DNA of 64,000 nucleotides from Neisseria leonii (GTDB lineage Bacteria > Pseudomonadota > Gammaproteobacteria > Burkholderiales > Neisseriaceae): positions 868,001 to 932,000 of the forward strand of contig NZ_CP145606.1 of the NCBI RefSeq assembly GCF_028776105.2, read 5' to 3'. The position numbers were made by a program, and so were the translations under genes. Below the pieces are notes generated by a model. It saw nothing but the letters and a program-made list of their open reading frames with translations. It searched no databases and was not told the origin of the DNA. Shown here piece after piece: positions 1 through 64,000 of the stretch; the first letter of the stretch is position 1, and each line of letters starts with the position of its first letter.

Positions 1-125
1 AGGCATGTTGTCAGGAATTCCGCCTGACATCGGGCAGCTTGTGCGATGCCTGTCCGCGCCTGCCCTTATCCGAACGGGTCTACCGTATGACACAGACTGA
101 AAGCCCCCTCCATGCTGAAAGCTGA
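1..125 (+). CDS. FhuF-like ferric siderophore reductase, C-terminal end only (cut by window start)
   Basis: Reading frame 3 is open from the window edge to a TGA at 123-125 (40 residues visible). It contains two adjacent cysteines, ten residues, Cys, two residues, Cys. This C-C-x10-C-x2-C spacing is the [2Fe-2S] ligand pattern at the end of FhuF, which reduces iron in imported ferric siderophores in the cytoplasm. The last 14 bases overlap the start of the ABC ATPase at 112, suggesting translational coupling. The N-terminal domain lies outside the window, so the call rests on the cysteine motif and the neighbour. Confidence 0.7.
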   Translation, partial: ACCQEFRLTSGSLCDACPRLPLSERVYRMTQTESPLHAES

Positions 126-912
126 AAATATTACCTTGTCTTACCAAAACCAAACCGTTATCGAGCATCTCTCTTTCTCGCCGCCGGAGCAGAAAATAAC
201 GGTTTTTATCGGCGCCAACGGATGCGGCAAATCCACACTGTTAAAATCCTATGCACGCCAGCTTCCGCCGCAAAATGGAAACATTATCCTGAACGGCGAA
301 GACATCTATCAAACCTCGGGCAGACAGACCGCCAAACAATTAGCCATGCTGGCCCAGTCGGCAACCGCGCCCGAACATCTGACAGCAGAACAATTGGTCC
401 GCTACGGCCGCTATCCCCACAGGCAGCTGCTGGCACGGTGGAGCGATGAAGACGAAAATCAAGTCAACCAAGCCATGCTGCTGACCGGAATACAGGCCTA
501 TTCCGCCCGGTTTCTTGCCGACTTATCGGGCGGGCAGCGCCAACGTGTCTGGATCGCCATGGTACTGGCACAGAACACACCTTACATTCTGCTGGACGAG
601 CCGACTACTTATCTGGACTTGGCTTATCAGATAGAAATTCTTGATTTGCTGCAAACACTCAACAGGACACAACGCAAAACCATCGTCATGGTTTTGCATG
701 ACCTGAACTTGGCCGCACGGTATGCCGACTATGTTGCGGCAGTCAAAAACAAAACCGTCATCTGCTCGGGCAGCCCGCAACAGGTCTTTACGGAAGACAA
801 TATCCGAAACATTCTCAACCTGGACTGCAAAATCATCACCGACCCCTACTGCGGCACGCCGCTCTGTATCCCGCTCGGCAGCAGCCGGCCGCCAGATCAA
901 ATCAAACGATGA
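112..912 (+). CDS. Iron-siderophore ABC transporter ATP-binding protein (FecE/FepC type)
   Basis: 266 residues, the usual size for the cytoplasmic ATPase of a ferric-siderophore or haem importer. Walker A GANGCGKST is at about residues 34-42, the signature LSGGQRQR at 138-145, Walker B ILLDEP at 159-164, and the H-loop lies in VLHDLN. The ATG lies inside the end of the FhuF-like gene (14-base overlap), so the two are probably one operon: import followed by reductive release of iron. No permease or binding protein is adjacent inside the window; they may lie upstream. The substrate cannot be read from the sequence. Confidence 0.9.
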   Translation: MLKAENITLSYQNQTVIEHLSFSPPEQKITVFIGANGCGKSTLLKSYARQLPPQNGNIILNGEDIYQTSGRQTAKQLAMLAQSATAPEHLTAEQLVRYGRYPHRQLLARWSDEDENQVNQAMLLTGIQAYSARFLADLSGGQRQRVWIAMVLAQNTPYILLDEPTTYLDLAYQIEILDLLQTLNRTQRKTIVMVLHDLNLAARYADYVAAVKNKTVICSGSPQQVFTEDNIRNILNLDCKIITDPYCGTPLCIPLGSSRPPDQIKR

Positions 913-975
913 ACCGCACCCCATCAATCAACCCAACCGCCGCAAGGGCGGCCGCCTGCATCTTACCCGCCCAGC

Positions 976-1848
976 TCAATCCAGCACCACCGCATGAACA
1001 CCCGCTGCCAACGCCAGCTTGTGCAGTACCGCAGACGGCATCGCACTATGCTGCAAACCGCGCAGATTGGCCAGTACCGGCAGATGGCTCAAACGGCGCA
1101 CCTGCACCACGGCTTCCACATCCAGCCTGTGCGGGTATTCGGCGGTAAAACTCAATGTTCCGGCCTCCCCCAAAATAATCTGGGCATTGCCTTTGAGTGC
1201 AATCTGTTCGGCCGCCACCAGCCATTGACGGTAGGTATGGTGTTTGTCTTTACACAGCACCAGCGGCGTATTCAGACGGCCTACCTCTTCCTGCAACGCA
1301 CGGTTGGTCATCAGTTCTCCGCCCAAATACAGCACATCGGCCTCCGCCTGCAAGGCATGGGCGATTTGGCGGACATCGCGTATCCGCACCAAAACGGGTT
1401 TCTCCGCCCCGTGGCACGCCGCCACCGTCTCGCGCATGGCGCGGATCTGCTCTTTTTCGCTGATGCGGCCGTTGTCGGCATAGGGGTGGTTGTCGACAAA
1501 AAACGGATCGCCGTACAGCGCGTCAAACGCGGCCATATCTGCCGTCCGCACTCCAATACGCACGCATTTTTCCCCGCCGAACGCGACACCGCGCACATGA
1601 ATCACACTGTCCTCGGGCTGCGCTTCGCGGCTGACAATGCGCCAGTCGTCCAACACCCGAATAGCACGCTCCACCTGCGGCAGCGCGGCTGCCTCCTGCG
1701 GTTGCAGAATGCGCTCATCGCCCACCGCACCGATAATTGTCCGCTCCTCGCCGCGCGAAATATGCTCCTGCAACCCCCTGCTGCGGATCAGTGCCACCAC
1801 CGCCGCTACCGCTGCCTCATCGGCATACTTCTGCATCACAATAATCAT
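976..1848 (-). CDS. DAHP-synthase-like protein with apparently degenerate active site
   Basis: 290 residues starting at MIIVMQKY, preceded by a purine-rich ribosome site (AGGGGG). The first 70 residues match the ferredoxin-like N-terminal domain of type I-beta 3-deoxy-7-phosphoheptulonate synthases (SRGEERTIIGAVGDE, then a VSRE.QPEDSVI linker). The rest follows the barrel in order (ADVLYLGGELM, WLVAAEQIALKGN, VRRLSHLPVLA). The residues expected for catalysis do not appear: the PRTSPYSFQG-type loop, the KRG, CERG and DPSH motifs are replaced (for example GEAG and ANLRG). I infer a pseudoenzyme or a regulator, not a working first enzyme of the shikimate pathway. Longer in-frame extensions upstream are shadows of mnmC. 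Confidence 0.7.
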   Translation of the reverse strand: MIIVMQKYADEAAVAAVVALIRSRGLQEHISRGEERTIIGAVGDERILQPQEAAALPQVERAIRVLDDWRIVSREAQPEDSVIHVRGVAFGGEKCVRIGVRTADMAAFDALYGDPFFVDNHPYADNGRISEKEQIRAMRETVAACHGAEKPVLVRIRDVRQIAHALQAEADVLYLGGELMTNRALQEEVGRLNTPLVLCKDKHHTYRQWLVAAEQIALKGNAQIILGEAGTLSFTAEYPHRLDVEAVVQVRRLSHLPVLANLRGLQHSAMPSAVLHKLALAAGVHAVVLD

Positions 1849-2343
1849 TCCTGCCCCCTGTCCGTGGTTTGCGCCGATGGTAGCAAGTTTTCCCGCCGCT
1901 GACCATGCAGGGCCGTCTGAAAACAGTCTCCCGAAACACTGAACGACCGCCGCCGTTTTCAGACGGCCCGAACCGTGCTTTTTCCCCAAGATGCGATTTG
2001 CTATACTGCCCCGCCTGTGCCGCCTGAAAACAGCCGCCTGCATGGCAGGTGTTGCGGTTGCCTGCCGGCCGTTCCGCACGAAAAACATCGGCAGCACCCA
2101 ACGGCGAAATGCGTGCCGTCGGCCGCAGCTTCTGCCGCAACGACCAAACCGCCCGCCGCATTTTCCCATCCGCCGGTTACATTCCGCGAATGTGAACCAT
2201 GCGGACCGACGCACGGGATACCGTCCTGATGGCGGCATGACGTTAAACCCGGCCGTACCGCCCGACAGCGGCGGCCGTCCTGACCTGCATCCGCCCGCGC
2301 AAAAACAGCAGGCACTGAGTAACCCTGTGAAGGAACCGCCGCC
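1849..2343. other. 495-bp gap between divergent genes; uptake-sequence pair, otherwise nothing recognised
   Basis: Contains an inverted pair of uptake sequences at 1911-1968 and a TATACT that could be a -10 hexamer near 2001. A 125-codon rightward frame from 1991 has a weakly signal-like start but overlaps mnmC and has no family resemblance, so it is not called. No RNA gene is visible. Confidence 0.5.
1911..1968. terminator. Inverted DNA uptake sequence pair
   Basis: GGCCGTCTGAAAAC and its reverse complement are about 30 bases apart. The arms can form a hairpin, but the long loop and absent T-tract make termination uncertain. It lies upstream of the leftward DAHP-synthase-like gene. Confidence 0.45.
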
Positions 2344-3909
2344 ATGGCTGCAACCGCGCAAACCGTAAGCCTCAACGCCGTCTGGCCGTTTCTGCCGCCT
2401 GCCGCCGAGCTGCTGCGCGCCGCCAACCGTTTCCGCCGCCTGATTGTCTGCCTGCCGCAGCACGCCGTCCCGCAGCCCGATACCGCCGGTCTGCCCGCCG
2501 CAGCGGCCGCGCGCTGGCATCAGGCGTTTTCCGCCGTTTCCCTCGAAGCCGCCAGCCTCTTCCGCCATCTGATTGACAGGTGCGAATTATGGCTGTTCCC
2601 GCCGCAGGCCGCCGCGCATCTGAACGACTATTTTTCAGACGGCCTCTGCTGGCAGGACACGCCCATTCCCCAGCAGCCCGCCGCTGCCGTCAAACCGTGG
2701 TTCCGTCCCCCGCCGCCGATAACGCCGCGCCGCATTGCCGTCATCGGTGCGGGCATTGCCGGTGCCGCCTGCGCACGCATTCTGGCCGAACACGGCATCG
2801 GCGTCACGGTTTGGGAGGCGGGCAAAGCGGCACATGCGGCCAGCGGCAACCGCCAAGGCCTGCTGTATGCCAAAATTTCGCCCCACCCCACCGAACAGAC
2901 CGAGCTGCTGCTCGGTGCTTACGGCCACACCCGCCGCGCCCTGACACGCCTGCTGCCCGATGCCGGTACATGGCAGCCCTGCGGCGTCCTCCACCTCAAC
3001 CACAACGCCGCCGAAGCCCGCCGCAACGCCGCACTCGGCCGCCAAACGCACCACCGCCATCTGTATTACCCCGTCGATGGCGCGGCGGCCTGCCGTCTGG
3101 CCGGTATCGACGGCCTTTCAGACGGCCTGTTCTGGCCGCAGGGCGCATGGCTGCACCCGCCCGCCTTGATCCATGCCCTGCTCGATCACCCGCTGATTAC
3201 CCTGTCCGAACACACTCCGCTGCAAACCGCCGGCTACCGCAACGGCCTCTGGCATCTTTCCGCCCCGCAAAACCGCCTGACCGCGTCCCATATCATTTTC
3301 TGTACGGGTGCCGACAGCCCGCAAATCCCGCTGCTGCACCATCTGCCGTGGCAGCTGATCCGCGGCCAGACCAATCTCGCCCCCGCCGACACCCGCTCGT
3401 CTGCCCTGAAAACCGCCCTCTCCGGCTCGTCCTATATCAGCCCCGCATGGCAGGGTGTCCACTGCTTCGGTGCCACCTTCCACCCGCACAACAACGACCG
3501 CCGCCTGCACCCTGCCGATACGGCCGCCAACCTGCACGACCTGTCCGCCCTGTATCCCGATTTGGCAGGCCGTCTGAACATCAGCGACCTGGCCCGCGGC
3601 CATGCCGCCGTCCGCTGCGACAGCCCCGACCACCTGCCCACCGTCGGCCCCGTCGGCGATGCCGCCGCCATGCGCCATGCCTACGCCCGTCTGGCCGACG
3701 ATAAAAACCTGCCGCTGCAAACCGAATGCCCCTACCTGCCCGGCATCTGGGTCAGCAGCGGCCACGGCAGCCGCGGCCTCACCACCGCACTGTGGTGCGC
3801 CGAAGCCCTGGCCGCCGACCTGCTCGGCCTGCCCAACCCTCTGTCCCCTCGCCTGCGCGCCGCCCTGCACCCCAACCGCCACCCCATCCGCGCCATCGTC
3901 CGCAGCTGA
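2344..3909 (+). CDS. mnmC: FAD-dependent cmnm5s2U34 oxidoreductase MnmC (oxidase domain)
   Basis: 521 residues. The FAD-binding GAGIAG is at about residues 135-140, followed by the MnmC-typical ASGNRQGLLYAKISPH near 166-181 and the C-terminal VSSGHGSRGLTTA. The domain removes the carboxymethyl group from cmnm5s2U34 in the tRNA wobble position. The first 125 residues do not show the SAM-binding glycine motif or the DAWFLDGF-type motif of the bifunctional MnmC methyltransferase half, so this copy looks oxidase-only with a leftover N-terminal segment. Two internal uptake sequences are read as FSDGL. The start is preceded by AAGGAA. Confidence 0.85.
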   Translation: MAATAQTVSLNAVWPFLPPAAELLRAANRFRRLIVCLPQHAVPQPDTAGLPAAAAARWHQAFSAVSLEAASLFRHLIDRCELWLFPPQAAAHLNDYFSDGLCWQDTPIPQQPAAAVKPWFRPPPPITPRRIAVIGAGIAGAACARILAEHGIGVTVWEAGKAAHAASGNRQGLLYAKISPHPTEQTELLLGAYGHTRRALTRLLPDAGTWQPCGVLHLNHNAAEARRNAALGRQTHHRHLYYPVDGAAACRLAGIDGLSDGLFWPQGAWLHPPALIHALLDHPLITLSEHTPLQTAGYRNGLWHLSAPQNRLTASHIIFCTGADSPQIPLLHHLPWQLIRGQTNLAPADTRSSALKTALSGSSYISPAWQGVHCFGATFHPHNNDRRLHPADTAANLHDLSALYPDLAGRLNISDLARGHAAVRCDSPDHLPTVGPVGDAAAMRHAYARLADDKNLPLQTECPYLPGIWVSSGHGSRGLTTALWCAEALAADLLGLPNPLSPRLRAALHPNRHPIRAIVRS

Positions 3910-3918
3910 GCCCCGTGT

Positions 3919-3924
3919 TATAAT
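3919..3924 (+). promoter_or_regulatory. -10 hexamer of the gloA promoter
   Basis: A perfect TATAAT about 40 bases before gloA, within GTTATAATCCGCGC. A nearly identical core (CTATAATCCGCGC) precedes dut at 59730-59742. No convincing -35 is visible. Confidence 0.55.
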
Positions 3925-3965
3925 CCGCGCACCGGCAAACCATAAATAAGATTCAGGAACACACC

Positions 3966-4379
3966 ATGCGACTGCTCCACACCATGCTGCGCGTCGGCAA
4001 TCTCGACCGCTCCCTTGCGTTCTATCAAAACATCCTGGGCATGAAACTGCTGCGCAGACACGACTATCCCGAAGGCCGTTTTACCCTTGCCTTTATCGGC
4101 TACGGCGACGAAGCCGCCGAAACCGTCATCGAACTGACCCACAACTGGGACACCGAAAGCTACGACTTGGGCAATGCTTTCGGCCATCTCGCCATCGAAG
4201 TCGATGATGCCTATGCCGCCTGCGAAAAAGTCAGACAGCAAGGCGGCAAAGTTATACGCGAAGCCGGGCCGATGAAGCACGGCAGCACCGTCATCGCCTT
4301 TATCGAAGACCCCGACGGCTACAAAATCGAGTTTATCCAGAAAAACTCGGGCAGCGATTCGGTACAGTACACTGCCTGA
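3966..4379 (+). CDS. gloA: Lactoylglutathione lyase (glyoxalase I)
   Basis: 137 residues, one vicinal-oxygen-chelate domain. The metal ligands sit at H5, E56, H74 and E122, the same numbering as the nickel-dependent E. coli enzyme. It converts the methylglyoxal-glutathione hemithioacetal to S-lactoylglutathione in the cytosol. The gene has its own -10 element and stands alone between mnmC and the isc cluster. SD-like AGGAA lies upstream of the ATG. The glutathione it needs could come from the gshA product encoded at 34.5 kb. Confidence 0.95.
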
Positions 4380-4390
4380 ATACCGCAGCA

Positions 4391-4536
4391 GGCCGTCTGA
4401 AAACGGGCAGAGCAAGTTTCTGTGAAGCCAAACGGGTTCCTGCAGAGCCAAAGCGAACGGAATGAGTTGCTGAGGAGCTCAAACCCGCAACCGTTTTAGC
4501 TCCTCAGACACCCGTTCCGCCCGTTTTCAGACGGCC
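4391..4536. repeat. Large imperfect palindrome: 30-bp repeat units in both orientations flanked by uptake sequences
   Basis: An uptake sequence on the left (GGCCGTCTGAAAACGGGC) and its inverse on the right (GCCCGTTTTCAGACGGCC) bracket units that resemble the 30-bp repeat at 8209-8298. Left-hand units read one way, the right-hand unit (CGTTTTAGCTCC...) the other. The whole could fold into a long stem just downstream of gloA and upstream of the iscR promoter, and may act as the gloA terminator. Confidence 0.7.
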
Positions 4537-4548
4537 TTAATGCACACA

Positions 4549-4573
4549 ATACTTGACTAAAAAACTCAGGCAT
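4549..4573 (+). promoter_or_regulatory. IscR type-1 binding site overlapping the iscR promoter
   Basis: The 25 bases agree with the published type-1 consensus ATASYYGACTRWWWYAGTCRRSTAT at 22 positions by my alignment. The -35 hexamer TTGACT (4553-4558) lies inside it, and a weak -10 (GAAAAT, 4576-4581) follows after 17 bases. Binding of [2Fe-2S]-IscR here would occlude RNA polymerase, the classical autorepression of the isc operon. Confidence 0.8.
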
Positions 4574-4587
4574 AAGAAAATAGCCGT

Positions 4588-4596
4588 CCCCCCCCC
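4588..4596 (+). repeat. C9 homopolymer tract in the iscR leader
   Basis: Nine consecutive C residues lie at the expected transcription start and end 17 bases before the iscR ATG. Poly-C runs of this length slip during replication in Neisseria. Here it cannot change the reading frame but could alter the start of the mRNA or leader length. No good Shine-Dalgarno sequence is seen between the tract and the ATG. Confidence 0.7.
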
Positions 4597-4613
4597 AACC
4601 GCCGCCGACCACC

Positions 4614-5057
4614 ATGAGACTCACCACCAAAGGCCGTTTCGCCGTTACCGCCATGCTCGATCTGACCCTGCACTGCGGCAGCGGCGCGGTGCGGCTCAAC
4701 GACATCAGCACACGGCAGCATATTTCGCTCTCCTATCTGGAACAGCTCTTTGCCAAACTGCGCCGTGCAGGCTTGGTCGAAAGCATACGCGGCCCCGGCG
4801 GCGGCTATGTCCTCGCACAGGCGGCCGACCAAATCAACATTGCCCAAATCATCGCCGCCGCCGAAGACAAACTCGATGCCACCCAATGCACCGGCCGTGC
4901 CGACTGCCACAACGGCACTCCCTGCCTGACCCACAACATCTGGGAAAGCCTCAACCACACCATAGACAACCACCTGCGCGCCATCACACTGGCCGGCGCA
5001 TTGAAAGCCAACCGGGAAAACCATACCCACGTTGTCCGCTTTCCCCACATCAACTAA
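4614..5057 (+). CDS. iscR: Fe-S cluster assembly transcription regulator IscR (Rrf2 family)
   Basis: 147 residues. The N-terminal winged helix ([17 protein letters not shown]) carries the recognition segment [18 protein letters not shown]. The cluster ligands C92, C98, C104 and H107 match the E. coli numbering exactly. With a [2Fe-2S] cluster it represses the isc promoter through the type-1 site at 4549-4573. It is the first gene of the cluster; iscS follows after 50 bases. An ATG with poor ribosome-binding context follows a C9 tract. Confidence 0.95.
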
Positions 5058-5107
5058 AACCGAATCCGTTACCCGAAACAGCAGAAAATACCGAGAAAGA
5101 ACACACC

Positions 5108-6319
5108 ATGACCACCACACCCATCTACCTCGACTACGCCGCCACCACACCGGTCGACAAACGCGTTGCCGAAAAAATGATTCCCTATTTAACCGAACAA
5201 TTCGGCAACCCCGCCTCCAACAGCCACAGTTTCGGTTGGACGGCTGAGGAAGCCGTCGAAAACGCCCGCGCCGAAATCGCCAGACTGATTCACGCCGACG
5301 CCAAAGAAATCGTGTTCACCAGCGGTGCCACCGAATCCAACAACCTCGCCATCAAAGGCGCGGCCAACTTCTACAAAACCAAAGGCAGACACCTCATCAC
5401 CGTTAAAACCGAACACAAAGCCGTACTCGACACCATGCGCGAACTCGAACGCCAAGGCTTCGAAGTCACCTATCTCGACGTACAGGAAAACGGCCTGATT
5501 GATTTGGACGTACTCAAAAACGCCATCCGCGACGATACCGTTCTGGTATCCGTGATGTGGGTAAACAACGAAATCGGCGTCATTCAAGACATTCCCGCCA
5601 TCGGCGAAATCTGCCGCGAACGCAAAATCATTTTCCATGTCGATGCCGCCCAAGCCTGCGGCAAAACCCCGATTGACGTGGAAACGGCCAAAGTCGATCT
5701 GCTGTCCATGTCCGCACACAAAATCTACGGCCCCAAAGGCATCGGCGCGCTGTATGTGCGCCGCAAACCACGCGTGCGCCTCGAAGCGCAAATGCACGGC
5801 GGCGGGCATGAGCGCGGCTTCCGTTCCGGCACCCTGCCCACCCACCAAATTGTCGGCATGGGCGAAGCCTTCCGCCTGGCACGCGAAGAATTGGAACAGG
5901 ACCGCGCCCACGCCCTCAAACTGCGCGACATCTTCCTGAAAGGCATCGAAGGCATCGAAGAAGTCTATATCAACGGCGATTTGGAACAGCGCGTGCCCAC
6001 CAATCTCAACGTCAGCTTCAATTTCGTCGAAGGCGAAAGCCTGATTATGGCCGTGAAAGAACTCGCCGTATCCAGCGGCTCCGCCTGCACCTCCGCCAGC
6101 CTGGAACCCAGCTACGTCCTGCGCGCCCTCGGCCGCAACGACGAGCTCGCCCACTCCTCCCTGCGCATCACCTTCGGCCGCATGACCACCGAAGAAGAAG
6201 TGAAATTCGCGGCGGAATTGATCAAGGCGAAAATCGGCAAACTGCGCGACCTGTCGCCTTTGTGGGAAATGTTTAAAGACGGTATTGATTTAAGTACAGT
6301 CGAATGGGCAGAACATTAA
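5108..6319 (+). CDS. iscS: Cysteine desulfurase IscS
   Basis: 403 residues, standard length. The PLP lysine is K205 in [10 protein letters not shown]; the catalytic persulfide cysteine is C327 in [13 protein letters not shown]. It takes sulfur from cysteine and hands it to IscU and other acceptors such as tRNA-thiolation partners. The start at 5108 gives the conserved N-terminus [13 protein letters not shown]; the upstream in-frame extension is iscR read in another frame. In most relatives iscU follows at once; here a 1-kb toxin-antitoxin block intervenes. Confidence 0.97.
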
Positions 6320-6322
6320 CAT

Positions 6323-6356
6323 AAAAAAAGACCAACCAAAGTTGACCTTTGGTTGG
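6323..6356 (-). terminator. Leftward intrinsic terminator behind the 34-codon frame
   Basis: A perfect 10-bp stem CCAACCAAAG / CTTTGGTTGG (6332-6341 and 6347-6356) with a 5-base loop. On the minus strand it is followed by seven T residues (6323-6329). The stem begins directly after the stop codon of the minus-strand reading frame. On the plus strand there is no T-tract, so it points leftward, against the isc genes. Confidence 0.85.
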
Positions 6357-6461
6357 CTAGTTCACAATGACAATGCCAAGTAGCGCATTTGGTAATTTTT
6401 CAACACCAGAGGTTCCCTGGCAAACATTATGAATAACTACTATTTTGATAAATAGTGTCAT
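6357..6461 (-). CDS. Putative 34-residue small protein of unknown function
   Basis: Minus-strand frame of 34 codons (begins MTLFIKIVVIHNVCQG, ends ALLGIVIVN). It is preceded by AAAGGAG five bases before the ATG, and its TAG abuts the stem of an intrinsic terminator with seven T residues. That arrangement (ribosome site, short frame, immediate terminator) is hard to get by chance. The protein is rich in Ile and Val at both ends and may be membrane-seeking. A possible extended -10 (TGCTATGCT) lies about 26 bases upstream. I know no homologue. It is divergent from vapB; a role as a small toxin or as a leader is speculation. Confidence 0.55.
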   Translation of the reverse strand: MTLFIKIVVIHNVCQGTSGVEKLPNALLGIVIVN

Positions 6462-6531
6462 GATCGCTCCTTTAGAAGTCTGCTGTCAGCATAGCAAGAT
6501 GCCAAAGGCACGCACACATTATTTGGAAACC

Positions 6532-6565
6532 AGCTTAAGTCGGACACAAATATTCGACTTAAGCT
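6532..6565. promoter_or_regulatory. Perfect 11-bp inverted repeat between the small frame and vapB, likely operator
   Basis: AGCTTAAGTCG and CGACTTAAGCT are separated by 12 bases. VapBC complexes autoregulate by binding inverted repeats before vapB, so this is the best candidate operator; it could also serve the divergent minus-strand transcript. A TATATA at 6572-6577 may belong to the vapB promoter. Confidence 0.55.
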
Positions 6566-6642
6566 ACAAGATATATACCTTGATAGCCACCATTTAAGCT
6601 GCTAGACTGAAACCGACAAAATCCACTAAAAAGGAACCCATC

Positions 6643-6888
6643 ATGCAAACCGCCAAACTATTCCAAAACGGCCGCAGCCAAGCCGTGCGGCTGCCTGCTG
6701 CGTTCCGTTTTTCGGGTGATGAAGTGTATATCCGCCGCGATGACACCACAGGCGATGTGATTTTGTCGCAACGCCCGAACGACTGGCAGGGCTTTATTGC
6801 TGTCGCATCCGAACTGACCGAACACGATACCATCGAACGCGATGCCTCCGCACAGCAACGTGACCCGTTTGCAGACTGGCTGGAATAA
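6643..6888 (+). CDS. vapB: VapB-type antitoxin (AbrB/MazE fold)
   Basis: 81 residues. The N-terminal half (MQTAKLFQNGRSQAVRLPAAFRF) is the typical swapped-hairpin DNA-binding domain of VapB antitoxins; the C-terminal half (DPFADWLE) would wrap the toxin. AAGGAA precedes the ATG. The toxin gene starts two bases after the stop, so the pair is co-translated. It neutralises VapC and should autorepress at the inverted repeat upstream. The location inside the isc cluster and the flanking AT-rich sequence suggest insertion by horizontal transfer. Confidence 0.9.
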   Translation: MQTAKLFQNGRSQAVRLPAAFRFSGDEVYIRRDDTTGDVILSQRPNDWQGFIAVASELTEHDTIERDASAQQRDPFADWLE

Positions 6889-6890
6889 CC

Positions 6891-7289
6891 GTGATTTATC
6901 TTTTAGATACCAATATGGTAAGCCATATCCTGCGCCAACAACCCAATGTGATGGCAAAGCTGCAAAGTGTACCAATGGCTGATCTGCATATTTCGGCAGT
7001 AACGCACGCCGAATTAATGTATGGCTTGGCCAAAAAGCCCGATGCAGTCAAACTGCACCGCGCCGTGCATGAGTTGCTGCTGCGCGTCAGCGTATTGCCG
7101 TTTGATGATCAAGTAAGTACCCATTACGGAAACTTTAAATCACAGGCCGAACAAGCGGGTAAAAGCCTTGCTCCTTTGGATATGATGATTGCCGCACACG
7201 GTTCGGCAGTAGGCGCGGTATTGGTCAGCAACGATGCCGCTTTTCAAAAAATAGCCGGTTTGAACGTAGAAGATTGGACCAAGTCCTAA
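6891..7289 (+). CDS. vapC: VapC-type PIN-domain ribonuclease toxin
   Basis: 132 residues with a GTG start directly behind vapB. The PIN-domain acidic residues are present: D6 (LLDTN), E41 (HAELMYGL), D97 (LAPLDMMIAAH) and D115 (SNDAAF). VapC toxins are magnesium-dependent endonucleases, often cutting initiator tRNA or rRNA; the target of this one is unknown. No inactivating change is visible. iscU begins 90 bases later, and readthrough from the isc promoter probably transcribes the pair. Confidence 0.92.
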   Translation: MIYLLDTNMVSHILRQQPNVMAKLQSVPMADLHISAVTHAELMYGLAKKPDAVKLHRAVHELLLRVSVLPFDDQVSTHYGNFKSQAEQAGKSLAPLDMMIAAHGSAVGAVLVSNDAAFQKIAGLNVEDWTKS

Positions 7290-7379
7290 ACTTCTCTTAA
7301 AACCAACCCCGTCTTGAATTCCTTTCAGACGGCCTTAAAAGACCGATTAACCGAATATATTACACAAGGAACCCACATC

Positions 7380-7763
7380 ATGGCATACAGCGACAAAGTC
7401 ATCGACCATTACGAAAACCCGCGCAATGTCGGCTCGTTCGACAAAGACGACCAAGATGTCGGCACCGGCATGGTGGGTGCGCCCGCCTGCGGCGACGTGA
7501 TGAAACTGCAAATCAAAGTGAACGAAGCGGGCGTTATCGAAGACGCGAAGTTTAAAACCTACGGCTGCGGTTCGGCCATCGCCTCATCTTCGCTGATTAC
7601 CGAATGGGTCAAAGGCAAAAGCCTTGATGAAGCCATGGCGATTAAAAACAGCGAAATCGCCGAAGAGCTGGAACTGCCGCCGGTCAAAGTCCACTGTTCG
7701 ATTTTGGCCGAAGATGCCATTAAAGCGGCCATTTCGGACTACAAAAAGAAAAAAGGCGCGTAA
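7380..7763 (+). CDS. iscU: Fe-S cluster scaffold IscU
   Basis: 127 residues. Scaffold ligands C37, D39, C63, H105 and C106 are in place, and the HscA-recognition motif LPPVK is at 99-103. It assembles [2Fe-2S] clusters with IscS sulfur and passes them on with HscA/HscB. The start at 7380 follows AAGGA and gives the conserved MAYSDKVIDHYENPRNVG. An upstream in-frame ATG at 7314 would add 22 unrelated residues that cross an uptake sequence and is rejected. It is separated from iscS by the toxin-antitoxin block. Confidence 0.97.
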   Translation: MAYSDKVIDHYENPRNVGSFDKDDQDVGTGMVGAPACGDVMKLQIKVNEAGVIEDAKFKTYGCGSAIASSSLITEWVKGKSLDEAMAIKNSEIAEELELPPVKVHCSILAEDAIKAAISDYKKKKGA

Positions 7764-7785
7764 CCCTCTATACCGCCCGCAGGCG

Positions 7786-7821
7786 TTTCAGACGGCCCGC
7801 TTTGGACAAGGCCGTCTGAAA
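7786..7821. terminator. Inverted uptake-sequence hairpin between iscU and iscA
   Basis: TTTCAGACGGCC and GGCCGTCTGAAA are separated by 12 bases. No T-tract follows, so it is more likely a partial attenuator or mRNA-stabilising hairpin inside the operon. Confidence 0.6.
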
Positions 7822-7860
7822 ACGGGTGAAGCGGGTTTCTGCGAAGCTAAAACCCCGCGT
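7810..7860. repeat. Single unit of the 30-bp uptake-sequence-linked repeat
   Basis: GGCCGTCTGAAAACGGG is followed by GAAGCGGGTTTCTGCGAAG and CTAAAAC, matching the reverse complement of the units at 8209-8298. It ends just before the iscA ribosome-binding site. Confidence 0.6.
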
Positions 7861-7876
7861 TTTTAAAGGATAAAAG

Positions 7877-8197
7877 ATGATTACTCTGACCGAAAATGCC
7901 GCCCGCCACATTCAGAATTTTCTGACCAAACGCGGCAAAGGCGAAGGTATCCGATTGGGCGTCAAAACCAGCGGCTGCTCGGGAATGGCGTATAATCTCG
8001 AATTTGTCGATGAGGTGCAGCCCGAAGACCGGGTATTCGAAGCATACGGCGTGAAAGTTTTTGTCGATCCGAAAAGTCTGGTGTACCTGAACGGTACCGA
8101 ATTGGACTACACCAAAGAAGGCTTGCAGGAAGGCTTCAAATTCCAAAACCCGAATGTGAAAGACGAATGCGGCTGCGGCGAGAGCTTCCATGTTTAA
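7877..8197 (+). CDS. iscA: Iron-sulfur cluster assembly protein IscA
   Basis: 106 residues, A-type carrier. The three conserved cysteines are C34 (SGCSGMAY), C98 and C100 (ECGCGESF). It carries [4Fe-4S] or iron to target apoproteins in the cytosol. AAAGGA precedes the ATG. It is followed by the 30-bp repeat array and by the antisense arfA gene before the operon resumes with hscB, so hscB-hscA-fdx may depend on a second promoter. Confidence 0.96.
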
Positions 8198-8208
8198 AAA
8201 CGAAAGTG

Positions 8209-8298
8209 CGTTTTAGCTTCACAGAAACCCATTCCGTTCGTTTTAGCTCCGCAGAAACCCGCTTCGCCCGTTTTAGCTTTGCAGAAACTCGCTTCGCT
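8209..8298. repeat. Three tandem 30-bp repeats leading into an uptake sequence
   Basis: Units begin at 8209, 8239 and 8269, each CGTTTTAGCT followed by an AGAAAC-containing segment and a C/T-rich end. A fourth unit begins in phase at 8299 and runs straight into the uptake sequence TTTTCAGACGGCC. There are no unique spacers, so it is not a CRISPR. Related copies lie at 4391-4536 and 7810-7860. Confidence 0.8.
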
Positions 8299-8303
8299 CG
8301 TTT

Positions 8304-8498
8304 TCAGACGGCCTGCCGCACAAAAACAGACGGGACAGCTGCAAAACCGTCCCGCCTGTTTTTGAAAGCCTGCCTGTTGTAGCTGCCTTTACCCTTTTTA
8401 TTCCGTTCGACCCGATGGCGGAACAGATTGGATTGGACCAACGCCTTCAACGCATTGTCGCGTATCGGTCCTTTATTGATTTCGACCTTTCTAGCCAT
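8304..8498 (-). CDS. arfA: Alternative ribosome-rescue factor ArfA
   Basis: 64 codons on the strand opposite to the isc genes. The protein has the ArfA hallmarks KGPIRDNALKALV, LFRHRVE and NKKGKGSY. ArfA recruits RF2 to stalled ribosomes lacking a stop codon, as backup for tmRNA. Codons 47-58 are made of an intrinsic terminator hairpin (8326-8359), so most transcripts should end inside the gene without a stop codon; tmRNA would then destroy the product unless trans-translation fails. This is the known logic of proteobacterial arfA. AAGGAA lies upstream of the ATG. The last codons and the TGA come from an uptake sequence (RQAV). Confidence 0.88.
   Translation of the reverse strand: MARKVEINKGPIRDNALKALVQSNLFRHRVERNKKGKGSYNRQAFKNRRDGFAAVPSVFVRQAV
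8321..8363. terminator. Bidirectional intrinsic terminator inside arfA
   Basis: An 11-bp stem (8326-8336 with 8349-8359, one G-T pair) encloses a 12-base loop. T-runs follow it in both directions: 8359-8363 on the plus strand, and 8322-8326 read on the minus strand. It truncates arfA mRNA leftward and can end iscA transcripts rightward. Confidence 0.85.
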
Positions 8499-8558
8499 TT
8501 GATTTTCCTTGATAACTCAAGCCGCGCATCATAACGCCCGGCAGAAAATTCTGCAAGC

Positions 8559-9059
8559 ATGAGCCAATATTTCGCCCTGTTCGGCCTGCCGCCGCAGTTC
8601 GACACTGACACCGCCGAGTTGGAAAAACGCTACCGCACACTGGCCGCGCAATGCCACCCCGACAAAACGGCCACCCGAAGCGCGTTCGATCAGAAGCAGG
8701 CCGTGATGATGGCGGCGGCCGTCAATGAGGCCTACCGCATTCTGAAAAACCCGATCGACCGCGCCGCCTACCTGCTGCGCGAAGTCCACCGGACAGATGC
8801 CGATGCACCCGAACACACCTCGTTTGCCGCCGAATTTCTGATGCAGCAGATGCAGTGGCGCGAAGAGCTGGACGACGCGCGCGGCAACGAAGCCGCCCTG
8901 AACGCGTTAAACCGCGAATTGGCCGCCGCCCACCATGCCCTGACCGACGAACTGGCCGCCGCTTTTGCCGCCGGAAACAGCGAAGCGGCCGCCGAACTGG
9001 TGCGCCGGGGCCGTTTTTTAACCAAACTGCAACAAGAAATTCAGACGGCCATGCCCTGA
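8559..9059 (+). CDS. hscB: Fe-S cluster co-chaperone HscB
   Basis: 166 residues. J-domain with the HPD tripeptide at residues 33-35 (QCHPDKTATR), then the three-helix C-terminal domain that binds IscU. It brings IscU to HscA and stimulates its ATPase. It is divergent from arfA with 60 bases between the starts, so a promoter for hscB probably lies there. hscA follows after 60 bases. Confidence 0.95.
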   Translation: MSQYFALFGLPPQFDTDTAELEKRYRTLAAQCHPDKTATRSAFDQKQAVMMAAAVNEAYRILKNPIDRAAYLLREVHRTDADAPEHTSFAAEFLMQQMQWREELDDARGNEAALNALNRELAAAHHALTDELAAAFAAGNSEAAAELVRRGRFLTKLQQEIQTAMP

Positions 9060-9119
9060 CCGCGCGCTTTTGCCATCTGAAACAGACTTTAAACCAATAC
9101 AACCATACCGAGAATTTTC

Positions 9120-10976
9120 ATGGCACTTCTGCAAATTGCCGAACCCGGTCTCTCCGCCGCGCCCCACAGGCACCGTCTGGCCGTCGGCATCGACTTGGGT
9201 ACAACCAACAGTCTGGTTGCCGCCGTCAAAAGCGGCCACGCCGTCTGCCTGGCCGACCAAGAAGGCCGCCGCACACTGCCCTCCGTCGTACGCTACGGCA
9301 GCGGCAGCGATGTCGAAGTCGGCCACGATGCCTTAAAAGCCCAGCGGATCGACCCGCTCAACACCATTTCTTCGGCCAAACGCTTGATCGGGCGCAAACT
9401 GGAAGATGTGGCCGCCGCACAGCTGCCGTACCGCTTCGGCAGCCACCCGCAAATCATCAGTCTGCACACCCGTCAGGGCGACAAAACTCCGATTGAAGTG
9501 TCGGCCGAAATTCTCAAAACACTGAAACAGCGTGCCGAAGCCGCTCTGGGCGGCGACTTGGTCGGTGCGGTGATTACCGTGCCCGCCTATTTCGACGATG
9601 CCCAACGTCAGGCCACCAAAGATGCCGCCCGTCTGGCCGGTCTCAACGTGCTGCGCCTGCTCAACGAACCGACGGCCGCCGCCATTGCCTACGGCCTGGA
9701 CAACGGTGCGGAGGGTACATTTGTCGTTTACGATTTGGGCGGCGGCACTTTTGATGTTTCCGTACTCCAACTGACCCGCGGCCTGTTTGAAGTCAAAGCC
9801 ACCGGCGGCCATTCCGCGCTGGGCGGCGACGATTTCGACCACCGCCTGTTCTGCCACCTGCTCGAACAAAACGGCCTCTCGCAACTGCCCGAGGCCGACC
9901 ACCGCCTGCTGCTGGCCTTGGCGCGCGAAGCCAAAGAAACACTGACAACGGCCGAAACCGCCACCGTTTCCACCGTGCTTTCAGACGGCCGCCGCATCGA
10001 AACCCGCATCAGCCGCCGCGAATTTGCCAACCTTACCCAACACCTCGTGCTGAAAACCATCGAACCGGTCAAACAGGCATTAAAAGATGCCGGCATCGGC
10101 AAAACCGATGTCAAAGGCGTGATTATGGTGGGCGGAGCCACCCGTATGCCGTCCGTGCAGCAGGCCGTTGCCGCCTTTTTCGGCCAAACCCCGCTCAACA
10201 ATCTGAACCCCGACGAAGTCGTCGCCCTCGGCGCGGCCATGCAGGCCGACGTGCTGGCGGGCAACAAAGCCGATCACGAATGGCTGCTGCTCGACGTTAC
10301 CCCGCTGTCGCTGGGACTGGAAACCTACGGCGGGCTGGCGGAAAAAATCATTCCGCGCAACAGCACCCTGCCCACCGCCCGCGCCCAAGAGTTCACCACA
10401 TTCAAAGACGGCCAAACCGCGATGACGATTCACGTGGTACAGGGCGAACGCGAGCTGGTGGCCGACTGCCGCAGCCTGGCCAAATTCACCCTGCGCGGCA
10501 TTCCGCCGATGGCGGCGGGGGCGGCGCGTATCCGCGTCACCTTCCAAGTCGATGCAGACGGCCTCCTGTCCGTTTCCGCCCGCGAACAGACCACCGGCGT
10601 ACAGGCACAAATCGAAGTCAAACCGTCCTACGGTCTGGACGACGAAACCGTTGCCCGAATGCTGCAAGAGAGCATGAGCCACGCGGCGGACGATGCCGCC
10701 CTGCGCGCGCGCGCCGAAGCTCGGGTGGAAGCCGAAGGATTGGTAGAAGCCGTAACCGCCGCACTCGCCTTGGACGGCGACCTGCTGAACCCGGAAGAAT
10801 CCGCCGCGATACGGCAAGCCATTGACGAAACGCGCCGTGCCGCCGCAGAAGACGGTGCCGCCGAAATCCGTGCCGCCGTTGCCGCCCTCGGCCGTGCCAC
10901 CGACGATTTCGCCGCCCGCCGCATGAACCGCAATATCCGGCGCGCCCTCTCCGGCCAAAACATCGAAGATATTTAA
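9120..10976 (+). CDS. hscA: Hsp70-type chaperone HscA
   Basis: 618 residues. Actin-like ATPase domain with [10 protein letters not shown] at 22-31, [14 protein letters not shown] and [12 protein letters not shown]; then a substrate-binding domain and a helical lid. HscA is the dedicated Hsp70 that releases clusters from IscU by binding its LPPVK peptide. The start gives the HscA-typical [10 protein letters not shown]. Uptake sequences occur inside the coding region as SDGR. It sits between hscB and fdx in the conserved order. Confidence 0.97.
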
Positions 10977-11021
10977 CACCGATACGCTAAAAAAACATAA
11001 CACACCATTTCAGGAACCCTC

Positions 11022-11360
11022 ATGCCCAAAGTAACCGTTCTGCCCCATGCCGTCCTCTGCCCCGAAGGCAAAACCATAGACAACGCCCCCACCGGCCAAA
11101 CCGTCTGCGACCTGCTGCTGGATCACGGCATCGACATCGACCATGCCTGCGAAAAATCCTGTGCCTGCACCACCTGCCACGTTATCATCCGCCAAGGCTT
11201 CGACAGTCTGGCCGAGCCGTCCGAAATCGAAGAAGACCTGCTCGATCAGGCTTGGGGTTTGGAAGCCGAAAGCCGTTTGAGCTGTCAGGCCAAAGTGGCC
11301 GATGAAGACCTGATTGTCGAAATCCCCAAATACACCATCAACCACGCCCGCGAACATTAA
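11022..11360 (+). CDS. fdx: Isc-type [2Fe-2S] ferredoxin
   Basis: 112 residues, adrenodoxin-like. Cluster ligands C43, C49, C52 and C88 keep the C-x5-C-x2-C...C pattern; the extra C47 is also seen in isc ferredoxins. It donates electrons for cluster assembly on IscU. It lies 45 bases after hscA with AGGAA before the ATG. Confidence 0.96.
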   Translation: MPKVTVLPHAVLCPEGKTIDNAPTGQTVCDLLLDHGIDIDHACEKSCACTTCHVIIRQGFDSLAEPSEIEEDLLDQAWGLEAESRLSCQAKVADEDLIVEIPKYTINHAREH

Positions 11361-11429
11361 GCCGTCCGATACCGTTTTTCAGACGGCCTCAACCGCCTAT
11401 TTCCAGAATCATTTTCCAGAGCAATCATC

Positions 11430-11624
11430 ATGAAATGGACCGATACCCGCCGCATCGCTGAAGAACTGTTCGACACCCACCCCGACACAGATCCCAAAAC
11501 CGTGCGTTTTACCCAACTACGCCAGCTGATTCTCGATCTGCCCGGTTTTGACGACGACCCTGCCCGCTGCGGCGAAAAAATTCTCGAAGCCGTCCAGCAG
11601 GCTTGGATAGACGAAGCCGAATAA
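11430..11624 (+). CDS. iscX: Fe-S assembly protein IscX
   Basis: 64 residues, acidic, matching IscX ([20 protein letters not shown] near the N-terminus and LPGFDDDP in the middle). IscX binds IscS and iron and modulates the rate of cluster assembly. It is the last conserved gene of the isc order, 69 bases after fdx with an uptake sequence between. Confidence 0.94.
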
Positions 11625-11634
11625 AGGCCGACCG

Positions 11635-11907
11635 ATGAACAGACACCTGCCGCACTGGGCGGCCGTACTCCTGATTCCCGCCGCCACCATCACCTACTTT
11701 CTGCTGTTTCCGGTCGGACGCGGCAGCACCGGCTATCTGATACGCGGCATCATTCTGGCCTGCGAAGCGGCATTCCTGTTCAAACTCGTCCTGTTTACCG
11801 CCATCGGCCACCACCTGCGCGGCGAAAAGGCGCAAAAACGGCAAAGTCTGTGGCTGCTGCTGCCGCTGATCGCACTGTCGGGCTATACCGTTGCCTATTT
11901 CCGATAA
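11635..11907 (+). CDS. Small membrane protein of unknown function at the end of the isc operon
   Basis: 90 residues starting 10 bases after iscX, so clearly co-transcribed. Three hydrophobic segments (about 8-26, 36-56 and 70-88) predict an inner-membrane protein with short loops; the loop between the last two is basic (RGEKAQKRQ). I do not recognise a family. The position suggests a link to iron-sulfur assembly but nothing in the sequence proves it. Confidence 0.7.
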   Translation: MNRHLPHWAAVLLIPAATITYFLLFPVGRGSTGYLIRGIILACEAAFLFKLVLFTAIGHHLRGEKAQKRQSLWLLLPLIALSGYTVAYFR

Positions 11908-11958
11908 GCCCGTCAAAAGGCCGTCTGAATCCGATCAGCCAAACCGTATCAGACAGTC

Positions 11959-11979
11959 GGTCGGACTCTCGAATCCGAC
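11959..11979. repeat. REP-like palindrome GTCGGA..TCCGAC
   Basis: Short palindrome of the family found between 11.9 and 26.1 kb and at 41.6 kb. This copy, GGTCGGACTCTCGAATCCGAC, lacks the flanking GTA and lies between the isc operon and ubiX. Confidence 0.6.
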
Positions 11980-12129
11980 AAACGGCACATACGGCACAAA
12001 CCGGATGCAAGGCAGCAGGGTTCCAATCCGATAATCCCGCCGAATGACTACGCCTGCCCCGAGTCCGCTGCCGCACACGCTTTACATTGACACCTGCCGC
12101 ACCCGTTTTCAGACGGCCTGAAAGAAGAT

Positions 12130-12738
12130 ATGAACGACATCCGCACCGTTACTCTCGCCTTTACCGGCGCCTCCGGCCTGCCCTACGGCATGCGCCTGCT
12201 CGAATGCCTGCTGGCAGCGGGTAAAACCGTGTGGCTGCTGTATTCGCAGGCCGCACAAATAGTGGCACAGCAGGAAATGAACCTGACCCTGCCCGCCTCG
12301 CCCGCTGCCTGCCGCGCCATGCTGTGCGAAAAATTCGATGCAGACGAAACCCGGTTGCGCGTTTTCGGCAAAGACGAATGGTTTGCCCCGCCCGCCTCGG
12401 GCACCAACCCCGCCGATGCGATGATAATCTGCCCGGCCAGCATGGGCGTCGTGGCCGCCGTGGCACACGGCACCTCCGACCACCTCATCGAACGCGCCGC
12501 CGATGTGGCACTCAAAGAACGCCGCCCGCTGATTATCGTGCCGCGCGAAGCCCCGCTCTCCGCCCTGCATCTGGAAAACCTGCTCAAACTGGCACGCATG
12601 GGCGCGGTTATCGTCCCACCCTCGCCCGGTTTCTACCACCACCCCCAAACCATGCAGGATTTAATCGACTTCGTTACCGCCCGCATTCTCGACCAGCTGC
12701 ATATTCCCCACCGACTGATGAAAAAATGGGGCGAATAA
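12130..12738 (+). CDS. ubiX: Flavin prenyltransferase UbiX
   Basis: 202 residues. The N-terminal FTGASGLPYGMRLLE is the FMN-binding glycine motif, with CPASMGVVAAVAHG and VPREAPLS in the conserved order. UbiX attaches dimethylallyl phosphate to FMN to make the prenylated cofactor used by the decarboxylase UbiD in ubiquinone synthesis. The gene stands alone; an uptake sequence lies just before the ribosome-binding site. Confidence 0.95.
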   Translation: MNDIRTVTLAFTGASGLPYGMRLLECLLAAGKTVWLLYSQAAQIVAQQEMNLTLPASPAACRAMLCEKFDADETRLRVFGKDEWFAPPASGTNPADAMIICPASMGVVAAVAHGTSDHLIERAADVALKERRPLIIVPREAPLSALHLENLLKLARMGAVIVPPSPGFYHHPQTMQDLIDFVTARILDQLHIPHRLMKKWGE

Positions 12739-12747
12739 GGAAAACGG

Positions 12748-12828
12748 ATGGAAGGACTGTACCGCTTTATCGAAATGTTGGCGAATTTTGTCAAATGGCT
12801 ATTGACACTGCTCGACAAACTGTTTTAG
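12748..12828 (+). CDS. Possible 26-residue amphipathic peptide
   Basis: A 26-codon frame (MEGLYRFIEMLANFVKWLLT...) begins nine bases after ubiX, with AAGGA seven bases upstream. The hydrophobic and charged residues alternate as in an amphipathic helix ending in DKLF. Against it, the perfect -35 hexamer of the downstream attenuator promoter (12802-12807) lies within the frame, so the composition may reflect promoter sequence. No homologue is known to me. Confidence 0.35.
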   Translation: MEGLYRFIEMLANFVKWLLTLLDKLF

Positions 12829-12831
12829 AGT
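12802..12831 (+). promoter_or_regulatory. Promoter of the aromatic attenuator
   Basis: A perfect -35 TTGACA (12802-12807), an 18-base spacer and -10 TAGAGT (12826-12831). The predicted start near 12838 is about 25 bases before the leader-peptide ATG and about 150 bases before the terminator, the geometry of amino-acid attenuators. Confidence 0.6.
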
Positions 12832-12862
12832 AGCCGAAATTTTCCACGCAATCGGAATCACC

Positions 12863-12937
12863 ATGCACCGCTCCGCCAACACCGCAGTCTTTTATTGGTA
12901 CCGCTCAAACGTGCGGTATCTTTTCGTGTCTGCGTAA
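12863..12937 (+). CDS. Putative attenuator leader peptide (Phe-Tyr-Trp-Tyr)
   Basis: 24 codons with a weak GGAA ribosome site. Residues 10-13 are Phe-Tyr-Trp-Tyr, and Tyr19 and Phe21 follow. An 8-bp hairpin (12897-12904 with 12913-12920) begins at the Trp codon, where a ribosome short of charged aromatic tRNA would stall. The stop is at 12935. Downstream RNA can form mutually exclusive antiterminator and terminator stems. I infer a leader peptide that senses aromatic amino acids, not a protein with its own function. Confidence 0.7.
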   Translation: MHRSANTAVFYWYRSNVRYLFVSA

Positions 12938-12993
12938 TCTGCGAAGCCATCGAATCCGAAAGCCGCCCGTCCAACCCAACCGGCGGCTTTTTT
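12897..12993 (+). promoter_or_regulatory. Attenuator: pause hairpin, antiterminator and terminator
   Basis: Segment 1:2 is GGTACCGC with GCGGTATC. Segment 3:4 is AAAGCCGCC (12959-12967) with GGCGGCTTT (12982-12990) followed by TTT, an intrinsic terminator with six T residues (12988-12993). An alternative 2:3 pairing joins GCGG (12913-12916) and CTTTTCG (12920-12926) to CGAAAGCCGC (12957-12966) with a small bulge. Stalling on the aromatic codons would free segment 2 and favour the antiterminator. Confidence 0.65.
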
Positions 12994-13051
12994 ACACCCC
13001 CCATCAGGCCGCCCGAAACGGAAACCCGATATGAACCGCGAGGAGCCTGAT

Positions 13052-13573
13052 ATGCAAACCGCCCGCCAAACCGATCCCCGACCCGCAACCTGCCGCGAAG
13101 CCTTATCGCGCTGCGCTTTGGTGGTAGACGGCAACAGCCACCGCCCCGACCTTTCCAATCCCTGCCTGCCGCAGAATTTCGGCCCCGTAGCCGCCGAATC
13201 GATGCTGCCTGCCGTGCGCACTGTCGCCCAGATGATTGCCGCTTCGCGCCACCGCTTCGACCGCCAAAGCCCCCGTGTCTTTACCGATGAAGCCGACTGG
13301 TTTGCCGCCCGCATCATCGTTTTCCGGGCACGCCGCTTCCATCTCAATCTCAACCTGCACTTCATGCTGGAAACCGCCAACCGCCGTGCAGAAGCCTTTG
13401 CCAAAACGCACCGGCTACCGTTTGCGCCCGCCAAACTCCGCATCAGCCTGTATGCCGACCGCCCGAACAACCTGCTGATGATGGACTGCGCACTCAATTT
13501 GGACGGCAGCGATCTCGGATTGATTGAAAACAGCCGCCGTCTGGCCAGACTGATCCAACAGCCTTTCGCCTGA
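13052..13573 (+). CDS. Protein of unknown function downstream of the aromatic attenuator
   Basis: 173 residues from the ATG at 13052, chosen because GAGGAG lies seven bases before it; an ATG seven codons earlier has no ribosome site. The protein has no signal peptide or membrane segment, is Arg-rich in the middle (RHRFDRQSPR, RARRFHLNLNLHFM) and ends in a region of mixed helix (LGLIENSRRLARLIQQ). I recognise no domain or catalytic motif. The attenuator upstream suggests that its expression rises when aromatic amino acids are scarce, but it does not look like any known biosynthetic enzyme. Confidence 0.65.
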   Translation: MQTARQTDPRPATCREALSRCALVVDGNSHRPDLSNPCLPQNFGPVAAESMLPAVRTVAQMIAASRHRFDRQSPRVFTDEADWFAARIIVFRARRFHLNLNLHFMLETANRRAEAFAKTHRLPFAPAKLRISLYADRPNNLLMMDCALNLDGSDLGLIENSRRLARLIQQPFA

Positions 13574-13657
13574 TTTCAGACGGCCTGCCCGATTGCCGAC
13601 ATCAATAGAGCTGCCGGACAGCGGCAGCTCCTTTCAAACCACACGCCCCGTAGCCCC

Positions 13658-13682
13658 GTAGGTCGGATTCTCCGAATCCGAC
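13658..13682. repeat. REP-like palindrome GTAGGTCGGATTCTCCGAATCCGAC
   Basis: The arms TCGGATTC/GAATCCGA are perfect inverted repeats. It lies between the unknown gene at 13052 and the AraC regulator. Confidence 0.75.
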
Positions 13683-13782
13683 ACAATAGGCCATCTGAAA
13701 ACAGCGGCATCATTCCACAAACAGCCGGATACCCGTATCCGACTGAATATCCTCTCAAAAGACCCAGTACCTACCACGCCCC

Positions 13783-13807
13783 GTAGGTCGGATGCTCCGA
13801 ATCCGAC
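13783..13807. repeat. REP-like palindrome, second copy before araC-type gene
   Basis: Same core as the copy 125 bases upstream, with one arm base changed (TCGGATGC). Both face the same way. Confidence 0.75.
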
Positions 13808-13891
13808 CATAGGCCGTCTGAAAACAGCAAACACCATTTCCTAAACAAACAACCGTATACCCGTATCCGGCCGGCAGGCTGCCTGAAAAAC

Positions 13892-14782
13892 TCACCGGCA
13901 GCCGCACGGGCTGTATCCGAATGCTTTGCGGAACGCGCGGGCGAAGCTCTGCGGGTTGGTGTAGCCCGCTTCGCGGGCGGCGGTTTCGGCGGCGGTACCG
14001 TTTTTTATCAGGCTGCGGGCGTGTTCCAGCAGGCGCAGGCGGCGGTATTGGTCGATATTCTGTCCGTAGGCCGTCTGAAAATCGCGTTGCAGGGTGGTGG
14101 GGTTGCTGTGGCACAAGGCGGCCATTTCGGCCAGCGTCAGGCGGCTGCCGTTGTCGTGCAGCAGTTCGAGCAGGCGGGCCAGGCGTTTTTCGCGCGGGGT
14201 GGCGGGGGCGGTATCGGCTGCCTGCGGAAACAGGGTTTGCAGTACTTCGGCCAGCAGCGCGGTGCTGCACGCTTCCTGATGCAGCCTGTGCCACGGGCGG
14301 GGTGCGGCAGCGGCGGTCAGGCGGCGGATGTGGGCGGCGATGGCGGGGGTCAGCGGGAAGTAGTAGGGTTCGAGGTGGGCACGCCACACAATCTGCCTCA
14401 GAAACGGGTGGGCGGCACACCATTCCGACAAACGGGCGCGGCTGAAAAAGAGGACGAGTTCGCTCTGCCGCCCCGCATGGAAGATTTTGCCGGCTTCGAC
14501 GGTTTCGCACACCGGCAGCAGCATTCCGGCCTGCGGACTGCCGGCGCGCAGCTTGAATTCGCGGCGGCCGACGCGCAGGTGGGTCTGGCCGCCCAAGTTC
14601 ACCACCAGCCGCAAATCGGGTGTGAAGCCGACCTGCTGCTGCCAGTATTCGGGGGTTTCCAGTTCGCTGTATTTGTATTCGATGCCGTGTGCCAACGTGT
14701 GCAGGAACACTTCGCCGTTCTGCCTCCCGCTCAAACGCAGGTGGCGGCTGCCGCCGTTTCTGTCAATTTCGGTAATCGTCAT
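13892..14782 (-). CDS. AraC-family regulator of siderophore uptake
   Basis: 296 residues. The C-terminal 100 residues carry the two helix-turn-helix motifs (LTLAEMAALCHSNPTTLQRDFQ, then AAREAGYTNPQSFARAFRKAFGYSP). The N-terminal 190 residues form a ligand-binding part of the PchR type. Divergent transcription from the TonB receptor gene, with 136 bases shared, points to activation of that receptor when its siderophore is present. Uptake sequences are read as FQTAYG. The start is the ATG at 14782; no alternative is better. Confidence 0.88.
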   Translation of the reverse strand: MTITEIDRNGGSRHLRLSGRQNGEVFLHTLAHGIEYKYSELETPEYWQQQVGFTPDLRLVVNLGGQTHLRVGRREFKLRAGSPQAGMLLPVCETVEAGKIFHAGRQSELVLFFSRARLSEWCAAHPFLRQIVWRAHLEPYYFPLTPAIAAHIRRLTAAAAPRPWHRLHQEACSTALLAEVLQTLFPQAADTAPATPREKRLARLLELLHDNGSRLTLAEMAALCHSNPTTLQRDFQTAYGQNIDQYRRLRLLEHARSLIKNGTAAETAAREAGYTNPQSFARAFRKAFGYSPCGCR

Positions 14783-14858
14783 GATGCAGACCGTGAAAAT
14801 GTGTGAATCGGTACATGGAAATTGTCAATCTGTCGCTGCGCTTGCGCCGCCGCGCCAT

Positions 14859-14895
14859 TATAATATGTTCTGTATTACAAATCATTCTCACATTT
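14859..14895 (+). promoter_or_regulatory. Receptor promoter -10 with Fur-like sequence
   Basis: A perfect TATAAT (14859-14864) with a poor -35, fitting an activator-dependent promoter. Just downstream, at about 14872-14895, an AT-rich stretch with ACAAATCATTCTCA resembles half of a Fur box. Iron repression plus AraC activation is the usual control of such receptors. Confidence 0.45.
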
Positions 14896-14918
14896 TTAAA
14901 GTCAACTAAGGTGATGCC

Positions 14919-17150
14919 ATGAAACCTGCCTGCTTCAAATATTCCCTGCTGTACAGTGCTCTGCTGGCCGGTCTGGCCCACGCTGCCGATACCGTCGAAC
15001 TGGACACCGTACAGGTCGAAGGCACGCGCAATGCCGCCCGTTACAGCTACATTCCCGAAGGCGGCCGCTCCGCCACCGCCACCAAAACCGACCGTCCCCT
15101 GTCGCAAACACCGAACACCGTCAGCGTCGTAACCCGCCGCCATCTGGACGAGCGCGAGCCTTTCGACCTGCCCACCACGCTGGCCTACACTTCCGGCATC
15201 AACCGCAGCGGCTACCGCAGCGAAAACAGCTGGATCGAAGCGAGCATACGCGGCGTGAGCGGCACGATGGGCGGCGGCTACGGCGCACCGTCCTACGGCG
15301 GCACCGAACCGACCTACATCAACGGCAGCCGCTATTTCGCCCACTTGGAGTTCAACCCCTACCTGCTGCAAAGCATCGATATCGCCAAAGGCCCGAATGC
15401 CGTGCTGTACGGCCAGTCCAACCCCGGCGGCATCATCAACATGAACCTCAAAGCCCCCACCGGCAGCAACGAGCATGAAATCATCGTCAAAACCGGCACC
15501 GGCAAACGCAAAGAAATCGATTTCGACATCGACCGCAGCCTGAACGATAATCTCGACTACCGCATCGTCGGTGCGGCCAAACAGGTTGAATGGCGCGTGG
15601 GCAAAAACGGCAAACAGCAGTCGTACAGCCTCGCCCCCTCGCTCAAATGGCGCAACGACCGCACCGAACTGAAACTCGACCTGCTCTACGAAAACCAGCC
15701 CAATGCCGGCGAACGCAACTTCCTGCCGCGCAAAGGCACCATCGACGCCTATTCGGACGGCACCCGCATTCCCCGCGACTTCTTCGCCGGCGATCCGGGC
15801 TTCCACAAAGAAAGCAACCGAAAACTGCGTCTCGGCTACGACCTCACCCACACCGTCAGCGACAAACTCACGCTCAGCCAGCACGCCGCCTACGGCCGCT
15901 ACGGCAGCTACATGAAAGTCCTCGCCTCGCTCGAAGGCGGCCCGTGGACACGCTTCACCCGTCCGAAAGCCGTCCAGCAGGGCATACTCGGCAGCGGCGA
16001 AAAAGACATCTACCGCGAATCGACCACCTGGGACTACAACTGGCGCGAATTCCAAATCGACAACCGCGCCCGCCTTACCTTCGACACAGGCCGTCTGAAC
16101 CACACCCTCCTGGCCGGGCTGGACTACTACAACGGCCGCCAGTCGCTGCAAAAGTGGGAAAACACGCCCCAGTACGGCATCAACAGCGCGAACCCGGTAT
16201 ACGGCGTACCCATCCTGCCCTTCCCGCAGACCGCAGACCAAACCGGCCGCATCAGACAAACCGGCCTCTACCTGCACGACCAAATGCAGGCCGGCAACCT
16301 GCACCTGCAAATCGGCGGCCGCTACGACATGGCGCGTACCGCCCAGAGCGACCCGTTCTCCAACGGCAGCAGCCAGAGCCTGAAAAACAACCGCTTCACC
16401 TGGCGCACCGGCGCACTGTACCAACTGCCCTACGGCATCAGCCCCTACGCCTCGTACAGCACCACCTTCATTCCCGCCACAGGATTCGACAACAACGGCC
16501 GCGCCCTGCAACCCGTTACCGCCGCGCAAAAAGAAATCGGCATCAAATACCAGCCCGCCGACAACTTTATGCTGACCGCCTCACTGTTCGACATCCGCCA
16601 GAAAAACCTGTCCGCCACCGTACGCAGCCTGCGCACCAGACAGCCCGACGGCAAATGGACCAGCGGCATCGTACAGGACGGCCAAGCCCGCTCGCGCGGC
16701 TTTGAGCTGGAATGGCAGGGCGACATCACCCCCGCCTGGGGCATCAGCGGCAGCTACACCTACCTGCGCCAGACCATCGAGCGCGACCCCGCCGGCACCA
16801 GCCAAGGCAACACCCACTGGGGTCTGCCCGCCCACAGCGGCGCACTCTGGACCGACTACCGCGTCCAACGCGGCGCACTGCGCGGCCTGAGCGCGGGCAT
16901 CGGCTACCGCTACACCGGCACCACATGGGGCAACAGCCTGAACACCTTCAAAGTCCCCGCCTACGGCCTGTGGGACCTGAAACTGGCCTACAAACCCGGC
17001 GAACGCTTCGCCGCCCTGCGCGGCAGCACCGTCCAGCTCAATATCCAAAACCTGGCCGACAAAAAATACGTCGCCTCCTGCGCCGAAGAGTTTGCCTGCT
17101 TCTACGGCACCGGCCGCCGCGCCACACTCTCCTTCGGCTACCGCTGGTAA
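14919..17150 (+). CDS. TonB-dependent siderophore receptor (FpvA/FoxA/FhuA-like)
   Basis: 743 residues. The signal peptide is residues 1-22 (cleavage AHA before ADTVEL) and the TonB-box region is ELDTVQV. The plug domain (SQTPNTVSVVTRR, DIAKGPNAVLYGQSNPGGIINM) is at about 55-190, and the rest is a 22-strand barrel ending in ...ATLSFGYRW with aromatic C-terminus. The signature KKYVASC near the end is common in hydroxamate-siderophore receptors. It moves a ferric siderophore across the outer membrane with TonB energy. It is divergent from its probable AraC regulator; the reductase and periplasmic protein genes follow. Confidence 0.93.
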   Translation: MKPACFKYSLLYSALLAGLAHAADTVELDTVQVEGTRNAARYSYIPEGGRSATATKTDRPLSQTPNTVSVVTRRHLDEREPFDLPTTLAYTSGINRSGYRSENSWIEASIRGVSGTMGGGYGAPSYGGTEPTYINGSRYFAHLEFNPYLLQSIDIAKGPNAVLYGQSNPGGIINMNLKAPTGSNEHEIIVKTGTGKRKEIDFDIDRSLNDNLDYRIVGAAKQVEWRVGKNGKQQSYSLAPSLKWRNDRTELKLDLLYENQPNAGERNFLPRKGTIDAYSDGTRIPRDFFAGDPGFHKESNRKLRLGYDLTHTVSDKLTLSQHAAYGRYGSYMKVLASLEGGPWTRFTRPKAVQQGILGSGEKDIYRESTTWDYNWREFQIDNRARLTFDTGRLNHTLLAGLDYYNGRQSLQKWENTPQYGINSANPVYGVPILPFPQTADQTGRIRQTGLYLHDQMQAGNLHLQIGGRYDMARTAQSDPFSNGSSQSLKNNRFTWRTGALYQLPYGISPYASYSTTFIPATGFDNNGRALQPVTAAQKEIGIKYQPADNFMLTASLFDIRQKNLSATVRSLRTRQPDGKWTSGIVQDGQARSRGFELEWQGDITPAWGISGSYTYLRQTIERDPAGTSQGNTHWGLPAHSGALWTDYRVQRGALRGLSAGIGYRYTGTTWGNSLNTFKVPAYGLWDLKLAYKPGERFAALRGSTVQLNIQNLADKKYVASCAEEFACFYGTGRRATLSFGYRW

Positions 17151-17457
17151 ACCGCAGGGCAGGCCGTCTGAAACAGGCTGCCTGCCCCCGCAGCAACACA
17201 GGCTCGTTACCCGGTATCGGACATTGGCAGACCGCAACAGGCCGTCCGAACCCGCAGCAACCGCCATCGGATTCCCGCGCCCGTCAAAACATACAGGACG
17301 GGTACTTTATCCGCCCGACCTGCCTTTCAGACGGCCTATGGCCGTCTGAACACCGGCAGACGAAGCCCGGCATCAACATGACAAGGACAAACATCAGCCG
17401 TCCGCAACCGACCACACCGGATTCAAAAATCGACCCGCCGAAAACGGAAAACTACAC

Positions 17458-17482
17458 GTAGGTCGGATATTCATATCCGACA
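17458..17482. repeat. REP-like palindrome
   Basis: GTAGGTCGGATATTCATATCCGAC; arms GTCGGATAT and ATATCCGAC, same flank and orientation as the other forward copies. Confidence 0.75.
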
Positions 17483-17541
17483 CCGACAAACCGCAGACAG
17501 GCCGTCTGCAAAGGCTGCCTGAAAACACAACAGCCCACCCC

Positions 17542-17565
17542 GTAGATCGGATATCCATATCCGAC
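17542..17565. repeat. REP-like palindrome
   Basis: GTAGATCGGATATCCATATCCGAC, 84 bases after the previous copy, with one changed base in the flank. Confidence 0.7.
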
Positions 17566-17691
17566 ACGGCAAACCGCAGACACCGACAAACCGCAGCAGG
17601 CTGCCTGAAAACACAGACAGGCCGAACCCGGCACCCGCCTTTTCAAGGCTGCCGCAACCGCCCGCATACCCGAACCGACAGGAACCGCACC

Positions 17692-18528
17692 ATGACCGCA
17701 CCGCACCCCCGCCGCGCCCGCCACATCCACGTCCAAAGCTGGCAGGATTTAAGCCCCAACCTGCGCCGCATCGTCTTCCACAGCCCCGAACTGGCCGACT
17801 ACCCCTACCGCTGCAACGGCGCACACATCAAACTCCTCTTCCCCCGAGACGGCCAAACCGTCCCCCAACTGCCCGAATACAGCGAAACACGCGGCATCAT
17901 CTGGCACGACAAAACCGCCAAACCCCTTGCCCGCGCCTACACCCTGCGCCATTTCGACCGCGAACGCCTCACCCTCACCGTCGATTTCGTCCTGCACGGC
18001 GACAACGGCCCCGCCTCCGCCTTTGCCGAAACCCCCGCCGTCGGCCGCACCGTCGGCCTGTCCGTCCCCGGCGGCCCCGTCCCCATGCTCAAACCCGCCG
18101 CCCGCTACCTGTTCGCAGGCGACCTGACCGCCCTGCCCGCCATCCACGCCATGCTGGAAGAAGCCGACCCGCAGGCCGAAGGCGACCTTCTGCTCTGGCT
18201 GCCCGAACCCGCCGACCTGCCCGACCTCCCCCTGCCTGCCGCCATGCGCCTGCACACCTTCTACGCCCCGCTCGGCCGCCCCGAAACCGCTGCCGAAATG
18301 GCAGCACAGTTCGCCCGCTGCCGCCCCGCACAAAACGACGCATACATCTGGATTGCCGGCGAAGCCGACCTGACCGCCCGTCTGCGCCGCACCGCCCGCC
18401 AAGACTGGCAGATCCCGCTCAAAAACTGCTACGCCATCCCCTACTGGCGCATCGGCGAAAACGAAGACGACTACCACGACAAACGCCACGACTTTCTCGA
18501 CAGCGATGCCACCGGCAGCCTGAACTGA
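17692..18528 (+). CDS. Siderophore-interacting protein (FAD-dependent ferric-siderophore reductase)
   Basis: 278 residues of the ViuB/SIP family. The FAD-binding RAYTLRHF is at about residues 83-90 and the nucleotide-binding segment YLFAGDLTALPAIHAML at 143-159; WIAGEAD and a C-terminal YWRIGENEDDYH complete the family pattern. It would release iron from the imported siderophore in the cytosol with NAD(P)H electrons. The GC content is among the highest in the window. It lies between the receptor and the binding-protein gene but with 540- and 605-bp gaps, so separate transcription is possible. Confidence 0.88.
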   Translation: MTAPHPRRARHIHVQSWQDLSPNLRRIVFHSPELADYPYRCNGAHIKLLFPRDGQTVPQLPEYSETRGIIWHDKTAKPLARAYTLRHFDRERLTLTVDFVLHGDNGPASAFAETPAVGRTVGLSVPGGPVPMLKPAARYLFAGDLTALPAIHAMLEEADPQAEGDLLLWLPEPADLPDLPLPAAMRLHTFYAPLGRPETAAEMAAQFARCRPAQNDAYIWIAGEADLTARLRRTARQDWQIPLKNCYAIPYWRIGENEDDYHDKRHDFLDSDATGSLN

Positions 18529-18653
18529 AACCGCACAGCAGCAGCCTGAAACCGGCGGGCGGACACCCCGTATGCCGCACCGTCTGCTGCCGAAAAACCC
18601 GTCGGATTTGAAAACCGCCCCGGCCGCCGCCGACAGGCCGTCTGAAACAAAGC

Positions 18654-18678
18654 GTAGGTCGGATACTCCGTATCCGAC
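18654..18678. repeat. REP-like palindrome (forward), duplicated block 1
   Basis: GTAGGTCGGATACTCCGTATCCGAC; pairs with the inverted copy at 18712-18736. Confidence 0.75.
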
Positions 18679-18711
18679 ATTCCCGACAACAAACGGCTGC
18701 TGCAAACCGCT

Positions 18712-18736
18712 GTCGGATGCTGAGTATCCGACCTAC
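18712..18736. repeat. REP-like palindrome (inverted), duplicated block 1
   Basis: GTCGGATGC and GTATCCGACCTAC: same core with the CTAC flank on the right, so it faces the previous copy across 33 bases. Confidence 0.75.
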
Positions 18737-18953
18737 CAAAAACTGAAACATAACTCCGCAGGTCAGGATACCCGACAAACCGCAACCGCCCGCAAAACAC
18801 CGCCATTTTGCGGCAGCCGCGCCATCCCGCTCAGGCCCTTGGCGTATAAAGATACCGCTTCTGCGGACAGGAAAACCGCCCTATACTGCCGCCAACCCCG
18901 TCGGATTTGAAAATCCGGCCTACCACTACGCCGACAGGCCGTCTGAAAAGAAC

Positions 18954-18977
18954 GTAGTCGGATACTCCGTATCCGAC
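18954..18977. repeat. REP-like palindrome (forward), duplicated block 2
   Basis: One G shorter than its partner at 18654; otherwise the same core. Confidence 0.75.
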
Positions 18978-19010
18978 ATTCCCGATAACAAACTACTGTT
19001 ACAAACCGCT

Positions 19011-19035
19011 GTCGGATACTGAGTATCCGACCTAC
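19011..19035. repeat. REP-like palindrome (inverted), duplicated block 2
   Basis: GTCGGATAC and GTATCCGACCTAC; partner of 18954-18977. Confidence 0.75.
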
Positions 19036-19133
19036 CGGAAACCGAAAAACAACTACTCGCAGCAAACCGGATACCCGTATCCGAACAAGCCATACCGGCA
19101 AGACAAACCGACCAACACCCGAAACCGACCGCC

Positions 19134-20069
19134 ATGCCCAAATACCTGACCCTCCTGCTCTTTCTGACCGCACTGGCCGCCTGCCGCAGCGAGCCGCCCG
19201 CAGACGGCACCGCTTCCGCCGCCCGTTCGGACGGCCCCGCCATCGAAACCGTGCACGGCAGCCTGAACCTGTCCGCACCGCCGCAGAAAACCGCCGTTTA
19301 CGACTTCGCGCTGCTCGACACCCTGACCGCGCTCGGCATCGCCCCCGCCGCCGTCCCCGCCAAACGTTTCCTGCCCTATCTGGAAACCGCCGCACAGGAC
19401 ATACCCACCGCCGGCACGGTGTACGAACCCGACTACGAAGCCCTGGCCCGCATCGCCCCCGACCTGATTCTCACCGGACTGGCCAACTCCAAAATCCGCG
19501 GCAACCTCGCCCAAATCGCCCCCGTCGCCGACCTGCCGATAGACGGCAGCCGCCTGATCACCGGCGGCCTCGAACGCCTGGACCAACTCGGCCGCCTCTA
19601 CGGCCGCAGCCGCCAAGCGGACGAGTTGCGTACCGGCATCGAATCCCGGCTGGCCGCCGCCCGCCGTGCCGCTGCCGCACTGGGCAACGCACAAGGCGCG
19701 GTCGTCATGATCCACGGCAGCAAACTTTCCGTGTTCGGCCCCGACTCCTACTTCGGCTGGATTTACCGCGAAATCGGCCTGCACCCGCTTGAAAACGGCA
19801 TGCCCGAAAGCGGCCGCGCCATGCCCGTAACCCACGAATATTTCAGCCGCCACCGCCCCGAATGGCTGGTCGTCATCGACCGCAACCGCGCCATCGGCGA
19901 ACAGCGCACGGACAGCGGCGTACTCGATACCCCGCTGCTGCGGCAGACACCTGCCTTCGCCAACCGCCGCATCATCTATCTGAGCAGTGCCGCCTTCATC
20001 GCCGGCGGCGGCGTGCGGCAGATGCAGCAGGATTTGGACAGGCTGGCCGAGGCACTCTCCGCGCCCTGA
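19134..20069 (+). CDS. Iron-siderophore ABC transporter substrate-binding lipoprotein (FatB/FepB type)
   Basis: 311 residues. A lipoprotein signal ends in LAAC (C17). The mature part is a two-lobed class III binding protein: YDFALLDTLTALGI, EPDYEALARIAPDLIL, then a long linker helix and IYLSSAAFIAGGG near the end. It binds a ferric siderophore in the periplasm and delivers it to an ABC permease. No permease or ATPase gene is beside it; the ATPase at 112-912 is one candidate partner. Start chosen at the ATG that gives the lipoprotein signal. Confidence 0.9.
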   Translation: MPKYLTLLLFLTALAACRSEPPADGTASAARSDGPAIETVHGSLNLSAPPQKTAVYDFALLDTLTALGIAPAAVPAKRFLPYLETAAQDIPTAGTVYEPDYEALARIAPDLILTGLANSKIRGNLAQIAPVADLPIDGSRLITGGLERLDQLGRLYGRSRQADELRTGIESRLAAARRAAAALGNAQGAVVMIHGSKLSVFGPDSYFGWIYREIGLHPLENGMPESGRAMPVTHEYFSRHRPEWLVVIDRNRAIGEQRTDSGVLDTPLLRQTPAFANRRIIYLSSAAFIAGGGVRQMQQDLDRLAEALSAP

Positions 20070-20403
20070 CACAAGGGCAGGGAATGCCGCCTGCCGCAAC
20101 CACCGCGCAGACAGGGTAACTGCACCCGCTCCGCAGCACCGTCCGCCGTCCGTTTCCCTCCGACAGCCGCCCACAGGCCGTCTGAATACCGATGCAGACT
20201 GCTGCGGCGCACACAGACAGCCGCTTCCCGCAATAAAGACCAGCGGCACCCGCCGGAACACAGCCTGCACCCGCCGGACGGATACGGCAGGCAGAAACAC
20301 GCAAAATGCCGGGTTCGGAAATCCGCCCCTTTCGGCACCGCTGCTTAACAAAACGCCGCCCCTCTGCCATAATCCCGTCCTGCTTTCCCTATCCCGAACC
20401 GCC
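20070..20403. other. 334-bp gap without a recognised gene
   Basis: One uptake sequence near 20176 and a CATAAT that could be a -10 near 20368 for the acetyltransferase. Frames running in from the binding-protein gene lack starts of their own. Confidence 0.5.
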
Positions 20404-20925
20404 ATGCCCGCCGATACCGCACTGCCCGATGGCCTGACCGTCCGCCCCGCCGAAAAGGCCGACCTGCCCGACATCGTCGCCATTTACAACAGCACCGTTC
20501 CCGGCCGTCGGGCCACCGCCGACCTGCACCCCGTTTCCGTGGCCGACCGTCGGGCATGGTTTGACGCACACGGCGGCACACGCCCGCTGTATGTGGTGGA
20601 AAACGCCGCAGGCACGCTGCTGGCCTGGGGCAGTTTCAGCGACTACTACCCGCGCGATGCCTACCGCATCAGTGCCGAAATCAGCATCTATGTCCGCGAA
20701 TCGGCACGCGGTTGCGGACTGGGCCGCCGGCTGGCCGAATATATGTGCCGCCGCGCCCCCGCCCTGGGTATCCGCAACATCATTGCCGTCATCTTCGCCC
20801 ACAACACACCCAGCCTGCACCTGTTTGAGCGTCTGGGCTTTGAAAGCTGGGGCAGGCTGCCTGAGGTATGCGATATGGCGGGCAGCCCCGCCGATGTGGT
20901 GATTATGGGCAAAAAAGTGGCATAA
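20404..20925 (+). CDS. GNAT-family N-acetyltransferase (phosphinothricin acetyltransferase-like)
   Basis: 173 residues. GNAT fold with the acetyl-CoA pyrophosphate loop RGCGLGRRL at about residues 101-109 and the family-typical ALGIRNIIAVIFAHNTPSLHLFERLGFESWG. The N-terminal LTVRPAEKADLPDIVAIYN matches the phosphinothricin/methionine-sulfone acetyltransferase group. The substrate here is unknown; detoxification of amino-acid analogues is the family norm. The start is the ATG at 20404; the longer frame upstream is non-coding. Confidence 0.85.
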   Translation: MPADTALPDGLTVRPAEKADLPDIVAIYNSTVPGRRATADLHPVSVADRRAWFDAHGGTRPLYVVENAAGTLLAWGSFSDYYPRDAYRISAEISIYVRESARGCGLGRRLAEYMCRRAPALGIRNIIAVIFAHNTPSLHLFERLGFESWGRLPEVCDMAGSPADVVIMGKKVA

Positions 20926-20947
20926 ACCGTTTTTGCCAGACTTCACC

Positions 20948-20971
20948 GTAGGTCGGATACTCGTATCCGAC
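20948..20971. repeat. REP-like palindrome (forward)
   Basis: GTAGGTCGGATACTCGTATCCGAC. It faces the inverted copy at 21007-21030 across 35 bases. Confidence 0.75.
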
Positions 20972-21006
20972 ATTCAATATTCGGCACATATCGACCGGCC
21001 GCCTGC

Positions 21007-21030
21007 GTCGGATTCAAGAATCCGACCTAC
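21007..21030. repeat. REP-like palindrome (inverted)
   Basis: GTCGGATTC, AA, GAATCCGACCTAC; arms are perfect. Confidence 0.75.
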
Positions 21031-21092
21031 GAATCGTTCTATTTCCGCATAAACCGTTTTTCAGACGGCCGGATTTGCCCCCCCAACAAATA

Positions 21093-21159
21093 TTGATACA
21101 CATCAATCTGCCCCACCTGTCTGTGCCCATTTGACAAAACAGTAACCGGTGCATATCGT
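21093..21159 (+). promoter_or_regulatory. FNR box and sigma-70 promoter upstream of cca
   Basis: TTGATACACATCAA (21093-21106) is a perfect FNR site (TTGAT-N4-ATCAA). Downstream, TTGACA (21131-21136), 17 bases, TATCGT (21154-21159). The predicted start near 21166 puts the FNR site at about -66. The first gene downstream is cca, 171 bases away; an unseen short transcript could be the real target. Confidence 0.6.
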
Positions 21160-21336
21160 GCAGCCTGTGCGTACCGTCCCAATCATGCGGTTAATTCAAA
21201 AATTAAATTAGGTTTTCCGGTGCGGCAGATATGGCCAACCGCCCGCCCGAACCGCCCGATGCCGTCTGAAACAGCCCGCTGCCGCACATTCAGACGGCCT
21301 ACCGCCCGAAACCTGCCCCAACAGCGAGACCATACC

Positions 21337-22569
21337 ATGCAGATTTACTTGGTCGGCGGCGCCGTCCGCGACAACTTGCTCGGCCGCCCCACCCAAGACC
21401 GCGATTGGGTCGTGGTCGGAGCCGGTGCCGCCGAAATGCTTGCCAAAGGTTTCCTGCCGGTGGGCAAAGATTTTCCCGTGTTTCTCCACCCCGAAACGCA
21501 CGAAGAATACGCCCTTGCCCGCACCGAGCGCAAAACCGCGCGCGGCTATGCGGGCTTCACTTTCCATGCCGACAAAAGCGTTACCCTCGAACAGGACCTG
21601 ATGCGGCGCGATTTAACCATCAACGCCATGGCGCAGGATTCAGACGGCCGCATCATCGACCCCTTCGGCGGCCGAACCGATTTGGCGGACGGCGTTTTGC
21701 GCCATGTTTCCCCCGCTTTCGCCGAAGACCCCGTCCGCATCCTGCGCACCGCCCGCTTTGCCGCCCGCTACGGTTTCCGCGTGGCAGAAGAAACCGTGTC
21801 CCTGATGCGGCAGATGGTGGAAAACGGCGAAGCCGCCGCACTGGTGGCCGAGCGCGTGTGGCAGGAACTGGCCAAAGGATTGATGGAAAAACAGCCCGCC
21901 GTCATGTTTGAAGTCTTGCGCGAATGCGGCTGCCTGCGCGTGATTCTGCCCGAACTGGACGCACTGTTCGGCGTGCCCCAACCGCCGCAGCACCACCCCG
22001 AAATCGACAGCGGCCGGCACAGCCTGATGGTCTTGCAACGCGCCGCCGACATGGATTTGAGCCTGCCCGAACGCTATGCCGCCCTGCTGCACGACTTGGG
22101 CAAAGCCCTGACGCCGTCTGAAAAATGGCCGAAACACCACGGCCACGATGCCTTGGGGCGCGCCCCCGTCGAAGCCGTCAACCGCCGCTGGCGCGTACCC
22201 AGAGCCTGCGCCGAACTCGCACTGCTGGCCGCACGGCAGCATATCCTGATTCACAGCGCGGCCGAACTGAAACCGAAAACCGCGCTGACACTACTGCAAA
22301 ACACCGATGCCTTCCGCCGCCCCGAACGTTTCGTCCAACTGCTCAACGTCTGTCAGGCCGATGCGCAAGGCCGGCTCGGCCGCTGCAATACCCCCTATCC
22401 GCAACACGCACATTGGCGCAGGCTGCTGGCTGCGGCCGCCGCCGTTCCCGCCGCCGAAATCGCCGCACAATACCGCGACACACCGCAAAAAATCCCCGCC
22501 GCACTCGAAGCGGCACGGCTGGCCGCCGTCCGCCCGCTGCACGAAGCCTTCCGCCGCCGCACGGATTAA
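21337..22569 (+). CDS. cca: CCA tRNA nucleotidyltransferase (multifunctional)
   Basis: 410 residues. The N-terminal class II nucleotidyltransferase ([26 protein letters not shown], with the DxD carboxylates in the QDRDW segment) is followed by [10 protein letters not shown] and [13 protein letters not shown]. An HD domain in the C-terminal half ([20 protein letters not shown]) gives the phosphohydrolase activity of the gamma/beta-proteobacterial form. It adds or repairs the 3-prime CCA of tRNAs. The ATG at 21337 follows CAGCGAGA; upstream in-frame codons come from a non-coding gap. Confidence 0.95.
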
Positions 22570-22623
22570 AAACGCGCCACCCTGTCCGCAACCGGGGTAA
22601 AAACCGCCCCGCGCGCGCTTTAA

Positions 22624-25597
<2,974 letters not shown>

Positions 25598-25609
25598 TCG
25601 GAGACACGC

Positions 25610-25882
25610 ATGAAATGGGTCAGCTTTGTGCTGCTTGCCGCACTGGCATACTGCCAATACCATCTCTGGCTCTCGCCCGACGGCTGGCAGAACATGACCG
25701 CCCTTGAACAGCAGCTTCAAGCACAGGAAGCGCGCAACCTTACCCTTGCCGTGCGCAATACGGCCTTGGCCGCCGAAGTAACCGACTTGGCCGAAGGCAC
25801 CGAAGCCATTGCCGAAATCGCCCGTGTAGACTTGGGCTACATCGGACAGGGCGAAACCTTTTACCGTTTGGTGAAACAGTAA
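25610..25882 (+). CDS. ftsB: Cell division protein FtsB
   Basis: 90 residues: one transmembrane helix at about 4-20, then a coiled coil (MTALEQQLQAQEARNLTLAVRNTALAAEV) and the DivIC-like end ARVDLGYIGQGETFYRLV. FtsB forms the periplasmic FtsQLB complex that licenses septal peptidoglycan synthesis. It sits 12 bases after eno with GGAGA before the ATG, the usual neighbourhood. Confidence 0.93.
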   Translation: MKWVSFVLLAALAYCQYHLWLSPDGWQNMTALEQQLQAQEARNLTLAVRNTALAAEVTDLAEGTEAIAEIARVDLGYIGQGETFYRLVKQ

Positions 25883-25900
25883 AGCTCATACCGGCCAAAA

Positions 25901-25947
25901 AGGCCGTCTGAAAACGGATTTTTCTGTTCTCAGACGGCCTTTTTTTA
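25901..25947 (+). terminator. eno-ftsB terminator from inverted uptake sequences
   Basis: AGGCCGTCTGAAAACGGA, a short loop, then CTCAGACGGCCT followed by seven T residues. Confidence 0.85.
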
Positions 25948-25984
25948 AACCGCTTCGTCAAGCCTCCCGCTCAGGCAAGAACCC

Positions 25985-26008
25985 GTAGGTCGGACACTCG
26001 TATCCGAC
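25985..26008. repeat. REP-like palindrome
   Basis: GTAGGTCGGACACTCGTATCCGAC, one mismatch between the arms. Confidence 0.7.
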
Positions 26009-26063
26009 ATCTCCCGCATCAGATAGTAACTCTGTTCCCTATCGGTAAGCAGCAATTAATTAA

Positions 26064-26085
26064 GGTCGGATTCCGGAATCCGACC
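26064..26085. repeat. REP-like palindrome with both flanks
   Basis: GGTCGGATTCCGGAATCCGACC is a perfect 22-bp palindrome followed by TAC. Confidence 0.75.
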
Positions 26086-26104
26086 TACCTGTGTTATCAA
26101 CAAA

Positions 26105-26140
26105 GCCGTCTGAAAATGCTGTTTTTCAGACGGCCTTTTT
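26105..26140. terminator. Inverted uptake-sequence terminator at the end of uraA
   Basis: GCCGTCTGAAAA, a 7-base loop, TTTTCAGACGGC followed by T residues on the plus strand; it abuts the uraA stop codon. Confidence 0.65.
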
Positions 26141-27372
26141 CAACTGCTAGGCTTAACTGCTTCGTCAGCCTCCCGATCGGGCAGAACCAGATTCAGCACC
26201 ATGGCCAGCAGCGCGCACAAACCGACACCGGCAAAACTCAGACTGCCGAATTTGAACACCATACCGCCGACACCGGTCGTCAGCACCGAGCTGACAATCA
26301 CCAGATTCTTCGGTTTCATCAAATCCACCTGCGCATCAATCAGTGTTTTCAAACCCAAAGAAGCAATTGTACCGAACAGCAGAATCATCACCCCGCCCAT
26401 CACCGGCAGCGGAATCGAAGCCAGAAAGGCATTGAATTTGCCGAAAAACGCCATGGCAACGGCAAACAGTGCCGCCCAAGTCATAATGACCGGATTGCTG
26501 TTTTTCGTCAGCATCACCGCGCCGGTTACCTCGCCGTATGTCGTTACCGGCGGCCCGCCGATCAAGCCGGCCACACACACGCCCATACCGTCGCCCGCCA
26601 GCGTTTTATGCAGCCCGGGATCGGCAGCGTAATCCCTGCCCGTTACCTTGCCGATGGCCATAATGCCGCCGATATGCTCGATAGCCGGAGCAATCGCCAC
26701 CGGCAGCATAAACAGCGCAGCCTGCCAATTGACTTCCGGCGCATGAAACTGCGGCACGGCAAACCACGGCGCGGCAGCAATCGCCGAAGTATCCACCAAA
26801 CCCATCGCCCATGCCAGCAGATAACCCGCCGCCACGCCGACCAGAATCGGAATCAGCTTCATCATCTTGCTGCCGAACACCGCCACCAGCACCGTAACCA
26901 CAAACGTAAAACCCGACAAAATCAGCGACTGCGTGTAATCCACCACCTGATCGCCGCCGGCCTGCCCCATCGCCATCTGGCTGGCCACCGCCGCCACCGA
27001 CAAACCGATAACCATAATCACCGGCCCGATAACCACCGCAGGCAGCAGACGGTGCACCGCCGCCAAACCGCGCCATTTAATCAGCGCGGCAAACAGAAAA
27101 TACATAAAACCTGCCGCAAACAGGCCGAACATGGTCGCCCCCATACCCCATTCGGCCATCGAATAGATAATCGGCGCGATAAAGGCAAATGACGAACCGA
27201 GAAACACCGGCACTTTTCGCCCGGTAAACAGTTGGAACAGCAAAGTACCGATGCCCGCACCCAATAAAGCCATAGCCGGATTCAAACCGGTCAAAAGCGG
27301 CACCAGTACCATTGCGCCAAAGGCCACAAACAGGATTTGCGCACCCGCCACAGCCAATTTTATCTGCTGCAT
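26140..27372 (-). CDS. uraA: Uracil:proton symporter
   Basis: 410 residues, nucleobase-ascorbate transporter family, with about 14 hydrophobic segments. Family motifs include FVAFGAMVLVPLLTGLNPAMALL, the substrate-site PAIEHIGGIMAIG and GLIGGPPVTTYGEVTGA. It imports uracil across the inner membrane. The start at 27372 has GGTGA six bases upstream; an ATG four codons earlier is possible. The AT-rich 174-bp space to the divergent Mpo1-like gene holds an extended -10 (TGTTACAAT) for uraA. Confidence 0.92.
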   Translation of the reverse strand: MQQIKLAVAGAQILFVAFGAMVLVPLLTGLNPAMALLGAGIGTLLFQLFTGRKVPVFLGSSFAFIAPIIYSMAEWGMGATMFGLFAAGFMYFLFAALIKWRGLAAVHRLLPAVVIGPVIMVIGLSVAAVASQMAMGQAGGDQVVDYTQSLILSGFTFVVTVLVAVFGSKMMKLIPILVGVAAGYLLAWAMGLVDTSAIAAAPWFAVPQFHAPEVNWQAALFMLPVAIAPAIEHIGGIMAIGKVTGRDYAADPGLHKTLAGDGMGVCVAGLIGGPPVTTYGEVTGAVMLTKNSNPVIMTWAALFAVAMAFFGKFNAFLASIPLPVMGGVMILLFGTIASLGLKTLIDAQVDLMKPKNLVIVSSVLTTGVGGMVFKFGSLSFAGVGLCALLAMVLNLVLPDREADEAVKPSS

Positions 27373-27546
27373 TACTATCACCATTTCAGAAAAATCAAAC
27401 TGCCGGATTGTAACATTGTGAGAACTTTTACGTTTAAAAAGTAAAGGGAACGGCACAGAAAAATTTGCATGACACGCCGTTTGGCGGTAAATTTCCATTT
27501 CCCTATTTCAACAAAGCCATAAAAAACAACCAACAAGGAGAACATC

Positions 27547-28068
27547 ATGAATGCCGCCGTCCGCGCCCTCAGCAGCTACGCCGCCTACCACCGCGACAAG
27601 CGCAATATTCTCACCCACTTTATCGGTATTCCCCTCATCTGGCTGGCCATCGCCGCGCTGATCTCGCGTCCGCTGTGGCAGCCCGAATGGCTGCCGCTGG
27701 GTATTTCGCCCATGCTGATAGCCGGCATACTGCTGTGCCGCTATTACTTTTCGCTTCACCGCGATTTGGGCTGGGTCATGCTGGCAGTAATGGTACTGAC
27801 CTATCTCTTTTCCGCCAATCTGGCGGCACAAAGCACAGGCACCTGGCTGGGCGTATCGCTGGGCATGTTTGCCGTCGGCTGGGTGATCCAGTTTATCGGC
27901 CATTACTACGAGCAGCGCAAACCCGCATTTTTCGACGACATCCGCGGCCTGATTATCGGCCCCGTTTTCGTGGCCGCCGAAGCCTGCTTCCTGCTGGGCC
28001 GTCTGAAAACGCTGCAACAGGCGGTTGAACGCGAAGTCGGCCCCACCGTCATCAAACCGCGTCCGTAA
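27547..28068 (+). CDS. Mpo1/DUF962-family membrane protein
   Basis: 173 residues with four hydrophobic segments. The family histidines are visible: YHRDKRNILTHFIGIP near the N-terminus and QFIGHYYEQRKPAFF near 115-130. The yeast member Mpo1 is an iron-dependent dioxygenase in alpha-oxidation of 2-hydroxy fatty acids; bacterial members are largely uncharacterised. An AAGGAG site precedes the ATG. It is divergent from uraA and stands alone. Confidence 0.85.
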   Translation: MNAAVRALSSYAAYHRDKRNILTHFIGIPLIWLAIAALISRPLWQPEWLPLGISPMLIAGILLCRYYFSLHRDLGWVMLAVMVLTYLFSANLAAQSTGTWLGVSLGMFAVGWVIQFIGHYYEQRKPAFFDDIRGLIIGPVFVAAEACFLLGRLKTLQQAVEREVGPTVIKPRP

Positions 28069-28451
28069 CCGACGCCCATGCCGCAAACGGCAGGCCTACT
28101 TTCCAAACCGGCCTGCCGTTTGCTCTCTGCGCAACCGCCCTGATCCGCCGTACATCAGTCAAATACGACCGATGCCGGTTGAGCCGTTCCGCACCAGCCC
28201 GGCATGTGCGGTTCCACCTATTCCGCCCGGCAGGCATACCGATTGCCGATTCCACCCGTTCAAAACTGCACGGCTCCGGCTGCCGTCTCCGACACCGGCG
28301 CCATAAACCGTATCTGCCTGCCCCCGGCAGCATCTGCCCCTGCTTTTCAGACGGCCCGGCCATAACCGCCTGCCACTCGTAAACATATGCGCCTGCACCC
28401 GTCTCCGCTATAATCGTATCTTTATCCGCCCGTTTGCACAGGACACGCACC
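28069..28451. other. 383-bp gap; only a promoter element for the M14 peptidase seen
   Basis: A TATAAT at 28409-28414 lies 38 bases before the peptidase start. One uptake sequence is near 28347. No gene or RNA is recognised in the remainder. Confidence 0.5.
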
Positions 28452-29582
28452 ATGCTCAAAATCAGCAGCCAATTCGACGGCGGCGCCATCGTCGTCAAAG
28501 ATTTGACCGACCCGGCCAATATCCGCCTGAATATCCGCAACGACAACGCCTCACACTTTCTCCAATGGTTTTACTTCCGTCTGCAAGGCGCGGCCTACAC
28601 ACCGTGCGTGATGCACTTTGAAAATGCAGGCGAAGCTGCTTTCCGCGAAGGCTGGCCATACTATCAGGCCTGCGCCTCGTACGACCGCCAAAACTGGTTC
28701 CGCGTGCCCACCCGCTACGAAAACGGCATACTGACCGTCGAACATACCCCGCTGGCCAACAGCATCTACTACGCCTATTTCGAGCCCTATTCCGAAGAAC
28801 AGCATCTGAACCTATTAGGCGAAGCCCAAGGCAGCGGCCTGTGCCAGATTGATGACTTGGGCAGCACCCTGCAAGGGCGCGACATCAATTTATTAACCAT
28901 CGGCAATCAGGCAGACAGCGATCTGAAAATCTGGGTAATTGCCCGCCAGCACCCCGGTGAAACCATGGCCGAATGGTTTGCCGAAGGCCTGCTCTCTCGC
29001 CTGCTCGACCCGCAGGACCCCACCGCCCGCGCCCTGCTCGACCGCGCCACTTTCTACATTGTCCCCAATATGAACCCCGACGGCTCCGCACTGGGCAACC
29101 AGCGCACCAACGCCGCCGGTGCCAACCTCAACCGCGAATGGCTCCATCCGACTCCGGAACGCTCGCCGGAGGTGTACCATGTGCGCGAAAAAATGCGCGA
29201 AACCGGCGTGGACCTGTTTCTCGACATTCACGGCGACGAAGACATTCCGTACGTTTTCGTGGCCGGCACCGAAGGCATACCCGGCTTCAACCCGCGCATC
29301 GATGCCCTGCAAACCCGGTTCAAAACCGCCCTCCAAACCGCCAGCCCCGACTTCCAAGACGAATACGGCTATCCCAAAGACGCCCCCGGCCAGGCCGATA
29401 TGAGTTTGGCCACCCACTGGGTCGGCCAGGAATTCGACTGTCTGGCCTACACACTGGAAATGCCGTTTATCGACAACCACAACCTGCCCGACGACGATTT
29501 CGGCTGGAACGGCCAACGCTCCCTTCGCCTGGGCGAAGCCATGCTGTCCGCCATCTGGGCCGTCCTGCCGGATTTGCGCTGA
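28452..29582 (+). CDS. M14-family zinc carboxypeptidase (AGBL/cytosolic type)
   Basis: 376 residues. N-terminal beta-rich domain (about 1-125, WFYFRLQGAA...), then the M14 catalytic domain: zinc ligands H and E in RQHPGETMAEWF, the NPDGSALGNQRTNAAGANLNREW segment with substrate arginine, the third zinc ligand in LFLDIHGDED, and the general-base glutamate probably in YTLEMPF. There is no signal peptide. It resembles the cytosolic carboxypeptidases with the N-domain; the physiological substrate in bacteria is unknown. GGACACGCACC precedes the ATG, a weak ribosome site. Confidence 0.9.
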   Translation: MLKISSQFDGGAIVVKDLTDPANIRLNIRNDNASHFLQWFYFRLQGAAYTPCVMHFENAGEAAFREGWPYYQACASYDRQNWFRVPTRYENGILTVEHTPLANSIYYAYFEPYSEEQHLNLLGEAQGSGLCQIDDLGSTLQGRDINLLTIGNQADSDLKIWVIARQHPGETMAEWFAEGLLSRLLDPQDPTARALLDRATFYIVPNMNPDGSALGNQRTNAAGANLNREWLHPTPERSPEVYHVREKMRETGVDLFLDIHGDEDIPYVFVAGTEGIPGFNPRIDALQTRFKTALQTASPDFQDEYGYPKDAPGQADMSLATHWVGQEFDCLAYTLEMPFIDNHNLPDDDFGWNGQRSLRLGEAMLSAIWAVLPDLR

Positions 29583-29614
29583 CCATCGGGCAGGCGGCCG
29601 ACAAACCCAATCAA

Positions 29615-29654
29615 AGGCCGTCTGAAAACGTAACCACGCCTTTTCAGACGGCCT
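29615..29654 (+). terminator. Inverted uptake-sequence terminator after the peptidase gene
   Basis: AGGCCGTCTGAAAACG and CTTTTCAGACGGCCT enclose 9 bases; the stretch CTCTTTCC follows. It marks the left border of the AT-richer island. Confidence 0.7.
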
Positions 29655-29733
29655 CTTTCCTGATCTCAGCCGCATCATTTGCCACACACTTTTTACCGCA
29701 ACAATCCGTCCCAATTCCCAAGCCTGTCAGACC

Positions 29734-30067
29734 ATGACCAATCACCAGCAAATACAGCAGCTGCTCAAAGACTGCATTCCGATTTTTACAGTGCTGTCTG
29801 ATGAAAACCGCCACAAAATCCTGCATTTATTGCTTGAAAATGGAGCGATGAATGTCGGCACGCTCACCGAAAATCTGCACCTGTCTCGACCTGCGGTATC
29901 GCATCATTTAAAAATCATGTTGCAGGCGGGGGCGGTGTCGGTTACTACAGGTGGGCAAAGAGCGGTTTTATGCCGTTGATATTGCAGACGAGATTGAAAA
30001 ATTACAGCAGCTGGTTACATTGATGGCTGAGCATTGCCCTGATCTATCAAGGTGTGAGATGGGGTGA
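29734..30067 (+). pseudogene. ArsR-family regulator, frameshifted
   Basis: The first 70 codons read as an ArsR winged helix (FTVLSDENRHKILHLLLENGAMNVGTLTENLHLSRPAVSHHLKIMLQAGAVSV). At about 29948-29953 the frame breaks and ends at an early stop (29979). One base later the sequence continues sensibly as VGKERFYAVDIADEIEKLQQ up to a stop at 30067. So the gene carries a one-base insertion, or the assembly has an error there. It is the likely regulator of the neighbouring transporter/hydrolase/oxidoreductase set. No metal-binding cysteine pair is visible. Confidence 0.8.
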
Positions 30068-30194
30068 ATTGGGTCATTTTTTCAATAATTATCTAAAAGC
30101 ATTGTTATAAAGTTTAAATTTCACGGATTGGTAGCTTGTCAGAGATTAAAAGATAACCAGTGTTTGGCTGATATTGCCTAAAAAGGAAGTTGTT

Positions 30195-30650
30195 ATGAAC
30201 CTGTTGCCTTATATTGCATTGAGTATCTTGGGCGGGTTGATTATTCCCTTGCAGTTGGCGATGGTGAACGCATTTCGTCAAAGTACGCACGCCAGCCAGC
30301 TGCAAGCCACTTTTTATCTGTATCTGGGCGGTGCGGTCGCCTCGCTGGTGCTGTCGCTGGCAGTCAGTGGCAGTATCAAACCGCCACAGGTGCAAAATGC
30401 CCAGTGGTGGATGTGGCTGACGGGATTTTTGGGCAGTTTTTATATTCTGTTTATGTTTATCGCTGCTCCCAAAATTGGTGCTGCCAACACTTTGCTGTGG
30501 GTGTTTTTGGGGCAGATGTTGTTTGCCACACTGCTTTCGGCAACTGGCTGGTTTGGTTTGCCTGTACAAAAGATAAATTGGCTCAAACTGTGCGGTTTGG
30601 GGCTGGTATTTGTTGGGGGTTTGCTGATGATTTATGCGGAAACTCGATAG
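30195..30650 (+). CDS. YdcZ/DUF606-type DMT transporter
   Basis: 151 residues with five hydrophobic segments and the family pattern (GGLIIPLQLAMVNAFRQ near the N-terminus, WMWLTGFLGSFYILFMFIAAPKIGAANTL in the middle). Such half-size EamA proteins act as dimers; the substrate is unknown. AAAAGGAAG lies before the ATG. The gene is part of the AT-richer island and follows the broken regulator. Confidence 0.87.
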   Translation: MNLLPYIALSILGGLIIPLQLAMVNAFRQSTHASQLQATFYLYLGGAVASLVLSLAVSGSIKPPQVQNAQWWMWLTGFLGSFYILFMFIAAPKIGAANTLLWVFLGQMLFATLLSATGWFGLPVQKINWLKLCGLGLVFVGGLLMIYAETR

Positions 30651-30838
30651 CTGATTTGTTGCTATTGTTAAGTGGATGAATGTCTGAAATTGATTTTGTG
30701 ATGTCTTGGCTGTCTGAATTTGCAGTGCTTTTACCAAGCTATTTTTGGTTGTTTTATTGACATTGTCAGACGGCAGATAAAATCAAAGCGTCTTTTGGTG
30801 GTGGTAAAAAAGGTCGGGGGCAATACCCGACCTGCTCT

Positions 30839-31781
30839 TTATTTGATATTAACATCTTGCCATAGATTATTGCTCACAATTTCAGGGCGACTGCCTGTAA
30901 AGGCTTTGGCTGCCTTGTGGTCTGCTGTGAGCGTGTAGGCAAACCATGCAGTCATATAGCCATCGCCATCGTGCAACATACTGCCGTGATCGGTATTTTT
31001 ACGGCGTGCCATAATAGTAAGTTGCTGACTGTTAATTTGATTGTGGTTATCGTTTAACGACCAAAGAGGTGTAATGCCTGAAAGTGTATCTTTACCGTTG
31101 CCTGCATCTATAATGCCAGTGCCTGCCGTGGCAAAATAAGGCACACGGATTTTGTTAATTTGATAATCCCATTTTAACCCCTGTGCCAATGCGTGTTTGG
31201 TCGTACTGGCTGTATAGACCGCTTTAAATTGCTTACTGTTGGCAAAATTGGTGGCTGCATTGATTGCACCAACACCGCCTTGGGAATGCCCCATAATGCC
31301 TGCTCGGTTGGTGTCTAATTTGTTATAGAATAAACTGCTTTTATCACGATTTAATTCATCTAGTTTTGCCAGAGATTGTGAAGAAGAACTGCCGTCCCAA
31401 CTGTTTGGATCATCGTTGGCAATGACCACAAACCCCCAGCTTGCCAATCTTGCCAAAACGGGTTCATAACGCTCATAGGGAACACCTGTGCCATTTGCCG
31501 AGATGATAACAGGGGCAGCGTTACCTTTACTGATTTCTGCTGGATACCAAATTTTGTAAGTGCTAAAGCGACTTTGTCCGCTAGATATGACTTGGCTTTG
31601 CACCGCATACTTACCCAACCCTTTGTAGCGTTTCAATCGCTCCGCCACTTTGTGTTTGCGTGTAATAATCAGATTTAATGGCAAAAGCCTGTTCGATCTT
31701 TTTACTAATAGCTGAACAGCCACTTATTATTAAAATACTGCCGAGCAGTACGGTTGTTAAAAGTCGTTTGGTATAACGCAT
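30839..31781 (-). pseudogene. Lipoprotein alpha/beta hydrolase (dienelactone hydrolase/PETase-like), frameshifted
   Basis: From the ATG at 31781 (GGAG six bases upstream) the protein has a lipoprotein signal ending ISGC and reads to a stop at 31611. The body continues one frame over: YKGLGKYAVQSQVISSG, an oxyanion-hole region, the nucleophile elbow GHSQGG, PYFATAGTGIIDAGNG with a candidate acid, and the histidine in NTDHGSML. The shift lies near 31630-31645, in GAAACGCTAC. Joined, the product would be about 310 residues, a surface or periplasmic esterase of unknown substrate. It may be inactive, or the shift may be a sequencing error. Confidence 0.8.
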
Positions 31782-31905
31782 AAGCTCTCCAAAATATGAC
31801 AAAAGTCATGAAATTTTATTTTATCATAATTTTTTTTCAACAAGAGTTTGCATAATAAGCTATTTTTGTCAGTTGTCATATCATTTATCAAGTGGTTTAT
31901 TTTTC

Positions 31906-31951
31906 TTGACTTTTGCCAAAAGTGGCTTATAATAAGTTTAAATTTTTAAAC
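31906..31951 (+). promoter_or_regulatory. Strong promoter with palindromic operator before the old yellow enzyme
   Basis: TTGACT (31906-31911), 16 bases, TATAAT (31928-31933). A near-perfect palindrome GTTTAAATTTTTAAAC (31936-31951) covers the expected start, the position of a repressor site. A matching half (AAAGTTTAAATTT) occurs at 30107-30119 before the YdcZ-type gene, so one regulator, perhaps the broken ArsR protein, may control both. Confidence 0.6.
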
Positions 31952-32017
31952 CTATAAACACAATGGTGCTAATTTAAACCATCAACTTTATTGAAAAATC
32001 ATTCATCAGGAACTTTT

Positions 32018-33229
32018 ATGCTATTTCAACCCTTTACCTTTGCCAATGGCAAAACCGCCAAAAACCGCTTTTTTAAATCGGCGATGGAGGAACATTTGGC
32101 AGACGGCAGTCGCCCCAGTCAGGCATTGGTTAATTTATACCGCACTTGGGCAAAAGGCGGAGCAGGCGTACTGGTAACGGGCAATGTGATGGTCTCGGCA
32201 AGTGGCAGAGGCTCGCCACATGATGTGCTGGTGAGCGACGACAGCAATTTGGCGGTGCTGGGCAGTTGGGCGGCAGCTGCCAAAGAAAATCAGACGCTTG
32301 CCATCATGCAGATTAACCATGCAGGCAAGCAGTCGCCAAAAACGGTGAATCGCACGCCGCTTGCCCCCAGTGCCGTACCGCTTGTCGGTATGGACGGCTT
32401 TATCAATCCGCCCAGAGCCTTACGCCATGCAGAAATAGCAGGGTTGATTACTGACTTTGTCCGCACGGCACAGATTGCCGAGCAGGCAGGGTTTGACGGT
32501 GTGCAAATTCATGCGGCTCATGGTTATCTGATTAGCCAGTTTTTATCGCCACACCACAACCGCCGTGATGATGAATATGGCGGCAGTCTTGAAAACCGTA
32601 TGCGGTTTTTGCTTGCCGTGTATCAAGGCATTCGTGCGGCGGTGTCGCCTGAATTTTTGGTGGGGGTGAAATTAAATTCTGCCGATTTTCAAAAGGGTGG
32701 TTTTGATGAAACTGAGTCGGTGCAGGTGGTCAAAACGCTGTCTGATTTGGGCATTGATTTTATTGAAATTTCAGGCGGCAATTATGAAAGCCCCGCCATG
32801 CTTGCCAATAAGGACAGCAGCAAAAAACGCGAAGCCTTTTTCCTAGATTATGCCAAAAAAGCTCGTGCTGTCAGCCGTGTGCCGCTTATTATCACTGGTG
32901 GATTTCGCTCGCAGGCGGCGATGACGGCGGCGTTGGACAGTGGTAATTTGGATTTTGTCGGCATTGCCCGTCCGTTTGCACTGATACCTGATTTGCCCAA
33001 ACAGATGGCAAATGGCAGTTATCAAACCCTTGCCACCGACCGCATCAAAACCGGGATTGCCGCCATTGATCACAAAATCGGTTCGGTGCTTGAGATGAAT
33101 TGGTATATGACGCAAATGCAGCTTATCAGCCAAGGCAGACAGCCCAATCCCAAACTCTCGGCTTGGCGGGTGCTGGCAAAAACGCTGTGGGACAATGGCA
33201 AAGCAGGGCTGTCTACGGGTAGAAGCTGA
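32018..33229 (+). CDS. Old yellow enzyme family NADH:flavin oxidoreductase
   Basis: 403 residues, FMN-dependent TIM barrel. Conserved segments: MQINHAGKQS, the active-site histidine pair in GVQIHAAHGYLISQFLSPHHNRRDDEYGGSLENR, and VPLIITGGF with DFVGIARPF binding the FMN phosphate. Such enzymes reduce electrophilic alkenes, quinones or nitro compounds. The ATG at 32018 follows CAGGAA. Codon use and base composition are more AT-rich than in the flanking genes, as in the rest of the 29.7-33.2 kb block. Confidence 0.9.
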   Translation: MLFQPFTFANGKTAKNRFFKSAMEEHLADGSRPSQALVNLYRTWAKGGAGVLVTGNVMVSASGRGSPHDVLVSDDSNLAVLGSWAAAAKENQTLAIMQINHAGKQSPKTVNRTPLAPSAVPLVGMDGFINPPRALRHAEIAGLITDFVRTAQIAEQAGFDGVQIHAAHGYLISQFLSPHHNRRDDEYGGSLENRMRFLLAVYQGIRAAVSPEFLVGVKLNSADFQKGGFDETESVQVVKTLSDLGIDFIEISGGNYESPAMLANKDSSKKREAFFLDYAKKARAVSRVPLIITGGFRSQAAMTAALDSGNLDFVGIARPFALIPDLPKQMANGSYQTLATDRIKTGIAAIDHKIGSVLEMNWYMTQMQLISQGRQPNPKLSAWRVLAKTLWDNGKAGLSTGRS

Positions 33230-33246
33230 TAGGTAAAAACACAAAT

Positions 33247-33273
33247 GCCGTCTGAAACGGCTTTTCAGACGGC
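33247..33273. terminator. Inverted uptake-sequence terminator between convergent genes
   Basis: GCCGTCTGAAA, CGGC, TTTTCAGACGGC: a tight hairpin serving both the old yellow enzyme and the alcohol dehydrogenase. Confidence 0.75.
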
Positions 33274-33294
33274 CTATTCTTTCAGGAAAACGGA

Positions 33295-34335
33295 TTATTC
33301 CGCTTCCAACACCACTTTCATCGCTCCGTTTTCCGCCGCGTGTTTAAACACATCATAGGCTTTTTCCAGTTCGCTGAATTTGAAGCGGTGCGTAAGCATT
33401 TTGGTGTAATCCACGGAGCTGGTGGAAACTGCTTTCATCAGCATCTCCGTAGTATTGGTATTGACCAAACCGGTGGTGATGGTGAGGTTTTTGATCCACA
33501 ATTTTTCCAGCTTGAAATCTACCGGCGTACCGTGCACGCCCACAACGGCCACATTGCCGCCGGGTTTGACGATGTCCTGACACATATCCCAAGTGGCGGG
33601 AATGCCCACCGCCTCGATGGCTACATCGACGCCGTCTTCTCCCACAACTGCTAAAACTTGTTCGGCCACATCGCCGGAAGCGGGATTGATGGTGTGGGTG
33701 GCACCCAGCTCTTTTGCCAGTTTCAGGCGGTTTTCGTCCATATCGCACACAATCAGGATAGAGGGGCTGTACAGTTGCGCGGTCAGCAGCGCCGACATAC
33801 CGACGGGGCCTGCTCCGGCGATAAAGACCGTATCGCCCGGTTTTACATCGCCGTACTGCACGCCGATTTCGTGCGCCGTGGGCAAGGCATCGGACAACAG
33901 CAGCGCGACTTCTTCGTTCACATTTTCCGGCAGCGGAATCAGGCTGCTGTCGGCATAGGGTGTACGCACATATTCTGCCTGCGTGCCGTCAATCATATAG
34001 CCGAGAATCCAGCCGCCGTTACGGCAGTGAGAATAAAGCTGCACTTTGCAGTTGTCGCAGCTGCAACATTTGCTCACACAGGAAATAATGACTTTGTCGC
34101 CTTTTTTAATATTTTTTACGCCGGAACCGACTTCTTCAACAATGCCGATACCCTCATGGCCGAGAATACGCCCTGCTTCAACTTCGGGGTTTTTGCCTTT
34201 CCAGATACCCAAATCGGTACCGCAAATGGTAGTTTTGACAATTTTCACGACTGCATCGGCGGGATCGATGATTTGCGGTTTCGGTTTCTCTGCGAGACGG
34301 ATGTCGCCTGCGCCATAGTAAACCATTGCTTTCAT
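33295..34335 (-). CDS. Zinc-dependent alcohol dehydrogenase (MDR family)
   Basis: 346 residues. Catalytic zinc ligands C38 and H60-E61 (GHEGIG); structural-zinc cysteines in KCCSCDNC and C104; nucleotide fold with GAGPVGM at about 174-180 and VCDMDENRL, where the aspartate favours NAD. It oxidises a primary or secondary alcohol; the Neisseria propanol-preferring group is the nearest I recall. AAGGAA precedes the start. Single gene between two uptake-sequence terminators. Confidence 0.9.
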   Translation of the reverse strand: MKAMVYYGAGDIRLAEKPKPQIIDPADAVVKIVKTTICGTDLGIWKGKNPEVEAGRILGHEGIGIVEEVGSGVKNIKKGDKVIISCVSKCCSCDNCKVQLYSHCRNGGWILGYMIDGTQAEYVRTPYADSSLIPLPENVNEEVALLLSDALPTAHEIGVQYGDVKPGDTVFIAGAGPVGMSALLTAQLYSPSILIVCDMDENRLKLAKELGATHTINPASGDVAEQVLAVVGEDGVDVAIEAVGIPATWDMCQDIVKPGGNVAVVGVHGTPVDFKLEKLWIKNLTITTGLVNTNTTEMLMKAVSTSSVDYTKMLTHRFKFSELEKAYDVFKHAAENGAMKVVLEAE

Positions 34336-34456
34336 ATCAATTCCTTTCAGAGTGAACGGGAAATCCCCATGCCAATTTAGAGTAAATGCCCGATACAGTC
34401 AAATGATGATTTTCTGACACCCCGCCGCTCCCCGGACAGGCGGTAAATACTGCAAA

Positions 34457-34499
34457 AGGCCGTCTGAAAAAAAACCGGGAAGCGGTTTTCAGACGGCCT
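34457..34499. terminator. Inverted uptake-sequence terminator at the end of gshA
   Basis: AGGCCGTCTGAAAA and TTTTCAGACGGCCT surround a 15-base loop between gshA and the alcohol dehydrogenase promoter. Confidence 0.7.
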
Positions 34500-34526
34500 G
34501 ATATTCAAAACTGTCCGTACGGAAAA

Positions 34527-35894
34527 CTATTCTGCCGCCGCTTCCAATTCCAGCGCGGCGGCCAAGAGAGACAGGCGTGCCATCACGCCGTACACATAAA
34601 GCCGGTTGCATTCGCAATCGGGATTATCGGCATCAGTTTGCGGTACACCGAGCGAGTTCCATTGGGCAAACACACGTTTGCACCGCTCCTCACCGCCCTC
34701 TTCCGCACCCGCCACCGGAATTGCCTGATTGAGCGGCACAAACACCATGCCGCCCGCATTCAGATTCTCATCATTGGCGCGTCCCTCGTGTACGCGGAAA
34801 AAACCGCCGACCACAAAACGGTCCATCATATAGACCACCGGTTCGGACACCGCACCGTCCAGTGTTTCATAAGTATAAATTCCTTCCTGAACAATCACTT
34901 CGCTGACTGCCAGCCCTTCCTTGACCTTCGCCATTTTGTTGCGGTTTTTACGGTTCAGCCCGCGTACTTCGTCGGCAGATTTCACACTCATCACGCCCAT
35001 GCCGTATGTGCCCGCATCGGCTTTGACAATCACAAACGGCTGATCGGTAATTCCCTTTTCATCATATTTGGCCTGAATTTTCGCCAGCATCCGCTCCACC
35101 GCAGCGGCCAGCGCATCTTCCCCTTCGCGTTCCTGAAAATCCAAACCGCCGATTTGCTCGAAATAGGGATTAATCTGCCAGACATCGATGTCCAACAGTT
35201 CGGCAAATTCGGCCGCCACGCGGTCGTAAGCGGCAAAATGAGCGGTTTTTCGGCGGGTCGTCCAACCGCCGTGCAGCGGCGGCAGTACCGTTTGGGCAAT
35301 GCCCTGCAAAATTTCCGGCACCCCGCCCGACAAATCGTTGTTCAGCAAAACCAGACAGGGCGAAAAACCGTCGGCCAAATGCACCCGCTCGCGGGTACGC
35401 TGCAACGGTTCGAGCAGAACCTTGTCGCCCGATGCCGTTTCCAGCTCTGTCGGTTCCGTAATCTCGGGATTCAGACTGCCCAAACGCACTTCAAAACCGG
35501 CCGTACGCAGAATATTGCTCAGCGCATACACATTTTGCAGATAAAACGTATTGCGTGTGTGGTTTTCCGGCACAATCAGCACCGACTTGGCCTGCGGACA
35601 GGCGCGCTCAACCGCGTTTTGCGCCGCGTGCGCCGCCAGTTGGATAAAGTTCGGATTCAGATTATTGAAGCCGCCCGGAAACAGGTTCATATCGATGGAA
35701 GCCATTTTGTAGCCGGCATTGCGGATATCGACCGAACCGTAAAACGGCGGTCTGTGCACCGCCCACTGACGGCGGAACCACGCCTCGATTTTGGTTTGGT
35801 TGCTTAAAATGGTTTTTTCAAATACTTTCAGTTGCGCCAAATAAGCGCCGGACATCACAGGCAGCGACATGGTTTCTATTCCGTCAATCATCAT
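34527..35894 (-). CDS. gshA: Glutamate-cysteine ligase, proteobacterial GshA type
   Basis: 455 residues from the ATG at 35894, which has GGGGAC just upstream. The family pattern is clear: FYGSVDIRNAGYKMASIDMNLFPGGFNNL, VLIVPENHTRN, VIVKADAGTYGMGVM (ATP-grasp-like nucleotide site) and GGFFRVHE. This is the form found in Neisseria and other beta-proteobacteria, unrelated in sequence to E. coli GshA. It makes gamma-glutamylcysteine for glutathione. gshB is not adjacent. It is divergent from the leu operon. Confidence 0.93.
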   Translation of the reverse strand: MMIDGIETMSLPVMSGAYLAQLKVFEKTILSNQTKIEAWFRRQWAVHRPPFYGSVDIRNAGYKMASIDMNLFPGGFNNLNPNFIQLAAHAAQNAVERACPQAKSVLIVPENHTRNTFYLQNVYALSNILRTAGFEVRLGSLNPEITEPTELETASGDKVLLEPLQRTRERVHLADGFSPCLVLLNNDLSGGVPEILQGIAQTVLPPLHGGWTTRRKTAHFAAYDRVAAEFAELLDIDVWQINPYFEQIGGLDFQEREGEDALAAAVERMLAKIQAKYDEKGITDQPFVIVKADAGTYGMGVMSVKSADEVRGLNRKNRNKMAKVKEGLAVSEVIVQEGIYTYETLDGAVSEPVVYMMDRFVVGGFFRVHEGRANDENLNAGGMVFVPLNQAIPVAGAEEGGEERCKRVFAQWNSLGVPQTDADNPDCECNRLYVYGVMARLSLLAAALELEAAAE

Positions 35895-35982
35895 TCGTCC
35901 CCGCATGATAGTTTTTTCAGACGGCCGATACAAGCATTGTCTCCCCTCCGCCTGCTGCCAGTTTCCTTTCCTTGCCAACAAA

Positions 35983-36054
35983 TAGACAAAATGTCTAAAA
36001 AATAACCGAAACCACCAATCTATACCGGCATAAAACGTTTATTTAGACATTTTA
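35983..36054. promoter_or_regulatory. TAGACA palindrome and half site between gshA and leuC
   Basis: TAGACAAAATGTCTA (35983-35997) is a perfect 15-bp palindrome. A related TTTAGACATTTTA lies at 36042-36054. The spacing and position between two divergent starts suggest a regulator binding both; a LysR- or GntR-type protein is possible but cannot be identified. Confidence 0.55.
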
Positions 36055-36117
36055 ACTTGCTTTTCCCACTGCAACCCGCTACTATCGCTGCCCATATTCC
36101 GCATAAAAATAGCCATC

Positions 36118-37557
36118 ATGAAAACACAAGCCATCAAACCGCAAACCCTCTACGACAAACTCTGGAACAGCCACGTCGTACGCGAAGAAGAAGACGGCAC
36201 CGTCCTGCTCTATATCGACCGCCATCTGGTACACGAAGTTACCAGCCCGCAGGCATTTGAGGGACTGAAAATGGCCGGACGCAAACTGTGGCGCATCGAC
36301 AGCGTGGTGTCTACTGCCGACCACAATACCCCCACCAATGATTGGGACAAAGGCATCCAAGACCCGATTTCCAAATTACAGGTCGATACTTTGGACGACA
36401 ACATCAAAACATTCGGTGCGCTGGCCTACTTCCCCTTTAAAGACAAAGGGCAAGGCATTGTGCATGTCATGGGGCCGGAACAGGGTGCCACCCTGCCGGG
36501 CATGACGGTTGTCTGCGGCGATTCGCACACCTCCACCCACGGTGCGTTCGGCGCACTGGCACACGGCATCGGCACGTCCGAAGTCGAACACACGATGGCC
36601 ACCCAGTGCATCACCGCCAAAAAATCCAAAGCCATGCTGATTAAAGTAAACGGCCGTCTGAAACCGGGTGTAACCGCCAAAGATGTGGCTTTATACATCA
36701 TCGGCCAAATCGGCACCGCCGGCGGCACCGGTTATGCCATTGAGTTTGGCGGTGAAGCGATTCAAAACCTCTCGATGGAAGGCCGCATGACCCTGTGCAA
36801 TATGGCCATCGAAGCGGGCGCGCGCAGCGGCTTGGTGGCGGTCGATCAAACCACCATCGATTATGTCAAAGACAGACCCCTAGCCCCCAAAGGTGCGGAC
36901 TGGGATAAAGCCGTGGCCTATTGGCGCACACTGGTTTCCGACGACGGTGCGGTTTTCGACCAAGTATATGAATTTGACGCCGCCGCCATCGAACCGCAGG
37001 TAACATGGGGGACTTCCCCCGAAATGGTGCTCGACATCAACGGCAGAGTGCCCAATCCCGCTGCCGAAAATGATCCCGTCAAACGCGGCGGCATGGAGCG
37101 CGCCTTGGCCTATATGGGTCTGACGGCCGACACGCCGCTGAACGAAATCCCCGTCGATGTCGTCTTTATCGGCTCCTGCACCAACAGCCGCATTGAGGAT
37201 CTGCGCGAAGCGGCCGCCGTCGCCAAAGGCCGCCGCAAAGCCGACAACGTCAGCCGCGTACTGGTTGTGCCGGGTTCCGGCTTGGTTAAAGAACAGGCAG
37301 AACGCGAGGGCTTGGACAAAATCTTTACCGATGCAGGCTTTGAATGGCGCGAGCCGGGCTGCTCGATGTGCCTGGCCATGAATGCCGACCGCCTGGATCC
37401 GCAGGAACGTTGCGCTTCTACCTCAAACCGCAACTTTGAAGGCCGTCAGGGCAACGGCGGGCGTACCCACTTGGTCAGCCCGTCCATGGCCGCCGCCGCC
37501 GCCGTTTCCGGCCGCTTTACCGATGTCCGCAAACTGCCGCAATCCGCGGCCGTCTGA
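36118..37557 (+). CDS. leuC: 3-isopropylmalate dehydratase large subunit
   Basis: 479 residues, aconitase superfamily. [4Fe-4S] cysteines lie in GSCTNSR and in [34 protein letters not shown] is typical. With LeuD it isomerises 2- to 3-isopropylmalate in leucine synthesis. The stop codon and the last residues (AAV) are supplied by an uptake sequence. Its cluster would come from the isc system encoded at 4.6-11.6 kb. It is the first gene of the leu operon. Confidence 0.97.
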
Positions 37558-37621
37558 AAACGGCAGCGTTCCGCCGTATACGGCAAACCTTTTTTTATTT
37601 ACCCGATAAGGAGTACCGCAC

Positions 37622-38011
37622 ATGAAAAAATATCTTCTGATCACCATCGCCGCTTTCGGTTTGACCGCCTGTACCAACACTTGGCACGGTGCCAAAGCCG
37701 ACAGCCACCGGAACTGGAAACACACCAAAGCCGGTGCCGAAAAAGGCTGGGATAAAACCAAAGAAGTAACCCAGGAAGGTTGGGACAAGACCAAAGAAGT
37801 AAGCCAAGAGGGCTGGGACAAAACCAAAGAAATCTCGCACGAGGGTTGGAATAAAGCCAAAGAAGCCACACACGACGGCTGGGAAAAAACCAAGGAAGGC
37901 ACGGAAAAAGGCTGGCACAACACCAAAAAAGGGGTCAAAAAAGGCTGGCACAAAACCAAAGAAGCCACGAAAGAAGGCTGGGAAAAAGCCAAAGATGCCG
38001 TAAGCAACTAA
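37622..38011 (+). CDS. Entericidin-like lipoprotein with 11-residue repeats
   Basis: 129 residues. The lipoprotein signal ends LTAC (C17), followed by NTWHGAKADS, which resembles entericidin-type small lipoproteins. Residues 30-125 are about nine 11-residue repeats of the form GWDKTKEVTQE, with Trp at position 2 and alternating Lys and Glu. This amphipathic 11-mer periodicity is also seen in apolipoprotein-like and LEA proteins and suggests a long helix lying on a membrane. The underlying 33-base DNA repeats could expand or contract. It sits inside the leu operon, 64 bases after leuC with AAGGAG upstream. Confidence 0.85.
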   Translation: MKKYLLITIAAFGLTACTNTWHGAKADSHRNWKHTKAGAEKGWDKTKEVTQEGWDKTKEVSQEGWDKTKEISHEGWNKAKEATHDGWEKTKEGTEKGWHNTKKGVKKGWHKTKEATKEGWEKAKDAVSN

Positions 38012-38140
38012 GTCTCTCTCCTCAAAGCGGATCTGCGTTTTCAGACGGCCTCAAACGGCCCGAACAGAATACCGCAGATTCCGTCCGCCCCCGCAATCTA
38101 CCCTTATTGCGGGGGTTTACGCCAAACGAAAGTATTCAAC

Positions 38141-38782
38141 ATGAAAGCCTTCACCCAACTGCACGCCCTCGTTGCCCCGCTCGACCGTGCCAACGTCGAT
38201 ACCGATGCCATCATCCCCAAGCAATTTCTCAAATCCATCAAACGCAGCGGTTTCGGCCCGAATGCTTTTGACGAATGGCGTTACCTCGATCACGGCGAAC
38301 CGGGCATGGACAACAGCAAACGCCCGCTCAATCCCGATTTTCCGCTCAACCAAGCCCGTTATCAGGGTGCGCAGATTCTGCTCACGCGCAAAAATTTCGG
38401 CTGCGGCTCTTCCCGCGAACACGCCCCCTGGGCCTTGGACGACTACGGTTTCCGTGCCGTCATCGCGCCGAGTTTTGCCGATATTTTCTTCAACAACTGC
38501 TATAAAAACGGCCTGCTGCCGATTGTGTTGAGCGAAGAAGTTGTCGACCAACTGTTCCGCGAAACCGAGGCCACCGAAGGCTACCGTCTGAATATCGACT
38601 TGGAAAAACAAACCGTTACCACCCCTGGCGGCGAAGCGTTTGCGTTCGACATCACCGAACACCGCAAACACTGCCTGCTCAACGGGCTGGACGAAATCGG
38701 CCTGACCTTGCAGCACGCCGATGCCATCAAAGCTTTTGAAGCCAAGCACCAAGCCGCACAACCGTGGCTGTTCCAATCCTGA
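38141..38782 (+). CDS. leuD: 3-isopropylmalate dehydratase small subunit
   Basis: 213 residues with the swivel-domain motif [15 protein letters not shown] and the N-terminal [13 protein letters not shown]. Partner of LeuC. The gene follows the repeat lipoprotein by 129 bases that include an uptake sequence. Confidence 0.97.
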
Positions 38783-38791
38783 TAAACCCGC

Positions 38792-38831
38792 AGGCCGTCT
38801 GAAAACCGCATCACCCGTTTTCAGACGGCCT
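38792..38831 (+). terminator. Inverted uptake-sequence hairpin after leuD
   Basis: AGGCCGTCTGAAAAC and GTTTTCAGACGGCCT with a short loop, 10 bases after the leuD stop. It may lower expression of the downstream genes, leuB included. Confidence 0.65.
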
Positions 38832-38855
38832 GTTTCACGAAAAGCCGCCTCTGTT

Positions 38856-39752
38856 ATGAACGCCGCAACCACACCTCCCGACCTCGGCCGCCTGAGCCAC
38901 GGCCACTGGCGCACCGCCCGCTGGGGATTGAGCGACCATGCCTACACCCGCCTGATTGAAGCCGTTATCGAAACGGGCATCACCACTTTCGACCATGCCG
39001 ACTGCTACGGCCGCTACACCACAGAAGCCGCCTTCGGCCGTGCTTTCCGCCCGCTGGCCGATATGCGGGACCGGCTGAAAATCGTCAGCAAATGCGGCAT
39101 TCTGTTTCCCAACGACACCCTGCCCGGCATTACCCATAAACACTACGACAACACCCGCGAACACATCATCGCTTCGGCCGAACGCTCCGTCACCAACCTG
39201 AACTGCGGCTATCTCGATCTGCTGCTCATCCACCGCCCGTCCCCCTGCGCCGACCCGGAAGCCATCGCAGCCGCGTTCGATTATCTGCACCAAAACGGCA
39301 CGGTGCGCCACTTCGGCGTTTCCAATTACAGCGCGGCCAAATTCAGCATGTTGCAGTCTTATGTCCGCCAACCGCTGGTTACCAACCAAATCGAACTGTC
39401 GCTGTGGCACACACCGTCGTTTTCAGACGGCCTGCTGGATTTCCTGCTGGAAAAACGGGTCAAACCGATGGCTTGGTCGCCGCTGGGCGGCGGCAAACTG
39501 TTCGATACCGCCGATGAAACCGGCGCACGTATCCGCCAAACCCTGTACGAAGTCGGTGAAGCGTACGGCGAGACACGCCCCGACACACTGGCTTATGCCT
39601 GGCTGCTCAACCACCCCGCAGGCATTATGCCCGTTGTCGGCAGCGGCAAAATCGAACATATCCGCAACGCCGTCGATGCGCTCAATATCCGTTTCAGCGA
39701 AGCCGAATGGATCAAGCTGTACAGTGCCGCCATCGGGCACGATGTGCCATAA
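38856..39752 (+). CDS. Aldo/keto reductase (YdhF-like)
   Basis: 298 residues, TIM barrel. The catalytic tetrad is visible: Asp and Tyr in FDHADCYGRY, Lys in KIVSKCG, His in LLLIHRP. C-terminal PVVGSGKIEHI binds NADPH. Substrate unknown; the family reduces aldehydes and ketones. An internal uptake sequence is read as FSDGLL. It lies within the leu operon, between leuD and leuB; the start at 38856 is chosen because the earlier in-frame codons overlap leuD. Confidence 0.9.
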   Translation: MNAATTPPDLGRLSHGHWRTARWGLSDHAYTRLIEAVIETGITTFDHADCYGRYTTEAAFGRAFRPLADMRDRLKIVSKCGILFPNDTLPGITHKHYDNTREHIIASAERSVTNLNCGYLDLLLIHRPSPCADPEAIAAAFDYLHQNGTVRHFGVSNYSAAKFSMLQSYVRQPLVTNQIELSLWHTPSFSDGLLDFLLEKRVKPMAWSPLGGGKLFDTADETGARIRQTLYEVGEAYGETRPDTLAYAWLLNHPAGIMPVVGSGKIEHIRNAVDALNIRFSEAEWIKLYSAAIGHDVP

Positions 39753-39831
39753 ATATCCGGCAGCGATTTTTCCCAACGGCCTACGCGGCATCGGCAACAC
39801 CTGCCATACCTGCAACAGAAAGCGACGAACC

Positions 39832-40131
39832 ATGATAAACGAATTTGCACGCTTAAATGTCCGCCCCGGCCAAACCGGCGAATTTGAAACCGCTTTTACC
39901 CAAGCAGCCGGCATCATCAGAAAAATGCCCGGCTTTATCCGCCTGAATCTGCACCGCCATCATGACGAAGCCGGTATTTATCTGCTGCATGTCCAATGGC
40001 AAAACATTGAATCCCACCGCAACGGTTTCCGGGAATCTCCCGAATACCGACAATGGCGGGCACTCCTGCACCACTTTTACGACCCTTTCCCTGTTGTCGA
40101 ATATTTTGAAACCATTCTGACTGCCGACTGA
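39832..40131 (+). CDS. ABM-domain protein (putative quinol monooxygenase)
   Basis: 99 residues, a single ferredoxin-like antibiotic-biosynthesis-monooxygenase domain ([51 protein letters not shown]). Members are cofactor-free oxygenases or haem-handling proteins; no role can be assigned. It follows the aldo/keto reductase by 79 bases with a weak ribosome site. Confidence 0.85.
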
Positions 40132-40222
40132 TCAAACGGCACGGCCATACACCCGTCTGGCCGAAACTGCATCACAAAAGCAGAAAACCCACCCACCACC
40201 CCTGATTGGAAAGACTGAAACC

Positions 40223-41293
40223 ATGACCCGAAAAATCGCTATCCTCCCCGGCGACGGCATCGGCCCCGAAATCGTCGCCCAAGCCGTCCGCGTATTGGAC
40301 AAACTCATCGCCCAAGGCCTTGATGCCGCATACAGCTATGCTCCGCTGGGCGGCGCGGCTTACGACGAATACGGCCACCCCTATCCCGAGTTCACGCAAA
40401 ATCTGTGCCGTGCCGCCGATGCCGTACTGCTGGGCGCGGTCGGCGGCCCGCAATACGACAATCTCGACCGCCCGCTGCGCCCCGAGCGCGGCCTGCTGGC
40501 GATCCGCAAAGATTTGAATCTGTTTGCCAACCTGCGCCCCGCCGTACTTTATAAAGAGCTGGCCAACGCTTCTACCTTGAAACCCGACGTGGTGGCCGGT
40601 TTGGATATTCTGATTGTGCGCGAGCTGACCGGCGATATTTATTTCGGCGAACCGCGCGGTATCCGCACGTTGGACAACGGCGAGCGCGAAGGTTTCAACA
40701 CCATGAAATACAGCGAGGGCGAAATCCGCCGCATCGCCAAAGTGGCCTTTGAGGCGGCGAAAAAACGCGGCAAAAAACTGTGCAGCGTGGACAAAGCCAA
40801 TGTCTTGGAAACCACCGAGCTGTGGAAAGAGATTTTCAGCGAAACGGCCAAAGATTATCCCGATGTCGAACTGAGCCATATGTATGTGGACAACGCCGCC
40901 ATGCAGCTGGTACGCGCGCCCAAACAGTTCGACGTCATCGCCACCGGCAACATCTTCGGCGATATTTTGAGCGATCAGGCCTCCATGCTCACCGGATCCA
41001 TCGGTATGCTGCCCTCCGCGTCGCTGAGCGAGAACGGCAAAGGTTTATACGAACCCTCGCACGGCTCCGCGCCCGACATCGCCGGCCAAAACAAAGCCAA
41101 CCCGCTGGCGACTATTCTATCGCTCGCCATGCTGGTGCGTTACAGCCTGAACGACGAGCCGCGTGCCAAACAGATTGAACATGCCGTACAGAAAGTGCTG
41201 GAACAGGGGTTGCGCACCGCCGATATTTACGAAGAAGGCACACAGCTCGTTTCCTGCTCCGAAATGGGCGATGCCGTGTTGGCCGCGCTGTAA
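40223..41293 (+). CDS. leuB: 3-isopropylmalate dehydrogenase
   Basis: 356 residues. Motifs: [37 protein letters not shown] (substrate site), [18 protein letters not shown] and [18 protein letters not shown]. Oxidises and decarboxylates 3-isopropylmalate with NAD. Last gene of the leu operon, 91 bases after the ABM gene. Confidence 0.97.
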
Positions 41294-41304
41294 ACGGCCT
41301 GCCC

Positions 41305-41374
41305 AGGCCGTCTGAAATCCGCTGTCTGCTGCCTTTTTTCTAGCGCACACAGCAGATCCGCTTTCAGACGGCCT
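41305..41374. terminator. Long imperfect hairpin of inverted uptake sequences after leuB
   Basis: AGGCCGTCTGAAATCCGC and GCTTTCAGACGGCCT extend inward through CTGCTG/CAGCAG; a CCTTTTTTC run lies in the loop. It probably ends leu operon transcripts. Confidence 0.7.
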
Positions 41375-41417
41375 GATAAGTATTTGCCCGGCCGAAAATC
41401 CGTATTCTCCAACTTTC

Positions 41418-41574
41418 TTCAAACCCGATACCCAAAATCGATTGCTTACCATTGCCCGCCGACAGAAACACCATACCGCAGAAACCGGCTTCCGTCTGCC
41501 GCCAACTTAATCGCAGTAAAAATCGGGTTTGAACAAAATATCACCGCAGAAGCCCGAGACAAGCGTCTCGGGCT
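41418..41574. other. Possible structured RNA: long-range inverted repeat plus GC-rich hairpin
   Basis: TTCAAACCCGAT (41418-41429) is matched by ATCGGGTTTGAA (41522-41533), enclosing 92 bases. Immediately after, AGCCCGAGAC and GTCTCGGGCT (41551-41560, 41565-41574) form a perfect 10-bp stem with a 4-base loop. No long T-run follows in either direction, so its role as a terminator is doubtful; a small RNA is possible. Confidence 0.35.
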
Positions 41575-41597
41575 CTTGCTATTGGAACAGCCACGGC

Positions 41598-41621
41598 GTA
41601 GGTCGGATTCTTGAATCCGAC
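41598..41621. repeat. REP-like palindrome, isolated copy
   Basis: GTAGGTCGGATTCTTGAATCCGAC, perfect arms; the only copy seen outside 11.9-26.1 kb. Confidence 0.75.
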
Positions 41622-41711
41622 ATTCTGCCGAAATCCGCCGGCAGACCGATACTTCTTCTGCAGCATCCTGTTTTCAAACGGCCTTCCAACGGCGGCCGCC
41701 CGCACCTCACA

Positions 41712-42458
41712 TCAATGATGCAGGATTTTCGATAAAAACTGCTGGGCACGCTCGCCGCGCGGTGTGGTAAAGAACGCTTCCGAAGTAGTATCTTCTTCGA
41801 TGCGGCCCTGATCCATAAAAATCACGCGGCTGGCCACTTGGCGGGCAAAACCCATTTCATGCGTCACACACATCATGGTCATACCCTCTTTTGCCAGCCC
41901 GACCATCACATCCAATACTTCCTGCACCATTTCCGGGTCCAGTGCGGAAGTCGGCTCGTCAAACAGCATCACGACGGGATCCATGCTCAACGCACGGGCA
42001 ATGGCAACGCGCTGCTGCTGGCCGCCGGAGAGCTGGGCGGGGAATTTGTGCGCATGTGCACTCAATCCCACACGATCGAGATAAGCCAAGCCTTTTTTCT
42101 CGGCCTCCTGTTTGCTGCGCCCCAACACTTTAATCTGCGCCACAGTCAGATTGTCGGTAACCGACAGATGCGGAAACAGCTCGAAATGCTGGAATACCAT
42201 GCCGACGCGGCTGCGCAGCTTGGGCAGGTGGGTTTTTGGGTCGGACAAAGACGTGCCATCCACCACAATATCGCCCTTTTGAAACGGCTCCAAGCCGTTC
42301 ACACATTTAATCAGCGTGGATTTGCCGCTGCCCGAAGGGCCGCATACCACCACCACATCACCTTTCCGAATGGCGGTCGAACAGTCGGTCAGCACTTGAA
42401 AATCGCCGTACCATTTGTTCACGCCGCGAATATCGATCATGGGTTTGTTGTCGCTCAT
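41712..42458 (-). CDS. gltL: Glutamate/aspartate ABC transporter ATP-binding protein
   Basis: 248 residues. Walker [11 protein letters not shown], signature [15 protein letters not shown], Walker [17 protein letters not shown]-loop VTHEMGFA. Polar amino acid importer ATPase. The start overlaps the end of gltK by four bases (ATGA type), so it is translationally coupled. Last gene of gltIJKL. Confidence 0.93.
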
Positions 42459-43132
42459 ACTTTCAACCTCTGCTGTAATTTTTTCACACCGGCCATCGCC
42501 GCCGCACTAATCACAAAATACACCGCACCCGCCAACAGGATATACGGCGTGAGCAGGTTCATCAAATCTCCGCGTACATAGTTGGCACGGAAAAAGTCCA
42601 CCAGGCCGATGGCCGCCACCAGCGTGGTATCCTGAAACAGAATAATGCTCTGCTGCAAAATCAACGGCAGCATTTTACGGAATGCCTGCGGCAGAATCAC
42701 CAGCCGCATGGTTTGCCGGTAGGTCATGCCCAGCGCGTAGGCAGCATGGAACTGGCCCTTGGAAATCGACTGGATACCGGCGCGCACCACTTCCGAGAAA
42801 TAAGCGGCTTCAAACAACATAAAAGCCACCGCGCAGGAAGCAAAAGCCACATTGATGGTCAGATAGCTGCCCGTTATCAGGCTGTACATCATCGGTACGG
42901 CGTAATAAAACCAGATCAGCACCAACAGCAGCGGCACAGAACGGAAATAATTGACATAGGTTTTGGCCAGAAACGACAGCCAGCCGAATTTGGACAGCCG
43001 CGCCAACGCCAGCAGTGTCCCCAATACAATCCCGCCGATTACGCCGAAAGCCAGCAGTTTCAGGGTAATGCCCAATCCCTGCATCAGCCCCGGCATGGCG
43101 GCGGACAATTCGCCCATATTGAGTCCGAACAT
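42455..43132 (-). CDS. gltK: Glutamate/aspartate ABC transporter permease GltK
   Basis: 225 residues with five membrane helices; the EAA-loop [26 protein letters not shown] contacts the ATPase. N-terminal [19 protein letters not shown] is the amino-acid permease signature. Overlaps gltL by four bases and abuts gltJ (one shared base at 43132). Confidence 0.9.
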
Positions 43133-43878
43133 TATTTACCTCCCTCCGCAAGCAGCCCGGGTACGCGCAGACGGCGTTCCAAGCGGGTCATCAGCATCAG
43201 CAGCGTCACATTGACCGCCATGTAAATCAGCGTGGCGTATGTGTAGATTTCCAAATTGCTCTGCGTATACTCGGCAATGGTTTTCACTTGGGAAATCAGT
43301 TCAGATACGCCGACCAGCGAAGCAATCGACGCATTTTTGAAACAGTTGGTCAATTCCGAGCCCAAAGGCGGCAGAATGGTGCGGAATGCCTGCGGCAACA
43401 GTACTTCGCGGTAAACCTGGCGGGTACGGAAACCCAGCGCATAGGCCGCCTGCGCCTGTCCGCGCGGCAGTGCCTGAATACCGGTGCGCACCTGTTCGCA
43501 AATCCGCGCGGCGGTAAACAGCCCCAAACCGATACTGGCCGAGAGCATGGCCGAAGTATTCGGCGCCAGCCCGAAAAACCACCACTGCTTCAAACCTTCG
43601 GGAAAGAAATTCGGTACAACGTAATACCAGACAAACAACTGAATCAGCAGCGGCACATTGCGAAACAGCGTCACATAAGCGGTTGCGATGCGGTTCAGGT
43701 TGCGGCCGGGCAGCGTGCGCATAATCCCCAGCACCGTACCCAGCACCATCGCAATCGTCCACGCCACCGCACCGATGGCAAACAGCCACAGCAGGCCGGT
43801 GATGACCCACTGGAGGTAAATCTCGTTACCGATGCCCGTTTTGTCCCACAAAACGCCCCAATTCCAAACATAATTCAT
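43132..43878 (-). CDS. gltJ: Glutamate/aspartate ABC transporter permease GltJ
   Basis: 248 residues with five to six membrane helices, the signature LFRNVPLLIQLFVWYYVVPNFFP and the EAA-loop AYALGFRTRQVYREVLLPQAFRTILP. First permease of the operon; GltK is its partner. A perfect 17-bp hairpin separates it from the binding-protein gene. Confidence 0.9.
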   Translation of the reverse strand: MNYVWNWGVLWDKTGIGNEIYLQWVITGLLWLFAIGAVAWTIAMVLGTVLGIMRTLPGRNLNRIATAYVTLFRNVPLLIQLFVWYYVVPNFFPEGLKQWWFFGLAPNTSAMLSASIGLGLFTAARICEQVRTGIQALPRGQAQAAYALGFRTRQVYREVLLPQAFRTILPPLGSELTNCFKNASIASLVGVSELISQVKTIAEYTQSNLEIYTYATLIYMAVNVTLLMLMTRLERRLRVPGLLAEGGK

Positions 43879-43892
43879 AGTCTATTCCTGAT

Positions 43893-43927
43893 AAGAGGCC
43901 GTCTGAAACAGTTTCAGACGGCCTCTT
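43893..43927 (-). terminator. Perfect uptake-sequence hairpin between gltI and gltJ
   Basis: AAGAGGCCGTCTGAAAC and its exact complement are separated by a single base. Placed between binding-protein and permease genes, it can stop part of the transcripts or protect the gltI mRNA end, giving more binding protein than permease. Confidence 0.75.
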
Positions 43928-43942
43928 TCGGTTACAAAACGA

Positions 43943-44899
43943 TTACTCGTCAGCCGCTTTATCGTTCGGGTTGGCCAGAATTTCCTTCATCTTATCCGAC
44001 ATCGGGAAAGCCATATTCACGTTTTTCGGCGGAATCGGCTGCTCGAACCATTGGTTGTACATCTTGTTGATTTCATCCGAAGCAAACACTTGGTTCAAGG
44101 TATCGTTTACGATTTTTTGGAACTCCGCATCGCCTTTGCGCATCATACAGCCGTAGTTTTCATACGACATCGGTGTGCCGACGATTTCCCATTTTTCCGG
44201 GTCGGCCGCCTTGGCACGCGCACCGGCCAGCAGCACATCGTCCATCATAAAGGCCTGTGCGCGGCCGTTTTGCAGCATCAGGAACGATTCGCCGTGGTCT
44301 TTGGCAGAAATGACATTGATACCGGCCTGATTTTTGTCGTTGTACTCTTTCAACAGACGCTCGGAAGTGGTACCGGCGGTGGTGACGACCGTTTTGCCTT
44401 TCAAGTCGGCATAATCTTTGATGCCTTGTGCTTTATCCGCCAGCAGACGGGTGCCGACGACAAAGAAGTTGTTGGAGAACTGAACCTGTTTTTGGCGTTC
44501 CTGATTATTGGTTGTCGAACCGCACTCCAAATCCACCGTGCCGTTTACCACCAGCGGAATACGGTTTTGCGACGTAACCAGATTATAGCGGACTTTCAAA
44601 TCCGGCAAACCGAGCTGGGTTTTCAGGGCTTCCACCACTTTCAACTGCAAATCGTGCGCATAGCCGATGGGCTGGTTCGGATTGTCGGCAATATAGGAAA
44701 AGGGAATGGACGCGTCGCGGTGTCCCAACACAATAGTGCCGGACTGTTTGATTTTATCGATGGTGCTGCCCGCAGCTTCGGCCGGTGCAGCCGATGCGGC
44801 TGCCTCTTTCGGTGCTTCGGTTTTCTGACCGCCGCATGCAGCCAGAGACAATGCTGCCATACAGGCCAGTGCCAGAGGTTTGAAAATCTGATTCGCCAT
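43943..44899 (-). CDS. gltI: Glutamate/aspartate-binding periplasmic lipoprotein
   Basis: 318 residues from the ATG at 44899 (AAGGAG seven bases upstream; an earlier in-frame ATG at 44920 lacks one). The lipoprotein signal ends LAAC (C22), followed by a low-complexity Ala/Glu/Pro linker. The body closely follows E. coli GltI: IVLGHRDASIPFSY, TSQNRIPLVVNGTVDLECGSTTNN, VTTAGTTSERLL, ISAKDHGESF, AFMMDDVLLAG and PIPPKNVNMAF. In E. coli the protein is soluble; here it is lipid-anchored. Confidence 0.93.
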   Translation of the reverse strand: MANQIFKPLALACMAALSLAACGGQKTEAPKEAAASAAPAEAAGSTIDKIKQSGTIVLGHRDASIPFSYIADNPNQPIGYAHDLQLKVVEALKTQLGLPDLKVRYNLVTSQNRIPLVVNGTVDLECGSTTNNQERQKQVQFSNNFFVVGTRLLADKAQGIKDYADLKGKTVVTTAGTTSERLLKEYNDKNQAGINVISAKDHGESFLMLQNGRAQAFMMDDVLLAGARAKAADPEKWEIVGTPMSYENYGCMMRKGDAEFQKIVNDTLNQVFASDEINKMYNQWFEQPIPPKNVNMAFPMSDKMKEILANPNDKAADE

Positions 44900-45232
44900 A
44901 CAATGACTCCTTAGGAACATAAATGATGGTTGTTATTCGGCTGGGGCAGACGAGGGAACGCTGCCGGTACAGTTGTCCTATCTTTTCACAGCGCCCGTCG
45001 GATTGTCAATAATCGTAAACATTTTAACAAATAAAAACCGTTCGCAACGGAAAAAGTTAAATGATTGATGCGGCATACTTTCCCGGTTATTCATCAGTCA
45101 TAGAAGTCCGCCGTTTCTGCATCGGCAGATTTTCGCGCTGTCTTGTCCGATGTCCGTTTTCAGACGGCATCCGTCCATGCTGCCGGTAAAAAAACGGGGC
45201 GGTTCCTTCCGCCCCCGTTTCATTTCCATCTG
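44900..45232. other. 333-bp gap with the gltI promoter
   Basis: On the minus strand TTGACA (45004-45009) and, after 18 bases, AAAGAT can serve gltI. A small palindrome CCGTTCGCAACGG lies near 45029-45041 and an AT-rich stretch follows. One uptake sequence at about 45157-45168 lies toward lptG. No gene is seen. Confidence 0.5.
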
Positions 45233-46303
45233 CTAACGCTTTTCCTGCTTACGGATCAGATAAACCGCCCATGCGGCAAAAATCAGCGTGGGCAGCGCTG
45301 CTGCCAAAAACGGCGGCATACCGTACAACTCGCCGCTAAATCCGAACAGACGGCCGGCAAAATGAAACGCCAGCCCCAGACAGATACCGCCGAACAGCTT
45401 CAACCCCATATTGCCGTGGCGGGTGGATTGCGGCGTAAACGCCAGCGCCACCAATGCCATGACCACCGTTGCCACCGGATACATCAGCTTGCGCCACCAC
45501 GCTATGCGGTATTCACCGGTCTGCTGGCGGTTCTGCTCCAAGTGGCCGATATAGGCGCCCAGCGCAGACACCGACATTTGCGCGGGATCGACCAGCAAAA
45601 CGTCCAGCAGCTGCCCGTCTATACCTGCCTGCCAATCTTCCTGCACGCTTTGCGAGACACTGACCGCATCGTCTGCCAGCAGGGTGCGGCGGACCTGATA
45701 CAGACGCCACATTCCGTTTTGCCCGACCACGGCCGACTCCGCCTGCCAGCTTTCGGCCAACTTGAAACCGCCGTCGTGCCGGTAGGCGGTAATGCCGCGC
45801 AGCGTACGGTCGGGCAGCATTTCGGCAACATTGACAATGGTACCGCCTTCTTTAATCCAAACCCCGCCCGCACCGGCACTCACGCCGCCGCTGAGTGCGG
45901 CCGCCTTCATATTTTCCGCACTGCGGCTGGCTGCCGGTGCACCCCATTCGCCCAGAGCAGCCGTTGCCAGCGCAAAAACCGCCCCGAAAGACAGCAGCAC
46001 GCCGATCAGGTTTCCGGTACTCATTCCGCTGGTTTTCATGACAGTGATTTCGCTGCCCGCCGCCAACTGGTTCAAAGCCAGCAGCCCGCCGATCAACACC
46101 GCCAGCGGCATCAGTTCATAAACATGGGCAGGAATCTGCAAAACCAGATACTGCATGGCTTTGAAGCCGGTATAAGTCCCTTTGCCGATGTCGCCCGATT
46201 CATTCATCAAATCGAAAAACAGATACAGTGCCAGAAACGCCAGCAGCGCGTAAACCGTCATTACGCTCAACTGTCTGATAAGATAACGGGCAATCAGTTT
46301 CAT
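45233..46303 (-). CDS. lptG: LPS export ABC permease LptG
   Basis: 356 residues. Three membrane helices at each end flank a periplasmic beta-jellyroll (about 105-270). Conserved N-terminus [35 protein letters not shown] and the coupling helix ELMPLAVLIGGLLALNQLAAGSEITVMKTSGMS. With LptF and LptB2 it extracts LPS (LOS in Neisseria) from the inner membrane. The start overlaps the lptF stop by four bases (ATGA). Confidence 0.95.
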   Translation of the reverse strand: MKLIARYLIRQLSVMTVYALLAFLALYLFFDLMNESGDIGKGTYTGFKAMQYLVLQIPAHVYELMPLAVLIGGLLALNQLAAGSEITVMKTSGMSTGNLIGVLLSFGAVFALATAALGEWGAPAASRSAENMKAAALSGGVSAGAGGVWIKEGGTIVNVAEMLPDRTLRGITAYRHDGGFKLAESWQAESAVVGQNGMWRLYQVRRTLLADDAVSVSQSVQEDWQAGIDGQLLDVLLVDPAQMSVSALGAYIGHLEQNRQQTGEYRIAWWRKLMYPVATVVMALVALAFTPQSTRHGNMGLKLFGGICLGLAFHFAGRLFGFSGELYGMPPFLAAALPTLIFAAWAVYLIRKQEKR

Positions 46304-47412
46304 GCCGCCCCCCCTTTCCCCGGCCGTCTGAACGCGTGCCGCAGCGGCCGGGCAGGCAGACTGCGCAAACGGATCAGCCATAAAGCCAACAGCAGCATCG
46401 CGGTATGCAGCGGCAGAAAACCCGCCCAAAAACCGATTTTTCCGTCTTCGACGGCATTGCGCAAAACCGTCAGCCCGTTTTGATAAACCAGAAAAACGCC
46501 GATGGCCGACAAGATATTGTAAGTATGGCCGGTACGCGGATTGAAATACGACAGCGGCAGTGCCAGAACCACCAAAACCAGTGCCGCAACCGGCAGCGAA
46601 AGCCGCCACATCAGCTCGGCTCTGTACTGGGGCTGACTGCTGCCGATCAAATCGGCCGTGGGAATCGTACGGCGGTGGTCTATGGGGCTGACCAGCTTCG
46701 GGCTGCTGCTGACCAGCAGACTCATATGCTCGAACGACACCCGGTTGTAATCGGCCTGCCCCGGCACACCGCTGTAACGGTAACCCTGCGTCAGTTCCAG
46801 CGTGCGTCTGCCTTCGTCGGCAGAAAAACGCCCTTCTTTGGCAAAGACGACATTTTCCCGCCCTTTTTCATCACGCTCGCGCAAAAACAGATTGCGCATC
46901 AAACCCGACCCGACATCGAAGGTTTCGACAAAATAAACCCGCCCGCCGCTTTTGCCCAAACTGCGGAACACCCCCTGCTCCACCAGAGAAAGCTCCTGTT
47001 TCTGTTTGAGAATTTCGGCAAACTCGCGGCTGCGCAACTCCGCCCACGGCAAAACGGACACCTGCATCAGCGCAATCAGCAGGGCAAACGGCAGAGCGAA
47101 CTGCAAGATCGGCCGCAGCCACTGACGCAGCGACAGCCCCCCCGCCAGCCACACCGCCATTTCACTGTCGCGCCAATAACGGGTCAGCACCGCCAGCACA
47201 CTGATATAGGCCGTCAGCACCAGCAAAAGCGGAGTCATGCCCAGACTCCAAAAACCGATCAGTGCGGCCACCGCATCGGCCGCCACCCGCCCGTCGGCTG
47301 CGCGCCCCAACAGATTAATCGCCTGCGTGGACACCAAAACCGCCAGCAGCACCGCAAAAATACCGACTGCCGTCAGCGTCAGCTCTTTAATAAAATGGCG
47401 TTGATAAATCAT
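46300..47412 (-). CDS. lptF: LPS export ABC permease LptF
   Basis: 370 residues with the same architecture as Lpt[31 protein letters not shown] at the N-terminus, coupling segment [24 protein letters not shown] and a periplasmic domain (about 130-260). Partner of LptG. Divergent from pepA across 117 bases that contain uptake sequences, the arrangement also seen in E. coli. Confidence 0.95.
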
Positions 47413-47416
47413 AATG

Positions 47417-47482
47417 GTTTTCAGACGGCCTCAAACCGCAGTACAATCCGAGCCGTCATTATCATAGCAGGCCGTCTGAAAA
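47417..47482. other. Facing uptake sequences in the lptF-pepA promoter region
   Basis: GGTTTTCAGACGGCC and GGCCGTCTGAAAAG are 37 bases apart between divergent starts, so they cannot be ordinary terminators for either gene. Both promoters must lie in or between them. Confidence 0.55.
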
Positions 47483-47529
47483 GCCGTTCGTACGTGCTTT
47501 TTCCGCCTGCCGGTTATCGGAGAGAAAAC

Positions 47530-48942
47530 GTGGAATTTAGCACAAAAGCCGAGAAATTGCAGCCGGACTCCGGCCGCGCCCGCCTCTATTTCTGTACCCC
47601 GGACAGCCCGTTAAACGATGAGGCCGCCAAACTGCTGCGCGCCTCGCTCAAAGAAGGCGAATGCTTTGCCGCCGCGCAAACCGTGGAAAACGGCCGTCTG
47701 AACGGCGCGGCCGTAGCGTGTCTGGCCGATCTCGACCGCAAAACCGTCGAAAAAGCCGCTGCCGAAGCCGCCGCCTGGGCACAGAAACAGCAGGCTGTCG
47801 ATGTGGACTTAACCCCGTTCTGCGAAACCGACAGCCCGCGCGTGGCCGAAATCTTCACGCTGGCCGCCGGTGCTGCGGTTTACCGTTTCGACCGTTTCAA
47901 AAAAGAAGCCAAACCGGCCGAACTGAAAAATATCGCGTTTTGCCACGACCGGCACGCCGCCGTAGTGGAACAGGCCCTTGCCTTTGCCCGGGCGGCACTG
48001 TACGGCATCAATCTGTGCAAAGATTTGGCCAATACCGCGCCGAATGTCTGCACCCCGACCTATCTGGCCGAAACCGCCAAAGCCGAAGCCGAACAGGCCG
48101 GTGCGGCGGGCAAAATTCTCGGCCGCGACTATATTGAAAACCATATGCCCTCTTTCTGGGGCGTGGCCAAAGGCAGCGTGCAGGAACCGAAACTGCTGGA
48201 ACTTTCCTATTTCGGCGCGGCTGATTCATCTGCCCCCCCCGTGGTGCTGGTCGGCAAAGGGCTGACGTTTGACAGCGGCGGCATCTCGCTCAAACCGGGC
48301 GAAGCCATGGACGAAATGAAATACGACATGTGCGGCGCAGCAAGCGTCATCGGCACATTTGTCGCCGCAGTCAAAGCCAAACTGCCCGTCAATCTGATTG
48401 CCGTGGTGGCCGCGTGCGAAAATATGCCCGACGGCGGTGCGGCCAAGCCTGGCGACATTGTCAAAGCCATGAACGGCATCACCATCGAAAATCTCAATAC
48501 CGATGCCGAAGGCCGTCTGGTCTTGTGCGACGCACTCACTTATGCCGAACAGTTCAAACCGGCCGCCGTGATCGATGTCGCCACGCTGACCGGTGCCTGC
48601 ATCATCGCACTGGGCCATGTCGCCAGCGGCGTGATGGGCAACCGTCAGGAGCTGGTGGACGAACTTCTGGCCGCTTCGCGCGAAAGCAACGACAAAATCT
48701 GGCAACTGCCGCTGTTTGAAGAATACAGAGAGCAGCTCAAATCCAATTTTGCCGACCTGCAAAACATCGGCGGCCGCGCCGCCGGTACGATTACCGCCGC
48801 CACTTTCCTCGCCCACTTTGCCGAAAACTATCCGTGGGCACATTTGGACATCGCGGGAACGGCGTGGAAATCGGGCAAAGACAAAGGCGCAACCGGCCGG
48901 CCGGTACCGCTGCTGCTGCAATTTCTGAAAAACCGCGCTTAA
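47530..48942 (+). CDS. pepA: Leucyl aminopeptidase (PepA, M17)
   Basis: 470 residues, GTG start with GGAGAG upstream. The catalytic half contains [18 protein letters not shown] (zinc/lysine), [26 protein letters not shown] and the M17 signature [10 protein letters not shown]. It releases N-terminal residues in the cytosol and in E. coli also binds DNA; the N-terminal half (about 1-165) is the less conserved domain. The long in-frame extension upstream is antisense to lptF and is rejected. Confidence 0.95.
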
Positions 48943-49020
48943 ATGCCGCACCGGCGCAGCCCGTTCCCAACGGCTGCGCCGCTTTCCCGTTTTCTCTTTC
49001 CTTTTTCAGACGGCCTCCCC

Positions 49021-49452
49021 ATGTCCGAAGCCACTTTCTACACCCATGTTGCCGACTTGCCGCCCTTTGTTGCCCGCCTGTGCCGCCGCGCCCTGTCGGC
49101 AGGCAGCCGGGTATTGATCTGGACGGACAGCGAAAGTGAAGCCCTCGAATGGGACAGACTGCTGTGGCAGATTCCGCCCGAAAGCTTCCTGCCGCACGAA
49201 CCCCTTACCGACGGCCGTCTGCCCGATGATGTTCCCGTCCTGATCGGCAGCGGCAGCCTGCCCGAATCCTCCGGCGGGCGCGCGGTGTTAAACCTGTCGC
49301 AGCAAATCTGGCACGGTGCGGGCGAGACCGTGCGCGTGCTCGAAATCATCGGTAGCGGCGAAGACGAACTGGCCGCTGCGCGCAACCGCTTTGCCGCCTA
49401 CCGCCGTCAGGGATTTACTCTCACACACCACAATATGCACAACAAGGGCTGA
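49021..49452 (+). CDS. holC: DNA polymerase III chi subunit
   Basis: 143 residues matching HolC: TFYTHVADLPPFVARLCRRALSAGSRVLIWTDSE, DRLLWQIPPESFLPHEP and the C-terminal RNRFAAYRRQGFTLTHHNM. Chi links the clamp loader to SSB. It follows pepA, the conserved order. An uptake sequence ends five bases before the ATG and replaces a normal ribosome site, which is unusual. Confidence 0.93.
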   Translation: MSEATFYTHVADLPPFVARLCRRALSAGSRVLIWTDSESEALEWDRLLWQIPPESFLPHEPLTDGRLPDDVPVLIGSGSLPESSGGRAVLNLSQQIWHGAGETVRVLEIIGSGEDELAAARNRFAAYRRQGFTLTHHNMHNKG

Positions 49453-49459
49453 ACGGAAC

Positions 49460-49729
49460 ATGGAGCAGGCCGATTTTTTCGACATTCCCAGCCCCTGCAC
49501 CGGCGTATGCCAAGTGAACAACAAAGGCTACTGCAAAGGCTGCCTGAGAAGCCGCGAAGAACGGCTCTACTGGCTGCACCTGACCGACGGCCAGAAACAC
49601 CAAATCATGCGCCTGCTCGCGCAGCGGCGCAAAAAGCTGCAACAGGCCGCACTCGACAGACTGGAAGACTTCGGCCCGGCACCCGAACAAGACCATTTCG
49701 ATTTTTCCGGCTCTGGTCAGGCCGTCTGA
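49460..49729 (+). CDS. DUF1289 cysteine-motif protein
   Basis: 89 residues with the family motif SPCTGVCQVNNKGYCKGCLR (C13, C17, C25, C28) and the helix REERLYWLHLTDGQKHQIMRLLAQRR. The four cysteines probably bind zinc or an Fe-S cluster; function unknown. It starts seven bases after holC. The last codons GQAV and the TGA are read from an uptake sequence. Confidence 0.85.
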   Translation: MEQADFFDIPSPCTGVCQVNNKGYCKGCLRSREERLYWLHLTDGQKHQIMRLLAQRRKKLQQAALDRLEDFGPAPEQDHFDFSGSGQAV

Positions 49730-49757
49730 AAACGGGCCGGCATGTTCAGACGGCCTG
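49719..49757 (+). terminator. Inverted uptake-sequence hairpin overlapping the DUF1289 stop
   Basis: AGGCCGTCTGAA and TTCAGACGGCCT are 14 bases apart; the left arm contains the TGA of the gene. Confidence 0.65.
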
Positions 49758-49854
49758 ACCGGTTTGACCCGGATAAGACCCGCCCGACTTTATCCCCCTG
49801 CGGCCGCTTTTTTTGCTATCCTTACACCCGATACCTTTCCGACGAGAGACCACT

Positions 49855-51039
49855 ATGAACACGCATTCCGATATTCTGATTGTCGGCGCAGGCCCGGCCG
49901 GTTTGAGCTTTGCGCGCACCTTGGCCGACAGCGGTTTGCGCATTACCCTGATCGAAAAAAGCCCGCTTGAAGACATTCAAAATCCTCCTTACGACGGCCG
50001 CGAAATCGCACTGACCCACTTATCCAAAGAAATCATGGAAAATCTGGGCATCTGGCAGCGCATCGCCGAAAACGAAATCTACCCGCTCAAAGAAGCCAAA
50101 GTCTGGAACGGCAATTCGTCCTACCAGCTGCACTTCCCCCAGCCCAGCCGGGCGCGCGGCGGCAAAACCGACCGTTTGGGCAACCTGATTTCCAACCACA
50201 ACATCCGCAAAGCCGCCTACGAATCGGTTGCCGGCTGCGCCAACATCGAACTGTTGTGCGGCGTGGGCGTCAAAACCGCCAAAACCACACCCGAACAGGC
50301 CGAAGTCCTGCTCGACAACGGCCAAACGCTGACCGCCCGCCTGCTGGTGGCAGCCGACAGCCGTTTTTCGCAAACCCGCCGCCAGCTGGGCATTGCCGCC
50401 GATATGCACGATTTCGGCCGCACCGTGATAGTGTGCCGTTTCCGCCACGAGCACAGCAACGAACATACCGCCGTGGAGTTTTTCCAATACGGCCGCACGC
50501 TCGCCCTGCTGCCGCTGGAAGAAAATCTGACCAACTGCGTGATTACCATCGATGCCGACAAAGCCCCCGCCCTGTTGGCCCTGTCCGACGAAGCATTAGC
50601 CGCCGACATCGAGGCCCAGCTCAAAGGCCGTCTGGGCAAAATGGAAAAAGCGGGCAGCCTGCACACTTACCCGCTGGTGGGCGTACATGCCGACAAGTTT
50701 TACACCACCCGTGCCGCACTGATCGGCGATGCGGCCGTCGGTATGCACCCCGTTACCGCCCACGGCTTCAATCTGGGGCTGGAAAGTGCCGATATTCTGG
50801 GCAGACTGATTGCCGAAGCCGCACGCGGCGGCCGCGACATCGGTGCAGCCGCGCTGCTGGAAAAATACCATACCAAACACCAGCTCAATACCCGCCCGCT
50901 TTATCACGGTACCAATATGATGGTGCGCCTGTTCACCAACGAAGCGGCACCGGCCAAACTGCTGCGCAATCTGGTTCTGCGCGTCAGCAACAATCTGCCG
51001 CCGGTCAAAGCCCTGATTACCCGTCAGCTCACGGGCTAG
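49855..51039 (+). CDS. ubiM: FAD-dependent ubiquinone hydroxylase UbiM
   Basis: 394 residues, UbiH/PHBH family. FAD motif ILIVGAGPAGLSFARTLADSG at the N-terminus, the DG motif in LLVAADSRFSQTR, and ALIGDAAVGMHPVTAHGFNLGLESA near the C-terminus. UbiM is the Neisseria-type monooxygenase that hydroxylates the ubiquinone ring in place of the separate UbiF/UbiH/UbiI enzymes. Together with ubiX at 12.1 kb it places two quinone genes in the window. Start at 49855 follows CGAGAGA. Confidence 0.88.
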   Translation: MNTHSDILIVGAGPAGLSFARTLADSGLRITLIEKSPLEDIQNPPYDGREIALTHLSKEIMENLGIWQRIAENEIYPLKEAKVWNGNSSYQLHFPQPSRARGGKTDRLGNLISNHNIRKAAYESVAGCANIELLCGVGVKTAKTTPEQAEVLLDNGQTLTARLLVAADSRFSQTRRQLGIAADMHDFGRTVIVCRFRHEHSNEHTAVEFFQYGRTLALLPLEENLTNCVITIDADKAPALLALSDEALAADIEAQLKGRLGKMEKAGSLHTYPLVGVHADKFYTTRAALIGDAAVGMHPVTAHGFNLGLESADILGRLIAEAARGGRDIGAAALLEKYHTKHQLNTRPLYHGTNMMVRLFTNEAAPAKLLRNLVLRVSNNLPPVKALITRQLTG

Positions 51040-51157
51040 GTTTTCCGCTATAATACTGCGCCCTCCCGTCCGCAAAGGCCGTCTGCGTGCAGCACGAAAC
51101 TGCCGCTGCGGCCTTTCCGGCTTCTTATTGACAATCATTTGTGCAGAAAGGCTGTAT

Positions 51158-52036
51158 ATGGCCTCCGCTTCCCTGTTGATGCTGCTCGACGACATCACTT
51201 CCATGCTCGACGATGTCGCGCTGATGACCAAAATGGCCGCCAAAAAAACCGCCGGTGTCGTCGGCGACGATTTGGCACTCAATGCCAACCAAGTTACCGG
51301 CATATCGGCCGAACGCGAACTGCCGGTTATCTGGAAAGTGGCCAAAGGGTCACTGGTCAATAAACTCATTCTGATTCCCGCCGCCCTGCTGATTTCCTGG
51401 CTGGCTCCCTGGCTGATTACACCGCTTTTGATGGCGGGCGGTGCATTTCTGTGTTTTGAAGGCGTGGAAAAACTGCTGCACAAATTTTTCCCGTCCGGCC
51501 AAACCCAACCGGACGAAGCCGAACCAATGGACGAAAACGCCAAAATCAAAGGCGCAATCCGTACCGACTTTATCCTTTCGGCCGAAATCATTGTGATTGC
51601 ACTGGGTGTGGCCGGTGCCGGTACCGGCTTGGCCGAACGCGCACTGATGCTCTCGGCCGTCGGTCTGGGCATGACGGTTTTGGTTTACGGGCTGGTCGCG
51701 CTGATTGTGAAGCTGGACGATTTCGGCCTCTACCTCATGAACAAAGGGCGCACGGCTGAGGCAGCCGGACGGGGCATCATCGCGGTGATGCCGTGGCTGA
51801 TGCGCGGCCTGAGCATTGCGGGTACTCTGGCCATGTTTTTGGTCGGCGGCGGAATTATCGTCCACGGCATGCCCGCCGTTTCTGCCTTTCTGCACCAAAT
51901 GCACTGGGACAGCGGCCTGACGGCACAGGCGGCCAATTTAATTGTCGGCCTGATAATCGGCGCGCTGGTCTGCGCGGTGGTCTGCGCGGTGGTTTTGCCG
52001 CTGAAAAAATGGTCTGCACGCCAAAACACCCATTAA
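51158..52036 (+). CDS. DUF808-family inner-membrane protein (YedI-like)
   Basis: 292 residues. Conserved N-terminus SLLMLLDDITSMLDDVALMTKMAAKKTAGVVGDDLALNA, then about seven membrane segments; EGVEKLLHKFF and TDFILSAEIIVIALG are family features. Function unknown. GAAAGG is before the ATG at 51158; ten upstream in-frame codons are rejected. lnt follows after 16 bases. Confidence 0.88.
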   Translation: MASASLLMLLDDITSMLDDVALMTKMAAKKTAGVVGDDLALNANQVTGISAERELPVIWKVAKGSLVNKLILIPAALLISWLAPWLITPLLMAGGAFLCFEGVEKLLHKFFPSGQTQPDEAEPMDENAKIKGAIRTDFILSAEIIVIALGVAGAGTGLAERALMLSAVGLGMTVLVYGLVALIVKLDDFGLYLMNKGRTAEAAGRGIIAVMPWLMRGLSIAGTLAMFLVGGGIIVHGMPAVSAFLHQMHWDSGLTAQAANLIVGLIIGALVCAVVCAVVLPLKKWSARQNTH

Positions 52037-52052
52037 CCGATCCCGAGGCCGT

Positions 52053-53582
52053 ATGAATCTGCTTGCCCGCCCCCTTTATTATTGGCCGCTGCTCATTCTG
52101 ACCGCCGCCGCCACGCCGCTGGCTTTTGCGCCGTATTATCTGTTCTGGCTGATGCCGCTGCTTTTTGCCGTACTGACCGCCCTGCTGCACCTGCGCCCCG
52201 AGCGGCAGATCCGCAGTGCCTATGTATTCGGTCTGACCGCCTATACCGCCCAGTTTTATTGGGTGTATACCGCGCTGCATACCGTTTCCGGCCTGCCCAA
52301 ACTCTATGCCGTGCCGCTCACGTTCCTGCTGCCCGCCTATCTGGCACTGTTTCCGGCGGCGGCGGTGTGGCTGTGGCGGCAGACCCGCCTGCCGCGCCTG
52401 TTATCGGCCGGCATCGTCCTGCCGCTGTGCTGGACGCTGGCCGAATTCGCCCGCGAACGCCTGCTGACCGGTTTCGGCTGGGGCGCATTGGGCTACTCGC
52501 AAATTGCCGACGCCTCGCCCTTGGCCGGCTGGATCAGCATCGGCGGCATCCACCTGCTCACGCTCGTTACCGCCGCCTGCGGCACATGGCTCTACCTGCT
52601 GGTTTCGCGCGCCACTCCGCTGCGCAGCCGTGTTGTGCTGGCCGTCTGTATGGCGTTTTATCTGATGCTGGGCATCTGGTTCAAACAAACCGACTACACC
52701 CGCCCCGTCGGCCGTCCCGTCAGCGTTGCCCTGATACAGGGCAATATCGAACAGGGGCTGAAATTCCGTGAAGACCAATTCCTGCCCACTCTGCAAACCT
52801 ATTACCGCCGCGTGGCCGATGCCCGTGCCGATATCGTCATTCTGCCCGAAACCGCCATTCCGGCCATGCGGCAGGATCTGCCTCAAAGCGTGCTGGACGA
52901 ATTTGCCGCCGCCGCCCGTGCCAACGGCAGCGCGCTGGCCGTGGGCATACCGCAATATACCGACGACACCCGCAGCGCCTATCTCAATTCGGCCGTCCAC
53001 CTGACCGCCGATACGGCCGGCAGCACACCACTGCCCGCCTATTCCAAAAACCATCTTGTGCCGTTCGGCGAATACAAACCGCTGCCCGCGCTGACCGAAC
53101 CGCTCTACCGCCTGATGGATATGCCGCTGTCCGATTTCCGGCGCGGCGGCGCGGCACAGCCCCCATTTGACATGGCCGGGCAAAAAGTGGCCTTCAATAT
53201 CTGTTATGAAGACGGCTTCGGCGAAGAGTTGATTGCTTCCGCACAGCAAGCCACCCTGTTGGCGAACATCAGCAACATGGCCTGGTACGGCCGTTCCAAC
53301 GCCATGTTCCAGCAGCTCCAACAATCCCAGGCACGCGCACTCGAACTGGGACGCTACATGGTGCGCGCCACCAATACCGGCGCCACCGCCATCGTCGATC
53401 ACAAAGGACGCATCGTCTCCCAAGCCCTGCCCGATACCGAAACCACCCTCGAAGGCACGGTACAGGGCATGAGCGGCCAAACGCCCTATATGATGTACGG
53501 CAGCCGCTGGCTGTGGGCGGTGGCCGCCGCCGTCGCCGCACTGGTGCTGCACGGCAGGCTGACACGGCGCAAAGATACATAA
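52053..53582 (+). CDS. lnt: Apolipoprotein N-acyltransferase
   Basis: 509 residues. Seven or so membrane helices in the first 215 residues, then the nitrilase-like domain: catalytic Glu in ILPETAIPA, Lys in YSKNHLVPFGEY and Cys in FNICYEDGF. It adds the third acyl chain to lipoproteins in the inner membrane, which would include GltI, the siderophore-binding protein and the repeat lipoprotein of this window. It is preceded by a DUF808 gene. Confidence 0.95.
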   Translation: MNLLARPLYYWPLLILTAAATPLAFAPYYLFWLMPLLFAVLTALLHLRPERQIRSAYVFGLTAYTAQFYWVYTALHTVSGLPKLYAVPLTFLLPAYLALFPAAAVWLWRQTRLPRLLSAGIVLPLCWTLAEFARERLLTGFGWGALGYSQIADASPLAGWISIGGIHLLTLVTAACGTWLYLLVSRATPLRSRVVLAVCMAFYLMLGIWFKQTDYTRPVGRPVSVALIQGNIEQGLKFREDQFLPTLQTYYRRVADARADIVILPETAIPAMRQDLPQSVLDEFAAAARANGSALAVGIPQYTDDTRSAYLNSAVHLTADTAGSTPLPAYSKNHLVPFGEYKPLPALTEPLYRLMDMPLSDFRRGGAAQPPFDMAGQKVAFNICYEDGFGEELIASAQQATLLANISNMAWYGRSNAMFQQLQQSQARALELGRYMVRATNTGATAIVDHKGRIVSQALPDTETTLEGTVQGMSGQTPYMMYGSRWLWAVAAAVAALVLHGRLTRRKDT

Positions 53583-53729
53583 ATTAACCCCGAAAATCTG
53601 GACAGTACCGCACGTATCCTGTATTAGTAACTGCTTTGCACCGGCAAACTTTTTCAACGGCCGATACACAAAACCATCCGGCCGAAGCCGTTTTCAGACG
53701 GCCTGAACACACCCATCAGAAAGACCCGC

Positions 53730-54608
53730 ATGAGCCAAACCGCCCTAGCCGAACGCCCCGTTACCCTGCCCGTCCCCAGCGGGCACGGCAGCCTCGAACA
53801 GTATATCCACACGGTCAACAGCATTCCCATGCTCACGCCCGAAGAAGAGCATTCGCTGGCCGAGCGCAAAATGGCCGGCGATATGGAAGCGGCCAAACAG
53901 CTGATTTTGTCGCATCTGCGCGTGGTCGTTTCCATCGCGCGCGGCTACGACGGCTACGGCCTCAATCAGGCCGACCTGATTCAGGAAGGCAATATCGGCC
54001 TGATGAAAGCCGTCAAACGTTACGAACCCGACCGCGGCGCACGCCTGTTTTCTTTCGCCGTGCATTGGATTAAGGCCGAAATCCACGAATTTATCCTGCG
54101 CAACTGGCGGCTGGTGCGCGTGGCCACCACCAAGCCGCAGCGCAAACTGTTTTTCAACCTGCGTTCCATGCGCAAATCGCTCTCCGCACTCAGCCCGAAA
54201 GAAGCGCAGGCCATTGCCGACGACTTGGGCGTGAAACTGTCGGACGTGATGGAAATGGAACAACGCATGACCGGCCGCGATGTCGCCCTGCTGGCCGACA
54301 ACAGCGACGATGACGACAAGAACTTCGCCCCTATCGACTGGCTGGCCGACAACGACACCGAACCGACCCGCCAAATCGAGCAGAAAGCACATTACGCCCT
54401 GCAAACCGAAGGCCTGCAAAACGCACTGGCCAAGCTGGACGACCGCAGCCGGCGCATTGTCGAAACCCGCTGGCTGCAAGACGACGGCGGGCTGACCCTG
54501 CACCAGCTGGCCGAAGAATACGGCGTATCCGCCGAACGGATCCGCCAAATCGAAGTCAAAGCGATGCAGAAACTGCGCGGCTTTCTGGCCGAAGAAACCG
54601 GCGGTTAA
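53730..54608 (+). CDS. rpoH: Heat-shock sigma factor sigma-32
   Basis: 292 residues. Region 2 (DLIQEGNIGLMKAVKRYEPDRGARLFSFAVHWIKAEIHEFILRNWR), the RpoH box QRKLFFNLR, and region 4 (LTLHQLAEEYGVSAERIRQIEVKAMQKLR). Directs transcription of heat-shock genes. An uptake sequence lies in the leader. Single gene, closed by an uptake-sequence terminator. Confidence 0.97.
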   Translation: MSQTALAERPVTLPVPSGHGSLEQYIHTVNSIPMLTPEEEHSLAERKMAGDMEAAKQLILSHLRVVVSIARGYDGYGLNQADLIQEGNIGLMKAVKRYEPDRGARLFSFAVHWIKAEIHEFILRNWRLVRVATTKPQRKLFFNLRSMRKSLSALSPKEAQAIADDLGVKLSDVMEMEQRMTGRDVALLADNSDDDDKNFAPIDWLADNDTEPTRQIEQKAHYALQTEGLQNALAKLDDRSRRIVETRWLQDDGGLTLHQLAEEYGVSAERIRQIEVKAMQKLRGFLAEETGG

Positions 54609-54616
54609 AACCCGAA

Positions 54617-54661
54617 AGGCCGTCTGAAATCCGCCCGCACACGGTTTCAGACGGCCTTTTT
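54617..54661 (+). terminator. rpoH terminator from inverted uptake sequences
   Basis: AAAGGCCGTCTGAAA and TTTCAGACGGCCTTT with a 16-base loop followed by TT. Confidence 0.8.
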
Positions 54662-54721
54662 CCGCAAGAGGGCTGACCGGGCGGCACAGCTGACCGCCCC
54701 CACCACGAAGAAAGAACCATC

Positions 54722-55696
54722 ATGACACTTCCCTCCACCATCTATTTGGCCGGCGGCTGCTTTTGGGGCATAGAAGCCTATTTCCGGCGCATCGGCGGCA
54801 TCATCGATGCCGTTTCCGGCTACGCCAACGGCCGTACCGCCAATCCAAGCTACGAAGACGTCTGCCGCCGCAACAGCGGCCACGCCGAAACAGTCAAAAT
54901 CGTCTATAACAGCGCGGCGGTCAGTCTGGACGATATTCTGCGCCACTATTTCCGCCTGATCGATCCCGTTTCGCTAAACCGTCAGGGCAACGACTGCGGC
55001 AGCCAGTACCGCACCGGCATCTATTACACCGGCGAAGCCGACCTGCCCGTTATCCGCAGCGCATTGGCCGAAGTCCAAGCACAATACCGCGAACCGCTGG
55101 CGGTGGAATGCCTGCCGCTGGTGCATTTCTACCCCGCCGAAGACTATCATCAAAACTATCTGGGCAAAAATCCCGACGGCTACTGCCATATCGATCTCAG
55201 CCTGGCCAGTGTGCCGCTGGCGGGCAAAGCCGCGCCCAAAGGCTTTCAGGCCGAAACCTACCGCCAACCCGATACAGCCGAACTCAAACGCCGTCTGAAT
55301 CCCGAACAGTTCCGCATCACACAGGAAGCCGGAACCGAACACCCGTTCAGCCACGAATACGACCGCCTGTTTGCCGAAGGCATTTATGTCGATATTGTCA
55401 GCGGCGAGCCGCTGTTTGCCTCAGGCGACAAATTCGATTCCGGCTGCGGCTGGCCGAGTTTCAGCCGCCCGATTGCACCCGACGCGCTTACCGCCCGCCA
55501 AGACCTCAGCCACGGCATGCAGCGGGTGGAAGTGCGCAGCCGCCACGCCGATTCGCATCTGGGGCACGTCTTCCCCGACGGCCCGCCCGAATCGGGCGGC
55601 CTGCGCTTCTGCATTAACGGTGCCGCCCTGCGCTTTATCCCGCTGGCGGAAATGGAAAAAGAAGGTTACGGCGCATGGAAAGCAACAATCGGCTGA
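54722..55696 (+). CDS. msrAB: Fused peptide methionine sulfoxide reductase MsrA/MsrB (cytoplasmic form)
   Basis: 324 residues. MsrA half (about 1-170): catalytic cysteine in [11 protein letters not shown], with SYEDVC..NSGHAE. MsrB half (about 185-320): [27 protein letters not shown] and catalytic cysteine in [11 protein letters not shown]. The fusion reduces both epimers of methionine sulfoxide. Unlike Neisseria PilB it has no N-terminal thioredoxin-like domain and no signal peptide, so it should be cytosolic and need external thioredoxin. The 3-prime end overlaps the MFS gene by 22 bases. Confidence 0.95.
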
Positions 55697-57099
55697 TACC
55701 GCCCGCGCCGTCGAAATGGCTGCCGACGCTGATGGCGGTGGTGATTTTCATGCAGATGCTGGATGCGACCATTCTCAATACCGCACTGCCGAAAATGGCG
55801 CAGGATTTGAACCAGTCACCGCTCAATATGCAGTCGGCCGTCATCTCCTACGCCCTGACGCTGGCACTGCTGATGCCTGCCAGCGGCTACCTGTGCGACC
55901 GCTTCGGTACGAAAAAAGTCTTTATCGCCGCGCTGGCACTGTTTGTCGCCGGTTCGGCACTGTGCGCCGCCGCCCCCAACCTTACCATACTGGTCGCCGC
56001 ACGCATCATACAGGGCTTGGGCGGTGCCATGCTGGTTCCGGTACCCAGACTGGTCGTTTTGCGCGCCTACGATAAATCCCGGCTGCTGCAAACGATGAAC
56101 TACATCATCATGCCCGCGCTGCTGGGGCCGATTCTGGGGCCGGTACTGGGCGGTTATCTGGTGGACTATGCGGGCTGGCATTGGATTTTCCTGATTAATC
56201 TGCCTATCGGTGCGGCCGCCTTGTGGCTGAGCAGCAGAATCATGCCCGATTTTTACGCCCCCGCAGGCGGCAAACCCCGTTTCGATACACCGGGATTCCT
56301 GCTCTTCGCACTGGCTGCCGTAGGGCTGAGTCTGGCGGTGGAAATACTGTCGCAAAACGGCAGTCCCTTGGCGGCCGCCCTCTGCCTGCTGCTGGGGCTG
56401 TTCGGGCTGTACCGCTTCCGTCTGCACGCGCGGCAGGACGGCGAACGCTCGCTGTACCCGCCCAGGCTGTTTCTGGTGCGCACCTTCCGCATCGGCATCA
56501 TCGGCAACCTGCTCAGCCGTCTGGGCATGGCGGCCATGCCGTTTCTGATGCCGCTGCTGCTGCAAGTGGCTTTCGGCCGCAGTGCCAGTACCGCAGGCTG
56601 GGTTCTGGCACCGGTCGGACTGGCCGCCCTGCTGATGAAGCCGCTGATCAAACCGCTGATGGACCGGCTCGGCTACCGCACCGTTCTGGTCTGGAATACC
56701 CGCCTGATCGGCCTGATCATCATGTCCTTCGCCCTGCCCGACGCGTCCACGCCGCTGTGGCTCCTGATGCCGATGCTGTTTGTGCTCGGCCTGTGCAACT
56801 CGCTGCAATACTCGGCCATGAACACACTGACCATTGCCGACCTGCGGCCCGTCCATGCGGGCAGCGGAAACAGCCTGATGGCCGTCAATCAGCAGTTGGC
56901 CATCAGTTTCGGCATCGCACTGGGCGCGATGCTGCTCAACGCTTTCCGCAGCTGGCCCGCCGCCGCACCCGAAATTCACGACGCCTTCCGCTACACTTTT
57001 CTGACAATCGGCAGCATTACCTTTGCTTCTGCCTGCGTCTTTGCCCGCCTGCACCCGCGGGACGGTGCCAACCTGATCCGTCCCGCCGGGGCCGTCTGA
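55675..57099 (+). CDS. MFS transporter, DHA2 (EmrB/QacA-like) drug:proton antiporter
   Basis: 474 residues, about 14 membrane helices. Motif [17 protein letters not shown] in helix 1, the loop [13 protein letters not shown], and motif C-like [30 protein letters not shown]. It probably exports a toxic compound. Start overlaps msrAB, so the two are translated together. The stop TGA and last residues (GAV) come from an uptake sequence. Confidence 0.88.
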
Positions 57100-57147
57100 A
57101 AACGGCGGATACCGGCACAGCCGCCCTATCCGTTTTTCAGACGGCCT
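57090..57147 (+). terminator. Inverted uptake sequences at the end of the MFS gene
   Basis: GGCCGTCTGAAAACGG (with the stop codon inside) and CCGTTTTTCAGACGGCC form a stem with a 24-base loop; no T-tract. Confidence 0.6.
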
Positions 57148-57167
57148 GTCCGCCATAAGGAAACGCC

Positions 57168-59717
57168 ATGCACACGCCCCGACAGGCCGTATCGCTGATG
57201 CGGCAGCAAAAAGAACAGGCAGCGGCAGCCTACCTGCGCCACCGCCGCCCCGGCCGTTTTTTCCGCCAATACGGCGCGGCACTCGACACCCTGATGCAGT
57301 CGCTGTGGCAGCAGCGGTTTGCCGGTACGCCGTTCTGCCTGCTCGCCGTGGGCGGCTACGGGCGCGGCGAAATGTATCCGCATTCCGACCTGGATCTGGC
57401 TTTGGTTACCGAAACCGAAGCAACTGCCGCCGAGCGCGAAAGCATAGCGGATTTCGTGCAGTTTTTATGGGACAACGGCCTCACGCCCGCCGTCAAAACC
57501 GGCACAGCAACCGAACTGGCCGCCGCAGCCGCCGACGACTTGACCGCCGAAACCGCGTTGCTCGAAGCGCGCTTTCTGTGCGGCAGCCGCACCTTGGCCG
57601 ACCGCCTGACCCGCACACTCATACGCTCGCACAACCCGGCCGCCTTTATCGAAGGCAAACTGCTGGAAATGCAGGAGCGGCACAACAAACAGCAGGGCTC
57701 CGGCGCGGTACTCGAACCGAACGTCAAAACCTGCCCCGGCGGCCTGCGCGACATCCACACTATGATCTGGCTAGCCAAAGCGCAGGGACTGAGTGCCGAC
57801 ATCGGCGAACTGACAGCCAAACGCCTGCTGACCCGCGCCGAAGCGGGACAGTTGATGCACAGCCACAAAACGCTGGCGCAAATCCGTATCGAACTGCATC
57901 TGGCCGAAGGACGGGAACAGGACCGCCTGCTGTTCGACCTGCAAAGCCGCATTGCCGGCAGCATGGGTTTCCACGGCGACAACCGCTGCCGCAGCGAACA
58001 ATTGATGCACACGTTCTACCGTGCCGCCAAAGCCGTCAAACAGCTCAACGGCATTCTGCTGCCCGTGCTGGCCGGACGTGTTTACTCGCGCCTGCCGCGC
58101 ATCGTGCGCCCGATTGACGGGCATTATTATCAGGTCGGCCGCCTGATTGCCGTGTACGACATCCATCTGTTCCGCAAGCAGCCCGAACAGATTTTGACCG
58201 CCGTCGAATGGTTGCAGAAACGCAGCGGCCTGACCGCCCTCGCCCCCGACACCCTGCGCGCGTGGTGGGCGGCCGCCCGCAAAATCAACCGCCGCTTCTA
58301 CGAAAACGAAGCCAACCGCCGCCGCTTTATCGGCCTGTTCCGCCACGGCAGCGGGCTGACCCGTGTGATGCGTTTTCTCAATCTCTACGGCGTACTCGGC
58401 CGCTACCTGCCCGCGTGGGGCAAAATCGTCGGCCTGCTCCAACACGATTTGTTCCACATTTATCCCGTAGACGACCATATCCTGACCGTTCTGCGCAATA
58501 TACGCCGTCTGAATCAGGAAGAACACGCGCACGAGCTGCCTTTTGCCAGCGCGCAGATGGCCGCATTCGACAAACCCCATATCCTGTATCTGGCCGCCCT
58601 GTTCCACGACATCGCCAAAGGGCGCGGCGGCGACCATGCCCAACTGGGCGTTGCCGATGCGCGCCGTTTTGCCGAAGACCATTTTCTCGACGCGGCCGAT
58701 ACCGCACTATTGTGCTGGCTGGTGGAAGACCATCTCCTGATGTCGCTGACCGCGCAAAAAGAAGACATCGGCGACCCCGCCGTTATCGAACGCTTCTGCG
58801 CCAAAGTACAGACACCCGAACGGCTGGCGGCACTCTATCTGCTGACCGTGGCCGACATCCGGGGCACCAACCCGAAAATCTGGAATTCGTGGAAAGCCAA
58901 TCTGCTCGAAACACTTTTTCAGACGGCCAACCGCCGTTTTTCCGGCCAAACCGACAGCCGTGCCCTATTAAGCAGCCGCCGTCAGGAAGCTGCCGCCGAA
59001 GTGCTGGCCCAAGCGGGCTTCGATACCAAACAGCAGCGCCGTTTGTGGCAGGCACTGGGCGATGCCTATTTCGTCCGCCACGAAAAACAGGAAATCGTCT
59101 GGCATCTGCCCCATCTGGCGGCCGACCCCGAAGCGGCGTGCGTGCAAATCCGCCCCTATCTCGCCCCCGGCCTGCTGCAAGTGATGGTCTACCTGCCCAA
59201 CCGTCCGCGCCTGTTTGCCCGCCTGTGCCGCATTTTCAGCCGGAATCAGCTGGATATTGCCGCCGCACGCGCCTTTGTCAGCGCACACGATTATGTTCTG
59301 GATACGTTCTTAGTGCAGCTTCCCGCCGGATTCGACGAAGCCGATACCGAGCGCACCATACGCCGTCTGAACAGCGAACTGCATGCCTTTATCGCCGGCA
59401 ACGCCCGAATCGACGGCGGCGGCGGCCGGCCCGGCCGGCGCGCGCGCCATCTGCCGATACCGCCCGTTGTCGAACTGGTGGCCGACGAAGAACATGCCGG
59501 CTGGTACAGTCTGGACGTTATCGCCGTCAACCGCCCCTACCTGCTGGCCGATATTGCCGATGTATTCAACCGCCACGGCATCAGCCTGCGCTACGCCAAA
59601 ATCAACACGCTGGACGAACGCGCGGAAGACAGCTTCTGGCTCTTCTGCCCGCAACTGGGCGACACCAACCGCCGCCTGGCCTTCAAACGCGACCTGCTCG
59701 ACTGCCTGAGCGAGTAG
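57168..59717 (+). CDS. glnD: Bifunctional PII uridylyltransferase/uridylyl-removing enzyme
   Basis: 849 residues. Nucleotidyltransferase motif [18 protein letters not shown] at about 63-80, [18 protein letters not shown] domain [16 protein letters not shown] near 480-495, and two C-terminal ACT domains. It uridylylates PII when nitrogen is scarce and removes UMP when glutamine is high. An uptake sequence inside is read as LFQTANRR. Confidence 0.96.
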
Positions 59718-59760
59718 ACACAATCCGCGCTATAATCCGCGCTTTTTAATGGAAACAACC

Positions 59761-60213
59761 ATGCAAACCGAAATCGAACTCAAAATTCTGCGCCCAGAAA
59801 TGGCGGACAAACTGCCCGCCTACGCCACCCCCGGTTCCGCCGGCCTCGACCTGCGCGCCTGTCTGGACACCGCCCTCACACTCGCCCCGGGCGAAGCCGC
59901 CCTGATTCCTACCGGGCTGGCCGTCCATCTGGCCGACCCCGACTATGCCGCCGTACTGCTGCCGCGCTCGGGACTCGGCCACAAACACGGCATCGTACTG
60001 GGCAATCTGGTGGGACTGATTGACTCGGACTATCAGGGCGAATTGAAAGTTTCGCTGTGGAACCGCAGCAGCGAACCGTTCACCGTCGAACCGTTCGAAC
60101 GCATTGCCCAGATGGTAATCGTTCCCGTAGTACAGGCCGCGTTCAAAGTCGTTACCGAATTTGCCCGCAGCGAACGCGGCGAAGGCGGCTTCGGCAGCAC
60201 CGGCAAAGCCTGA
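59761..60213 (+). CDS. dut: dUTP diphosphatase
   Basis: 150 residues, trimeric dUTPase. Motifs: [47 protein letters not shown] and the C-terminal [10 protein letters not shown]. The ATG at 59761 gives the length of Neisseria Dut; an ATG four codons earlier is possible. A TATAAT-type -10 precedes it (CTATAATCCGCGC), nearly the same as before gloA. Confidence 0.95.
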
Positions 60214-60265
60214 CGACGGCAACGGTCATGCCGCAGACCGCAAAAACAGAAAACAGATACGGATC

Positions 60266-60309
60266 GGCCGTCTGAAAACGCAGAACTTTTTCTGCGTTTT
60301 CAGACGGCC
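60266..60309 (+). terminator. Perfect 19-bp uptake-sequence hairpin after dut
   Basis: GGCCGTCTGAAAACGCAGA and its exact complement (60266-60284, 60291-60309) around a 6-base loop; the longest perfect uptake-sequence stem in the window. Confidence 0.8.
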
Positions 60310-60315
60310 CCAATA

Positions 60316-60342
60316 CAAAAATACCGCCCCGAAAGGCGGTAT
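60316..60342 (-). terminator. Intrinsic terminator of the tRNA-Thr gene
   Basis: On the minus strand ATACCGCC, TTTCGG, GGCGGTAT followed by TTTTT, 11 bases after the tRNA 3-prime end. Confidence 0.85.
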
Positions 60343-60352
60343 CTTGTTATTC

Positions 60353-60428
60353 TGGTGCCGGCGGCAGGATTCGAACTCGCGACCCCCTGATTACAAGTCA
60401 GGTGCTCTACCAACTGAGCTACACCGGC
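60353..60428 (-). tRNA. tRNA-Thr (anticodon UGU)
   Basis: 76 bases including an encoded CCA. Acceptor stem GCCGGTG/CGCCGGC, D arm AGCTCAGTTGGTAGAGC, anticodon stem CCTGA/TCAGG with loop CTTGTAA (anticodon TGT), T loop TTCGAAT. The T stem GCGAG/CCTGC has an A-C mismatch at its fourth pair, unusual but not disabling. It decodes ACA and other ACN threonine codons. It has its own promoter and terminator. Confidence 0.96.
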
Positions 60429-60438
60429 TGAACAAGCT

Positions 60439-60482
60439 GGCATTATGCCCCTTTCTTTTTCCCTTAGCAAGGGCATAATGCC
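60439..60482 (-). promoter_or_regulatory. tRNA-Thr promoter inside a perfect inverted repeat
   Basis: Minus strand: TTGCTA (-35, 60465-60470), 17 bases, CATAAT (-10, 60442-60447), start near 60435. The -10 lies in one arm of a perfect 12-bp inverted repeat, GGCATTATGCCC (60439-60450) with GGGCATAATGCC (60471-60482), whose arms bracket most of the promoter. Confidence 0.7.
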
Positions 60483-60531
60483 GTTTTTCCGGCAAAATCG
60501 GTTTATCGCAATGTTTTTAAACCGAATAAAA

Positions 60532-61719
60532 TCAGCCCGCAGCAACCCATTCCGCCACTGCGTTTTCCAAACGTGCCAAGCCTTCTCCGGCGTCGTCATC
60601 ATTCAGCAGCAGGCTCGGTGCCAGACGCAGCACATCGCCGCCCGCCACCAGCACCATCACGCCCGCATTCAGCGCGGCGGCACTCAATTCGCCCGCCCGC
60701 CCGCGATAGGCTCCGGCCAACACGCAGCCGATCAGCAGCCCCTGCCCGCGCACTTCGTCAAACACGCCATAGCGGCGGCCGATGTCGGCCAGACGGCTGC
60801 GCAGTTTTTCGCCCTGCACACGCACATTGTCCAGCGTGGCTTCGCTGTTAATCACATCGAAAGCGGCCGCACCCACCGCGCAGGCCAGCGGATTGCCGCC
60901 GAAAGTCGAGCCGTGCGTGCCGAGACCGAACGACGGCGCAAAGCGGTCGGTTGTCAGCATCGCGCCGATGGGGAAACCGCCGCCGAGTGCTTTGGCGCTG
61001 GTCAGTATATCGGGCAACGTGCCGTATTGCTGATGGGCAAACAGGCGGCCGGTTCGCCCCATACCGGTTTGCACTTCATCGAAAATCAGCGCGGCCTGAT
61101 GGCGGTCGCACACTTCGCGTACAGCCTGCAAAAACTCGGCATCGGCAGGCAGTACGCCGCTTTCGCCCTGCACCGGCTCGATGATGACCGCGCAGGTCTG
61201 TCCGTTCACCGCACCGCGCAGGGCTTGGACATCGTTAAACGGAATATGGCGGATACCGGCGGGCAGCGGGGCGAAATCGCTGCTGTATTTGGGTTGGCCG
61301 CCCACAGAAACGGTAAACAGTGTGCGGCCGTGAAAGGCATTGGTGCAGGCGACGATTTCGTTTTTGCCGCTGCCGAAATGGTCGCGCGCGTATTTGCGCG
61401 CCAGTTTCAGCGCGGCCTCGTTGGCTTCGGCACCGGAATTGCAGAAAAAGACTTTATCGGCAAAAGTATGTTTGGTCAGCCGTTCGGCCAAAGCCTGTGC
61501 CGCTTCGGTGGTGTAGAGGTTGGAGATGTGCCACAGCTTGCCTGCCTGTCCGGTCAGCGCGGCCACCAAAGCCGGGTGGCAGTGTCCCAAAGCGTTTACG
61601 GCAATGCCGCCGGCCAAGTCGATATATTCGCGCCCCTGCGTATCCCACACACGGCTGCCCAAGCCGCGCTCGGGTATGATCGGTGCAAAGGCGAAATTGG
61701 GGGTTAAATAACGGTTCAT
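60532..61719 (-). CDS. argD: Acetylornithine/succinyldiaminopimelate aminotransferase
   Basis: 395 residues, class III PLP aminotransferase: FFCNSGAEANEAALKLARKYA, NAFHGRTLFTVSVGGQPKY, LIFDEVQTGMGRTG, and the PLP lysine in TSAKALGGGFPIGAM. Makes N-acetylornithine in arginine synthesis and can act in lysine synthesis. AAGGAA seven bases before the ATG at 61719. ArgD and GabT are similar; the STFGGNPLACAVG and length favour ArgD. Confidence 0.92.
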   Translation of the reverse strand: MNRYLTPNFAFAPIIPERGLGSRVWDTQGREYIDLAGGIAVNALGHCHPALVAALTGQAGKLWHISNLYTTEAAQALAERLTKHTFADKVFFCNSGAEANEAALKLARKYARDHFGSGKNEIVACTNAFHGRTLFTVSVGGQPKYSSDFAPLPAGIRHIPFNDVQALRGAVNGQTCAVIIEPVQGESGVLPADAEFLQAVREVCDRHQAALIFDEVQTGMGRTGRLFAHQQYGTLPDILTSAKALGGGFPIGAMLTTDRFAPSFGLGTHGSTFGGNPLACAVGAAAFDVINSEATLDNVRVQGEKLRSRLADIGRRYGVFDEVRGQGLLIGCVLAGAYRGRAGELSAAALNAGVMVLVAGGDVLRLAPSLLLNDDDAGEGLARLENAVAEWVAAG

Positions 61720-61760
61720 GGTGTTGTTCCTTTCCATATCTGCTGGACGTGCGGCACATC

Positions 61761-61823
61761 AGGCCGTCTGAATGGGCGCACGGATTGTCCTGCCGCCTGT
61801 CTTCCGGCCTGTTTCAGACGGCC
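61761..61823. terminator. Inverted uptake sequences between glxK and argD
   Basis: AGGCCGTCTGAA and TTTCAGACGGCC are 38 bases apart; the right copy contains the glxK stop codon. A weak hairpin at best. Confidence 0.5.
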
Positions 61824-62965
61824 TTGCCCGCCGCCATCGCGGTTTTCAGCAGGCGGGCGGTATTTTCCGCCGCCGCTTCGATGTTCTGCGCGGCAGCGGC
61901 CAAAATATTTTCGCGGCTGTCTATCCGCTGCAACACCGGCACCACCGCATCGATGCCGTACCCGTACACCGCAGCGTAATCTCTACCCACCCCGCCCACC
62001 AGCGCGATAACGGGTTTGCCGAACCGCTTGGCGGTTTTGGCCACGCCCACCGGTGTTTTGCCGCGTATGCTCTGGCCGTCCATTCGGCCCTCGCCGGTAA
62101 TGACCCAGTCGGCAGCAGCCACTTTCTCCGCCAGACCGACCGCTTCGGCAACAATCTCCACGCCCGGACGCAGGCGCACTTGCGGCAACAGCAGCAGGCC
62201 GCCGCCCATACCGCCCGCCGCACCCGCACCGGCCACATCTGCCATATCGGTTCCGCAGTCGTGCCGCGCCACATCGGCAAAACGGCGCAGAGCCGCGTCC
62301 AGCTGCGCCACCATCGCCGCATCCGCACCTTTCTGCGGCCCGAACACCGCCGATGCGCCGTTTGCGCCGCACAAGGGATTGTCCACATCACAGGCCGTCT
62401 GAATGTCTACATCGTGCAGCCGCCGGTCCAGCCCCGACAAATCCAGCCGCGCCAGCCGGGCCAAAGCCGCACCGCCTGCCGCCAGCGGCCTGCCCGCCTC
62501 ATCGGTCAGACGCGCGCCCAAGGCGCACAGCATCCCCGCCCCCGCATCGTTGGTGGCACTGCCGCCGATGCCGAGAATGATCCGTTTCACGCCCAAATCG
62601 AGCGCGGCGCGTATCAATTCGCCCGTGCCGTAGCTGCTTGCCGTCAGCGGGTTGCGCTCGGACGGCGGCACCAGATGCAGGCCGCTGGCCGCCGCCATTT
62701 CCAGTACGGCGGTTTCCCCGTCGCCGGAGACGGCAAACTGCGCTCGGTGCCGCCCACCCGTCGGCGAAGTTACCTCAACCGTTTCCAGACGGCCGCCCAA
62801 AGCATCGCACAAAGACTCGACCGTCCCTTCACCGCCGTCGGCCATCGGTATCCGCACATAATCCGCATCAGGAAAGACTTTGCGCCACCCCCGCTCCACC
62901 GCCCGCGCCACCTGATCCGCGCTCAGGCTTTCTTTAAACGAATCCGGTGCAATCACTACTTTCAT
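61814..62965 (-). CDS. glxK: Glycerate kinase
   Basis: 383 residues, GlxK/GarK family: MKVVIAPDSFKESLSADQVA, IPMADGGEGTVESL, GIGGSATNDAGAGM, DVDNPLCGANGASAVFGPQKGA and ITGEGRMDGQS. It phosphorylates D-glycerate. The ATG at 62965 has GGAG eight bases upstream; the preceding GTG is an alternative. C-terminal KAV and TGA come from an uptake sequence. It is co-directional with the permease gene, 44 bases behind it, so glycerate uptake and use are probably coupled. Confidence 0.94.
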   Translation of the reverse strand: MKVVIAPDSFKESLSADQVARAVERGWRKVFPDADYVRIPMADGGEGTVESLCDALGGRLETVEVTSPTGGRHRAQFAVSGDGETAVLEMAAASGLHLVPPSERNPLTASSYGTGELIRAALDLGVKRIILGIGGSATNDAGAGMLCALGARLTDEAGRPLAAGGAALARLARLDLSGLDRRLHDVDIQTACDVDNPLCGANGASAVFGPQKGADAAMVAQLDAALRRFADVARHDCGTDMADVAGAGAAGGMGGGLLLLPQVRLRPGVEIVAEAVGLAEKVAAADWVITGEGRMDGQSIRGKTPVGVAKTAKRFGKPVIALVGGVGRDYAAVYGYGIDAVVPVLQRIDSRENILAAAAQNIEAAAENTARLLKTAMAAGKAV

Positions 62966-63009
62966 CACATTTTCTCCACAGCCGTTCAGGCCGTCTGAAA
63001 ATCCGCCTG

Positions 63010-64000
63010 TTAAAACCAGCCGGACACACCGAACACCAGCGTGGACACCACCGCCATCACCAAGCCCACCGCACTTTCATACGGCATCAGTTTCAGCCGT
63101 TCGCGCACCGCCATACCCACACTGCCGCCTGTGGCATGGAAAAACGAACCGTGCGGCATATGGTCGAACACCGTCGCGCCCGCATGTATCATCGCCGCAC
63201 CGGCCAGCGCGGCCACCCCCAATTCGGCCAGCGTCCCGCCGAACGCCCCCGAAGCCACCACCGTACCGGCCGTGGTCGAAGCCGTCGCCAGAGACATCAG
63301 CGCACCCGACACCGGTGCCAGCACATAAGGCGGCAGACCCGATGCGGCCAGAGCATCAATCAGCAGCGTTTTCAGCCCCGAATTGGCGATCACACCCGCC
63401 AGCGCACCCGTCCCCAGCAGCATGACCGCCACCGGCATCATTTTGGCCAAACCGCCTGCCGCATATACTCCGCTGCGGCGGATTTTCCCCATCAGCAGCG
63501 CACCGGCCAAGCCGCCCGCAGGCAGCGCAACCAGCGGGTCGATACTGATGCCCGCCAACGGCCGCAAAGCCAGCAGTGCAACCGCCGTCAGCGGGCCGGC
63601 CGCAGCCGCCCAGAACGGGGGCATTTCATGCGCGGGTAAGCCCGCCGGTATCTCTGCCGCATCCACGCGGCTGCCTTTGGCCGCCAGCCGTTTGGCCAGA
63701 AAACAGGTGGCCGCCGCACCGAAAACGGCCGGCACGATGCCCGCGGCCATCAGCGAAGTCAGCGGCACACCGAACGCATCAGCCGCCGCAATCGCGTTCG
63801 GATTGGGCGACATCAGATTGCCCGCCTTGCCGCCGCCGATCATCGCCAGCAGCACCGCCGGTTTGGACAAACCGGTCTGCTGCGCCAGCACCAGCGCAAT
63901 CGGTGCGACCGTAATCACCGCCACATCAACAAATACGCCTGCCGCCGTCAGCACCAGCGTGGCCAGGCACAAGGCCGCCAAAGCACGGTGTCCGCCCAGC
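63010..64000 (-). CDS. GntP-family gluconate/glycerate:proton symporter, C-terminal part (cut by window end)
   Basis: At least 329 residues are visible and the frame stays open to the edge. Multiple membrane helices with the GntP segments IGGGKAGNLMSPNPNAIAAADAFGVPL, TASTTAGTVVASGAFGG and the end DHMPHGSFFHATGGSVGM. The family carries gluconate and related sugar acids; the adjacent glycerate kinase suggests glycerate. The N-terminal quarter lies beyond the window. Confidence 0.9.
   Translation of the reverse strand, partial: LGGHRALAALCLATLVLTAAGVFVDVAVITVAPIALVLAQQTGLSKPAVLLAMIGGGKAGNLMSPNPNAIAAADAFGVPLTSLMAAGIVPAVFGAAATCFLAKRLAAKGSRVDAAEIPAGLPAHEMPPFWAAAAGPLTAVALLALRPLAGISIDPLVALPAGGLAGALLMGKIRRSGVYAAGGLAKMMPVAVMLLGTGALAGVIANSGLKTLLIDALAASGLPPYVLAPVSGALMSLATASTTAGTVVASGAFGGTLAELGVAALAGAAMIHAGATVFDHMPHGSFFHATGGSVGMAVRERLKLMPYESAVGLVMAVVSTLVFGVSGWF

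Follow-up and report, generated by a model that had tools for sequence, protein, structure and literature searches.

The best explanation for the region described here is a ribosome-mediated attenuator of the trp/phe type that controls a putative regulatory protein, probably derived from tryptophanyl-tRNA synthetase (TrpRS) and probably no longer a synthetase itself, a reading to which we assign a probability of roughly 0.7. The region lies in a 64,000-nucleotide stretch of Neisseria leonii DNA (hereafter the window; positions count from its first letter), and its features are collected in Table 1. The anatomy of the leader, its conservation, both alternative RNA folds and the predicted fold of the protein were obtained by computation, and the sequences support the attenuator reading well. 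The proposed mechanism is a known one; the mixed aromatic block and the target are new, judged by the literature searched, in which no prior description of this attenuator family was found, supplements and most subscription journals being outside its scope. The accessible part of a gonococcal transcriptome paper contains a single passage on a "leader peptide", and this concerns the opa genes (PMC4176332).

Table 1 Features of the putative attenuator and its controlled gene (window coordinates)
Feature	Position	Strand	Details and basis
Promoter	12802..12831	+	-35 TTGACA 12802-12807, -10 TAGAGT 12826-12831, spacer 18 nt
Leader peptide ORF, 24 codons, MHRSANTAVFYWYRSNVRYLFVSA	12863..12937	+	ATG 12863, stop TAA; read from sequence
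Control codons Phe-Tyr-Trp-Tyr	12890..12901	+	Read from sequence; conserved in family leaders
Hairpin 1:2 (pause / anti-antiterminator), 8 pairs	12897..12920	+	Fold; paired-base changes in alignment A2
Antiterminator strand 2 core GCGGT	12913..12917	+	Pairs with 12962-12966
Terminator 3:4 (AAAGCCGCC / GGCGGCTTT) with T-run	12959..12993	+	Fold, alignment, paired-base changes
Controlled gene, 173-residue protein	13052..13573	+	Predicted TrpRS-like core without catalytic motifs

The first-pass annotation of this DNA had proposed a promoter with a perfect TTGACA, a 24-codon leader with Phe-Tyr-Trp-Tyr in a row, a pause hairpin starting at the Trp codon and a 3:4 terminator with six T residues. The promoter and leader are read directly from the sequence, folding and paired-base changes agree on the hairpin, and the GC stem and T-run of the terminator are present and conserved. 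The proposal that the control codons span all three aromatic amino acids holds well beyond the window, as all three kinds occur in 78 of the 79 leaders of the family. Of the residues in these leaders, 32% are aromatic; position -1 is Tyr in all 79, position 0 is Trp in 77 and position +1 is Tyr in 69. The exact block YFYWY is found in 21, [FYW][FYW]YWY in 38 and AYYWY in 14. The codons themselves vary (TAT or TAC at -1; TTT, TTC, TAT, TAC and TGG among those at -2), and this variation, as judged from the aligned leaders, is what is expected of coding sequence in which the reading frame matters. By sequence, a short leader ORF rich in aromatic codons accompanies all 87 homologous genes examined. 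In one genus of a second family of the order (3 of its 8 leaders) the Trp codon is lost and the block reads YYYGY, which suggests that Tyr is the constant signal to which Trp and Phe are added. Two leaders of genus g32 (L086 and L090) carry FFYYYRW blocks, have a hairpin region unlike the rest and were missed by the RNA model.

Hairpin 1:2 starts within the Trp codon and takes in the Tyr codon after it, with the remaining aromatic codons immediately upstream, a placement that fits a stalled ribosome covering strand 1. One alternative is that the leader peptide itself stalls the ribosome upon binding a ligand, as in the ligand-dependent arrest of TnaC and SpeFL, in which case the residues after the aromatic block would matter. 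The post-block part (VRYFFALV and variants) is indeed conserved in most leaders of the genus, but it overlaps hairpin 1:2, and its conservation can be explained by that overlap. Moreover, genus g32 has another sequence here (AVRFVVSESNGRY), the g31 peptide ends within the hairpin, and the second family has a different post-block part again, with the aromatic block retained in all of these. That the peptide after the hairpin changes between genera argues against nascent-peptide arrest, which we consider unlikely.

How would an attenuator of this kind pass from one fold to the other? Strands 1 and 2 of the hairpin occupy 12897-12904 and 12913-12920, the terminator stem is formed by 12960-12967 and 12982-12989 with the T-run at 12988-12993, and strand 3 at 12962-12966 is common to terminator and antiterminator. 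Folding of 12838-12995, a check recommended in the first-pass annotation, gave -51.7 kcal/mol (z -4.68), and none of 200 shuffles was as stable. Compensatory changes in relatives had been recommended as a further check and were examined in alignment A2, which holds 50 of 54 dereplicated leaders (L086, L103, L105 and L117 omitted because they were divergent or their terminator had been picked wrongly; L085, L096, L098 and L107 trimmed at the 3' end; L109 was outside the dereplicated set, the codon counts and the promoter survey). For hairpin 1:2 and the terminator together, 90.2% of cells are paired and 33 cells are changed on both sides, as against 11.8 in shuffles, with 0 of 500 shuffles as high; sliding of the partner strand lowers the pairing to 28-55%. 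Two weaker measures of covariation were equalled by 39 of 500 shuffles (pairs changed on both sides) and 22 of 500 (pair types).

The 2:3 antiterminator had been described as possible, and of this proposal the core (12913-12917 with 12962-12966) stands, being 95.6% paired and mostly invariant in A2; the extension into the linker is no better than shuffles, and with it the covariation of the whole antiterminator is not clearly above shuffles in A2. Covariation therefore does not prove the antiterminator. In folds with strand 1 masked and strand 4 not yet made, however, 2:3 forms in 50 of 50 leaders, with a mean of 6.4 expected 2:3 pairs versus 1.1 in dinucleotide shuffles. Once strand 4 is present, the terminator is still favoured in 39 of 50 stalled folds, such that antitermination must be kinetic, that is, a matter of timing, as is also assumed for trp. 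Across A2, hairpin 1:2 (at least 4 of 6 pairs) folds in 45 of 50 leaders and the terminator in 47 of 50, counts that include shifted columns in L116, L119 and L120. In the second family, strand 2 (GGCGGC) can pair with strand 3 (GCCGCC) over more positions than in the window, and all 8 leaders switch between the two predicted folds.

A simple terminator scan listed hairpin 1 (12897-12920) as terminator-like and not the 3:4 hairpin, which was probably missed because the loop limit of the scanner is 8. The scan yielded 2 terminators versus 2.3 in shuffles and 1 promoter versus a shuffle mean of 0.7, neither being above chance; since both counts lie at shuffle level, the scan alone proves nothing and it is conservation that does. 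Rfam at gathering scores reported only a tRNA in the whole window. Hairpin 1:2 is followed by a T run of its own (12897-12925 including the hairpin) and may act as an early terminator or pause site.

The conservation of leader and gene was followed across the order. A first survey found the protein in 35 of the 36 genus members examined (N. leonii included) and in none of 24 genomes from other families. Among the Neisseriaceae, 79 of 83 genomes and 11 of 12 genera have it, and the loci include Neisseria (with N. gonorrhoeae), Eikenella, Snodgrassella, Alysiella and Stenoxybacter. A search of 300 genomes of the order with a protein profile gave matches in 16, namely 8 Neisseriaceae and 8 of the second family, which lay outside the sample of the first survey. 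The leader was found by pattern search at 78 of the 79 family loci and at the remaining one (G061) by the RNA model and by eye, and leader plus terminator were found at 8 of 8 loci of the second family. Conservation of the gene with loss of the leader frame or stems had been named as evidence against an attenuator; instead, leader frame, aromatic block and stems are all conserved, and the arrangement stands before 87 of 87 homologous genes (79 of the own family and 8 of the second). The RNA model gives a match at E 0.1 in 78 of the 83 family genomes and misses G084 and G086, in both of which the leader is visible by eye.

The first-pass annotation left open two options, a new aromatic-starvation gene or an attenuator whose original biosynthetic operon had moved away. 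The differences in neighbouring genes between loci would suit a moved operon, but the same gene lies behind the leader in every case, in two families, and inspection by eye of the 350-420 bases that precede trpE, two trpB genes and a DAHP synthase gene in the own genome revealed no comparable leader. This conserved pairing speaks against a moved operon, which can be regarded as extremely improbable, and the available sequences fit the option of a new starvation gene. In the own genome the RNA model has one strong match (80.3 bits, E 1.1e-14), the next scoring 28.5 bits. The downstream partner is not constant, the largest downstream clusters comprising 20 of 79 loci each at most; in the window, more than 1.3 kb and an AraC-type gene of opposite orientation separate the controlled gene from the next same-strand gene, which encodes a TonB receptor. 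One strong match, an inconstant downstream partner and a distant next gene together make the switch seem dedicated to the 173-residue protein. Upstream, 49 of the 79 loci have a ubiX-type gene in the same orientation. No co-occurrence with Trp biosynthesis was seen: trpE is present in each of the four family genomes that lack the gene, and a trpE match is missing from G104 and from the incomplete G084, both of which carry the gene.

A promoter comparable to that of the window was recognised before 71 of 78 leaders examined. Among these 71 loci, in which distances are measured from consensus matches and not from mapped starts, the leader ATG lies 6-10 nt from the -10 box in 38, 31-47 nt in 29 and farther in 4, and the window, at 31 nt, belongs to the second group. 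A -10 box only 6-10 nt from the ATG predicts leaderless leader mRNAs in the 38 loci, which are spread over seven genera. Sinorhizobium meliloti trpL is leaderless, according to the portion of the source available (PMC7298713). It could accordingly be asked whether the terminated leader RNA or its peptide acts in trans, similar to Sinorhizobium rnTrpL/peTrpL, with the downstream gene being secondary. The strong conservation of the leader, the prediction of a short RNA from about the leader ATG in 38 of the 71 loci and the S. meliloti precedent, as far as it is covered in the same portion, would all be in line with this (PMC7298713). Leader and gene nevertheless occur together: among the four family genomes without the gene, the RNA model finds nothing at E 0.1 or better in three (G066, G079 and G080) and gives a weak match in G034 (E 0.0038). 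A purely trans-acting leader therefore appears improbable, and a trans role in addition to attenuation, which is compatible with this co-occurrence, may exist. Directly upstream of the leader, a 26-codon ORF encoding a hydrophobic peptide (MEGLYRFIEMLANFVKWLLTLLDKLF; 12748-12828, + strand) has codons that overlap the -35 box of the attenuator promoter, and it is conserved at 27 of 78 loci examined (25 of the genus and one each in g34 and g35) after removal of 3 chance pattern matches.

The controlled protein is the most interesting part of the finding. The longest ORF has 180 residues (start 13031), and the Met at 13052 is common to at least 90% of aligned homologues, such that 173 residues is the right length. 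The protein is annotated as hypothetical only, and its closest named homologue is an uncharacterised Neisseria leonii protein of 95% identity. Pfam gives nothing for the window protein at E 0.001, and its NCBIfam and PDB matches do not rise above chance; PF13263 (PHP_C) weakly matches 29 of 45 members (best E 0.0027). The earlier view that the gene encodes no known biosynthetic enzyme holds, with the amendment that the product has a recognisable predicted fold, a TrpRS core. In the structure search that had been advised, TrpRS accounts for 48 of the best 50 matches listed by Foldseek and 49 of the best 50 listed by VIA, and no Foldseek match reaches E 0.001 (TM by query 0.35-0.42 among the matches listed). 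The match starts near TrpRS residue 1 in 11 of the best 50 and mostly near residues 31-45, so that the listed matches do not agree on the N-terminal strand that the protein lacks. A Rossmann core of TrpRS type is thus present in the predicted model, the one model on which the likeness rests, and profile support for it is weak (probability 4.5% in profile comparison with TrpRS; P 0.12 and 0.18 with smaller profiles).

What might such a core do? In alignment A5 (49 of 57 diverse proteins kept from 79 family proteins), a HIGH-type motif ([HT][ILVMF]G[HNS]) and a KMSKS-type pattern each occur in 0 of 49 members, and KMSKS is invariant in the 23 TrpRS of alignment A6. The Asp of the VPVGxDQ segment of TrpRS contacts the indole. 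Asp and Gln of this segment (D160 and Q161) are found in 23 of 23 TrpRS and are absent here, the matched positions in the 49 members being mostly T/S and L if the profile register is right. The predicted model suggests that the protein is probably a small Rossmann protein derived from TrpRS that has no HIGH, KMSKS, small domain or C-terminal domain and is probably not a synthetase; its catalytic activity would have been lost. A different Rossmann protein could also be considered, with the cyclodipeptide synthases as candidates because they share the class Ic synthetase fold and, in the part of the source available, resemble the TyrRS and TrpRS cores (PMC7566563). The weak profile values leave room for such an origin, as does the restriction of the structure matches to the best 50 listed, with lower-ranked folds outside view; on the other side, nearly all of those listed are TrpRS, cyclodipeptide synthases are absent among them, and the cyclodipeptide-synthase Pfam family is not listed at E up to 10 for 45 members. 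We consider an origin outside TrpRS rather unlikely.

The attenuator would operate as follows. RNA polymerase would make the leader with a ribosome following, and with plentiful charged Tyr-, Phe- and Trp-tRNA the ribosome would clear the aromatic block; either hairpin 1:2 or the ribosome, by then at the stop codon, would prevent strand 2 from pairing with strand 3, and terminator 3:4 would form, leaving the gene off. If charged aromatic tRNA were short, the ribosome would stall on the block and cover strand 1, 2:3 would pair before strand 4 is made, and polymerase would read into the gene. The attenuators of E. coli trp, phe and pheST are likewise ribosome-mediated. They share with this leader the control codons at strand 1, hairpin 1:2, antiterminator 2:3 and a terminator 3:4 with a U-run; unlike them, the block here mixes aromatic codons with Tyr constant, the target is a TrpRS-like protein of unassigned function, hairpin 1 is followed by its own U-run and many members look leaderless. 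Vecchione and Sello reportedly described in 2010 a ribosome-mediated attenuator of Streptomyces coelicolor trpRS1. The regulation of a TrpRS-type gene is the common element, whereas the target there is an auxiliary antibiotic-resistant TrpRS in place of a core without catalytic motifs. The control codons of trpRS1 are Trp, and those here are mixed aromatic. S. meliloti trpL also uses Trp codons. Its RNA, in the portion of the source available, starts with the leader ATG, as predicted for the 38 loci here, and controls trpE(G), unlike the attenuator of the window (PMC7298713).

Since attenuators of amino-acid genes point to function, cells seem to want this protein when aromatic amino acids are short. 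HisZ, a HisRS paralogue that serves histidine synthesis, is regulatory and cannot charge tRNA. By analogy with HisZ, the protein might be a regulator made under aromatic starvation, with an aromatic amino acid, an uncharged tRNA, TrpRS itself or an aromatic-pathway enzyme as candidate partners. HisZ and other synthetase paralogues are likewise synthetase-derived proteins tied to the metabolism of their amino acid, and Table 1 of a review on duplicated synthetases assigns functions to the paralogues of many families, TrpRS and TyrRS not being among them (PMC9437257). If the dead TrpRS core is real, TrpRS joins the synthetases known to have spawned regulatory paralogues. We tentatively hypothesize, at somewhat less than even odds, an order-wide starvation response, shared by N. 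gonorrhoeae and close relatives, in which a dead TrpRS core, as a counterpart of HisZ, regulates aromatic metabolism or TrpRS/TyrRS under an ancestral, mixed-codon and often leaderless attenuator. The pairing of leader and gene seems older than the split of the two families, the leader, with its two clean and interchangeable folds, may represent a new RNA family, and the attenuator offers a testable handle on a hypothetical protein of 79 of 83 family genomes, the gonococcus included.

Among the secondary hits of the RNA model, 14 places in 10 genomes were inspected, and most are ordinary terminators. Two of them (L165 and L166, in G031 and G005) show a Trp/Phe-rich leader, MNTQNFFWRNWQLHFGAAHDCAVC, followed by a terminator and a trpB-like gene; no leader of this type was seen at the most similar trpB of the own genome. 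This second attenuator-like element lies about 180 bases upstream of the trpB-like gene, and G031 corresponds to Neisseria wadsworthii 9715.
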